From Actinoallomurus sp. (GTDB lineage: Bacteria > Actinomycetota > Actinomycetes > Streptosporangiales > Streptosporangiaceae): 35,615 nt of DNA. The position numbers were made by a program, and so were the translations under genes. Each line of letters begins with the position of its first letter. The stretch's first letter is position 1. Under the pieces are notes generated by a model. That model saw nothing but the letters and a program-made list of their open reading frames with translations. It did not search any database and was not told the origin of the DNA. Location: assembly GCA_025964625.1 (NCBI GenBank), contig JAOPYL010000344.1, positions 1-35,615 on the forward strand, given 5' to 3'. This document shows positions 1 through 35,615 of the stretch, one piece after another.

Positions 1-855
1 TCCACCGAGCCGCGCCGTACGGTCGCCGTGTTCGGCCCGGACGGTGCCGGCGCGCCGGACGTCCTCGGCACGCTGCCGGCCGTGCCGGGCGTGACGCTCG
101 AGGCGCGCTCCGTCCCGGGCGCGGGGACCGGCTTCTCCTGGGTGTACGAGCTGGCGCGCGCGGCCGGGCAGGCCGTCCAGGAGGGCGCGCACGGCATCGT
201 GGTCCTCCAGGACACGGACGCGGCGGCGGAGACCGCCTGGGCCCTTGAGCTGGTCCACGCCGGTGACGCACCGGTCGTGCTGGCCGCGGCCCCGGACCGC
301 CCCGGCGACGTGGCGGACGCGATCAACGTCGCCGCGGCCGGCCTGACCGGGTGCCTGCTCGTCGCGCACGGCGAGATCCACAGCGCCCGTCATGTGAGCA
401 GGACCGGCGCGACCGCCTTCGCCTCACCCGGTGCGGGGCCCCTGGGCCGGGTGAGCGAGGGGACGGTGCGCCCGCAGTGGCGGCCGCCCCGGCGCTGCAC
501 CGTCCGCGGTCCGCACGGCGGCCGGTCGCCGCGGGTCGGCCTGTACACGGTCGCGCTCGGCGACGACGGTGAGCTGCTGCGCGCGATGGCCCGCCACTGC
601 GACGGCCTGGTCGTCGCGGCCTCTGGCGCGGGCCGCGTGCCCGAGCCGGCCGCGACCGTCCTCGCCGAGGTGGCCGGGCGCGTTCCGGTGGTGCTCGCCT
701 CCCCCGCCGCACGCCGCGACGCGCTTCCCTCCACCACTCTCGACCCGATCAAGGCCCGGGTCCTGATGTATCTGCTGCTCGACGCCGGCCGCGACCGCGA
801 GGCGGTGCTGGCGGCGTTCGCCGCGACCGACCGTGGGGACGCCGCCGAGGTGTGA
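1..855 (+). CDS. Divergent asparaginase-like protein, 5' end outside the window
   Basis: The reading frame is open to base 1, so the start lies upstream; the first GTG inside the window (28) is probably internal. The layout follows bacterial L-asparaginases. QDTDAAAETAWALEL stands where the family has HGTDTxEETAYxLxL, followed by a PVVLA strand. GCLLVAHGEIHSARHV matches the GVxVVxxxxIHxAR segment, GPLGRV follows, and the C-terminal domain has GxVP...RVPVVLAS and ends with DPIKARVLMYLLL. The Thr-Asp pair of the second active-site motif is kept. The N-terminal T-G-G-T-I motif carrying the nucleophilic Thr reads VFGPDGAG instead, so catalysis is doubtful. Seen: the motifs. Inferred: an inactive or altered-substrate paralogue. 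The gene ends just before a strong palindromic hairpin. Confidence 0.7.
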   Translation, partial: STEPRRTVAVFGPDGAGAPDVLGTLPAVPGVTLEARSVPGAGTGFSWVYELARAAGQAVQEGAHGIVVLQDTDAAAETAWALELVHAGDAPVVLAAAPDRPGDVADAINVAAAGLTGCLLVAHGEIHSARHVSRTGATAFASPGAGPLGRVSEGTVRPQWRPPRRCTVRGPHGGRSPRVGLYTVALGDDGELLRAMARHCDGLVVAASGAGRVPEPAATVLAEVAGRVPVVLASPAARRDALPSTTLDPIKARVLMYLLLDAGRDREAVLAAFAATDRGDAAEV

Positions 856-867
856 CGGGCCGAGCGG

Positions 868-904
868 GCGCCGAGCGGAACCGGTGATCACCGGTTCCCG
901 GCGC
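868..904 (+). terminator. Palindromic hairpin after the asparaginase-like gene
   Basis: A perfect 22-base palindrome at 877-898 (half site GGAACCGGTGA) is flanked by complementary GCGCCG (868-873) and CGGCGC (899-904), with a three-base bulge on the left. It begins 13 bases after the stop codon. There is no U-tract, as is common for actinobacterial terminators. The symmetry would also allow a protein-binding site. Confidence 0.65.
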
Positions 905-1174
905 GATGCCGGCTGACCCGCGGAAGCATGACCGAGAGATGACCCGGCCTGGCGGGGACCCGGTCCGCGCGCGGGTATGTGCCGGCTGGCGCTCGCGACG
1001 ATCACTGAGCGCTCAAGCGGAAGGCGAACTCGGCAACCCCATTACCTGCTGCTTTACTCGTTAATATCGCCTTTAGCAGTTATTTAACGACATATTCAAC
1101 AAATCGGTCCATTGCCGTCAGGGACGAGTGTCCGGATGGTGGGGCAAACCCCCCGCTATCAGAAGGGCACCCGC
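905..1174. other. Non-coding region with an AT-rich promoter zone
   Basis: I see no gene here. Bases 1040-1110 are strikingly AT-rich for this genome and contain TCGTTAA (1058-1064) and its exact inverse TTAACGA (1084-1090), 19 bases apart. CTGCT (1046-1050) and AGCAG (1075-1079) interleave with them. The zone lies upstream of the secreted HNH-like gene and probably holds its promoter and operator; I cannot assign the -10 or -35 box with confidence. Confidence 0.5.
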
Positions 1175-1705
1175 ATGCAGAGGATCCTCGCTGCACCCCT
1201 GACCGTCGTCGCCATGACGGCGGCGCTGGCCACCCCGGTCACGATCGCCGTGACGCCCGCGTACGCGCAGACGTGTTCGCAGAGCTACCTGCCGCTCCCC
1301 GACTCGTCGTGCCAGCCCGGCGCCACGAACCCGGACGTCACCCAGTCCACGATCAACTCCACCATCTGCGTGTCCGGGTGGACCTCCACCGTGCGTCCGC
1401 CGACGTCGTACACGAACCCGCTCAAGGTCCAGCAGATCGCCGAGTACGGCTACCGCGACACCAGCACCGCGGACTACGAGGAAGACCATCTCATCCCGCT
1501 CGAGCTGGGCGGGGCGCCGCGCGACCCGCGGAACCTGTGGCCTGAGCCCCGCTACGACGCCGGCGGCGCCACCGCGGCCGACAAGGACACGGTCGAGAAC
1601 GCGCTCAAGAAGAAGGTCTGCGCCGGCACGATGGCCCTGGCCGCCGCCCAGAACATCATGGCCACGGACTGGAGGCAGGGCCAAAGCCTGCCAGCGACGC
1701 ACTGA
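1175..1705 (+). CDS. Secreted HNH-endonuclease-like protein
   Basis: Start ATG 1175 is preceded by AGAAGGG and gives a clean Sec signal peptide (MQR, hydrophobic core, cleavage after AYA, residues 29-31). An upstream in-frame start at 1112 would bury that signal. The mature protein is about 145 residues with four cysteines (34, 46, 65, 149) that may form disulfides. Residues 101-124 read YEEDHLIPLELGG...RNLWPE, the D-H...L-E-L-G-G...N-L-W-P-E signature of a widespread group of exported HNH-like proteins in which Asp-His and Asn are the presumed metal and catalytic residues. Nuclease activity is inferred, not shown; a role in extracellular DNA use or interbacterial killing is possible. No immunity gene is obvious nearby. 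Its last 50 bases overlap the 3' end of the convergent gene. Confidence 0.75.
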   Translation: MQRILAAPLTVVAMTAALATPVTIAVTPAYAQTCSQSYLPLPDSSCQPGATNPDVTQSTINSTICVSGWTSTVRPPTSYTNPLKVQQIAEYGYRDTSTADYEEDHLIPLELGGAPRDPRNLWPEPRYDAGGATAADKDTVENALKKKVCAGTMALAAAQNIMATDWRQGQSLPATH

Positions 1706-2459
1706 GGATCCGCCGCGCCTCCGTGAGCGATGGGCCGTACCACTCCAGGTGACGCCCGCTCACCAGCGCCACCGGCAGGCCCGAGAACGCCTCCGGCCCG
1801 TCGTTGGCGCCGAAGGCGTACGGCTCGTCCGGCAGCACCACGAGGTCCGGCCGGCGGCGCAGGACCTCCTCGGCCGCCACCTTCGGATAACGCTCGGTGG
1901 CGCCGGCGTACAGGTTCCCGATGCCCAGGCGCGCGAGGACGTCTCCGGCGAAGGTGTCCCGGCCGAGCACCATCCACGGACGCCGCCAGATCGGGACCGC
2001 CGCCGTCCGGGCGGGCGGCGGCGGCTCCTCCAGAACGTCCGCCCAGGCGGTGCGGGCGTCCACCAGCCACGACGGCTCGTCCAGCCCGCATGCGGCGAGC
2101 ATCCTGGCGAGGCCGGTCAGTGCCTCCGGCAGAGTGCGGATCACCGTGACCCAGACGGGGATCCCGGCCGAGCGGAGAAGGGTGAGGTCGGCCTCGCGGT
2201 TCTCCTCGAAGTTGGCGACGACCAGGTCCGGCGCGAGCGCGATGATCTTCTCGACGTCGGGGTTCTTCGTACCGCGCACGCGCGTGACATCGATTCCGGG
2301 CGGATGCGTGCACCAGTCGGTGGCACCGATCAGGAGCTCCGGCGCGGTCTCGGCGATGGCCTCGGTCAGCGACGGCACGAGCGACACGACGCGCCGCACG
2401 CGCTCCGGGGGCCGTACGAGGTCACCGAGGCCGTCCGTCATGGCGGGCACGCCGCCCAT
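1656..2459 (-). CDS. Helical-backbone metal receptor (BtuF/FepB-like), without signal peptide
   Basis: About 261-267 residues. RRVVSLVPSLTEAI, then WCTHPPGI, VRGTKNPDVEKIIALAPDLVV and a C-terminal PDLVVLPDEPYAF are typical of the cobalamin/iron-chelate periplasmic-binding fold (two lobes linked by a long helix). There is no Sec signal or lipobox at either candidate start (2459 or ATG 2441), so it is predicted cytosolic. No ABC permease or ATPase is adjacent. Such signal-less members are common in actinobacteria and of unknown function; corrinoid or metal handling is only a guess. It is the third gene of a leftward operon, 34 bases after the ketopantoate-reductase-family gene, and its 3' end overlaps the HNH-like gene tail to tail. 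Confidence 0.75.
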   Translation of the reverse strand: MGGVPAMTDGLGDLVRPPERVRRVVSLVPSLTEAIAETAPELLIGATDWCTHPPGIDVTRVRGTKNPDVEKIIALAPDLVVANFEENREADLTLLRSAGIPVWVTVIRTLPEALTGLARMLAACGLDEPSWLVDARTAWADVLEEPPPPARTAAVPIWRRPWMVLGRDTFAGDVLARLGIGNLYAGATERYPKVAAEEVLRRRPDLVVLPDEPYAFGANDGPEAFSGLPVALVSGRHLEWYGPSLTEARRILSASLAGFGPASSPWP

Positions 2460-2493
2460 TGTGGCCGCCGCCGGCGGGCCCGCGGTAGCGCCT

Positions 2494-3456
2494 TCACGCC
2501 GGGGCGGACCCGCCCAACGAGGACAGGAACTGACCCGGTGTCATCAGGCCGGGGCGCAGCCCGTCCCGTGCCATCCGGTTCGCCAGCCTCCGCAGCAGCT
2601 CGTTGACCGGGGTGGGCACACCGTGCTCGCGGCCGAGCAGGACGATCTCGCCGTTGAGATAGTCGGCCTCGATCGTGCCGGTGCCGCGGTGCAGGCTCTG
2701 GAAGGAGGAGCCGCCGAGGCGTTCATGCCCGCGGATCGGCCGGATCTCCGACACCAGGGTGACACCGCTCGGCGCGTCGATGCCCGCGGCCCGCAGGCAC
2801 GCGGCGCCCTCCTCGCGGGCGAGCCGGGCGATCTCCGACCCGTGTTCGCCCGGACCGACGACCGCCTCCACCGCGTTGCCGAGGTTGGTCAGCAGCTTGC
2901 CGTACTTGAACCGCATGATGTCCGGCCGGGCGTCCGACTCGAAGCCGGCCCCCGCGAACGCGGCGGCGAGCGACCGCGCCGTGTCGTCGGTTCCTCCCGG
3001 ATACCGGCCGACGTCCAGGCGGCCCATTACCGGCGCCATGTACGCCTCCACCACGCCGGGCTCGAGAAAGACCGCGGGCAGGAGGACGCAGACGCCGTAC
3101 ACCCGCGGGAACAGCCGCAGCGCGAGGCGTTCGTTCTCCACGCCGTTCTGCGCGGAGGCCACGACGACCTGCGGCGGGGCGACGGCGGACAGCTCCGCCA
3201 GCGCCGCGGCGGTGTCCTGCGTCTTCATGGCGAGCAGGACGACATCGCCGGGGCGGAACGTCACCGCGGCCGGGCGGTCGGCGACCGGGATGGGCAGCGT
3301 GACGCTCTCCTCCGGCGTGTCGAAGCGCAGGCCCCGGTCGCGGATCGCCTCGTGCTGGGCACCGCGGGCGATCAGCGTGACGTCGTGCCCCTGCTGGAAC
3401 AGGCGGGCGCCGATGACGCCGCCGACCGCGCCCGCCCCGTAGACGACGATCCTCAT
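2494..3456 (-). CDS. Ketopantoate reductase family (ApbA/PanE-like) oxidoreductase
   Basis: 320 residues, normal family length. The N-terminal Rossmann fold starts MRIVVYGAGAVGGVIGARL (NADP-binding GxGxxG). MKTQDT (strand and helix before the hinge) and SAQNGVEN (Asn contacting cofactor or substrate) follow. The C-terminal helical domain has FKYGKLLTNLGNAV with the catalytic lysine and a nearby Asn. The reaction would be NADPH-dependent reduction of a 2-oxo acid, in the classical case ketopantoate to pantoate. Since it is coupled to an F420:NADP reductase, panB/panC are absent and the family is broad, I do not call it panE. Its ATG shares four bases (ATGA) with the npdG stop, indicating translational coupling. 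Confidence 0.8.
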   Translation of the reverse strand: MRIVVYGAGAVGGVIGARLFQQGHDVTLIARGAQHEAIRDRGLRFDTPEESVTLPIPVADRPAAVTFRPGDVVLLAMKTQDTAAALAELSAVAPPQVVVASAQNGVENERLALRLFPRVYGVCVLLPAVFLEPGVVEAYMAPVMGRLDVGRYPGGTDDTARSLAAAFAGAGFESDARPDIMRFKYGKLLTNLGNAVEAVVGPGEHGSEIARLAREEGAACLRAAGIDAPSGVTLVSEIRPIRGHERLGGSSFQSLHRGTGTIEADYLNGEIVLLGREHGVPTPVNELLRRLANRMARDGLRPGLMTPGQFLSSLGGSAPA

Positions 3457-4133
3457 ATGCCGGTGACGCGGATGCCCGCGTGTGTCTTGTACCGCCGGTT
3501 GATCGAGATCAGGTTGGCGGTGAACGCCTCGATCTGATGGGCGTTGCGGAGCCGGCCGCCGTAGACGCCGCGCACTCCGCTGATCCGTCCGGCCAGCGCC
3601 TGCACCGTGCCGGTGGCCTCCCGGTCGTCACCGAGCACGAGAACGTCGAGGTGCACCTCGTCGATCTCCGGGTCGAGCAGGATGACCGCCGAGACGTGGT
3701 GGAACGCGGCGACGACGGTACTGCCGGTCAGCACGGCCGCCGCCTGCTGGGCGGCGCTGCCCTCCTCGACGGGCAGCGCGAACGCGCCCTGCTTGTCGAA
3801 GCCCAGCGGGTTGACGCAGTCAATGACGATCTTGCCCGCGAGCTCGTCGCGGAGCGATTCGAGGAGCGTCTTGTGGCCGTCCCACGGCACCGCCACGATC
3901 ACCACGTCGGCTTCGCGGGCGGCGACCGGGTTCTCCGCCCCCCGCACCGGCAGCCCGTCGCCCAGGCTCTCCGCTGCCTGATGGGCGCGTTCGGCGCTGC
4001 GAGAACCGATGATGACGTGATGGCCGGCGACCGCGAACCGGCGGGCCAGACCCTTGCCCTGGTCTCCCGTGCCACCGAGGATTCCGATGGACATGCCGCT
4101 GACGTCCGGCAGCCCGACGTGCTGAGTGCTCAT
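3453..4133 (-). CDS. npdG: NADPH-dependent F420 reductase
   Basis: 226 residues from ATG 4133 (AGGA about nine bases upstream); the frame stays open to 4298, but that extension looks like non-coding promoter sequence. SIGILGGTGDQGKGLARRFA...GHHVIIGSR is the hallmark of F420H2:NADP+ oxidoreductases: a Rossmann loop plus the S-R pair binding the NADP 2'-phosphate. VIVAVPWDGH and IVIDCVNPLGF follow. The enzyme moves hydride between the deazaflavin F420 and NADP(H) in the cytosol. The 4-base overlap with the downstream ketopantoate-reductase-like gene suggests the pair share an NADPH/F420 redox job. It starts the leftward three-gene operon and diverges from the gene at 4305. Confidence 0.85.
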   Translation of the reverse strand: MSTQHVGLPDVSGMSIGILGGTGDQGKGLARRFAVAGHHVIIGSRSAERAHQAAESLGDGLPVRGAENPVAAREADVVIVAVPWDGHKTLLESLRDELAGKIVIDCVNPLGFDKQGAFALPVEEGSAAQQAAAVLTGSTVVAAFHHVSAVILLDPEIDEVHLDVLVLGDDREATGTVQALAGRISGVRGVYGGRLRNAHQIEAFTANLISINRRYKTHAGIRVTGI

Positions 4134-4304
4134 GAGTACCGATCCTGCCAGGGAGCCGTCACCCGGTTCCTTCGCGGGGGGCCCCGGCCATGGCGGCGCC
4201 GACGATCCCGGCGGCGTCGTGCGGTTCGGCCGGACCACACTCGCCCGCACGTCCTTGGCCCGGATAGGCGTGAGGCGCCCCCGCTCGTACGGCACCATTG
4301 GGTC

Positions 4305-4886
4305 ATGAACGCGAGTCAGGTGGCCGCCCTTCGCGGGCTGCTTTCGACGACCGGCTGGCCGGAGCGGACACGGGAGTTCGCCCGGGCGCTCCGCTCATCC
4401 ACCAAGCGCCCGGGAGGCCTGCTGCTCATCGGGCCCCCGGAGGACGAGCCCTGGCATCTGGCCGCCCACCTCGACGACGAGAGCCGGCTGAACGCGCTGC
4501 CGGAGATCTCCCCCACGCTGGTGCGCTGGGACCCGCCGCCCAGCGCTCCTCCGCATCTGCGGATCGGGCTGGACCGGCTGGAGGCCGCCCGCCGCGGGGA
4601 GGCCCTGCTCGTCGTGTCCGAGGAGGAGACACCGGCGTCGCTGCTCGAGCGGGTGGACGACGCCCGCCGGGTGGGCGCGACCATCTTCGCCCTCGACGGC
4701 GACGACCGCGAACTGCAGGGGCTGGCGCACGAGGCGCTGACCGTGCCGGCCGGCGAGTCGCTCGTGTCGTTCGACGCCGCCCAGCACCTCGTGAGCGCCG
4801 CCGCGGGCGAGTCTCATCCCCGCCGCGGCCTGCGCGACCGGCTGGCCGGCCTCCTCGATACGATCACCGGCCCGGCGGTGGACTGA
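4305..4886 (+). CDS. Conserved hypothetical protein with an SIS-like segment
   Basis: 193 residues, soluble, no signal peptide. I do not recognise a named family. The C-terminal half has the rhythm of a sugar-isomerase (SIS) fold: ALLVVSEEET, then DDARRVGATIFALDGDD, then LQGLAHEALTVPAG, which parallels the strand-helix-strand ...ARxxGAxxIALTG...LAxxADxxLxVP of SIS proteins. The N-terminal half (GLLIGPPEDEPWHLAAHLDDESR) has no obvious match. The start at ATG 4305 was chosen because upstream sequence in this frame is antisense to npdG. No clear Shine-Dalgarno is visible. It diverges from npdG across about 170 bases. Function unknown; binding a phospho-sugar or nucleotide-sugar would be a guess. 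Confidence 0.7.
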   Translation: MNASQVAALRGLLSTTGWPERTREFARALRSSTKRPGGLLLIGPPEDEPWHLAAHLDDESRLNALPEISPTLVRWDPPPSAPPHLRIGLDRLEAARRGEALLVVSEEETPASLLERVDDARRVGATIFALDGDDRELQGLAHEALTVPAGESLVSFDAAQHLVSAAAGESHPRRGLRDRLAGLLDTITGPAVD

Positions 4887-4901
4887 CAGGGCGATGCCCC
4901 G

Positions 4902-5075
4902 CTAGTCGTCGCCGCCGCGCTGCCACTGCTCGTTGCGCTCGGCGGCGTGCTGCAGGGCGTTCGCCGCCTCGGTCTCGGTGTCGTAGGGCCCCATCCGCTG
5001 CCGGTCCGGGCATCCGGGCCCGTGCTCGACCCGCATGTGCTTCAGGCAGAAGAACCACTTGCCCTCGTCGCTCAT
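4902..5075 (-). CDS. Small conserved Cys/His protein, 57 residues
   Basis: Reads [19 protein letters not shown], then [20 protein letters not shown], ending [12 protein letters not shown]. The start is fixed by a strong GGGAGAG seven to eight bases upstream of ATG. The pattern C-L-K-H...V-E-x-G-P-x-C...R-x-G-P-Y...A-x-x-A...A-x-E-R-N-x-x-W recurs in short actinobacterial proteins I have seen annotated only as hypothetical. Cys10, His13 and Cys22 could bind a metal, while the tail is a short amphipathic helix. It lies tail to tail with the SIS-like gene (15-base gap) and head to head with map, so the 58 bases between 5076 and 5133 must hold two divergent promoters. Confidence 0.75.
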
Positions 5076-5093
5076 CGCTCTCTCCCGATCATG

Positions 5094-5125
5094 TTGTCAT
5101 CGTCCCCCGGCGGGCCAACTACACT
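5094..5125 (+). promoter_or_regulatory. Candidate promoter giving a leaderless map transcript
   Basis: TTGTCA (5094-5099) and TACACT (5120-5125) resemble -35 and -10 boxes with a somewhat long 20-base spacer. The -10 box ends eight bases before the map ATG, and there is no Shine-Dalgarno, so transcription would begin at or within a couple of bases of the start codon. Confidence 0.45.
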
Positions 5126-5133
5126 CCAACACC

Positions 5134-5982
5134 ATGACGACGCAACTCCGGCCAGGTCAGGTTTCACCGATCCGCAAGGTGCCCGCGGACATCCCACGGC
5201 CGGAATACGTCGGCAAGAAGGCCCCCCGCACCGGCGAGCCCGCGGTCAAGTCCCCCGAGATCATAGAGAAGATGCGGGTGGCGGGCCGGATCGCGGCCCA
5301 GGCGCTCGAAGAGGTCGGCAAGAACATCATTCCCGGTGTCACCACCGACGAGCTCGACCACATCGGGCACGAGTTCATGCTCGACCACGGCGCCTACCCG
5401 TCGACGCTCGGGTACCGAGGCTTTCCCAAGTCGCTGTGCACCTCGCTCAACGAGGTGATCTGCCACGGGATCCCCGACGACACCGTGGTCCGCGACGGTG
5501 ACATCATCAACATCGACGTCACCGCGTTCAAGGACGGCGTGCACGGCGACACCGACGCGACGTTCCTGGTGGGCGAGGTCGACGAGGAATCCCGGCTGCT
5601 CGTCGAGCGCACCCGCGAGGCCATGACCCGCGCCATCAAGGCGGTCCGCCCGGGCCGGAAGCTCAACGTCATCGGCCGGGTCATCGAGTCCTACGCCAAA
5701 CGGTTCGGGTACGGCGTGGTCCGTGACTTCACGGGCCACGGCATCGGGACGACCTTCCACTCCGGGCTGATCGTGCCGCACTACGACGACCCGAACGCCG
5801 CGACGACCATCGAGCCGGGCATGACGTTCACGATCGAGCCGATGCTCACGCTGGGCGCGATCGACTACGACATCTGGCCGGACCGCTGGACCGTCGTGAC
5901 CAAGGACCGCAAGCGGACCGCCCAGTTCGAGCACACGATCCTGGTCACCGACGACGGCTCGGAGATCCTCACGCTCCCGTGA
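5134..5982 (+). CDS. map: Methionine aminopeptidase, MetAP1c type
   Basis: 282 residues. It removes the initiator methionine from nascent proteins in the cytosol. All ligands of the dinuclear metal site are present: Asp128, Asp139, His202, Glu235 and Glu266, plus His111 in ICHGIPD, which contacts substrate. The roughly 40-residue N-terminal extension ([19 protein letters not shown]) is proline-rich and resembles that of M. tuberculosis MetAP1c, which is thought to dock on the ribosome. I chose ATG 5134, since the extended frame back to 5035 runs through the divergent small gene. No Shine-Dalgarno is seen and a leaderless mRNA is likely. Many actinobacteria carry a second map beside secY/adk; this one stands alone. 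Confidence 0.95.
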
Positions 5983-6023
5983 CCGAGCCGCGCCCACCGC
6001 GCCGCCCGGCCCGCTGAGCCCCG

Positions 6024-6083
6024 CGCACCGGCGTGGTCCGGTCCCGCTCGTCCCGGACGAGCGCCCGGGAACACGCCGGTGCG
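6024..6083. terminator. Nested bidirectional terminator between map and the ATPase gene
   Basis: The outer arms CGCACCGGCGTG (6024-6035) and CACGCCGGTGCG (6072-6083) pair over 12 bases. Inside them, CGCTCGTCC (6045-6053) pairs with GGACGAGCG (6055-6063) around a single C. It sits between two convergent stop codons (5982 and 6099), as expected for a shared terminator. Confidence 0.75.
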
Positions 6084-6098
6084 GCACCGGAGACACCG

Positions 6099-6524
6099 TC
6101 ACGCTCCCCGGACCAGGCGGCTCTCCACCGGCCGCGACAACTCGAACCAGGTCCGTATGCCGGCACCGCAGGGCTCGGTGTCCCACGTGTCGGCGAGGGC
6201 ATCGACGAGGCGGAGGCCGCGCCCGTTCTCGCTGTAGAACGGCACGGCGCCGCTGGGTTCGGGCCGCGTCGCCGCCCCGCCCTCATCCATGACCTCGTAG
6301 CGCATGGCGTGGCCGAGATCCAGGAGCGTGAGCGTGACCACGCCGTCCCCCGCGCCGCTGCGCGTGTAACGGATCGCGTTGGTCACCAGTTCCGACACCA
6401 GAAGCATGGCGTCGTCGCGCCGCGGGCATCCGGCCACCAAGAGCCGGACGTAGCCGCGAACGATCGGCACCTGGGCCGGGACTCCTGGAAAGATGATGCT
6501 GCCGATCAGCCGGCCGCCCGTCAT
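6099..6524 (-). CDS. RsbW/SpoIIAB-like ATP-binding protein (anti-sigma factor type)
   Basis: 141 residues, a single HATPase_c (GHKL) domain with no sensor or dimerisation part. The N-box is ELVTNAIRYT (46-55), the G1 box is VMDEGG (79-83, Asp80 binding adenine), and the G2 box is GRGLRLVDALAD (101-112). Stand-alone proteins of this kind abound in Streptomyces-type actinobacteria as presumed serine kinases that bind sigma factors or anti-anti-sigma proteins. No STAS-domain partner, sigma factor or DUF397 gene is adjacent, so its target cannot be read from context. It converges on map across the nested hairpin. Confidence 0.85.
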   Translation of the reverse strand: MTGGRLIGSIIFPGVPAQVPIVRGYVRLLVAGCPRRDDAMLLVSELVTNAIRYTRSGAGDGVVTLTLLDLGHAMRYEVMDEGGAATRPEPSGAVPFYSENGRGLRLVDALADTWDTEPCGAGIRTWFELSRPVESRLVRGA

Positions 6525-6925
6525 CGCGTCACCTCGTCGTAACCGATTGTCACTGGGTCTGGTCGTACGGCCCCGGGGGCGCGGTGTCGGGGGGTACGGT
6601 CAGCATGCCCTTCGGTAACCGTAACCTGCAATAGTTCCGACCGAATTACGGCAGAAAACCCGATCAAGGAGGCGTCGTGCCGTCTCGGCAAAGCCCTACC
6701 GCGCGCCATCGGCGCGGCGAGGCCCGCGTCGAGCTCGGCGTCGTCCACCCGGGCGGCCGCACGCACGGCCGCCGCGCGGCCGCCCGGCGTCTCATTTCCG
6801 TGTGACCGCGGGAGTGGCCGGCGACCCACCGTGATCACCCGGATCTCCTCCGGCGCGTCGCACGGGCTGGAGCCCTCTCGCCGGGTTACAGTCCCGCCCG
6901 TGGCAACAAAGCGGGTGATCTACGC
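6525..6925. other. Intergenic region with repeats and one possible small ORF
   Basis: This 401-base stretch has no convincing long gene. It contains a tandem GTAACC pair (6615-6626) and an inverted repeat CCGTAA (6619-6624) / TTACGG (6646-6651) in a locally AT-richer patch, suggesting a promoter or operator for the leftward ATPase gene or a rightward transcript. The possible small ORF at 6677 is listed separately. Confidence 0.4.
6677..6805 (+). CDS. Possible small ORF, 42 codons
   Basis: A full AAGGAGG (6666-6672) precedes GTG 6677, with only four bases between them. The peptide starts MPSRQSPTARHRRGEARVEL and is Arg-rich and basic, with no signal peptide or recognised motif. Low-complexity Arg/Ala/Gly content is also what random GC-rich sequence gives. 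Only the ribosome-binding site and its place in an otherwise empty intergenic region argue for it. Confidence 0.25.
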   Translation: MPSRQSPTARHRRGEARVELGVVHPGGRTHGRRAAARRLISV

Positions 6926-7666
6926 ATGATGGGGCACACCCATGCCCTCGCAGGAGCAACGGCCTGGCTCGGGACCGTCCCGCTCCTCGCCGACCACGGC
7001 ATGAGAATGACGCCTGGCCAGGTGGTGGCCGGCTCCGTCGTGTGCGCGGGGGCGGGGCTGCTGCCCGACCTCGACCACCACGACGGCACGATCGCCAACG
7101 CCTTCGGTCCCGTGACCCGGATCCTCTGCAGGGGCGTCGCCGCCGTGTCCGGCGGCCACCGGCACGCCACGCATTCGCTGGTGTTCTGCGTGCTGGCGCT
7201 GCTCGGCGCCGACTGGCTCGCCAAGCACGCGGTCCACGCATGGTGGGTCATGCTGTTCCTGCTCCTCGGTCTCGGGCTGCGCGGCATCGGCATCCGGGTC
7301 CCCGAACGCGAGCACTTCAACGTGCTGCTCAACGGCGCGATCGCCGCGGGTCTCACCTACGTGATGGCGGGCATGCACTTCGCCGGGCCCGGGATCGACC
7401 TGCACGGCTACGTGCTCGGCTGGGCCGGTCTCGCGGTGGGCCTCGGCAGCTTCGTGCACGTGCTGACCGACTGCCTCACGCCGGAGGGCTGCCCGGTGCT
7501 GTGGCCGATCCAGACCCGGTTCGAGATCCCTGTCGTGCCACGCACCGACGGCGTCATGGAGAAATGGGTGGTGACCCCGATCCTGAGCCTCGGCATGGTG
7601 GTCCTCGCGGTCCGGTCCGCGGCCGGTTCGTTCGCCACCCACTGGCTGCAGCACAACCGCGGCTGA
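6926..7666 (+). CDS. YdjM-like membrane-bound metal-dependent hydrolase
   Basis: 246 residues. The N-terminal MMGHTHALAG (His4, His6), GLLPDLDHHDG (Asp48, Asp50, His51, His52) and GGHRHATHS (His78, His80, His83) form the His/Asp-rich cluster of the LexA-binding inner-membrane hydrolase family (DUF457, YdjM). Several hydrophobic stretches (about 32-47, 84-130, 137-185, 212-232) indicate an integral membrane protein. The family is thought to resemble phospholipase-C-type zinc enzymes, but its substrate is unknown. The start is at tandem ATGs; the ribosome-binding site is weak. HtrA follows on the same strand after about 90 bases, so co-transcription is possible. Confidence 0.8.
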   Translation: MMGHTHALAGATAWLGTVPLLADHGMRMTPGQVVAGSVVCAGAGLLPDLDHHDGTIANAFGPVTRILCRGVAAVSGGHRHATHSLVFCVLALLGADWLAKHAVHAWWVMLFLLLGLGLRGIGIRVPEREHFNVLLNGAIAAGLTYVMAGMHFAGPGIDLHGYVLGWAGLAVGLGSFVHVLTDCLTPEGCPVLWPIQTRFEIPVVPRTDGVMEKWVVTPILSLGMVVLAVRSAAGSFATHWLQHNRG

Positions 7667-7759
7667 GGCTCCTTCTCGGCAAAAGATCTGTCCGCCTCGG
7701 CGCGCCGCGCGGCTTCACCCCCGGGGCGGCTGGGAACAGCACTGTGCATGGAGCACGTG

Positions 7760-8797
7760 ATGCGGTCCGGCATGGCGGCGATCGCGGGGCTGGCACTGAT
7801 CGCCGCTTGCGCCGACGGCGGCGCGAAGAAGGCGGAGCGGACGGCGACGGCCAGCGCTCTGACCCCCGGCTCCGGTAGGCAGCTGGAACAGCAGTACGAA
7901 CAGGTCGTGAAGACGGTCCTGCCGTCTGTCGTGCAGATCAACACCGACTCGGGCCTCGGCTCGGGGATCGTGTACGACACCAAGGGCGACATCGTGACCA
8001 ACGATCACGTGGTGGCGGGGGCGCAGAAGCTCCAGGTGACGTCGGCCAGCGGGAAGAAGCCGCTGACCGCGACGCTCGTCGGGGAGTTCGCCGCGAACGA
8101 CCTGGCCGTGGTGAGGGTGAAGGATGCGTCGCTGAAGCCGGCGACGTTCGGCGACTCCGGCAGCCTGGCGGTGGGCCAGATCGTGCTGGCCATGGGGAAC
8201 CCCCTGGGGCTGTCCGGAAGCGTGACGAACGGCATCGTCTCCGCTCTCGGGCGGACGGTGAGCTCCAACCATGAAGGAGCCTTCCCCGGCGCCACGATCG
8301 CCGACGCCGTGCAGACGAGCGCGCCGATCAACCCCGGCAACAGCGGCGGCGCGCTGGTCACCCTCAACAATGAGGTGGTCGGCATCCCGACCCTGACGGT
8401 CTCGGACCCGCAGATCGGCGGCGCCGCCGCCGGCATCGGTTTCGCGATCCCCAGCAACACGGTCAAGTCGATCGCCGACCAGCTCATCGCGTCCGGCAGG
8501 GTGAAGCAGTCCGGGCGGGCCGCGCTCGGCGTCAAGGTCCGGACGGTGGTCGACCTCCAGGGCAACGTCAGCGGCGTGGGCGTGGTGTCGGTCACCAGGG
8601 GCGGCCCCGCCGAGAAGGCCGGCATCGCGCCGAACGACGTCATCCTGTCGGTGAACGGAACCCGAACACCGACGACCACGGCCCTGTCCGAGGCACTCGC
8701 CGCGCTCAAGCCCGGTCAGCAGGTCAAGATCGAGATCCAGCATCCGGACGGCAGCAAGGCGACGGTCACCGTCACGCTGGGCCAGCTGCCGGGCTGA
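7760..8797 (+). CDS. HtrA/DegP-like serine protease, lipoprotein, with PDZ domain
   Basis: ATG 7760 is favoured over ATG 7748 because GGAG lies six bases before it. It gives a short lipoprotein signal ending IAAC, so the protein is likely tethered outside the membrane. Counting from ATG 7748, the trypsin-like triad is His87 (TNDHVV), Asp118 (ANDLAVV) and Ser199 (PGNSGG). The oxyanion-side LAMGNPLGL motif is present, followed by one C-terminal PDZ domain (about 250-345) with GVGVVSVTRGGPAEKAGI. Its role would be degradation or folding quality control of exported proteins. Most actinobacterial HtrA proteins have an N-terminal cytosolic region and a transmembrane anchor; this lipid-anchored form is shorter. 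It converges on an aspartyl-protease lipoprotein with only nine bases between stop codons. Confidence 0.92.
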   Translation: MRSGMAAIAGLALIAACADGGAKKAERTATASALTPGSGRQLEQQYEQVVKTVLPSVVQINTDSGLGSGIVYDTKGDIVTNDHVVAGAQKLQVTSASGKKPLTATLVGEFAANDLAVVRVKDASLKPATFGDSGSLAVGQIVLAMGNPLGLSGSVTNGIVSALGRTVSSNHEGAFPGATIADAVQTSAPINPGNSGGALVTLNNEVVGIPTLTVSDPQIGGAAAGIGFAIPSNTVKSIADQLIASGRVKQSGRAALGVKVRTVVDLQGNVSGVGVVSVTRGGPAEKAGIAPNDVILSVNGTRTPTTTALSEALAALKPGQQVKIEIQHPDGSKATVTVTLGQLPG

Positions 8798-8806
8798 GGC
8801 TCGCGG

Positions 8807-9352
8807 TCACCGGCGCTGGAGCACCAGCCTGTTGTGCCGGAAGTCGAGGGTGACGTTCTCGAAGCGGCACAGCTCGTCGGAGCCGAGCAGTCCTCCCACT
8901 CCGATTCCGAGATCGACGACCGACAACGACGTCCCGTGCATGGCCACGCCGCCGAGTGTCCATCGGCGCACCTTGACGATGGGCACCACACCGCTGCCCG
9001 TCACGCCCTGCACCGGATGCACCTGCCCGGTACGTCGCAGGCCCAGCGTGCGGACGAGGCTCCGATCCACCGAGGAGTTCGACGACCCGGTGTCGAGCAC
9101 GAACTCGTACGGCCCGTGCCCGTTGACCCACACCGGGACGTAGACGAGAGTGCCGCCGGAGACGCGGACCACCCTCATCGGAAGCGTGATCTGGGAGACC
9201 CGCGCGGTGGGCGTGGCCGTGGGCGCCGGCGCCGACACCAGAGAGCCCAGGGACCGCCGGGTCCGGACCGGGTCAACCCGTGCGTCGGCGCAACCGGCGG
9301 CGACCTGCATCGATACCGCCACCAGCAGGCCGATGATCACTTTGCGGGACAC
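8807..9352 (-). CDS. Retropepsin-like aspartyl protease, lipoprotein
   Basis: 181 residues from GTG 9352 (GGGAAGG about nine bases upstream). The signal peptide ends VAAGC, with Cys21 as lipidation site, then an Ala/Pro/Thr linker to about residue 52. FVLDTGSSNSSVD (Asp87-Thr-Gly) is the catalytic motif of pepsin/retropepsin folds. GVGGLLGSDEL matches the downstream hydrophobic-hydrophobic-Gly segment that supports the active site. With one DTG it would act as a homodimer. Substrate unknown. Location and tail-to-tail arrangement with the HtrA-like lipoprotein suggest both act on surface proteins. It is transcribed leftward, behind a hairpin that separates it from copD-ctaG. Confidence 0.85.
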   Translation of the reverse strand: MSRKVIIGLLVAVSMQVAAGCADARVDPVRTRRSLGSLVSAPAPTATPTARVSQITLPMRVVRVSGGTLVYVPVWVNGHGPYEFVLDTGSSNSSVDRSLVRTLGLRRTGQVHPVQGVTGSGVVPIVKVRRWTLGGVAMHGTSLSVVDLGIGVGGLLGSDELCRFENVTLDFRHNRLVLQRR

Positions 9353-9395
9353 AGGACGGACCTTCCCGCAGGCGGCCCCGCTTACCCGTGGTCGT

Positions 9396-9432
9396 CCAGC
9401 CGGGTCGCGGGGAGGGTGCGGATCCCGGCTGG
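9396..9432 (-). terminator. Inverted repeat after copD-ctaG
   Basis: CCAGCCGGG (9396-9404) pairs with CCCGGCTGG (9424-9432) across a 19-base loop. It lies 81 bases past the stop of the leftward CopD-CtaG gene and before the aspartyl-protease start, so it probably ends the former transcript. Confidence 0.5.
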
Positions 9433-9512
9433 CCAGGGGTGTGAATCAGGCCGCCCCACCCCGGCCCGTGATGCCAGGGGCGTACGCGGTCAGGGGAATG
9501 GCCTCGCCCGGG

Positions 9513-11540
9513 TCAGTCCGAGGCCTCGGACCGTTTGTCGAGCGATGCCAGGTAGGCGTTGTAGTCCGAGAGCTCGTTGTCCGCGTTCACAGCATCGGCA
9601 CGGTCGGCGTGCCGCTCGAGCCGGCGCGTCAGCCGCTGGTCCTCGAAGAACCACTGGAACACCATCGCGATCAGCACGATGAAGGTCGGGATCTCACCGA
9701 ACGCCCACGCGATCGCGCCGCCGGTCTGCTGGTCGTGCAGGACCGACGCGCCCCATGGCCGGTGCAGCGCGGTGTACCACCCGGCGGCGAGCGGCCGGCC
9801 GAGGTTCATCAGCGCGATGCCGAAGAACGCGTGGAACGGCATCGTCACGAAGAGCAGGAGCATCTTCGCGATGTACGGGAGCTTGCGCGGAGTGGGATCG
9901 ACGCCGATGAGCACCCAGAAGAACAGCGTCCCGGACGCCATGAAGTGCACGAGCATCACGAGGTGGCCGACGTGGGCCCGCATCAGGTAGCCGAACAGCT
10001 GCGAGAAGTACAGCGTGTAGGTGCTGCCCATGAAGATGATCGTCGCCGTGGCCGGATGGCCGAAGAATTTCAGCGCCCGGCTGTGCAGGATGATCGTCAG
10101 CCACTCGCGTGGGCCGCGGTCCCCCCGGATGACCGCCGGTTTCAGCGCCCGCAGCGCCAGGGTCACCGGTGCCCCGAGCACGAGGAAGATCGGGGTCAGC
10201 ATCGACAGCACCATGTGCTGGACCATGTGCGCGCTGAACAGCACCGGCGAGTAGGTCGCGATGCCGGTCATCGTGACGGCCACGATCGTGACCAGGCCGG
10301 CGAACCACGAGACGGTCCGGCCGGCCGGCCACCGGTCGCCGCGCCGGCGGAGGCGTATGAGCCCGGCGGCGTACAGGCCGCCCAGCACGGCGACGAGCAC
10401 CGCGAAGAACAGGTCGGGCCGCCACATCGTGCACAGCCGGCCGATCGTGAGCGGCGGCGGCATCGGGAAGCCGAGCAGGCCGGTCACCGGGTCCTCGTCC
10501 ACGACGGCCACGGGCGGTGCGGTGCGGGCCAGCGCCACCGCGACGCCCATCGTGGCGGCCATCAGGACGATCTCGCCGGCGGCCAGCCGGACGAACGGCC
10601 ACGGCTTGCGGCTCACCGGCGGCCTCGGGTAGCCCTTCGGGTTGTGCGCCATCACGGCCGGCAGCGTGCGTTCGCGATGCTGCCAGCCGATCAGGCCGAG
10701 CACCGTGAAGAGCACCACCTTGGTCAGGATCAGCCGTCCGTAGTCGCTGGTGAACAGCTCCGCCGGGTCGGGCAGCCGGGACACCGCGTTGGCGGCGCCG
10801 CTGACGCCCACGGCGACGAAGCACCAGAGCGCCATCCGGCTGAACCGGCCGGCCGCGACCCCAAGGTGGTCTCCGCGGTGCGCGGCGTGCCAGGCCAGCA
10901 GCATCAGGCCGCCCACCCAGGGAGCGAGGGCCGTGACGTGCATCGCCAGCCCGCTGATGGCGAGCTCATGGTTCGGTGAGGCCGCCGAGTGCCCGGTCAG
11001 CGGTGGCGGCAGCAGGGCGATGAGGGCCACGACGAGGAGCCCGGCGGCACTGCCGGGCGTGGAGGCGGTGCGGGCCAGCAGGGCGATCACCGCCGCCAGC
11101 AGCACGACGAACATCAGTGCGGTGCCCTGCGGCAACTGGCCGACGTAACTGGACAGCTGGCTGCCGCCGGCCACCGTGGCGACGGGCTCGCCGAGAATGT
11201 CGGAGACGGTGAAGAGCAGCGTCGCGGCGGCGCCGGCGGCCCAGACCGCGGCGACCCACGACGCGCCCCGCAGGTAGCGGACGGCCTGCGGGTCGAGTAT
11301 CCCCTTCGCCGACGGCAGCAGCACGGCGGCGCCGAGCAGCACGCCGACGGTCAGCATGCCGCCGAGGTCCATGACGAGCCGGGAGACGGGCAGGCCCCAG
11401 CGGGTCAGCGTGCCGGCGTCACCCAGCCCAATGATCACCTTCTCGCGGACCGCCCCGCCGGCGACCAGCGCGATGGCCAGGGCGGCCAGACTGGCGAGCC
11501 CTACCGCGGCCGCGACGATGTACGGCCGGTGACTACGCAC
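9513..11540 (-). CDS. CopD-CtaG fusion: copper uptake / cytochrome oxidase assembly
   Basis: 675 residues, almost wholly membrane-embedded. Residues 1 to about 310 are CopD-like: repeated helices with TGHSAASPNHELAISGLAMHVTALAPWVGGLMLL and the RLILTKVVLFTVLGLIGWQHR segment. From about 365, a caa3-type CtaG domain follows: FSAHMVQHMVLSMLTPIFL, WVLIGVDPTPRKLP, MPFHAFFGIALM and DQQTGGAIAWAFGEIP, with His residues suited to copper. The charged C-terminal tail is cytosolic. The joint architecture is standard in actinobacteria and is thought to bring copper to the CuA/CuB centres of cytochrome c oxidase. The start is GTG 11540; the ribosome-binding site is weak. No copC or cox genes are adjacent. 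Confidence 0.92.
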   Translation of the reverse strand: MRSHRPYIVAAAVGLASLAALAIALVAGGAVREKVIIGLGDAGTLTRWGLPVSRLVMDLGGMLTVGVLLGAAVLLPSAKGILDPQAVRYLRGASWVAAVWAAGAAATLLFTVSDILGEPVATVAGGSQLSSYVGQLPQGTALMFVVLLAAVIALLARTASTPGSAAGLLVVALIALLPPPLTGHSAASPNHELAISGLAMHVTALAPWVGGLMLLAWHAAHRGDHLGVAAGRFSRMALWCFVAVGVSGAANAVSRLPDPAELFTSDYGRLILTKVVLFTVLGLIGWQHRERTLPAVMAHNPKGYPRPPVSRKPWPFVRLAAGEIVLMAATMGVAVALARTAPPVAVVDEDPVTGLLGFPMPPPLTIGRLCTMWRPDLFFAVLVAVLGGLYAAGLIRLRRRGDRWPAGRTVSWFAGLVTIVAVTMTGIATYSPVLFSAHMVQHMVLSMLTPIFLVLGAPVTLALRALKPAVIRGDRGPREWLTIILHSRALKFFGHPATATIIFMGSTYTLYFSQLFGYLMRAHVGHLVMLVHFMASGTLFFWVLIGVDPTPRKLPYIAKMLLLFVTMPFHAFFGIALMNLGRPLAAGWYTALHRPWGASVLHDQQTGGAIAWAFGEIPTFIVLIAMVFQWFFEDQRLTRRLERHADRADAVNADNELSDYNAYLASLDKRSEASD

Positions 11541-11788
11541 GGAACCCGGAACGCCGGAAGGGGATGACGGAGGAGGGCGCGGCGACGCGGGCCGCAGGAG
11601 GGCCGGGGCGGCGCGCGGGCCGCGGAAGATTGGTCATGGAGTAAGAGGTCGATCTCTTCGGGTCGGCACGGACCTCCTCACTTTATTCACCCACCGGCGA
11701 TCTTCGGCGTCGAGTGGTCAAAGTCCGCTCGATACTTCGTCCTCCGTCCTCCATCCTCCGTGCCCGGCATGCCGGAAAGGGCGGGCTC
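11541..11788. other. Intergenic region between XRE-TPR regulator and copD-ctaG
   Basis: This contains a three-copy tandem heptamer (CCTCCGT, CCTCCAT, CCTCCGT, 11741-11761) and a 12-base palindrome CCGGCATGCCGG (11764-11775) just past the leftward regulator's stop. Near 11645-11676 a GAGGTC/GACCTC inverted repeat lies in the upstream region of copD-ctaG. Two very short overlapping ORFs on the minus strand (11-34 codons) run into the copD-ctaG start but lack coding character. Confidence 0.4.
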
Positions 11789-13087
11789 TCAGAGGCCGGC
11801 GCAGGTGAGGGCCCGGCGGTAGGCCTGGGCGCGCTGCACCTCGGTGCCGGTCCCGGCCAGCAGCTCGGCGAGCTGGAACCATCCCTGGGCCGCCTCCCGT
11901 GTCGGCTCCATCTGCTCGAGGCACGCGATCGCGCGGCCCAGGACCTCGGCGGCGTCCTCCTCACGGCCGAGCCGGATGCGGGCCTCGCCGAGCACGATGA
12001 GGGCGCCGGCGGTGGCCAGCCGGAGCTCGCCCCCGAGCAGGTCCAGGGCCTCGCTCGCCCGGTCGGCCGCCTTGCCCGGCTGTCCCATCGCGATCTCCGC
12101 GCGGGCCAGCTCGGTCAGGCACCAGGCGATGTCGATCTCCCCGGCCGCCGTCGCGGTCAGCTCGCGCATGGCGCGCTGCAGCTCGTCGCGGGCACGCTCC
12201 GCGTCGTGGGGCCGGGCGAGCAGCATCAGCGTGCCGTACTCGCCGCGCAGCCGGCTGAGGTTGCGGAGATCGGCCGCCTCGCTCAGCAGCGCCAGGGCGC
12301 GCTCGCCGTACGTCACCGCCGTCTCGAAGTCCGCCTGGTACTTGGCGACGACGGCGGCCTCCCAGTAGGCGGCCATCCGGGCCACCGGGCTCCCGGTGGC
12401 GTTCGCGCGCTCGATCAACCGGTCGGCGAGCTGCCGGGCGCTGATGAGGTCGCCGCGCTCGAGGTAGGCGGCGGCGAGAGTCGCGCCGAGCTTGATGATC
12501 TCATCGTCCCAGGGCCCCGGCCGTCCGGTCACCCGCGAGAAGGCGTCCTCCGCCACCGCCACGCTCTGCGCGACGTCGCCCTTCTCCCGGTGGCAGCGCG
12601 ACACCGCGATGGTGAGCCGGATCCACTCGTCGGTGTCGTACTCGGGCGACACGGCGGCGGTCAGACCGGCGAACTCCCTGAGCGCGTCCTCGAGCGCGCC
12701 CAAGGACTCCAGCGCGAGCGCGTGTCCCCAGCGGGCCTTGCGCGCGAACTCGGGCAGGGCGGACAGGTCGGGATCCTGCAGCAGCTCGGCGAACCGGTCG
12801 CGCGCCTCGGCCGCCTCGCCGTTCTGCAGAGCGATCTCGGCGTACTCCAGCGTCGTGCGCATCTTCTCCTGCGCGTCCTCGTCGATGCCGCTGGACAGGT
12901 ACGACGCCGAGCAGCCGAGCTTGCGGGCCAGTAGCCGGACGACATCGGGCGTGGGCGTGCGCTTCCCGCTCTCGATCAGGGAAACGTAGCTGTCGGACAG
13001 CTCGGGGAGAGCCAACTGTGCCTGTGACAACCCCTGGCGCACACGAGCTGAACGGATTCGATGCCCAAGAGATCCTTGACTGTACAC
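11789..13087 (-). CDS. XRE-family HTH regulator with TPR domain (RRNPP-like)
   Basis: 432 residues from GTG 13087 (GCAGG upstream). Residues 7-62 form an XRE/Cro helix-turn-helix: LGHRIRSARVRQGLSQAQLA, then SDSYVSLIESGKRTPTPDVVRLLARKLG. The rest, from about 75, is alpha-helical TPR-type repeats (for example ALALESLGALEDALREF, LAAAYLERGDLISARQLADR, AVTYGERALALLSEA, LGRAIACLEQM). This order matches RRNPP peptide-sensing regulators (PlcR, NprR, PrgX, Rgg), which bind a re-imported peptide in the repeat domain. Similar XRE-TPR proteins are frequent in actinomycetes, mostly without known ligand. Head to head with it, across 56 bases, is a gene for a small secreted peptide, a natural candidate ligand. 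The family call is solid; the sensing role is inferred. Confidence 0.85.
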   Translation of the reverse strand: MYSQGSLGHRIRSARVRQGLSQAQLALPELSDSYVSLIESGKRTPTPDVVRLLARKLGCSASYLSSGIDEDAQEKMRTTLEYAEIALQNGEAAEARDRFAELLQDPDLSALPEFARKARWGHALALESLGALEDALREFAGLTAAVSPEYDTDEWIRLTIAVSRCHREKGDVAQSVAVAEDAFSRVTGRPGPWDDEIIKLGATLAAAYLERGDLISARQLADRLIERANATGSPVARMAAYWEAAVVAKYQADFETAVTYGERALALLSEAADLRNLSRLRGEYGTLMLLARPHDAERARDELQRAMRELTATAAGEIDIAWCLTELARAEIAMGQPGKAADRASEALDLLGGELRLATAGALIVLGEARIRLGREEDAAEVLGRAIACLEQMEPTREAAQGWFQLAELLAGTGTEVQRAQAYRRALTCAGL

Positions 13088-13128
13088 ATTTACCTGCTTT
13101 AACTCGTGAATTGACTGATGTTACACAT
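13076..13128. promoter_or_regulatory. Divergent promoter with paired direct repeats (candidate operator)
   Basis: TTGACTG occurs at 13076-13082 and 13111-13117. TACACAT follows at once in the first copy (13083-13089) and after four bases in the second (13122-13128). The second copy also forms the inverted repeat ATGT-TAC-ACAT (13118-13128), and the first contains TGTACA. TTGACT (13076-13081) spaced 17 bases from TTAACT (13099-13104) can serve as -35/-10 for the prepeptide gene. The regulator's own GTG lies inside the first copy, so binding could control both directions. Confidence 0.55.
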
Positions 13129-13143
13129 GGAGGGATTACGCAC

Positions 13144-13284
13144 ATGGCCCAACTGAAGAGAGCTCTGGCCCTCATCGTTCTCATCCTGGCCGGCATTCTC
13201 CTTGCCACTGAGAGCACTCCCGCCACCGCCGCCCCCACCAGCGGGGGACACGCTCGCTCGGTCCGCACGATTCACTGCTGCTGA
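13144..13284 (+). CDS. Small secreted prepeptide, putative signalling peptide
   Basis: 46 residues from ATG 13144, with GGAGGG about nine bases upstream. The frame is open back to 13018, but that part is antisense to the regulator. It has a textbook Sec signal: basic MAQLKR, hydrophobic ALALIVLILAGILLA, then TESTPATAA with AxA cleavage. The mature remainder would be PTSGGHARSVRTIHCC, 16 residues ending in two cysteines. There are no RiPP-modifying enzymes, ABC exporter or immunity gene nearby, which argues against a bacteriocin or lasso precursor. The divergent XRE-TPR gene suggests that a C-terminal fragment is the regulator's ligand, as with PapR, NprX or SHP peptides. Export is well supported; signalling is inference. 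A strong hairpin follows. Confidence 0.65.
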   Translation: MAQLKRALALIVLILAGILLATESTPATAAPTSGGHARSVRTIHCC

Positions 13285-13363
13285 CCGCTGTTCTCTTCAA
13301 AAGGATAGTTTTTTCCGGCTTCTTCCTGAAGCGGCTTCGGAAAGATGCTGGAGAGCGTCCTGC

Positions 13364-13387
13364 GGGGCCCGGTACCGGCCGGGCCCC
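13364..13387 (+). terminator. GC-rich hairpin after the prepeptide gene
   Basis: GGGGCCCGG (13364-13372) and CCGGGCCCC (13379-13387) form a perfect nine-base stem with a six-base loop, 79 bases after the prepeptide stop. It would separate the peptide gene from the xanthine dehydrogenase gene downstream. Confidence 0.6.
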
Positions 13388-13522
13388 GTCCCGAGGGCCA
13401 CACCGGAGATTCGGGAGATATCGCCAAAGCACGCGCGTCGTTTCGTGCGATCGTGCCCGGTCGGTTCCCGCCCTCTGCTGCTCTACTGCCCTCAGGACGG
13501 GTATGGGACGGTGGTGGGGGAC

Positions 13523-15826
13523 GTGTCACAGCCGCAGAGTCCGCACGCCAGGGAGCGCGTTCCGGTCACCGGGCGATCGTTCGCCGGCGGGGTCGGGGAC
13601 AGCGCCGCGCGTCCGGACGGCGTGCTGAAGGTGACGGGTGCGTTCGCCTACTCCTCCGACCTGTGGATGGACGGCATGCTGTGGGGCGCCACCCTCCGCA
13701 GCCCGCATCCACGCGCCGGAATCCGCGGCATCGACGTCACCGAGGCGATGAGGCTGCCCGGCGTGCACGCCGTGCTGACCCACGAGGACGTCCCCGGCGC
13801 GAAGCACTACGGCCTCGAACTCAAGGACCAGCCGGTGCTCGCGATCGACCAGGTCCGCTACGTGGGCGAGGCGGTGGCCATCGTGGCCGCGGACCATCCC
13901 GAGACGGCACGCCGGGCCTGTGCCCTCATCGCGGTCGACTACGAGGTCCGGGAGCCCGTCACCGACGCGCGCGCGGCCGCCCTCGATCCCGCGTGCCCGA
14001 AGGTGCACGACCGCGGGAACGTGGTGCGCCACCAGCCGGTCCACACCGGCTCGGTCTTCGACGCCGACGTGGTCGTCAGCGGCGAGTACGAGGTGGGCAT
14101 GCAGGACCAGGCCTTCCTCGGGCCGGAGTCGGGGCTCGCCGTGCCGGCCGAGGACGGCGGCGTGGACCTGTTCATCGCCACCCAGTGGCTGCACGTCGAC
14201 CAGGAGCAGATCGCTCCCAGCCTGGGCCTGCCCCCGGACAAGGTCCGGCTCACCCTCTCCGGGGTGGGCGGCGCCTTCGGCGCCCGCGAGGATCTGTCGA
14301 TGCAGATCCACGCGTGTCTCCTCGCGCTGCACACCTGCCGGCCAGTCAAGATCGTCTACGGCCGTGAGGAGTCTTTCTCCGGCCACGTCCACCGTCATCC
14401 GGCGACGCTGCGCTACGAGCACGGCGCCACCCGCGACGGGCGGCTCGTCTACGTCAAGGCCGAGATCATCCTGGACGGCGGGGCGTACTGCTCCTCCACC
14501 CCCGCCGTGGTCGGGAACGCCGCGTCTCTCGGCGCGGGCCCGTACGACGTCCCGAACGTGGCGATCGACGCCTACGGCGTGTACACCAACAACCCGCCGT
14601 GCGGGGCGATGCGCGGCTTCGGAGCCGTACAGGCGTGCTTCGGCTACGAGTCGCAGATGGACCGGCTCGCCGAGGCGTGCGGGCTGGACCCGGTCGAGAT
14701 CCGCGTGCGCAACGCGCTGTCGGAGGGGTCGCGCATCCCCACCGGACAGGTCGTCGACATGCCCGCTCCCCTCACCGAGATGCTGCGCCGCGCCGAGGCG
14801 TTCCCGATGCCCTCCCCGGCCGACACCGGCGACCTGCGGAACCTGCCGGGGGGCGTGTCCAACACCACTCACGGTGAGGGCGTGGCCCGCGGCGTCGGGT
14901 ACGGCATCGGGATCAAGAACATCTGCTATTCCGAGGGATTCGACGACCACTCCACCGCGCGGGTCCGGCTGGAGGTGGCCGGAGGAGAGGCGGCCGTGCT
15001 GGTGCACACCGCCGCCGCCGAGGTCGGACAGGGCCTCGTCACGCTGCAGGCGCAGATCGCCCGCACCGAGCTGGGCGTCGAGCGGGTGACGGTCGCGCCG
15101 GCCGACACGGGAGTGGGCTCGGCGGGCTCCTCGAGCGCGTCCCGCCAGTCGTACATGACCGGCGGGGCCGTCCGGGCCGCCTGCGCCGCCGTGCGGGACC
15201 GCGTGCTCCGCCTCGCCGGGATGCCGGACGGAGCCCTCTCCGGCGACCACGTCCTCGCCGACGGGGTGGCGGTCCCGTTGACCACGGTGCTCGGCGACGA
15301 GGTGATCGAGGAGACCCGGGAGTTCCGGCACCGGCGGACGACTCCCCTCGATCCGGAGACCGGGCAGGGCGACTCGCACACACAGTTCGCCTTCTGCGTG
15401 CACCGTGCGGTGGTCGACGTGGACGTCGAGCTCGGCCTCGTCAAGGTGGTCGAGCTCGCCGCCGTGCAGGACGTCGGCCGGATCCTGAACCCGGTCGCGC
15501 TCGAAGGGCAGATCCACGGCGGAACCGCACAGGGGCTCGGCCTGGCGCTGATGGAGGAGATCCAGGTCCAGGACGGGCGGATCCGCAATCCGTCGTTCAC
15601 CGACTACCTGATCCCCACCATCCTCGACATGCCGCCCATGACCCTGGAGATCCTCGAGAACCCCGACCCGCACGCGCCGTACGGGCTGCGCGGCGCGGGC
15701 GAGCCGCCCACGCTGTCCTCGACGCCGGCGATCGTGGCCGCGATCCGGGACGCCTGCGGGAGCCCCCTCAGCCGCGTGCCGGTCCGTCCGGAGCACATCC
15801 TGGGCACGGATGCGGTCCGGGCCTGA
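13523..15826 (+). CDS. Xanthine dehydrogenase family, molybdopterin-binding subunit
   Basis: 767 residues from GTG 13523 (GGTGGGGG just upstream; in-frame GTGs at 13511 and 13514 are alternatives). It has the aldehyde-oxidase/xanthine-dehydrogenase large-subunit fold: RPDGVLKVTGAFAYSSDL at the start, then GVGGAFGAREDLSMQ, YGREESFSGHVHRHP (Glu282/283 near the substrate), and GAMRGFGAVQ (Arg364, matching the substrate-binding Arg of bovine XDH). Late come GQIHGGTAQGLGLALMEE and GAGEPPT with Glu727 as catalytic base. It hydroxylates purines (hypoxanthine to xanthine to urate) in the cytosol. The purine permease 150 bases downstream supports this. No FAD or [2Fe-2S] subunit gene is adjacent; these must be encoded elsewhere or replaced. 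Confidence 0.88.
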   Translation: MSQPQSPHARERVPVTGRSFAGGVGDSAARPDGVLKVTGAFAYSSDLWMDGMLWGATLRSPHPRAGIRGIDVTEAMRLPGVHAVLTHEDVPGAKHYGLELKDQPVLAIDQVRYVGEAVAIVAADHPETARRACALIAVDYEVREPVTDARAAALDPACPKVHDRGNVVRHQPVHTGSVFDADVVVSGEYEVGMQDQAFLGPESGLAVPAEDGGVDLFIATQWLHVDQEQIAPSLGLPPDKVRLTLSGVGGAFGAREDLSMQIHACLLALHTCRPVKIVYGREESFSGHVHRHPATLRYEHGATRDGRLVYVKAEIILDGGAYCSSTPAVVGNAASLGAGPYDVPNVAIDAYGVYTNNPPCGAMRGFGAVQACFGYESQMDRLAEACGLDPVEIRVRNALSEGSRIPTGQVVDMPAPLTEMLRRAEAFPMPSPADTGDLRNLPGGVSNTTHGEGVARGVGYGIGIKNICYSEGFDDHSTARVRLEVAGGEAAVLVHTAAAEVGQGLVTLQAQIARTELGVERVTVAPADTGVGSAGSSSASRQSYMTGGAVRAACAAVRDRVLRLAGMPDGALSGDHVLADGVAVPLTTVLGDEVIEETREFRHRRTTPLDPETGQGDSHTQFAFCVHRAVVDVDVELGLVKVVELAAVQDVGRILNPVALEGQIHGGTAQGLGLALMEEIQVQDGRIRNPSFTDYLIPTILDMPPMTLEILENPDPHAPYGLRGAGEPPTLSSTPAIVAAIRDACGSPLSRVPVRPEHILGTDAVRA

Positions 15827-15858
15827 AGCCCCGGCTTTCCCACTAATCCGGCACCAGT

Positions 15859-15889
15859 TTGTCCGGAAAACGTCATGAACCGTTAGTCT
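15859..15889 (+). promoter_or_regulatory. Candidate promoter for the purine permease
   Basis: TTGTCC (15859-15864) and TAGTCT (15884-15889), 19 bases apart, resemble -35 and -10 boxes within the 150-base gap between the dehydrogenase and permease genes. I see no purine-riboswitch core here. Confidence 0.3.
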
Positions 15890-15976
15890 TCAGTCGCCAA
15901 ACCGACGCGGCCCGCCGCTGTGACCCTCGCCATCGCGTGTTCACACGGGTCGCTCCACGCGAAACGGAGCGCGCGC

Positions 15977-17383
15977 ATGACGACGCGGCTGGAGGCACGG
16001 GGTCCCCTCGACCGCTTCTTCGAGCTGACCGGCCGTGAGACCACGGTGGCGCGGGAAGTACGCGGTGGCGTCACCACGTTCGTGGCGATGGCCTACATCA
16101 TCCTGCTGAACCCGATCATCCTCGGCGGAGCCAAGGACGTCACGGGCGCCCAGCTGTCGATACCGCAGCTGACCACGATGACCGTGCTGTCGGCCGCGAT
16201 CTCGACCCTGATCATGGGCCTGGTCGGCAACGCGCCGCTGGCCATCGCGGCCGGACTCGGCATCAACGCCGTCGTCGCCTTCCAGGCCGCGCCGCACATG
16301 ACCTGGCCCCAGGCGATGGGCCTGGTCGTGCTCGAAGGCGCAGTCATCGTGATCCTCGCCCTCACCGGGCTGCGCGAAAGAATCATGAACGCCATCCCGC
16401 TCGCGCTCAAGCAGGCGATCGCGGCCGGCATCGGCTGCTTCATCGCCCTGATCGGCCTGGTCGACGCCGGCTTCGTCAGCCGTGGCGTGGGCACGCCCCT
16501 CGCGCTGGGCACGGAAGGTCATCTCAAGGGCTGGCCGGTCCTCGTGTTCGTCGTCGGCCTGCTGCTGATGATCGTGCTGTACGTGCGCCGGGTCCCCGGG
16601 GCGATCCTGCTGAGCATCGCGATGGCGACCGTACTCGCCGTGATCGTCAACAGCGCGATCTCCATTCCGGCCGGCGGATGGGGAACGGTCGTGCCGAAGC
16701 TCCCCCACCGGCTCGTCTCCACGCCCGACTTCGGGCTGTTCGGCAAGGTCGACGTCTTCGGCGGCTTCGGCCGGGCGGGAGTGCTCACCGCCTCCGTGGT
16801 GCTGTTCACACTCGTGCTGTCCGGCTTCTTCGACGCCATGGGCACGATCCTCGGGCTCTCCGAGGAGGCCGGCCTGGTCGACGAGCAGGGCAAGGTCCCG
16901 AGGCTGGGGCGGATCCTCGCCGTCGACGGCCTGTCGGCCGCCATCGGCGGCGTCACCGGCTCGTCCGCGGGCACCGTGTTCGTCGAGTCGGCCGCCGGCA
17001 TCGGCGAGGGCGCGCGGACCGGGCTGGCCAACGTCGTCACCGGCCTGCTGTTCGCCGTCACGCTCTTCCTCACCCCGATCGCCGGCATCGTGCCGGCACA
17101 GGCCGCCGCGCCCGCCCTCGTGGTCGTGGGCGCCCTGATGATGACGCAGGTCGCCAAACTCGAGTGGTCCGACCTGGACATCGCGATCCCCGCGTTCCTG
17201 ACCATCGTGATGATGCCGTTCACCTACTCCATCACCAACGGTGTCGGTGCCGGCGTCATCGCGTACACGCTGATCAGGACCGCCCGTGGCAGGTGGGCCG
17301 GCTGGCTCTTGTGGATCATCTCGATCGTCTTCGTCGCCTACTTCGGCATCAACGTCATCGAGCGCGTCTTCGGCATCAGCTGA
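15977..17383 (+). CDS. NCS2/AzgA-type purine permease
   Basis: 468 residues from ATG 15977 (GGAG seven bases upstream). It starts LDRFFELTGRETTVAREVRGGVTTF, then MAYIILLNPIIL, the N-terminal signature of the AzgA/PbuG branch of the nucleobase-cation symporter-2 family. Later come ALGLGINAVVAF-like GLGINAVVAFQ, LPLALKQAIAAGIG-like IPLALKQAIAAGIGCFIALIG, and SGFFDAMGTILGLSEEAG. About 12-14 membrane helices are expected. It takes up hypoxanthine, guanine or adenine with protons. Directly downstream of the xanthine dehydrogenase subunit, it would supply that enzyme's substrate. Confidence 0.9.
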   Translation: MTTRLEARGPLDRFFELTGRETTVAREVRGGVTTFVAMAYIILLNPIILGGAKDVTGAQLSIPQLTTMTVLSAAISTLIMGLVGNAPLAIAAGLGINAVVAFQAAPHMTWPQAMGLVVLEGAVIVILALTGLRERIMNAIPLALKQAIAAGIGCFIALIGLVDAGFVSRGVGTPLALGTEGHLKGWPVLVFVVGLLLMIVLYVRRVPGAILLSIAMATVLAVIVNSAISIPAGGWGTVVPKLPHRLVSTPDFGLFGKVDVFGGFGRAGVLTASVVLFTLVLSGFFDAMGTILGLSEEAGLVDEQGKVPRLGRILAVDGLSAAIGGVTGSSAGTVFVESAAGIGEGARTGLANVVTGLLFAVTLFLTPIAGIVPAQAAAPALVVVGALMMTQVAKLEWSDLDIAIPAFLTIVMMPFTYSITNGVGAGVIAYTLIRTARGRWAGWLLWIISIVFVAYFGINVIERVFGIS

Positions 17384-17450
17384 CGCCCGGCGGGACGCGC
17401 TCACCCACTCTGCTCCGCATCAGTGCACTCACGTGACGGGAGGTCCCGCG

Positions 17451-18071
17451 GTGCTCGTACACCCCTGGGATTCGGCCGAGGACGAGGAATGGCGGACATG
17501 GCTCGGCGAACGTGACTTCGGCCAGCTGATCGCCGGGGGGCGCGGCCGCGACCTGCCGATCGTCGTTCCCACGCACTTCGTCTTCGACGGCGAGCGGACC
17601 GTCTGGCTGCATCTCGCCCGGCCCAACCCCGTCTGGCAGGCCCTCACCGAGCACCCCCGCGCGCTGCTGACGGTGATCGACGACTACACGTACGTCCGGT
17701 CGGACTGGAACGCCGGTCCGGGCACGCCGGTCGAACACGGCGTGCCGACGTCGTACTACGCGACCGCGCAGCTCGCCTGTGACGTTCGCATCGTCGACGA
17801 CCCGGTGGAGAAGGCGGAGATCCTCAACCGGCAGCTGGGCCACTTCGAGCCGGGCTCGGCGCGGCTCCCGGTGTCGGCGGAGGACGATCCCGACCGGCGG
17901 CACCTGCCCGGCATCCGCGGGATCGAGCTGACGGTCACCGAGGTCCGGGCGAAGTTCAAGTACGGCGGCAACAAGGAGGCCGGCCACCGGAGAGAGATCG
18001 CCGCCCGGCTGGAGGAGCGCGGGAGCCGGGCGGACATCGCGGCCCGTGGTCACCTCCTCCGGCGCGTGTAG
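17451..18071 (+). CDS. PaiB-like FMN-binding negative regulator family
   Basis: 206 residues from GTG 17451, chosen because GGGAGG lies seven bases before it. It is a split-barrel FMN-binding fold like B. subtilis PaiB. LPIVVPTHFVFDGERTVWLHLARPNPVW matches the P-x-x-F...hxHxARxNPxW segment. VPTSYYATAQLACDVRIVD corresponds to the VPTWNYxxVHxxGxxxxxxD region. KFKYGGNKEAGHRREIAARLEERG replaces the usual KLSQN...R..VIxGLExRG helix. The name comes from PaiB's reported effect on sporulation and protease genes; biochemical function is unsettled and could be flavin- or heme-dependent. The key residues are divergent, so the assignment is to the family only. It follows the permease by 67 bases. Confidence 0.75.
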   Translation: MLVHPWDSAEDEEWRTWLGERDFGQLIAGGRGRDLPIVVPTHFVFDGERTVWLHLARPNPVWQALTEHPRALLTVIDDYTYVRSDWNAGPGTPVEHGVPTSYYATAQLACDVRIVDDPVEKAEILNRQLGHFEPGSARLPVSAEDDPDRRHLPGIRGIELTVTEVRAKFKYGGNKEAGHRREIAARLEERGSRADIAARGHLLRRV

Positions 18072-18148
18072 ATACCGTTAAGACCTGGTGTGCCGGGAAG
18101 TCCGGTCGGCTCTGTCCTTGGTGATGCGTCAAGTGAAGAGGCAGTGTC

Positions 18149-19624
18149 GTGACAGGCGTTGAACCGTTCGGGCTGGCGATATTGCTGGTCGCCGTGATCG
18201 GCACGGTGGCCGTACTGTCCAACCGGTTCAGCGAACGCCTGCGCATCCCGGCTCCAGCGATCTTCCTCGTATGCGCAGCGGTCGCCTCCGACATCTGGCC
18301 CCGGCTCGGTGCGGTGCCCATCCCGACGGTCGAGCAGGTCGTGACCGTGGCGCTGGCGGTCATCCTCTTCGACGGCGGCATGCACATCGGGCAGCGCCGG
18401 TTCCGGGCCGCGGCCGGAGCCACGATATGGATCGGCGTGGCCGGCACTCTCGTCACCGCCGCGGCCCTGGCGCTCCTCGCCCACTACGCGTTCGGCATCG
18501 ACTGGCGCATCGCGATGCTGCTCGGCACCGCGCTCGCCCCCACCGACCCCGCCGTGGTGTTCTCCGTGCTCGGCCGGCGGGAGATCGCCGGACGTACCGG
18601 CACCCTGCTGGAGGGCGAGTCCGGGGCGAACGACCCGGTGGGCATCGCGCTGATGGTGGCGTTGCTGAGTGCGAGGGGCGCGGGCCTGTCGGCGGCCGGC
18701 CAGGTCACGGTCGAGTTCGTGCAGCAGATGGCCATCGGGGCGGCCGTGGGCGTCGCGGGCGGCATGGCGCTGCTGATCTTCATGCGGCGCGTGCCGCTCC
18801 CCAGCGAGGGCCTGTACGCGCTGCGCGTGCTCTTCGGCGCCCTCGTGATCTACGGCCTGGCGACGGTCGCGCACGGCTCGGGCTTCCTCGCCGTCTTCGC
18901 GGCGGGCATCCTGCTCGGCGACGAACGGGCGCCGTACAAACGGGAGATCGAGCGGTTCCACTCCTCACTGGCCAGCCTCGGCGAGATCATCGCGTTCACC
19001 ATGCTCGGTCTCACGATCAGCATCGCGGGGCTGTGGGAGGGCGGCGTGTGGTGGATCGGGCTGCTCCTCGCCGTCGCGCTGGCCTTCGTCATCCGGCCGC
19101 TGTTCGTCGGGCTGCTGCTGCTGCCGGTACGGCTCCGGCGGCGTGAGCGGATTTTCGTCCTCTGGACCGGGCTGAAGGGCGCGGTGCCGATTCTGCTCGG
19201 CACCTTCATCCTGCAGGCGGGCATCCCGGGCGCGCGCCGCGTGTACGAGATCATCTTCGTCGTCGTGGCGTTCTCCGTGATCGTGCAGGGCGGGCTGGTG
19301 CCGGCCCTCGCCCACCGCCTCGGCATTCCGCTGCGGGTCGTCGAGCCCGAGCCGTGGAGCCTGGGCGTCCGGTTCCAGGAGGAGCCGGAGGGCCTGCATC
19401 GCTACGAGGTGAAGCCCGGCTCGGCCGCCGACGGCGTGACCGTGGACGACCTGCCCTGCGGCGAGGACGCCTGGGTCAGCTTCGTCATCCGCGACGGGCG
19501 TCTCGTCCCGGTGCGCGCCGACACCGAGATGCGGGCGGGCGACGAGGTGCTCGTGCTGGCGGACGACGCCCCCCACCTGGAGGCCGTCTTCACCCAGAAG
19601 ACGGACAACTCTTCAAACGAATGA
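18149..19624 (+). CDS. CPA1-type cation/proton antiporter with C-terminal TrkA_C domain
   Basis: 491 residues from GTG 18149 (AGAGG upstream). About 12-13 membrane helices span residues 7-385. The conserved ion-binding regions are ALAPTDPAVVFSVLG and LLEGESGANDPVGIALM (the Asn-Asp pair typical of electroneutral CPA1 exchangers). Residues from about 400 form a soluble RCK_C/TrkA_C domain (RYEVKPGSAADGVTVDDLPCGEDAWVSFVIRDGRLVP...RAGDEVLVLADDA). That domain usually binds a nucleotide such as c-di-AMP and points to K+/H+ rather than Na+/H+ exchange, as in the NhaP2/CvrA and KhtU/CpaA types. It sits in the cytoplasmic membrane for pH and potassium homeostasis. The stop is followed at once by the ald control region. 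Confidence 0.88.
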   Translation: MTGVEPFGLAILLVAVIGTVAVLSNRFSERLRIPAPAIFLVCAAVASDIWPRLGAVPIPTVEQVVTVALAVILFDGGMHIGQRRFRAAAGATIWIGVAGTLVTAAALALLAHYAFGIDWRIAMLLGTALAPTDPAVVFSVLGRREIAGRTGTLLEGESGANDPVGIALMVALLSARGAGLSAAGQVTVEFVQQMAIGAAVGVAGGMALLIFMRRVPLPSEGLYALRVLFGALVIYGLATVAHGSGFLAVFAAGILLGDERAPYKREIERFHSSLASLGEIIAFTMLGLTISIAGLWEGGVWWIGLLLAVALAFVIRPLFVGLLLLPVRLRRRERIFVLWTGLKGAVPILLGTFILQAGIPGARRVYEIIFVVVAFSVIVQGGLVPALAHRLGIPLRVVEPEPWSLGVRFQEEPEGLHRYEVKPGSAADGVTVDDLPCGEDAWVSFVIRDGRLVPVRADTEMRAGDEVLVLADDAPHLEAVFTQKTDNSSNE

Positions 19625-19645
19625 CAAGCACTGACATCGTGTCAG
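19622..19645. promoter_or_regulatory. TGACA repeat array upstream of ald (candidate operator)
   Basis: TGACA occurs at 19622-19626 and 19632-19636, ten bases apart, with its inverse TGTCA at 19640-19644. The last two form the perfect inverted repeat CTGACA-TCG-TGTCAG (19631-19645). The sites share one helix face and lie about 90 bases before the ald start, suiting a regulator such as an Lrp/AsnC-type AldR; none is encoded next to ald. Confidence 0.4.
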
Positions 19646-19734
19646 CATTCTTTGAGATAGCCTTACATGTTGCGCGTCTCCGCACTGGGCTCGGACCCCC
19701 ACCCTTAGGGAGGAGCCAACTGAGTGGAGGCATT

Positions 19735-20850
19735 GTGAAGATCGGCGTACCACGCGAGATAAAGAACAACGAGTACCGCGTGGCGATGACGCCCGCGGGT
19801 GTGCATGAGCTGGTGCGGCACGGTCACGAGGTGCTCGTCGAGCGGCGCGCCGGCGCCGGCTCGTCGATTTCGGATGAGGACTACATCGGCGCGGGCGCGA
19901 AGATCCTCGAGAGCGCCGACGACGTGTGGGCCGCCGGCGACCTGATCCTGAAGGTCAAGGAGCCGATCGCGGACGAGTACCACCGGATGCGCAAGGGCCA
20001 GACGCTCTTCACCTACCTCCACCTCGCCGCCTCCCGCGCGTGCACGCAGGCCTTGCTCGACTCCGGGGTGACCTCGGTCGCGTACGAGACCGTGCAGCTG
20101 CCGAACCGGTCGTTGCCGCTGCTGGCCCCCATGTCGGAGGTTGCCGGGCGGCTGGCCCCGCAGGTCGGCGCGTACAACCTGATGCGCTTCAACGGCGGCC
20201 GCGGCGTGCTCCCGGGCGGCGTGCCCGGCGTCGCACCGGCCAGGGTGGTGGTGATCGGCGGCGGGGTGTCCGGCCTGAACGCCGCCCAGATCGCGGTCGG
20301 CATGGGCGCCGACGTGACCATCATGGACATCAGCATCGACCGGCTCCGCCATATCGACGCGATCTACCAGGGCCGCCTCAAGACCCTCATCTCCAGCGCC
20401 TACGCCATCGAGCAGGCCGTGCTCGACGCCGACCTCGTCATCGGCGCGGTGCTGATCCCCGGCGCGAAGGCGCCGACCCTGGTCTCGAACGACCTCGTCT
20501 CGCGGATGAAGCCGGGCTCCGTGCTCGTGGACATCGCCATCGACCAGGGCGGCTGCTTCGAGGACTCGCGGCCCACGACGCACGACGAGCCGACGTACAA
20601 GGTGCACGACTCGGTGTTCTACTGCGTCGCGAACATGCCGGGATCGGTCCCGAACACCTCGACGTACGCGCTGACGAACGTCACGCTGCCGTACGCGATC
20701 GCGCTGGCCGGCAAGGGCTGGCAGCAGGCCGCCAGGGGCGACCAGGCGCTGGCGCTCGGCGTCAGCACCCACGAGGGACAGCTGATCAGCGTCCCGGTGG
20801 CCGAGGCCCACGACCTCGGGTACGTCTCGCTGGACGACCTTCTCGTCTGA
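19735..20850 (+). CDS. ald: Alanine dehydrogenase
   Basis: 371 residues, exactly the usual length, from GTG 19735 with GGAGG four bases upstream. It catalyses NAD-dependent interconversion of L-alanine with pyruvate and ammonia. It closely follows the M. tuberculosis enzyme: the N-terminal MKIGVPREIKNNEYRVAMTP, Lys75 in LKVKEP (binds pyruvate), His96 in FTYLHLAAS (catalytic), the Rossmann motif VVVIGGGVSGLNAA, DIAIDQGGCFE with the catalytic Asp, and FYCVANMPGSVPNTST. Active as a soluble hexamer in alanine use and in redox or low-oxygen balance. The upstream TGACA array suggests specific control. Confidence 0.96.
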   Translation: MKIGVPREIKNNEYRVAMTPAGVHELVRHGHEVLVERRAGAGSSISDEDYIGAGAKILESADDVWAAGDLILKVKEPIADEYHRMRKGQTLFTYLHLAASRACTQALLDSGVTSVAYETVQLPNRSLPLLAPMSEVAGRLAPQVGAYNLMRFNGGRGVLPGGVPGVAPARVVVIGGGVSGLNAAQIAVGMGADVTIMDISIDRLRHIDAIYQGRLKTLISSAYAIEQAVLDADLVIGAVLIPGAKAPTLVSNDLVSRMKPGSVLVDIAIDQGGCFEDSRPTTHDEPTYKVHDSVFYCVANMPGSVPNTSTYALTNVTLPYAIALAGKGWQQAARGDQALALGVSTHEGQLISVPVAEAHDLGYVSLDDLLV

Positions 20851-20865
20851 ACCGCCTCCATCCCC

Positions 20866-20880
20866 CCGCTGCTCCAGCGG
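20866..20880 (+). terminator. Short hairpin after ald
   Basis: CCGCTG (20866-20871) and CAGCGG (20875-20880) form a six-base stem with a three-base loop, 16 bases past the ald stop. Small, but well placed to end the transcript. Confidence 0.4.
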
Positions 20881-20950
20881 ACCGCGATCACCGGCGTCCG
20901 GCAGTGACAGGCCCGGCCCCTCGGGCGCCTGCCGGCCCTACTCGCTCCCG

Positions 20951-20956
20951 TAGGGT
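20951..20956 (+). promoter_or_regulatory. -10 box for a leaderless transcript
   Basis: TAGGGT ends six bases before the ATG at 20963. No purine-rich Shine-Dalgarno is present in the C/T-rich bases between. This placement puts the transcription start at the start codon. A clear -35 box is not visible. Confidence 0.4.
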
Positions 20957-20962
20957 TCTTCT

Positions 20963-21535
20963 ATGGGCGAACTCATCCTGATACGGCACGGCGAGACGGA
21001 GTGGAGCCGTACCGGCCGCCACACCGGGCGCACCGACGTCGCCCTGACGCCGCGCGGAGAGGAGCAGGCCCGCTCGCTCGCGCCGTCGCTCGCCGACCGC
21101 AAGATCGTACTCACTCTGGTCAGCCCGGCGCGGCGGGCGCGGCACACGGCCGAACTCGCCGGGCTCGCCGACGCGGAGACCGACGAGCGGTTGTGGGAGT
21201 GGGACTACGGCGCCTATGAGGGGCGCACCACCCAGCAGATCCGCGAGGAGCGTCCGGGCTGGTACCTCTGGCGCGACGGGGTCATCGGCGGCGAGACCCC
21301 CGAACGGATCGCCACCCGGGTGGACGCGGTGCTGGACCGGGTGAGGCCATACCTCGCCGACGGGGACGTCGCGCTCGTCGCGCACGGTCACGTGCTACGG
21401 GTGCTGACCGCGCGCTGGCTGGACCTCCCGCCCGCCGACGGGCGCCTTTTCAAACTGGACACCGGTACGCTCTCCACGCTCGGCACCGAACACGAGCAAC
21501 CCGTGATCAGCTCCTGGAACGTCCCGCCTCGTTGA
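20963..21535 (+). CDS. Histidine phosphatase family protein
   Basis: 190 residues. The N-terminal LILIRHGETEW carries the RHG signature, with His9 the phosphate-accepting nucleophile and Arg8 at the phosphate pocket. SPARRARHTAEL supplies the second Arg, LWEWDYGAYEGRTTQQI the acid-side Glu region, and VALVAHGHVLRVL the second catalytic His. This is the cofactor-dependent phosphoglycerate-mutase-like superfamily; the short length and lack of mutase insertions point to a broad phosphatase (GpmB/CobC type). The exact substrate is not readable. It probably has its own leaderless promoter and converges on the MpaB-family gene about 100 bases on. Confidence 0.88.
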   Translation: MGELILIRHGETEWSRTGRHTGRTDVALTPRGEEQARSLAPSLADRKIVLTLVSPARRARHTAELAGLADAETDERLWEWDYGAYEGRTTQQIREERPGWYLWRDGVIGGETPERIATRVDAVLDRVRPYLADGDVALVAHGHVLRVLTARWLDLPPADGRLFKLDTGTLSTLGTEHEQPVISSWNVPPR

Positions 21536-21637
21536 GGTACGACGTAGTCGACGCGGCATATGTCGAGTTCGAGGCCATGCCCGTCGGAGCCCCCGGCAGG
21601 GCGATGGTGCGGCACTCAGCGGCGGCTCGCGGCGGAG

Positions 21638-22477
21638 TCAGGATGCGGCGGCCAGGCCCGGCACGGCCTCGCGGGTCAGCCTCCGGGCCCGCCTGGCGTC
21701 CGGCGAGTAGCGCCACGGCTCGGGGACGACCTGGGTGCCCCGGTAGAGCGCCTTGAGCGTGGTCGTCGCCCAGAGATCCTCCAGCGGCGTGGCCGGCAGG
21801 CCGTACATGCGGCGGGCCCACCGCGGCAGAGTCGCGATCACGAGAGTCGCGATGCCGGGCGCGGCCAGCTTCAGCGGCAGCAGCTGACGCGGCACCGCGG
21901 GATTGAAGAGACGGCGCAGCCCCTCCTTGGCCTCGCCGCAGGCGTAGATCCTGGTACGCATCTCCGCGTAGTACGCCTTCATCTCCGCGACCGAGGCGGG
22001 GATGTCCGCGGGATCCAGGCCCACCACCTCCCCGGCTCTGCGCTGTTCGTCGACGAAGGCGTCGGCGTCGCCGGGTGTCAGCGGCACCCCGGCACGCCGT
22101 GCGACGTCGAGGTAGGAGTCCACCTCACCCATGTGCACCCAGAGGAGGTTCTCCGGCGCGTCGACCGGGAAGGTCACGCCGGTGTCCATGTTGAGTCCGG
22201 TCAGCTTGGAGTGCAGCGTGCGGATCCGGCGGCCCACCCGCTCGACCTCGTCGAGGGTGCCGTACGTGCGGACGCGGACGAACTCGATCGTGCGGCCGAG
22301 CCGCGCCCATGCCGCCCGGGGGTCCATCAGCTCGGAGTTCTGGGCGGTCCCCCACATGGACGGCGGGTGCAGCGCCTGCAGGATCAGCGCCCGGAAGCCG
22401 CCGACCATCTGTACCGGCTCGGCCATCACACGCCAGGTGACGGAGCCGGGGCCGAACAGCCCGTAATCCTCGCTCAT
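21638..22477 (-). CDS. Oxygenase MpaB family protein (DUF2236)
   Basis: 279 residues. SVTWRVMAEPVQMVGGFRALILQALHPPSMWG is the N-terminal hallmark of the MpaB/Lcp (latex-clearing protein) group. LLWVHMGEVDSYL supplies the conserved His and the D-S pair. FVDEQRRAGEVVGLDPADIPASV and a C-terminal helical stretch follow. Characterised relatives are b-type heme oxygenases cleaving poly-isoprene or the MPA side chain; most actinobacterial copies are uncharacterised. No signal peptide, so probably cytosolic or peripheral. An iron-box-like palindrome upstream (22527-22545) suggests iron-dependent control. It lies downstream of cutA on the same strand with its own promoter region. Confidence 0.85.
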   Translation of the reverse strand: MSEDYGLFGPGSVTWRVMAEPVQMVGGFRALILQALHPPSMWGTAQNSELMDPRAAWARLGRTIEFVRVRTYGTLDEVERVGRRIRTLHSKLTGLNMDTGVTFPVDAPENLLWVHMGEVDSYLDVARRAGVPLTPGDADAFVDEQRRAGEVVGLDPADIPASVAEMKAYYAEMRTRIYACGEAKEGLRRLFNPAVPRQLLPLKLAAPGIATLVIATLPRWARRMYGLPATPLEDLWATTTLKALYRGTQVVPEPWRYSPDARRARRLTREAVPGLAAAS

Positions 22478-22526
22478 CGTTCACGCCCCAGAGACAGCCC
22501 GGATCCGAGCAAATCACCAAAAGGAG

Positions 22527-22545
22527 GTAAGTAAGGCTTACTACC
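22527..22545. promoter_or_regulatory. DtxR/IdeR-like iron box upstream of the MpaB-family gene
   Basis: The core AGTAAG-G-CTTACT (22530-22542) is a perfect 13-base palindrome. The surrounding 19-mer matches the DtxR/IdeR/DmdR consensus (TTAGGTTAGGCTAACCTAA) at 12 of 19 positions by eye. It is centred about 60 bases upstream of the leftward start codon, so it could overlap the promoter. Confidence 0.45.
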
Positions 22546-22606
22546 CGGAAGCTTCGCGTATCACACCTGGTCGGTGAGTGGACTCCCAGGCAGGTCGCGC
22601 CGAAGG

Positions 22607-22930
22607 TCAGTCCGTGGTCTGCTCCCGCACCCACGACAGGTAGTCGGCGCTGCCGGCCACGACCGGCGTGGCGATGATCTCGGGCGTGTCGTAGGAGTGC
22701 TGCTCGGTGATCTGGGCGGCGAGGTCCTGGAAGCGGTCGGTGGTGGTCTTGAACAGCACCATCCATTCCTCCGCCGACTCGATCTCACCCTCCCACCAAT
22801 AGGTGCTGGCGATCGGGCCGACCAGCTGGGCGCAGGCCGCGAGGCGTTCCGTCACCGCCGACTTGGCGATCTCGGCGGCCTCCTTGCGTGAATCGGTGGT
22901 CGTCGTCACCTGGACGTACGCCTCGGGCAT
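22607..22930 (-). CDS. cutA: CutA-family protein (divalent ion tolerance)
   Basis: 107 residues from ATG 22930, with AAGGAG seven bases upstream; a longer frame to 22981 lacks such a site. YVQVTTTTDSRKEAAEIAKSAVTERLAACAQL, then STYWWEGEIESAEEWMVLFKTT and QHSYDTPEIIATPV are the classic CutA blocks, here with family-typical Trp-Trp and a Cys in LAACAQL. The protein is a ferredoxin-like fold forming very stable trimers related to PII signal proteins. The copper-tolerance role from E. coli remains uncertain in other bacteria. It stands alone between the M20 operon terminator and the MpaB-family gene. Confidence 0.93.
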   Translation of the reverse strand: MPEAYVQVTTTTDSRKEAAEIAKSAVTERLAACAQLVGPIASTYWWEGEIESAEEWMVLFKTTTDRFQDLAAQITEQHSYDTPEIIATPVVAGSADYLSWVREQTTD

Positions 22931-22973
22931 CAACGGCTCCTTCCCCCGCTCATGCCGCCAGCTTGTCACAGAC

Positions 22974-23028
22974 TCCCGCATCCGGGCGGGAAGGCCGCCG
23001 GTCGCGACGAGCGCGGCACGGCGGCCTT
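22974..23028 (-). terminator. Tandem hairpins ending the six-gene operon
   Basis: AAGGCCGCCG (22991-23000) pairs with CGGCGGCCTT (23019-23028) across an 18-base loop. Right beyond it, TCCCGC (22974-22979) pairs with GCGGGA (22986-22991). They lie 38 bases past the stop of the last operon gene and just ahead of cutA. Confidence 0.6.
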
Positions 23029-23065
23029 GGGCCCAGCGCGGCTCCGAGGAGCGTGAGGCGGCGGC

Positions 23066-24250
23066 CTAGGGGGCGGTGAGCGAGGTCAGGAAGGCGGCGG
23101 CGAGCGCGGCGCGCTCGACCATGCCCGACACCGTGGCGTGCTCGTCACGGGCGTGGGCGCCGGCCCCGACCGCACCGAACCCGTCGAGGACCGGGCAGCC
23201 GAGCGCGGCGGCGAAGTTGCCATCGCTGGCGCCGCCGACCGCCGTCTCCCGCAGCTCGATCCCGAGTTGCCCGGCGAGTGACCGGGCCCGCTCGAACAGC
23301 TCGGCGATCGCCGGCGTCCGGGCCATGACCGGCCGGTTCCAGCCGCCGTCGAGCCGCACCGTCACGCGCGGATCGCCCGGCCGCCAGCCGGTGAACGCGC
23401 GCTCGACCCGGTCGGCCTCCGCCTGGTCGGCCACGCGTACGTCGATGCCGGCGTGGGCCGACCCGGCGGTCACGTTGCGGCGGGTGCCCCCGCTGACCAC
23501 TCCGACGTTGACCGTCGTGCCCGCCGCCAGGTCGGTCAGCGCGGTCAGCGCGGTCACCATCTCGGCCAGTGCGGTGACCGCGCTCGCGCCGGCGGTCGGG
23601 TCGAGCCCCGCGTGCGCCTCCACCCCGGTCAGCGTCACGTCGAACAGCCCGACCCCCTTGCGCGCGGTCTTGACCGCGCCGTCGGCACTCGCCTCGAACA
23701 CCAGGACCGCGGCGGCGTCGCGACAGCTGTCCTCGATCACGGGACGGGACGCCGGGCTGCCGATCTCCTCGTCGCCGTTCAGGACCAGGCGCAGCGGCGG
23801 GCAGGCCAGCCCCGCCGCCCGCAGCGCGAGTACCGCCCAGACCGCCTGGACGAGTCCGGCCTTCATGTCGAACACGCCCGGCCCGCGGATCACGTCGCCG
23901 TCCACGGCGAACGGCAGCTCGCCGAGCGTGCCGAGCGGCCACACGGTGTCGTAGTGCGCGAGCACCACGACCGTGCCGGCGTCCGCACCGTCCTGGGTCC
24001 CGGTGTAGTCGAGCACGACCGTGTCGCCGTGGGCCCCGCCCGGCTCGGTGCGGATGGCAGCGGGTGGGCCGAGACGGCGCTCCACCCAGGAGAGGACCCA
24101 GTCCCGGCCGGCCGACAGCGCCGCCAGGTCGTCGCTGGGGGTCTCCAGCCGCACGTAGTCGCCGAGGTCGTCCAGCATGTCCTGGGTGTGGGCGTCCACC
24201 CACTGCCGCAGTGCGGCGACGTCGGCGGCGGGAATGGCGGGGACGCTCAT
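23066..24250 (-). CDS. M20 family metallopeptidase, carboxypeptidase G2-like
   Basis: 394 residues from ATG 24250. Zinc ligands and catalytic residues are visible: VVLAHYDTVWP (His, with the catalytic Asp two on), GVFDMKAG (bridging Asp), LNGDEEIGS (catalytic base Glu and ligand Glu), LVFEA (ligand Glu) and the C-terminal GAHARDEH (ligand His). The lid domain includes GVEAHAGLDPTAGASAV. FDMKAG with DEEIGS places it near glutamate carboxypeptidase / CPG2 rather than allantoate amidohydrolase. No signal peptide, so it cleaves an amide bond inside the cell. It is the last gene of the six-gene operon, its ATG sharing four bases with the previous stop, so its substrate is likely a pathway intermediate. 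Confidence 0.9.
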   Translation of the reverse strand: MSVPAIPAADVAALRQWVDAHTQDMLDDLGDYVRLETPSDDLAALSAGRDWVLSWVERRLGPPAAIRTEPGGAHGDTVVLDYTGTQDGADAGTVVVLAHYDTVWPLGTLGELPFAVDGDVIRGPGVFDMKAGLVQAVWAVLALRAAGLACPPLRLVLNGDEEIGSPASRPVIEDSCRDAAAVLVFEASADGAVKTARKGVGLFDVTLTGVEAHAGLDPTAGASAVTALAEMVTALTALTDLAAGTTVNVGVVSGGTRRNVTAGSAHAGIDVRVADQAEADRVERAFTGWRPGDPRVTVRLDGGWNRPVMARTPAIAELFERARSLAGQLGIELRETAVGGASDGNFAAALGCPVLDGFGAVGAGAHARDEHATVSGMVERAALAAAFLTSLTAP

Positions 24251-25287
24251 CGGGCGGCCTCCTTCGTGGCGATGGCGTCGAGTACGCCCAGGCGCGACTC
24301 GCTCATGGAGATGGGCTGGGCCTCGACCTCCGCGAGCTGCTCCAGCAGGGCCCGCAGCACGGGAACGTCGATGTGGTGCCGATCCGCGGCGGCGAGCACC
24401 GGCGCGTAATGGGTCGGCACCTCGGTCGCGCGGTGGCGCACCGCGATGTCGCGCCAGATGCCGCTCCGGGTCTTGGTCTGCGTGCGCAGCCATGCCACCA
24501 GCCGGTCGGTGGCGGCATCGGCTCCGGCCGGGCTCGCCGCCGGGCCGGTGTACGCCGTCGGCTCGAACGCGTCGAACGGCTCCAGGATGATCCCCTCGGC
24601 GGTCGCGACCGCGAGCACCTCGCGGACGAGCGCGTGCCCGGCCGGCCGATGCCGGTCCAGCAGGTCGCCCATCGCGTCATCGGCCAGCGCGGTGGCGGTC
24701 AGCATGGCCCCGAAGCCCAGCTTGGCCCACAGGTACCCGGCGACGTTGGCGGTGACGACGGCGGGTCCCCACGCGCTCAGGTCGGCGGCCAGCTCGCGCA
24801 CCCGCTCGGTGACGGCCCCGCTCATCTCACCGATCGCGATGGCCCCCGCGCCGCCGTCGTTGATCACCCCTGGGGCGACGACGTCGGCGAACAGGTCGAC
24901 GAACGCGCCGACCGTGCGCTCGGCGCCGACGTGGCCGGCGATCAGATCCTCGTTCAGGCCGTTCTGCAGGCTGACGACGTAGCCGTCCGCGGCGAGGTGG
25001 GCCGCCAGCCACCCGGCGGCGGTGTCGGTGGCGTGCGCCTTCACGGCGAGCAGCACCCGCCGGAGCGGCACGCTCACCTCCTCGGGTGTGAGGGCCGCCG
25101 CGACGGGCTGCCGCTCGCGTACGCCGCCGCGTTCCACGACGATGCCGTCGCGGGCGATGGCGCGGGCATGGTCCGCGTCGGTGTCCACGATGGTCACCGG
25201 ATGGCCCGCCCTGGCCAGGTGCCAGGCGATGGTGCCACCGATCGCGCCCGCGCCGACGACGGTGTATTCACGGGGGGGCAGGCTCAC
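24247..25287 (-). CDS. Ketopantoate reductase-like oxidoreductase with altered substrate site
   Basis: 346 residues from GTG 25287. The Rossmann start TVVGAGAIGGTIAWHLARAGH, VKAHATDTAAGWL and VSLQNGLNEDLI are typical of the ApbA/PanE fold. The helical C-terminal domain has LWAKLGFGAMLTATALADD. The lysine is present, but the asparagines that normally follow it and hold pantoate (Asn180 and Asn184 in E. coli PanE) are replaced by small residues. The protein is also some 40-50 residues longer than PanE, with an extra C-terminal helix ending SESRLGVLDAIA. I infer an NAD(P)-dependent 2-hydroxy/2-oxo acid dehydrogenase acting on another substrate in this operon. It overlaps both neighbours by four bases. 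Confidence 0.8.
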   Translation of the reverse strand: MSLPPREYTVVGAGAIGGTIAWHLARAGHPVTIVDTDADHARAIARDGIVVERGGVRERQPVAAALTPEEVSVPLRRVLLAVKAHATDTAAGWLAAHLAADGYVVSLQNGLNEDLIAGHVGAERTVGAFVDLFADVVAPGVINDGGAGAIAIGEMSGAVTERVRELAADLSAWGPAVVTANVAGYLWAKLGFGAMLTATALADDAMGDLLDRHRPAGHALVREVLAVATAEGIILEPFDAFEPTAYTGPAASPAGADAATDRLVAWLRTQTKTRSGIWRDIAVRHRATEVPTHYAPVLAAADRHHIDVPVLRALLEQLAEVEAQPISMSESRLGVLDAIATKEAAR

Positions 25288-26102
25288 AGCGCCGCTCCTT
25301 CACTGGTCATGCTGGTCGCGCCCGCGGGCGCCTGGACGTCGGTCAGTTCCGGCCAGTGCGCCGGGAGCGTGGTCGTGCCCGCGGACGCGCCGCCGTCGAC
25401 CCGCACGATCGAGCCGGTGACCCATTCCGCGGCCGGGGACACCAGCCAGGCGACCGCGGCGGCGATGTCGCCGGGCCGGCCACGCCTGCCCAGCGGGTTG
25501 ACCGCGACCGCCGCGGCGTACTCCTCGGTCACGGGGTTGGCCGTGCTGTCGACGGTGACGAATCCGGGGCTGACCGCGTTGACCCGGATGCCGGCTCCGC
25601 CGAGTTCGATCGCCGCCGCCTTCGTCAGCATCTCCACCGCCGCCTTCGACGTGCTGTAGTGGGCCGCGCCCGGCCGGGCACGGAGCGCCGAGCCGGAGCT
25701 GATGTTCACCACGCTGCCGGGCCGGCCGGCCCCGATGGCCAGCTCGGCGAAGGCGCGGGTGGCCAGCATGGGGGCGCGCACGTTGACCGCCTGAACCTGG
25801 TCCCACACCTGCGCGTCCAGCTCGAGAAAGGCCCTGGCCGGGTAGATGCCGGCGGCGTTGACGAGCGCGTCGACGGGACCGCCGGCCTCCCACGCCTCCC
25901 GGACCATCCGGTCCGGCGCGGCGGGGTCGGACAGGTCGGCGACGAGCATTCTGGCCGGGGTGGCGAGACAGGCGAGAGACTCGCGCAGCTGGGGCTCCCG
26001 CAGGTCGACCCCGGTCACCGTCCAGCCGTCGGCGGCGAACGTCGCCGCCACGGCGGCACCGATCCCGCTTCCGGCGCCTGTGACGAGGATATGACGGCTC
26101 AC
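25284..26102 (-). CDS. Short-chain dehydrogenase/reductase
   Basis: 272 residues from GTG 26102, which shares four bases with the transporter's stop. A classical SDR: cofactor loop LVTGAGSGIGAAVA, Asp34-type acidic residue in TGVDLREP (favouring NAD), VADLSD, NAAG (ALVNAAGIYPA), and the Ser-Tyr-Lys set in NISSGSALRARPGAAHYSTSKAAVEM. VNAVSPGFV and the C-terminal VTGSIVRVDGGAS complete it. It has a short extra C-terminal tail of about 25 residues after the usual end. Likely an NAD-dependent alcohol dehydrogenase step of the operon's pathway; the substrate cannot be told from sequence. Confidence 0.9.
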   Translation of the reverse strand: MSRHILVTGAGSGIGAAVAATFAADGWTVTGVDLREPQLRESLACLATPARMLVADLSDPAAPDRMVREAWEAGGPVDALVNAAGIYPARAFLELDAQVWDQVQAVNVRAPMLATRAFAELAIGAGRPGSVVNISSGSALRARPGAAHYSTSKAAVEMLTKAAAIELGGAGIRVNAVSPGFVTVDSTANPVTEEYAAAVAVNPLGRRGRPGDIAAAVAWLVSPAAEWVTGSIVRVDGGASAGTTTLPAHWPELTDVQAPAGATSMTSEGAAL

Positions 26103-27409
26103 CCGATCTCCTTTCCCTTGGTCTCCGGCATCGTCGCGTACACCACGATGCCGATCACCGCCGCTATCGCGGTGTAGATCCATACCTTGTCGCGGTGGCC
26201 GTGGGTGGCCAGCCACGTCGTTACGTACGGCGCGGTGCCGCCGAAGATCGCCACGGCCAGCGCGTACGGCAGGCCGATCCCGGTGGTGCGCACCTCGGCC
26301 GGGAACTGCTCCGCCATCACCACCGCGCAGTTGGCCGAGTAGCCCACCATGAAGACGACCCCGGCCAGCTCGACGAGCAGCAGCGACCAGAAGCCGCCCC
26401 CGATGAGCTGGAACGACGGCCAGGAGAGCAGCAGGAATCCGACGGCGAAGACGAGCATCGTGGGCTTGCGGCCGAACCGGTCCGAGAGCATGCCGCCGAA
26501 CGGCAGCATGACCAGGAAGGCGGCGATCGCGAGCGTGTTGGCCAGGAAGGCCTGGTTGAGCGGCACGCCTTCCGCGGCGTGGGCGTACCCGGGCATGTAG
26601 CTGACCCAGATGTAGTAGAGCAGCGTGCCCGCGATCGTGATGCCGGCGACGCGCAGGGCGGCCCGCGGGTGGTTGACCAGCATGTCCTTCACCGGCGTCG
26701 GCCGGGCATCGCCCGCGCGGCGCTCGGCGACCTCGGTGAAGGCGTCCGTCTCCTCGACGGCGGCCCGCAGCCACAGCCCGACGAGTCCGAGCAGGCCGCC
26801 GACGGCGAACGCCGTCCGCCAGCCCCACGTCGTCAGCGCCCCGTCGCTGAGCGTGCTGGTGAGCAGGGTGCCGAGCAGTGAGGCGATGAGAGTGCCGGCG
26901 CCGACCGAGACCTGCTGCCAGGACCCGATGAACGCGCGCCTGCTCGGGGCGGCCGACTCGATGAGGAACGCCGACGAGGTGCCGAACTCGCCCCCGGCGG
27001 AGAAACCCTGGAGGAGCCGGGCGAGGAGGAGTACGGCCGGGGCGACGAGGCCGATGGCGCTGTAGGGCGGGCAGACCGCGACCAGGAGTGCGGCGCCCGC
27101 CATCATCGAGATGGTCAGCGTCATGCCCGCCTTGCGGCCACGGCGGTCGGCGTAGCCGCCCAGCACTGCCGCGCCGATCGGCCGCATGAGGAAGCCGACG
27201 GCGAACACGGCCAGCGTGGCGAGCAGGTCGGCCGTCTTGTCGCCCTTGGGGAAGAACTGCGAGGCGAAGATCGGCGCGAACGCGGAGTAGACGGCCCAGT
27301 CGACCCACTCGACGGTGTTGCCGACCGCGCCGGCGATGACGGCGCGGCGCTGCTTGGCGGTCATGCTCACGGCCGGCGAGCGCGGGCCGACAGCGGTGGT
27401 CGCGGTCAC
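26099..27409 (-). CDS. MFS transporter, metabolite:H+ symporter type
   Basis: 436 residues from GTG 27409 (AAGGGG six to seven bases before). Twelve helices. The loop 2-3 motif GGYADRRGRKAGM and its second-half repeat DRFGRKPTM are present. NTVEWVDWAVYSAFAPIFASQFFP and RLLQGFSAGGEFGTSSAFLIE mark the MHS family (ProP, KgtP, ShiA). Members take up carboxylates, betaines or shikimate-like acids with protons. Lying between the deacetylase-like hydrolase and three catabolic enzymes, it probably imports the operon's substrate. It has 46 bases upstream without a terminator, and overlaps the SDR gene by four bases. Confidence 0.9.
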   Translation of the reverse strand: MTATTAVGPRSPAVSMTAKQRRAVIAGAVGNTVEWVDWAVYSAFAPIFASQFFPKGDKTADLLATLAVFAVGFLMRPIGAAVLGGYADRRGRKAGMTLTISMMAGAALLVAVCPPYSAIGLVAPAVLLLARLLQGFSAGGEFGTSSAFLIESAAPSRRAFIGSWQQVSVGAGTLIASLLGTLLTSTLSDGALTTWGWRTAFAVGGLLGLVGLWLRAAVEETDAFTEVAERRAGDARPTPVKDMLVNHPRAALRVAGITIAGTLLYYIWVSYMPGYAHAAEGVPLNQAFLANTLAIAAFLVMLPFGGMLSDRFGRKPTMLVFAVGFLLLSWPSFQLIGGGFWSLLLVELAGVVFMVGYSANCAVVMAEQFPAEVRTTGIGLPYALAVAIFGGTAPYVTTWLATHGHRDKVWIYTAIAAVIGIVVYATMPETKGKEIG

Positions 27410-27455
27410 GGTGGACCCCTTTTGGTGGTGACGAGGTTGAACAGGACGGCCAGGC

Positions 27456-28367
27456 TCAGCCGGCGGCCGGGAGAGGCTCGGAGAGCTCCGTGCGGACGTG
27501 CTCGGCGATCTGGGCGTGGGTGGCGAACCACACGTCGTCGCGGGCGCCGATGTGGTCGAGCAACCCGGTGAGAACCACCATCCGCGCCCGGTGGCCGATG
27601 ATGTGCGGGTGCATGGTGAGCTGGAACAGCCCGCCGTCGGCGCGTGCGGCGTCGAACTCGTCGCACCACAGTCGCAGCACGTCACGGGGCGGGGTGTAGG
27701 GGCGCAGCGAGCCGTAGCGCTCCATCATGAAGTACGGCGCGTCGTCACGGATCCACTCGACCGGCAGCTCGACGATCCCCGTGGGCCTGCCGTCGGCGAG
27801 CAGCTCGTAACAGTCGTCGTCGGCCATCAGCGACGAGTCGTAGACCAGCCCGAGCTCGGCGATGATCTCGAGTGTGGCGTCGGAGAAGTCCCAGGACGGC
27901 GTGCGCACCCCGACCGGGCGTACCCCGGTGATGTCCTCGAGCGTGTCGAGGGCCCGGGCGGCCAGCTCCCGCTCGTCGGCCGGCGCGAGCAACATGTTGC
28001 GTTCGTGGATCCAGCCGTGCGCGGCGATCTCGTGGCCCGCGGCGACGTAGGCCCGGGCCTCCTCCGGATGCAGCAGCGCGGACACCGCGGGCATGAAGAA
28101 GGTGGCCGGCACGCCGTGCTTCTCCAGCGCGGCGAGGATCCGGGGCGCGGCGACACGTGAGCCGTACTCCCCCTGGGCGAGCTTGCCGGGGCGGGTCTCA
28201 CCCTCGCGGAGCGGGATCGTCTCGTGGTCTGAGTCGAATGACAGCGCAACCGCGACCTTCGCGCCGTTCGGCCACGGCGGGGCGAGCCGGCGGCCCGCCC
28301 GGACGCGCTCCACGTGCCCGCGCCAGGTCGCCTCGTCCCACTGCCAGGGTTCGGTCACGGCGTTCAA
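27456..28367 (-). CDS. NodB-fold hydrolase, PuuE / cyclic-imidase-like
   Basis: 303 residues. TTG 28367 is chosen as start: AGGAG lies about six bases upstream and its TTGA overlaps the regulator's stop, while GTG 28358 would leave the site too far away. NodB motifs: VALSFDSDHE (Asp pair), EIAAHGWIHERN (the His-x3-His metal pair) and VGVRTPSWDFS. WPNGAKVAVALSFD and the MMERYGSLRPYTPP region resemble PuuE allantoinases and cyclic-imide hydrolases rather than chitin or peptidoglycan deacetylases. No signal peptide, so it is cytosolic, which also disfavors a cell-wall role. Inferred role: hydrolysis of a cyclic or linear amide as first step after import. Confidence 0.82.
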   Translation of the reverse strand: MNAVTEPWQWDEATWRGHVERVRAGRRLAPPWPNGAKVAVALSFDSDHETIPLREGETRPGKLAQGEYGSRVAAPRILAALEKHGVPATFFMPAVSALLHPEEARAYVAAGHEIAAHGWIHERNMLLAPADERELAARALDTLEDITGVRPVGVRTPSWDFSDATLEIIAELGLVYDSSLMADDDCYELLADGRPTGIVELPVEWIRDDAPYFMMERYGSLRPYTPPRDVLRLWCDEFDAARADGGLFQLTMHPHIIGHRARMVVLTGLLDHIGARDDVWFATHAQIAEHVRTELSEPLPAAG

Positions 28368-29392
28368 TGACTGCTCCTCTCGGTAACGGTCTCGGCCAGC
28401 CGCGGCGGCGGGATCGGCACCCAGGCGCGCTTCAGCGTGTCGAGCTGCAAGGTCGTGTCGGCGCGCCGCACACCGGGCAGGGCGCCGACCACGTCGGTGG
28501 TGAAGCGATACAGGTCGGCGAAGTGCCGCAGTGACACCTGGCCGCAGAGGTTGAACCGGCCGGCGGTCGCCGACAGGTACTTGATGCCGGAGTTCCCCGC
28601 CAGTTGCCGCCCGGCGGCCTCCAGGTGGGCGGGCTCGACGTCGAGCCACAGCATGAACTCCACGGCGAAACCGAGGAGAGCCGGCTCGACGACGGTACGG
28701 AAGCGCAGGCAGCCGCGGGCCACCATCGAATCGATGCGGCGTGCCACCGTCGACTCGCTGGCGCCCACCCGCCCGGCGAGCTCCTTGACCGGCATCCGGC
28801 CGTCCTCGCCGAGCTCGGCGGCGATGGCGAGCTCGAGGTCGTCGAGCCGGTCCGGCGGGCGTTCCCACACCTGGTCCTCGAACGGGCGCACCGGCTGGGG
28901 ACGCAGCAGCGCACCGGAGGCCGGGTCGAGCAGCCCGGTGTCCCAGTCGTGGGCGGAGGTGAAGGTCCGCATCACGGTGAACGTCTCGGTCTCGGTGAGC
29001 TGATCGCGGCCCCGCATGTCGTGGACGGGCAGTTGCGTCAGGTGGCGGTGGGTCGGCACGACGAACTCGGCCACGGCGTCGGCGCCGCCGGTCACGACCG
29101 CCACGAAACGCGCCTCGGGCCGGGCGGCCAGCCCGGCGGCGACGTCCTCGGCGGTCCCCGGCCGGCACGACACCCGGACCAGCACCGGGACCCCGAGACC
29201 GGAGCGCAGCACATCGACCACGCCGATCACGCGGGCCGCACGGCGCTCCCGCAGCGCGGCGAAACGGCGCTGCACGGTCGACTCGCTCACCCCGATGGCG
29301 CGCGCCACGAGGTGCCAGGGAGCGCGGCCGTCGAGCTGGAGGGCGGCCACCAGGAGGCGATCGAGCTCGCCGAGCTCTTCATCACCGGTCAT
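28364..29392 (-). CDS. Lrp/AsnC family regulator, tandem two-unit form
   Basis: 342 residues, about twice the usual AsnC length. Unit 1: HTH at LDRLLVAALQLDGRAPWHLVARAIGVSESTVQRRFAALRER, then a ligand-binding-like domain (VPVLVRVSCRPGTAEDVAAGL...EARFVAVVTGGADAVAEFVV). Unit 2 repeats the plan: LDDLELAIAAELGEDGRMPVKELAGRVGASESTVARRIDSMVARG and a second RAM-like half (EFMLWLDVEPAHLEAAGRQLAG...GIKYLSATAGRFNLCGQV). Fused pairs occur in actinobacteria. As first gene of the operon it is most likely the local, autoregulated control protein responding to the pathway's substrate. It is coupled to the downstream hydrolase by a four-base overlap. Confidence 0.9.
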   Translation of the reverse strand: MTGDEELGELDRLLVAALQLDGRAPWHLVARAIGVSESTVQRRFAALRERRAARVIGVVDVLRSGLGVPVLVRVSCRPGTAEDVAAGLAARPEARFVAVVTGGADAVAEFVVPTHRHLTQLPVHDMRGRDQLTETETFTVMRTFTSAHDWDTGLLDPASGALLRPQPVRPFEDQVWERPPDRLDDLELAIAAELGEDGRMPVKELAGRVGASESTVARRIDSMVARGCLRFRTVVEPALLGFAVEFMLWLDVEPAHLEAAGRQLAGNSGIKYLSATAGRFNLCGQVSLRHFADLYRFTTDVVGALPGVRRADTTLQLDTLKRAWVPIPPPRLAETVTERSSH

Positions 29393-29544
29393 CTGGACAT
29401 CTTGGCTGACGGATCACGGCAAATACAAGTCCTAAATGACGAAATCCCGCATAGTGTAAGCTCTGACGCTGTTTTCTCCCAGAGACTCGAAAATCGCTTC
29501 CGGCGTGCCGCCGAGAGTACGTGCGCATCGCCGGGCATACGGAA
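29393..29544. promoter_or_regulatory. Promoter region of the six-gene operon
   Basis: This is an AT-richer patch (29420-29500) upstream of the leftward AsnC gene. On the plus strand AAAT occurs at 29421-29424, 29434-29437 and 29442-29445, the kind of A/T motif Lrp-type proteins favour. I cannot place -10 and -35 boxes firmly. Confidence 0.35.
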
Positions 29545-29579
29545 CAGGCGGCCTGCCCCGTCTCGGGGCAGGCCGCCTG
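29545..29579 (-). terminator. Strong terminator after gamma-glutamyltransferase
   Basis: CAGGCGGCCTGCCCCG (29545-29560) and its exact complement CGGGGCAGGCCGCCTG (29564-29579) form a 16-base perfect stem with a TCT loop, 76 bases past the leftward ggt stop. It separates ggt from the six-gene operon's promoter. Confidence 0.8.
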
Positions 29580-29655
29580 GGCGGCTCACGATGACCTCGC
29601 CGGCCCTCCGGGGACGCTCAGCCGGCGGCGTCGGCCGGAGTGCCCTGGCCGGGCG

Positions 29656-31473
29656 TCAGCGCGCAGGGGTGACGACCAGCGCGCTGCCGCCGTGGCGGCG
29701 GGTCCGCTCGGCGACGGCCTCGACCTTCCCTCCGCCGAGGAACTCCAGGCCGGTGGCCGAGCCGATCACGCCCGCGGGCGGGCCGGGGAAGAGCGCCAGG
29801 TCCTGCCCCTTGGCCTTGAGGGCGGCGCCGTACTGGTCGATGAACGCCTGCTCGGCGAAGGTCTGTGGCGTGTTCCGCTGGGTGGCGCGCGGTGCGTCGA
29901 CCGCCTGCGGCAGGGTCATGCCCAGGTCGATGCGGTTCATGAGGATCTGCAGCACGGTCGTGATGATCGTCGATCCGCCCGGGGAGCCGACCGCGAGCAT
30001 CGGGCGGCCCTTCTTCAGCACGATCGTCGGCGCCATGCTGCTGCGCGGCCGCTTGCCCGCTGCGGGCAGGTTCGGGTCGGGGAAGCCGGCCGGCGTGGAC
30101 GAGGTGAAGTCGAAGTCGGTCATCTCGTTGTTGAGGAGGAACCCGCGGTGCGGCACCGTGATCCCGCTGCCGCCGAACTGTTCGATCGTCAGCGTGTACG
30201 AGACGACATCGCCCCACTTGTCGGCGACGACGAGATGGGTGGTCTGCGGACCTTCGTACGGAAGTCGCTGGCTCGCGCCCTTCGGCGCCGCGCAGCCGTG
30301 GGCGTTCAGGTCGCCCGGCGCGACCGGGGCCTTGGCGGCCTGGTCCGGTTTGATCAGACAGGCGCGCGAGCGGGCGAACCCGTCGGAGAGCAGCGTCTTC
30401 AGCGGCACCTTCGCGTACGCGGGGTCGCCGACGTACGCGCCACGGTCGGCGTAGGCGAGCTTGGAGGCCTCCAGGTAGGTGTGCAGCGCCTGGACGGTGT
30501 CCTTGAACGGGACGTTCTTCATGATGTTCAGCGCCTCGCCGACCGTGGACCCGCCGGAGGAGGACGGGGCCATGCCGTAGACGTCGAGGCCGCGATAGTT
30601 CACATGCGTCGGGTCGCGCGGCACGACCCGGTAGGCCGCGAGATCGGAGGGCTGTACCACACCGGGCCGTACGTTGCGGGTCGCCTTCGGGTCGACCGGC
30701 GGGTGCCGCACGGTGTTCGCGATCTCCGTGCCGAGCTCACCGCCGTAGAACCAGCCGAGGCCCCGCCTGGCGATCTCCTGATATGTCCTGGCGAGGTCGG
30801 GGTTGCGGAACGTCGAGCCGACGGCCGGCGGCTTCCCGCCGGGCAGGAAGAGCTCTCTCGTCGGCACGATGTCCTTGAACCGGTCGGCGTTGAGCTGGGT
30901 CTGGTCGTAGAACTCCTGGTCGACCGTGAAGCCCTGCTCGGCCACCGTGATGGCGGGCTGGAGCAGCGTGCTCAGCCGGCGGGTGCCGAAGCGGCGCAGC
31001 GCCGAGTCCCAGGTGGCCAGCGTGCCCGGCACACCCACGGAAAGACCGCTGGTCACCGCGTCGGCGAACGGCAGCGGCTGCCCGGTCTTGGGGTCGATGA
31101 AGATGTTCTTCGTCATCTTCGCCGGGCCGGTCTCGCGGCCGTCGAAGGTGGAGACCTTATGGGTGCGCGCGTCGTAGTAGGTGAAGTAGCCGCCCCCGCC
31201 GATGGCCGAGACGTACGGTTCCGTCACGCCGAGCGTCGCGGCGGCGGCGACCGCCGCGTCGACGGCGTTGCCGCCGCGCCTGAGCACCTCGATCCCGCTC
31301 CTGCTGGCATCGAGGTCCACGCTCGACACCGCTCCGCCGTACCCGACCGCGACCGCCTGCTTCTGGTACCCCGTGACGGGCGGTGCGGCCGTGTGCGCCT
31401 GCGCGGGCACGGTCAGGGTCAGGGACGCCAGCGCGACAGCGGTGAGTCCGAGGACGGCATGGCTACGGCGCAT
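29656..31473 (-). CDS. ggt: Gamma-glutamyltransferase, secreted
   Basis: 605 residues from ATG 31473 (AGGAG five bases upstream). A Sec signal ends near AQA (residues 24-26). AVSSVDLDASRSGIEVLRRGGNAVDAAVAAA and EPYVSAIGGGGYFTYYD are the large-subunit signatures. YEGPQ-TTHLVVAD marks the self-cleavage point: Thr411 becomes the N-terminal nucleophile of the small subunit. RPRSSMAPTIVLKKGRP with SPGGSTIITTVLQ supplies the binding residues for the glutamyl carboxylate and the oxyanion Gly-Gly. The enzyme hydrolyses or transfers the gamma-glutamyl group of glutathione-like peptides outside the cell. It is monocistronic, with a strong terminator behind it. Confidence 0.95.
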   Translation of the reverse strand: MRRSHAVLGLTAVALASLTLTVPAQAHTAAPPVTGYQKQAVAVGYGGAVSSVDLDASRSGIEVLRRGGNAVDAAVAAAATLGVTEPYVSAIGGGGYFTYYDARTHKVSTFDGRETGPAKMTKNIFIDPKTGQPLPFADAVTSGLSVGVPGTLATWDSALRRFGTRRLSTLLQPAITVAEQGFTVDQEFYDQTQLNADRFKDIVPTRELFLPGGKPPAVGSTFRNPDLARTYQEIARRGLGWFYGGELGTEIANTVRHPPVDPKATRNVRPGVVQPSDLAAYRVVPRDPTHVNYRGLDVYGMAPSSSGGSTVGEALNIMKNVPFKDTVQALHTYLEASKLAYADRGAYVGDPAYAKVPLKTLLSDGFARSRACLIKPDQAAKAPVAPGDLNAHGCAAPKGASQRLPYEGPQTTHLVVADKWGDVVSYTLTIEQFGGSGITVPHRGFLLNNEMTDFDFTSSTPAGFPDPNLPAAGKRPRSSMAPTIVLKKGRPMLAVGSPGGSTIITTVLQILMNRIDLGMTLPQAVDAPRATQRNTPQTFAEQAFIDQYGAALKAKGQDLALFPGPPAGVIGSATGLEFLGGGKVEAVAERTRRHGGSALVVTPAR

Positions 31474-31826
31474 TGCATCTCCTGACCCGAGGGAACGCGT
31501 CCCCCAACCTTGCCACCGCGCGACGCGAAGATCCACGAGATCGGCCAATGATGGTCATACCCGGTCGTGCACCCGCATTGCCGATGACAGGGTCACGCGA
31601 GGCCCCGTACCGCTCGGCACGCTCCGCTTCGGGGTGACAGGAGCCCCGCGGAGGGGTACGTGCCAGGGAGAGCGCCTCTGGTCGCCGGCACGCGGTCCCG
31701 AACACCGTGGATCGGCCGGCATCCGGCCGTGCGGGGGGGGCGTACCCAGGATCGCGGAACGGCCGGGAATTCACCGACATGAGTACGGCCACGCCATGAT
31801 GGCCGATCAGCCAAGGAGCAACGAAC
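31474..31826. other. Divergent intergenic region between ggt and the GRDP-like gene
   Basis: The region has 353 bases and no convincing gene. A CGGCCG-GCATC-CGGCCG hairpin lies near 31713-31729, and an eight-G run near 31733. Divergent promoters for both neighbours must lie here, but I could not place clear -10/-35 pairs. Confidence 0.4.
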
Positions 31827-32288
31827 ATGACTCTCATGACAGGCGAGGCGACCCTCGGCCGCCGCGCCCCGGAATCTCTGATCCCGGCCACCCTATTCAG
31901 CAGGCTGGTCGGGCGGATAGTACGTGACGCGAACGTCGACCGGCAGCTGGCGGAGCGCATCATGCGGCAGGCCCTTGCGTTCCTGCTGGCCTGCGCCCGC
32001 AACCCCGACACCCCTCTCGCGCCGTCGAGAACGGTCGACAAGGGCTGGCACGCCTTCATCCTGCACACTCGCGAATACGCTGACTTCTGCCAGGACGTGG
32101 CAGGCCGTTTCATCCACCACGCGCCCGACGACGAACCGGACGGCGACCGCATCGATACGGCGGCGCGGACCGAGATGACCGTCGACGTCATGCGGCAGAC
32201 CGGACTACCGGTCGATGAGGAACTCTGGTCCGGACACCAGGCCTCGTGTTCTTCCAAGTGCCAGGGCTGCTGCTCGGACCACCCGTAG
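31827..32288 (+). CDS. GRDP-like (DUF1399-type) protein with Cys-rich C-terminus
   Basis: 153 residues from ATG 31827 (AAGGAG eight bases upstream; the ATG three codons on is less well spaced). The core SRTVDKGWHAFILHTREYADFCQD, then GRFIHHAP (residues 67-100) is the V-D-x-x-W-H-x-F-I-L-x-T-x-x-Y-x-x-F-C...H-H-x-P signature found in plant glycine-rich-domain proteins and many bacterial proteins of unknown function. The glycine-rich part itself is missing. The last 13 residues, CSSKCQGCCSDHP (Cys141, 145, 148, 149, His152), could bind a metal or be modified. No export signal. Neighbours give no hint. Function unknown. Confidence 0.7.
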   Translation: MTLMTGEATLGRRAPESLIPATLFSRLVGRIVRDANVDRQLAERIMRQALAFLLACARNPDTPLAPSRTVDKGWHAFILHTREYADFCQDVAGRFIHHAPDDEPDGDRIDTAARTEMTVDVMRQTGLPVDEELWSGHQASCSSKCQGCCSDHP

Positions 32289-32297
32289 CGGGGAGAA

Positions 32298-32319
32298 GAC
32301 CGCGACCAGGGGTGCGGTC
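32298..32319. terminator. Hairpin between convergent genes
   Basis: GACCGC (32298-32303) pairs with GCGGTC (32314-32319) over a ten-base loop in the 46 bases between the GRDP-like gene and the convergent bPH gene. It is a modest candidate for a shared terminator. Confidence 0.35.
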
Positions 32320-32334
32320 AGGTCTCGGGACGGC

Positions 32335-33831
32335 TCAGCGCTGCAGGAACGGGGTCAGCAGGCCGGGCAGGGCGGCCTCGGCCGTGCGCAGCGCCTCACC
32401 CAGTTCGACGTCCTGCACCTCGACACGCTGGCGGCCGGCGGCGGTCGTCGCGACCAGCGTGGCCAGGCCGGCCCGCCGCTGGAAGAACGAGCGCCGCAGG
32501 TTCCAGCCGATGATCCCATCACAGGACAGCGCGCTGCGGCGCCGTACGAGCGACCCCCGGCGGCTCACCAGGGTCGCCCCGCGGACCGCGTGGCCGAGAG
32601 CGTACGCGCGGTCGAACGCGAGCAGCGCCGCGGCCGGCGGGAGCGCCAGGGAGAGCTGCCAGGCCCACGGGGGGAGCACGCCCAGCGCCCACAGGGCGAG
32701 GGACGCCGCGACGATGAGCGCCGCGACGCCGACCGCGCGGGAGAACCGGCGCCACGTCGCGCGCGGGCCATGCGGGCTCAGCGGGCAGGTCAGCGGGGCG
32801 GCGTCGCCCAGGACCTCCGCGGCCACCCGTTGGGCCTCCTTCCGGGGACCGGGGGGCAGCAGCAGCGATCCGCCGCGCTCCGCGCCACGGCCGACGCGCA
32901 GGCCGGTGGTGATGGCGATGCAGCGGGCCCCGCGCACGGCGCGCAGCAGCAGCGGCTCGCTGAGCTCGACGCCACGCAGCCGGCGTTCCTCGATCGTGAT
33001 CGCCCGCGTGGTGATGAGGCCGCGCGTGATGTGCAGCGTGCCGGCGCTGTTGCGGCTGAGACGGAACCGGTAGAAGGCCAGGACGTACCCGATGGTCGAG
33101 GCGACGGCGACGGCCACCACCAGCGCGGCCACCAGCATCGCGATCTCCGCGGTCACCGGCGCCCGCTCCCAGCGATCCAGCAGTGTGCTGAGCGGGCCGA
33201 GCCGTCCCGGATCGAGATGGGCCTCGTTCGCCGCCCGGCCCGCGACTCCGGCGATGACGCCGACGGTGACCAGGCCGGTCAGCGTGAACGGGCCGTACCT
33301 CACCCAGCCGGTCGGCACGCGCGCCAGCAGCGTCTGCCGGGGCGGCGCGGACACCTCGGCCGCCTGGGGCGGTCCGGCCGCCGGCCTGTGCAGCAGCTCG
33401 TCGCGGAGCCCGGCGGCCTCGACGGCGTGGAGCGCGTCGAGCTTCACGCCGTCGTCCTTACGGTCGGTGCGGCCCGTGCCGACCTCGATCTTGGCGAGCC
33501 CCAGCGAGCGGTGCAGGGCGTTGGCGGTGACGTCGACGGTGCGGATCCGGTCCCGCGGGACGGTCAGCACCTGGCGCCGGACGAACCCCTTGCGCACCTG
33601 CACCTGCTCGGGCGTGACGCGGTACGTCGTGGTGAACCAGCGCAGCATGCCCGCACCCACCACGAAGGCGGCGCCGGCCAGGCTCCACCACGACCCGTGG
33701 CCGCCCGCCGTGCCGGCGAACACCAGGCCGATGAGCACCGGCCAGGCCCGCAGCAGCTCCTGGATCGGGTGGATCACGAGCATCCGCGTGGACAGGCGCC
33801 GCCACTCCTCCGTGCCGTGAGTCGCGGTCAT
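32335..33831 (-). CDS. Bacterial PH-domain membrane protein, YdbT-like
   Basis: 498 residues from ATG 33831. Three bPH_2 units alternate with membrane helix pairs: TTYRVTPEQVQVRKGFVRRQVLTVPRDRIRTVDVTANALHRSLGLAKIEVGT (about 68-120), then FRLSRNSAGTLHITRGLITTRAITIEERRLRGVELSEPLL, then a third near LVSRRGSLVRRRSALSCDGIIGWN. Helix pairs lie near 25-65, 170-260 and 355-405. The set matches B. subtilis YdbT, which with YdbS contributes to resistance against certain bacteriocins; the molecular action is unknown. Its ATG overlaps the YdbS-like stop by four bases, so the pair is co-translated. Confidence 0.88.
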   Translation of the reverse strand: MTATHGTEEWRRLSTRMLVIHPIQELLRAWPVLIGLVFAGTAGGHGSWWSLAGAAFVVGAGMLRWFTTTYRVTPEQVQVRKGFVRRQVLTVPRDRIRTVDVTANALHRSLGLAKIEVGTGRTDRKDDGVKLDALHAVEAAGLRDELLHRPAAGPPQAAEVSAPPRQTLLARVPTGWVRYGPFTLTGLVTVGVIAGVAGRAANEAHLDPGRLGPLSTLLDRWERAPVTAEIAMLVAALVVAVAVASTIGYVLAFYRFRLSRNSAGTLHITRGLITTRAITIEERRLRGVELSEPLLLRAVRGARCIAITTGLRVGRGAERGGSLLLPPGPRKEAQRVAAEVLGDAAPLTCPLSPHGPRATWRRFSRAVGVAALIVAASLALWALGVLPPWAWQLSLALPPAAALLAFDRAYALGHAVRGATLVSRRGSLVRRRSALSCDGIIGWNLRRSFFQRRAGLATLVATTAAGRQRVEVQDVELGEALRTAEAALPGLLTPFLQR

Positions 33832-34325
33832 GTGGCGTCGCCCGGGTCGCCGTGGGCGCCCTCGGTCAGTTCGTCCACCAGCCGCCGCGCGGTCTGGTGG
33901 TCGAGGCCATGGATCTTCAGCGGGCCGGCCGCCGACGCCGTGGTCACGGTGACGTTGGCCAGGCCGAACAGCTGCTCGAGCGGCCCGCGCTGGCTGTCGA
34001 CGGTCTGGACGCGGGAGACGGGCGCGATACGCCGCTCCTGGTTGAACCAGCCGGACTGGGTGTACACCGCCTCCGGTGTCGCCTCCCAGCGGTGCACACG
34101 GAAACGCCACTGCGGCATGATGACGACGTGCGCCGCGGCGAGCACCATCGTGAGCACCAGACCGGCGACGTGCCAGCTCAAGCGGCCCTCGTCCTGGAGC
34201 ATCCAGATGACCTGCGCGGCGAGTGGAATCAGCCAGCCTGCCAGAGCGCGGAGCGTCCAGTAGCCGATCGCTTTGCGGCTGACAAGGTGACGCGGTGGCC
34301 GGAGCCCCGCCTCGGTTGACTGCAT
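33828..34325 (-). CDS. Bacterial PH-domain membrane protein, YdbS-like
   Basis: 165 residues from ATG 34325. Two membrane helices (about 21-42 and 51-70) are followed by a bPH_2 domain: WRFRVHRWEATPEAVYTQSGWFNQERRIAPVSRVQTVDSQRGPLEQLFGLANVTVTTASAAGPLKIHGLD. The R-V-Q-x-V-D-x-x-x-x-x-L-x-x-x-x-G-L segment is the family core. The acidic C-terminus (DELTEGAHGDPGD) is cytosolic. It is first gene of the two-gene ydbS-ydbT-like operon, probably forming one membrane complex. Upstream, CCGGTT-TC-AACCGG (34375-34388) may be an operator. Confidence 0.88.
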   Translation of the reverse strand: MQSTEAGLRPPRHLVSRKAIGYWTLRALAGWLIPLAAQVIWMLQDEGRLSWHVAGLVLTMVLAAAHVVIMPQWRFRVHRWEATPEAVYTQSGWFNQERRIAPVSRVQTVDSQRGPLEQLFGLANVTVTTASAAGPLKIHGLDHQTARRLVDELTEGAHGDPGDAT

Positions 34326-34596
34326 GGTAGGAATCCTGGCAGAGATCCGCCGCCTCAGCCCAGAGCGGCAGGTCCCGGTTTCAACCGGTACACATGTCAT
34401 GGATCTCCATTGCACTCGGTGACTCCGGGCACGTCCTGGACCGGGTCGGCATGTTCGACGCCGAGATCGTTCAGGGGATGAGGACGGACGGCTTCCGAGT
34501 CCACCCGCACGCCGATCCGGTTGGCTTTCAGGTCTGTTCACGGATGGTCATCAATGGCAGACTCTGCCCGCATTATGGTGATCGGAGGTGGGGTCC
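34326..34596. other. Divergent intergenic region before the XRE-DUF5753 gene
   Basis: It holds the inverted repeat CCGGTT-TC-AACCGG (34375-34388) near the leftward bPH operon and the palindrome ACATGT (34392-34397). A 75-codon ORF beginning at ATG 34394 has no recognisable motif and runs into the regulator in another frame; I do not call it a gene. Confidence 0.4.
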
Positions 34597-35466
34597 GTGG
34601 CGGTCGCGGCGCACTCGGTGAGCCGGCCCACCGTCCGCCGCCGGATCGTGGGCGCACAGCTGCGCCGGTTGCGGGAGGCGGCCGGGATCACGCGGCGGGA
34701 GGCCGGAGACGCGATCAAGGCCGGAGAGGCCAAGCTCGGCCGGATGGAACTCGGGCGGGTCGGACTCGACGAGCATGACGTCGTGGAACTGCTCGCGCTG
34801 TACGGCATCCAGGACCACGACGAGCGCGACGCGCTCCTCGCGCTGGTCCGGGAGGCGAACCGCCCCGGGTGGCTGCAGGCCTACAGCCGTTCGATGCCGG
34901 CCTGGTTCCGTCCGTACGTGGACCTGGAAGAGGCGGCCCAGGTGATCCGGACGTATGAGGTGCAGTTCATTCCCGGGCTGTTGCAGACGGAGGACTACGC
35001 CCGCGCCGTCATCGCCCACGGCATGTCCGCGCCGCCGGCGAAAGAGGTCGACCGGCGGGTCGAGCTGCGATTGCGGCGGCAGCGGATCCTGTCCACCCCC
35101 ACGCCGGCCCGCCTGTGGGCGGTCATCGACGAAGCGGCGCTGTGGCGCCCGATCGGCGGCTCGGACGTCTCACGCGCCCAGCTGCGGGCGCTTCTGGAGG
35201 CGGCGCGGCACGAGCACATCACGGTCCAGGTCATGCCGTTCCGGGTGGGAGGTCACGCCGGTGAGGCGGGAGCCTTCACCATCCTGCGCTTTCCCGAGCC
35301 CGAACTTCATGACATCGCCTATCTCGAGCAGCTGACGGGCGCGATGTACCTGGAGAAGGACGACGACATGGACCGCTACAGCGGGACGATGGAGCAACTG
35401 TGCGTGCAGAGCGCGTCGCCGGAGGAGTCCATGGACCTGATCAGCAAGATCATCCGCGAGATCTGA
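34597..35466 (+). CDS. XRE-family regulator with DUF5753 domain
   Basis: 289 residues. GTG 34597 is chosen since GGAGG (34584-34588) lies eight bases upstream; GTG 34588 would overlap it. The N-terminal HTH (IVGAQLRRLREAAGITRREAGDAIKAGEAKLGRMELGRVGL) belongs to the XRE/BldD-neighbour group. The DUF5753 effector domain follows: WFRPYVDLEEAAQVIRTYEVQFIPGLLQTEDYARAVI, then ITVQVMPFRVGGHAGEAGAFTILRFPEP and YLEQLTGAMYLEKDDDMDRY. Such genes, abundant in Streptomyces-like genomes, are usually followed by a DUF397 gene and often an RsbW-like ATPase. Here the next gene is instead a convergent relative. Confidence 0.92.
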   Translation: MAVAAHSVSRPTVRRRIVGAQLRRLREAAGITRREAGDAIKAGEAKLGRMELGRVGLDEHDVVELLALYGIQDHDERDALLALVREANRPGWLQAYSRSMPAWFRPYVDLEEAAQVIRTYEVQFIPGLLQTEDYARAVIAHGMSAPPAKEVDRRVELRLRRQRILSTPTPARLWAVIDEAALWRPIGGSDVSRAQLRALLEAARHEHITVQVMPFRVGGHAGEAGAFTILRFPEPELHDIAYLEQLTGAMYLEKDDDMDRYSGTMEQLCVQSASPEESMDLISKIIREI

Positions 35467-35469
35467 GCG

Positions 35470-35615
35470 TCACAGCTGCCGGAGGAGCCGGCTGAGGGTG
35501 TCGCGGATGTGGGTGGCGGGTTCGGCGTCGATGCACAACCGCTCCATCACCGCGAGATAGTTATCGACGTCGTCTCGTTTGTCCAGATAAAGCGCACTGG
35601 TCAGCTGCTCCAGGT
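35470..35615 (-). CDS. Second XRE-DUF5753 regulator, C-terminal part only
   Basis: The 48 complete codons before the stop (35470-35472) read LEQLTSALYLDKRDDVDNYL, then AVMERLCIDAEPATHIRDTL, then SRLLRQL. This aligns with the C-terminus of the DUF5753 regulator on the other strand (LEQLTGAMYLEKDDDMDRYS...MEQLCVQSASPEESMDLISKIIREI), so it is a paralogue whose start lies beyond the window. The stop codons are three bases apart, tail to tail, leaving no room for a terminator. Confidence 0.85.
   Translation of the reverse strand, partial: LEQLTSALYLDKRDDVDNYLAVMERLCIDAEPATHIRDTLSRLLRQL

What the first reader, a model, noticed from the sequence alone, without database searches (positions are those of the whole stretch)
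11789..13284. Candidate peptide-signalling cassette: XRE-TPR regulator head to head with a secreted 46-residue prepeptide
Seen: an HTH plus all-TPR regulator and, divergent across 56 bases, a small gene with a good ribosome-binding site, a textbook Sec signal and a 16-residue mature tail (PTSGGHARSVRTIHCC), then a strong hairpin. Known: RRNPP systems (PlcR-PapR, NprR-NprX, Rgg-SHP) share this logic in Firmicutes. Inferred: the exported peptide, or its cysteine-ending C-terminus, is re-imported and bound by the TPR domain. No modifying enzyme, exporter or immunity gene suggests a bacteriocin.
Basis: partly seen in the sequence, partly recalled or inferred. Interest (0 to 1): 0.8.

Follow-up and report, generated by a model that had tools for sequence, protein, structure and literature searches.

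The report
Actinobacterial pheromone cassette with Cys-Cys ending
A gene switch and a tiny secreted-type peptide ending in two cysteines sit head to head here and in many other actinobacteria, which looks like a widespread peptide "language" of a kind so far studied mainly in a different bacterial phylum.

Summary
In an Actinoallomurus-like genome, an XRE-TPR regulator (432 aa) is divergent, across 56 bases, from a 46-aa secreted-type prepeptide ending in Cys-Cys. It is a recurrent cassette: 90 of 211 regulators of the set (the window's own included) have a divergent secreted-type ORF ending in CC, against 0 of 2110 shuffles, 0 of 211 and 0 of 206 on control strands. The ORF evolves as coding sequence. 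CC recurs in eight family codes of the class; one clade swaps it for endings such as GWNHPD; relatives outside the class often have short W-P peptides. Among natural solved proteins PlcR is closest by sequence, and PlcR:PapR7:DNA is the top fold match, with generic TPR proteins close behind. CC-paired regulators mostly keep Asn243/Asn276 in TPR helices 5-6; the tree-corrected test is not significant. Best explanation: an RRNPP-like pheromone and receptor pair in Actinomycetota whose code ends in Cys-Cys. Secretion, processing, re-import and binding are inferred. Half of the regulators, Actinomadura's included, lack an adjacent peptide. The named literature searches found no prior description.

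The parts
11789..13087 (-). XRE-TPR regulator (432 aa, GTG start), proposed cytoplasmic peptide receptor and transcription factor
   Evidence: AlphaFold mean pLDDT 90.5, HTH plus nine two-helix repeats by my reading of the helix list
12896..13057 (-). HTH_3 DNA-binding domain of the regulator
   Evidence: 44.9 bits, over the cut-off
13076..13104 (+). Promoter-like TTGACT-N17-TTAACT for the peptide gene, overlapping the regulator's first codons; TTGAC kept in the Actinoallomurus loci of the window's group and in most Streptosporangium-type loci aligned
   Evidence: sequence and alignment; role as promoter or operator inferred, the -10 match is weak, and TTGAC also encodes regulator residues
13088..13143 (.). 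56-base divergent intergenic region
13129..13133 (+). Shine-Dalgarno GGAGG of the peptide gene
   Evidence: sequence
13144..13284 (+). Prepeptide gene, 46 aa, C-terminal ...RTIHCC
   Evidence: conserved in relatives
13144..13233 (+). Sec-type signal part (residues 1-30; A-x-A cleavage site near residue 29/30)
   Evidence: sequence and script score; no SignalP available
13234..13281 (+). Predicted released tail PTSGGHARSVRTIHCC; its last 5-8 residues are the proposed pheromone
   Evidence: sequence; [quoted passage not shown] inference here
13311..13355 (+). Hairpin downstream of the peptide gene, in a stretch similar among Actinoallomurus orthologues
   Evidence: z -2.24; similarity seen in the sequences printed, also in L014-L016 which lack the ORF

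Best explanation
The two genes form a self-contained peptide-signalling cassette that works like an RRNPP system. The 46-aa prepeptide is made, exported by Sec and cut by signal peptidase. The short C-terminal piece ending in Cys-Cys collects outside, is taken back by an oligopeptide permease, and binds in the concave TPR groove of the divergently encoded regulator. This changes the regulator's hold on DNA in the shared intergenic region, and so the output of the peptide gene itself and of targets elsewhere. Shown here: the gene pair, its recurrence, coding-type evolution of the small ORF, a better conserved signal part, a variable tail with a fixed CC end, HTH-TPR architecture closest to PlcR among natural solved proteins, and TPR residues that go with the CC end. 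Inferred: secretion, trimming, re-import, binding, sign of regulation, targets.
For: 90 of 211 regulators with a CC prepeptide against 0 in the shuffle and two strand controls. Of 80 loci fetched in order of score from the family search, 58 of the first 59 (L144-L202) have a secreted-type prepeptide, one of them (L164) only with a TTG start; 47 end in CC, 11 otherwise. 13 of 13 assessable f19 loci end in CC (14 fetched, one with too little upstream DNA; 21 f19 genomes matched); 8 of 20 fetched loci of other families of the class also do (L241, L242, L256-L273). 25 pairs, each locus used once: pS 0.251, pN 0.141, dN/dS 0.51, pS>pN in 23; dN/dS 0.45 in the signal part, 0.58 in the tail. Best natural solved relative PlcR E 1.8e-13; NprR (4gpk) E 2.3e-8. 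Top Foldseek match 3u3w PlcR:PapR7:DNA, E 8.7e-8. Asn243 in 81 of 95 and Asn276 in 86 of 95 CC-paired regulators, both 0 of 14 where the peptide has another ending. Six SBP_bac_5 oligopeptide-binding proteins in the window's genome make import possible.
Against: No binding, secretion or regulation data. 105 of 211 regulators gave no peptide call. None of the 52 loci titled Actinomadura (sp. DC4, whose two loci group with Actinoallomurus, set apart) has a credible CC ORF (L094 and L100 gave distant ORFs without a signal); 3 of 8 Actinoallomurus orthologues and 8 of 8 of a third paralogue group lack it; the last 21 of the 80 fetched family loci gave one CC ORF, L216. So the regulator can persist without an adjacent peptide. 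The Asn276-CC association on the tree is suggestive only: 11 independent pairs, same way 4.7, opposite 0.5, median p 0.125; Asn243 (3.3 and 0.1) and Ala239 (2.8 and 1.5) weaker. The 30 columns that best separate CC from non-CC are not clearly enriched in groove helices (15 of 30, against 156 of 427), though none falls in the HTH. Three designed TPR proteins score above PlcR; a consensus TPR protein follows at E 9.5e-8 and many unrelated TPR proteins match (PlcR TM 0.36/0.51, rmsd 8.3), so common descent with RRNPP is not proven.
Confidence: 0.75

Rival explanations
1. The peptide is a secreted effector (antimicrobial, toxin-like, or a modified RiPP precursor) and the regulator only controls its expression, with no re-import.
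For: Short secreted-type peptide with a variable tail; Cys could be modified; TPR regulators also control secondary metabolism (established knowledge).
Against: No shared maturation, export or immunity gene in the loci looked at: neighbours change with lineage (xanthine dehydrogenase, PucR, CopD-CtaG, BTAD/NB-ARC regulator, thioredoxin, aminotransferase; 12 loci listed, 8 proteins scanned). The end rather than the body is fixed, and some TPR residues follow the type of ending.
Confidence: 0.1
2. The Cys-Cys peptide is a redox or metal sensing device: the pair forms a vicinal disulfide or binds metal outside, and the regulator reads envelope redox or metal state rather than cell density.
For: Near-invariant CC with a further Cys in only 1 of 94 tails; a thioredoxin gene beside the second cassette; a CopD-CtaG gene beside the regulator in the window.
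Against: A clade of 14 with the same architecture has tails without CC (GWNHPD, PWNGPA) and only 2 of 29 peptides from the phylum search end in CC; thioredoxin was seen beside the second Actinoallomurus cassette only, and CopD-CtaG was not seen in every lineage.
Confidence: 0.1
3. The small gene is a small membrane protein or leader ORF, and the released tail is not a ligand.
For: Versions outside the class are little more than one hydrophobic helix with a few residues behind it.
Against: A fixed CC end behind variable residues is not expected for a leader; selection at the codon level covers the tail too, dN/dS 0.58.
Confidence: 0.05

Closest known systems
PlcR-PapR (RRNPP family, Bacillus cereus group)
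   Same: HTH plus TPR regulator beside a small Sec-exported propeptide; PlcR is the best natural hit by sequence profile and the top Foldseek match
   Different: Actinomycetota not Bacillota; about nine TPR-like repeats by my reading of the helix list (PlcR has five, recalled); head-to-head arrangement; peptide ends in Cys-Cys (PapR7 is ADLPFEF in the abstract listed)
NprR-NprX and Rap-Phr
   Same: TPR receptors with a neighbouring exported propeptide; an NprR structure is hit by the profile; nine-TPR folds are mentioned in PMC12700828 (passage)
   Different: Different peptides and phylum; Rap lacks the HTH (passage)
FxSxx-COOH systems of actinobacteria
   Same: Peptide class named for a C-terminal motif, with a TPR protein (NCBIfam NF040586, E 1.3e-6 for relative L057)
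   Different: 27.3 bits against a cut-off of 300; no modifying enzyme seen beside this cassette; what FxSxx-COOH systems are is recalled, not from a call

Membership tests
RRNPP(A) quorum-sensing systems | Propeptide of 10-100 aa (criterion as given in PMC10075063, passages) | tested here: met
   46 aa; 94 CC relatives 37-57 aa
RRNPP(A) quorum-sensing systems | Propeptide secreted by Sec | tested here: inconclusive
   Basic start, hydrophobic core and A-x-A site by script; SignalP not available, no experiment
RRNPP(A) quorum-sensing systems | Receptor of about 250-500 aa | tested here: met
   432 aa
RRNPP(A) quorum-sensing systems | Receptor with TPRs | tested here: met
   TPR_12 E 5.4e-11; all-helical repeat model, pLDDT 90.5
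RRNPP(A) quorum-sensing systems | Receptor and propeptide genes direct neighbours | tested here: met
   56 bases apart; in the set, 90 of 211 regulators with CC and 14 with another ending
RRNPP(A) quorum-sensing systems | Common descent of the receptor with known RRNPP receptors | tested here: inconclusive
   PlcR best natural hit and top fold, but generic TPR proteins score close; no tree with RRNPP receptors was made
RRNPP(A) quorum-sensing systems | Mature peptide re-imported and bound by the TPR domain | not testable with these tools
   Only indirect: residues; six oligopeptide-binding proteins in the genome
FxSxx-COOH system | Match to the TPR-protein model over its cut-off | tested here: not met
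   27.3 bits against a cut-off of 300 for L057; not listed for the window protein

The most novel reading that the evidence does not exclude
A phylum-wide peptide-pheromone system of Actinomycetota, not described in what I could search, built like RRNPP systems. Its recognition code, in the class Actinomycetes, ends in a C-terminal Cys-Cys. The pair could close to a vicinal disulfide outside the cell, shielding the signal from carboxypeptidases, and be reduced after import, so that cell density and redox state are read together. Lineages switch language by replacing the end and re-tooling TPR helices 5-6.
Probability: 0.2. Interest if true: 0.92.

Novelty: new variant of a known kind. Interest (0 to 1): 0.82.

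Why it matters
One RRNPP survey says that signals in Actinomycetota typically are small molecules (PMC10075063, passage); a 2016 review names gamma-butyrolactones and, in one passage, cyclic or modified peptides (PMC4748050, passages). The RRNPP survey itself was applied to Firmicutes and viruses, and the words searched for Actinobacteria do not occur in two papers on RRNPPA evolution. A genetically encoded, self-contained pheromone-receptor pair kept across many actinobacterial genera gives a ready list of short synthetic peptides to add to cultures, and a directly testable question: do these peptides switch on silent programmes, natural-product clusters among them?

Tried and rejected
Considered a chance ORF: rejected by shuffles, strand controls and dN/dS. 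RiPP or bacteriocin: no common enzyme among neighbours, judged on few loci (ORFs of 12 loci listed, L273 giving none; 8 proteins scanned). Lipoprotein: the Cys lie at the extreme C-terminus, not after the signal. Known RNA element: no Rfam match at 11600-13600. Operator as an inverted repeat: one imperfect 11-nt pair, 45 nt apart, which I do not interpret.

Peptide elsewhere in Actinomadura: none in the held flanks of 52 peptide-less regulators with the FPELSDSYI/YPELSDSYI motif (mostly Actinomadura); whole genomes were not scanned. Streptomyces plasmid relatives (5 loci, L275-L279): no divergent CC peptide. Phages: one partial hit, no peptide. Third paralogue group in Actinoallomurus, 8 loci: none. 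Family code f26: none in 7 loci, apart from one ORF that I do not trust (L271).

The family f19 is probably Micromonosporaceae, guessed from genome sizes; a plasmid search did not name it. Structure comparison by the second aligner was unavailable. The tree-based test of Asn276 against CC was not significant. Tandem cassettes in one genome have HTH 97% and 95%, TPR 73% and 84% and different peptide tails, but the HTH is better conserved anyway, so I do not count this as evidence.

Full report
WHAT IS THERE. The window is contig C203 of a 5.84-Mb draft genome. The six named loci at 71-81% identity over the regulator are labelled Actinoallomurus (five) and Actinomadura sp. DC4 (the closest); Actinoallomurus belongs to Thermomonosporaceae, Streptosporangiales. 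At 11789-13087 (-) lies a 432-aa regulator with an N-terminal HTH_3 and TPR matches. Divergent from it, 56 bases away, a 46-aa ORF at 13144-13284 (+) has GGAGG ten bases before its ATG, a Sec-type N-terminus and the tail PTSGGHARSVRTIHCC. A hairpin follows (z -2.24, no U-run). On the far sides are a CopD-CtaG gene and a molybdopterin-binding, xanthine-dehydrogenase-type gene.

IS IT MORE THAN CHANCE. In 8 genomes of the genus (own included) the regulator has three paralogue groups. The divergent CC-ending ORF is beside 5 of 8 of the window's own group, 8 of 8 of the second group (50-53% identical) and 0 of 8 of the third. From family and class searches (93 of 150 family genomes at E<=1e-30; 58 of 345 class genomes at E<=1e-35) and from named loci I collected 212 non-redundant regulators (near-identical ones stay in), 211 with enough upstream DNA. 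A fixed detector, written after the first peptides had been seen (divergent ATG/GTG ORF of 28-75 aa within about 400 bases, basic start, hydrophobic core, ribosome-binding site; a score threshold for ORFs that do not end in CC), found a CC-ending ORF in 90, another secreted-type ORF in 16 (two of these, L213 and L271, I do not trust) and none in 105. Ten dinucleotide shuffles each gave 0 CC and 15 other hits of 2110; the regulator strand upstream gave 0 and 1 of 211; the region downstream 0 and 7 of 206. Five further CC ORFs were seen by eye (L041, L046, L164, L242, L250: weak ribosome-binding site or TTG start), making 95. The ORFs evolve as coding sequence: over 25 pairs, each locus used once, pS 0.251, pN 0.141, dN/dS 0.51, pS>pN in 23; the tail takes more change than the signal part at both kinds of site (pN 0.218 against 0.108, pS 0.334 against 0.218; dN/dS 0.58 against 0.45).

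WHERE IT OCCURS. Of 80 loci fetched in order of score from the family search, the first 59 (L144-L202) have a secreted-type prepeptide in 58 (47 end in CC), the last 21 (L203-L223) one credible CC ORF, L216. In f19, 13 of 13 assessable loci end in CC (14 fetched of 21 matched genomes); in the other fetched loci of the class 8 of 20, from f9, f14, f20, f25, f27 and f38, and none from f26. With f1 and f19 that makes eight family codes. None of the 52 loci titled Actinomadura (sp. DC4 set apart) has a credible one. A named carrier outside one search is Nonomuraea gerenzanensis (...MTGDAGCC).

ANATOMY OF THE PEPTIDE. In 94 CC prepeptides, lengths are 37-57 aa, and a further Cys after residue 25 occurs in only one. 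The residues before the end differ between loci (VFHCC, GPRVHCC, ADWCC, AYLCC, PGMYCC), then comes exactly Cys-Cys-stop. One clade (14 regulators, Streptosporangium and Planomonospora among the named ones) keeps signal and position but ends otherwise, for example SLGWNHPD, SFGWNHPG, GPWNGPA. In the phylum search 36 of 396 genomes matched; of 29 regulators looked at, 20 have a divergent hydrophobic ORF of 28-58 aa, 14 of them with WP or PW near the end, against 2 of 580 shuffles and 0 of 29 on the regulator strand. 25 of the 29 lie outside the class; 2 of 29 end in CC. The W-P theme also occurs in 7 of 94 CC peptides (PDWPGMCC).

THE REGULATOR. No NCBIfam model reached its cut-off for the window protein or for two relatives. 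With a profile of 111 relatives, the best natural solved protein is PlcR (E 1.8e-13, profile positions 2-187); NprR (4gpk) has 2.3e-8; three designed TPR proteins score higher than PlcR. The AlphaFold model from 48 sequences has mean pLDDT 90.5: an HTH and 18 further helices or so that I read as nine two-helix repeats. Foldseek's top match is PlcR in complex with PapR7 and DNA (E 8.7e-8, TM 0.36/0.51, rmsd 8.3); a consensus TPR protein follows at 9.5e-8, and many unrelated TPR proteins after it. Working like an RRNPP system is therefore plausible; membership by descent is not proven.

DOES THE GROOVE FOLLOW THE PEPTIDE. Asn243 and Asn276 lie in the first helices of repeats 5 and 6; first helices line the groove in TPR proteins (established for the fold; no coordinates were inspected here). 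Asn243: 81 of 95 CC-paired, 0 of 14 with another ending. Asn276: 86 of 95, 0 of 14, and 23 of 52 in peptide-less regulators of the Actinomadura type. Ala239: 91 of 95, 0 of 14, 15 of 52. Trp242 and Trp403: 95 of 95 and 14 of 14. Against this: the 14 look like one clade, and on a tree built without these columns 11 independent pairs give Asn276 the same way in 4.7 and the opposite way in 0.5, median p 0.125; Asn243 and Ala239 are weaker. The 30 best-separating columns include none of the HTH but are not clearly enriched in groove helices (15 of 30 against 156 of 427).

HOW IT MOST LIKELY WORKS. Expression from the divergent promoter, Sec export and signal-peptidase cleavage, trimming to a short C-terminal peptide ending in Cys-Cys, re-import by an oligopeptide permease (six SBP_bac_5 proteins in the genome), binding in the TPR groove, change of DNA binding at the intergenic region and elsewhere. 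Steps after the gene pair itself are inference from the RRNPP precedent. In relatives the neighbours differ by lineage, so no target operon can be named. Next to the peptide gene of Nonomuraea gerenzanensis, and about 1.8 kb from that of Streptosporangium amethystogenes, stands a BTAD/NB-ARC regulator, a possible target.

WHAT SPEAKS AGAINST. Half of the regulators examined have no adjacent peptide. In three Actinoallomurus species the ORF is gone while the downstream stretch is still recognisable. Such regulators may listen in trans, or have a different job.

NOVELTY. Eight full-text searches (listings and abstract openings seen) gave no report of such a system. From passages: the RRNPP_detector survey was applied to Firmicutes and viruses and calls small molecules typical of Actinomycetota (PMC10075063). 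The words actinobacteria, actinomyc and streptomyces do not occur in PMC9765709, nor actinobacteria or actino in PMC12700828. [quoted passage not shown] Most subscription papers, and preprints, are not held, so this is not proof of novelty. I rate it a new variant of a known kind.

Noticed in passing
L019 (G000:C251), upstream of the regulator: A second complete cassette in the same genome (regulator 52% identical; peptide ...MTTDPTSRCC) with a thioredoxin gene beyond the peptide ORF; the same arrangement in other Actinoallomurus (Pfam check on L112).
   Followed up: partly
window 13300-13355; L014-L016 upstream regions: A stretch beginning AAAGGATAG, followed by a hairpin in the window, is similar downstream of the peptide ORF among Actinoallomurus orthologues and is still present in the three species that lack the ORF.
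   Followed up: no
L274:1678-4518 and L139:1-2006: A BTAD plus NB-ARC (AfsR-like) regulator is next to the peptide gene in Nonomuraea gerenzanensis, and about 1.8 kb from it in Streptosporangium amethystogenes with smaller ORFs between; a possible target.
   Followed up: partly
L282-L303, L307: Regulators from outside the class have divergent 28-38-aa hydrophobic ORFs in 17 of 25 loci, many ending in W-P motifs (NWPHH, GYPWPK, APWPHCC).
   Followed up: partly
L305, L308, L309: Relatives in 6-9-Mb genomes of code f18 (probably Streptomyces) also have divergent secreted-type small ORFs (37-58 aa) without CC.
   Followed up: no
L276:5001-7028: On a Streptomyces sp. ADI95-16 plasmid a relative of the regulator is followed on the same strand by two annotated small hypothetical proteins; the second is 70 aa with a secreted-type start.
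   Followed up: no
L071-L133 (loci titled Actinomadura): Actinomadura regulators 54-59% identical to the window's have no peptide ORF; in the 52 peptide-less regulators of this type in the de-duplicated set, Asn276 is changed in 29.
   Followed up: partly
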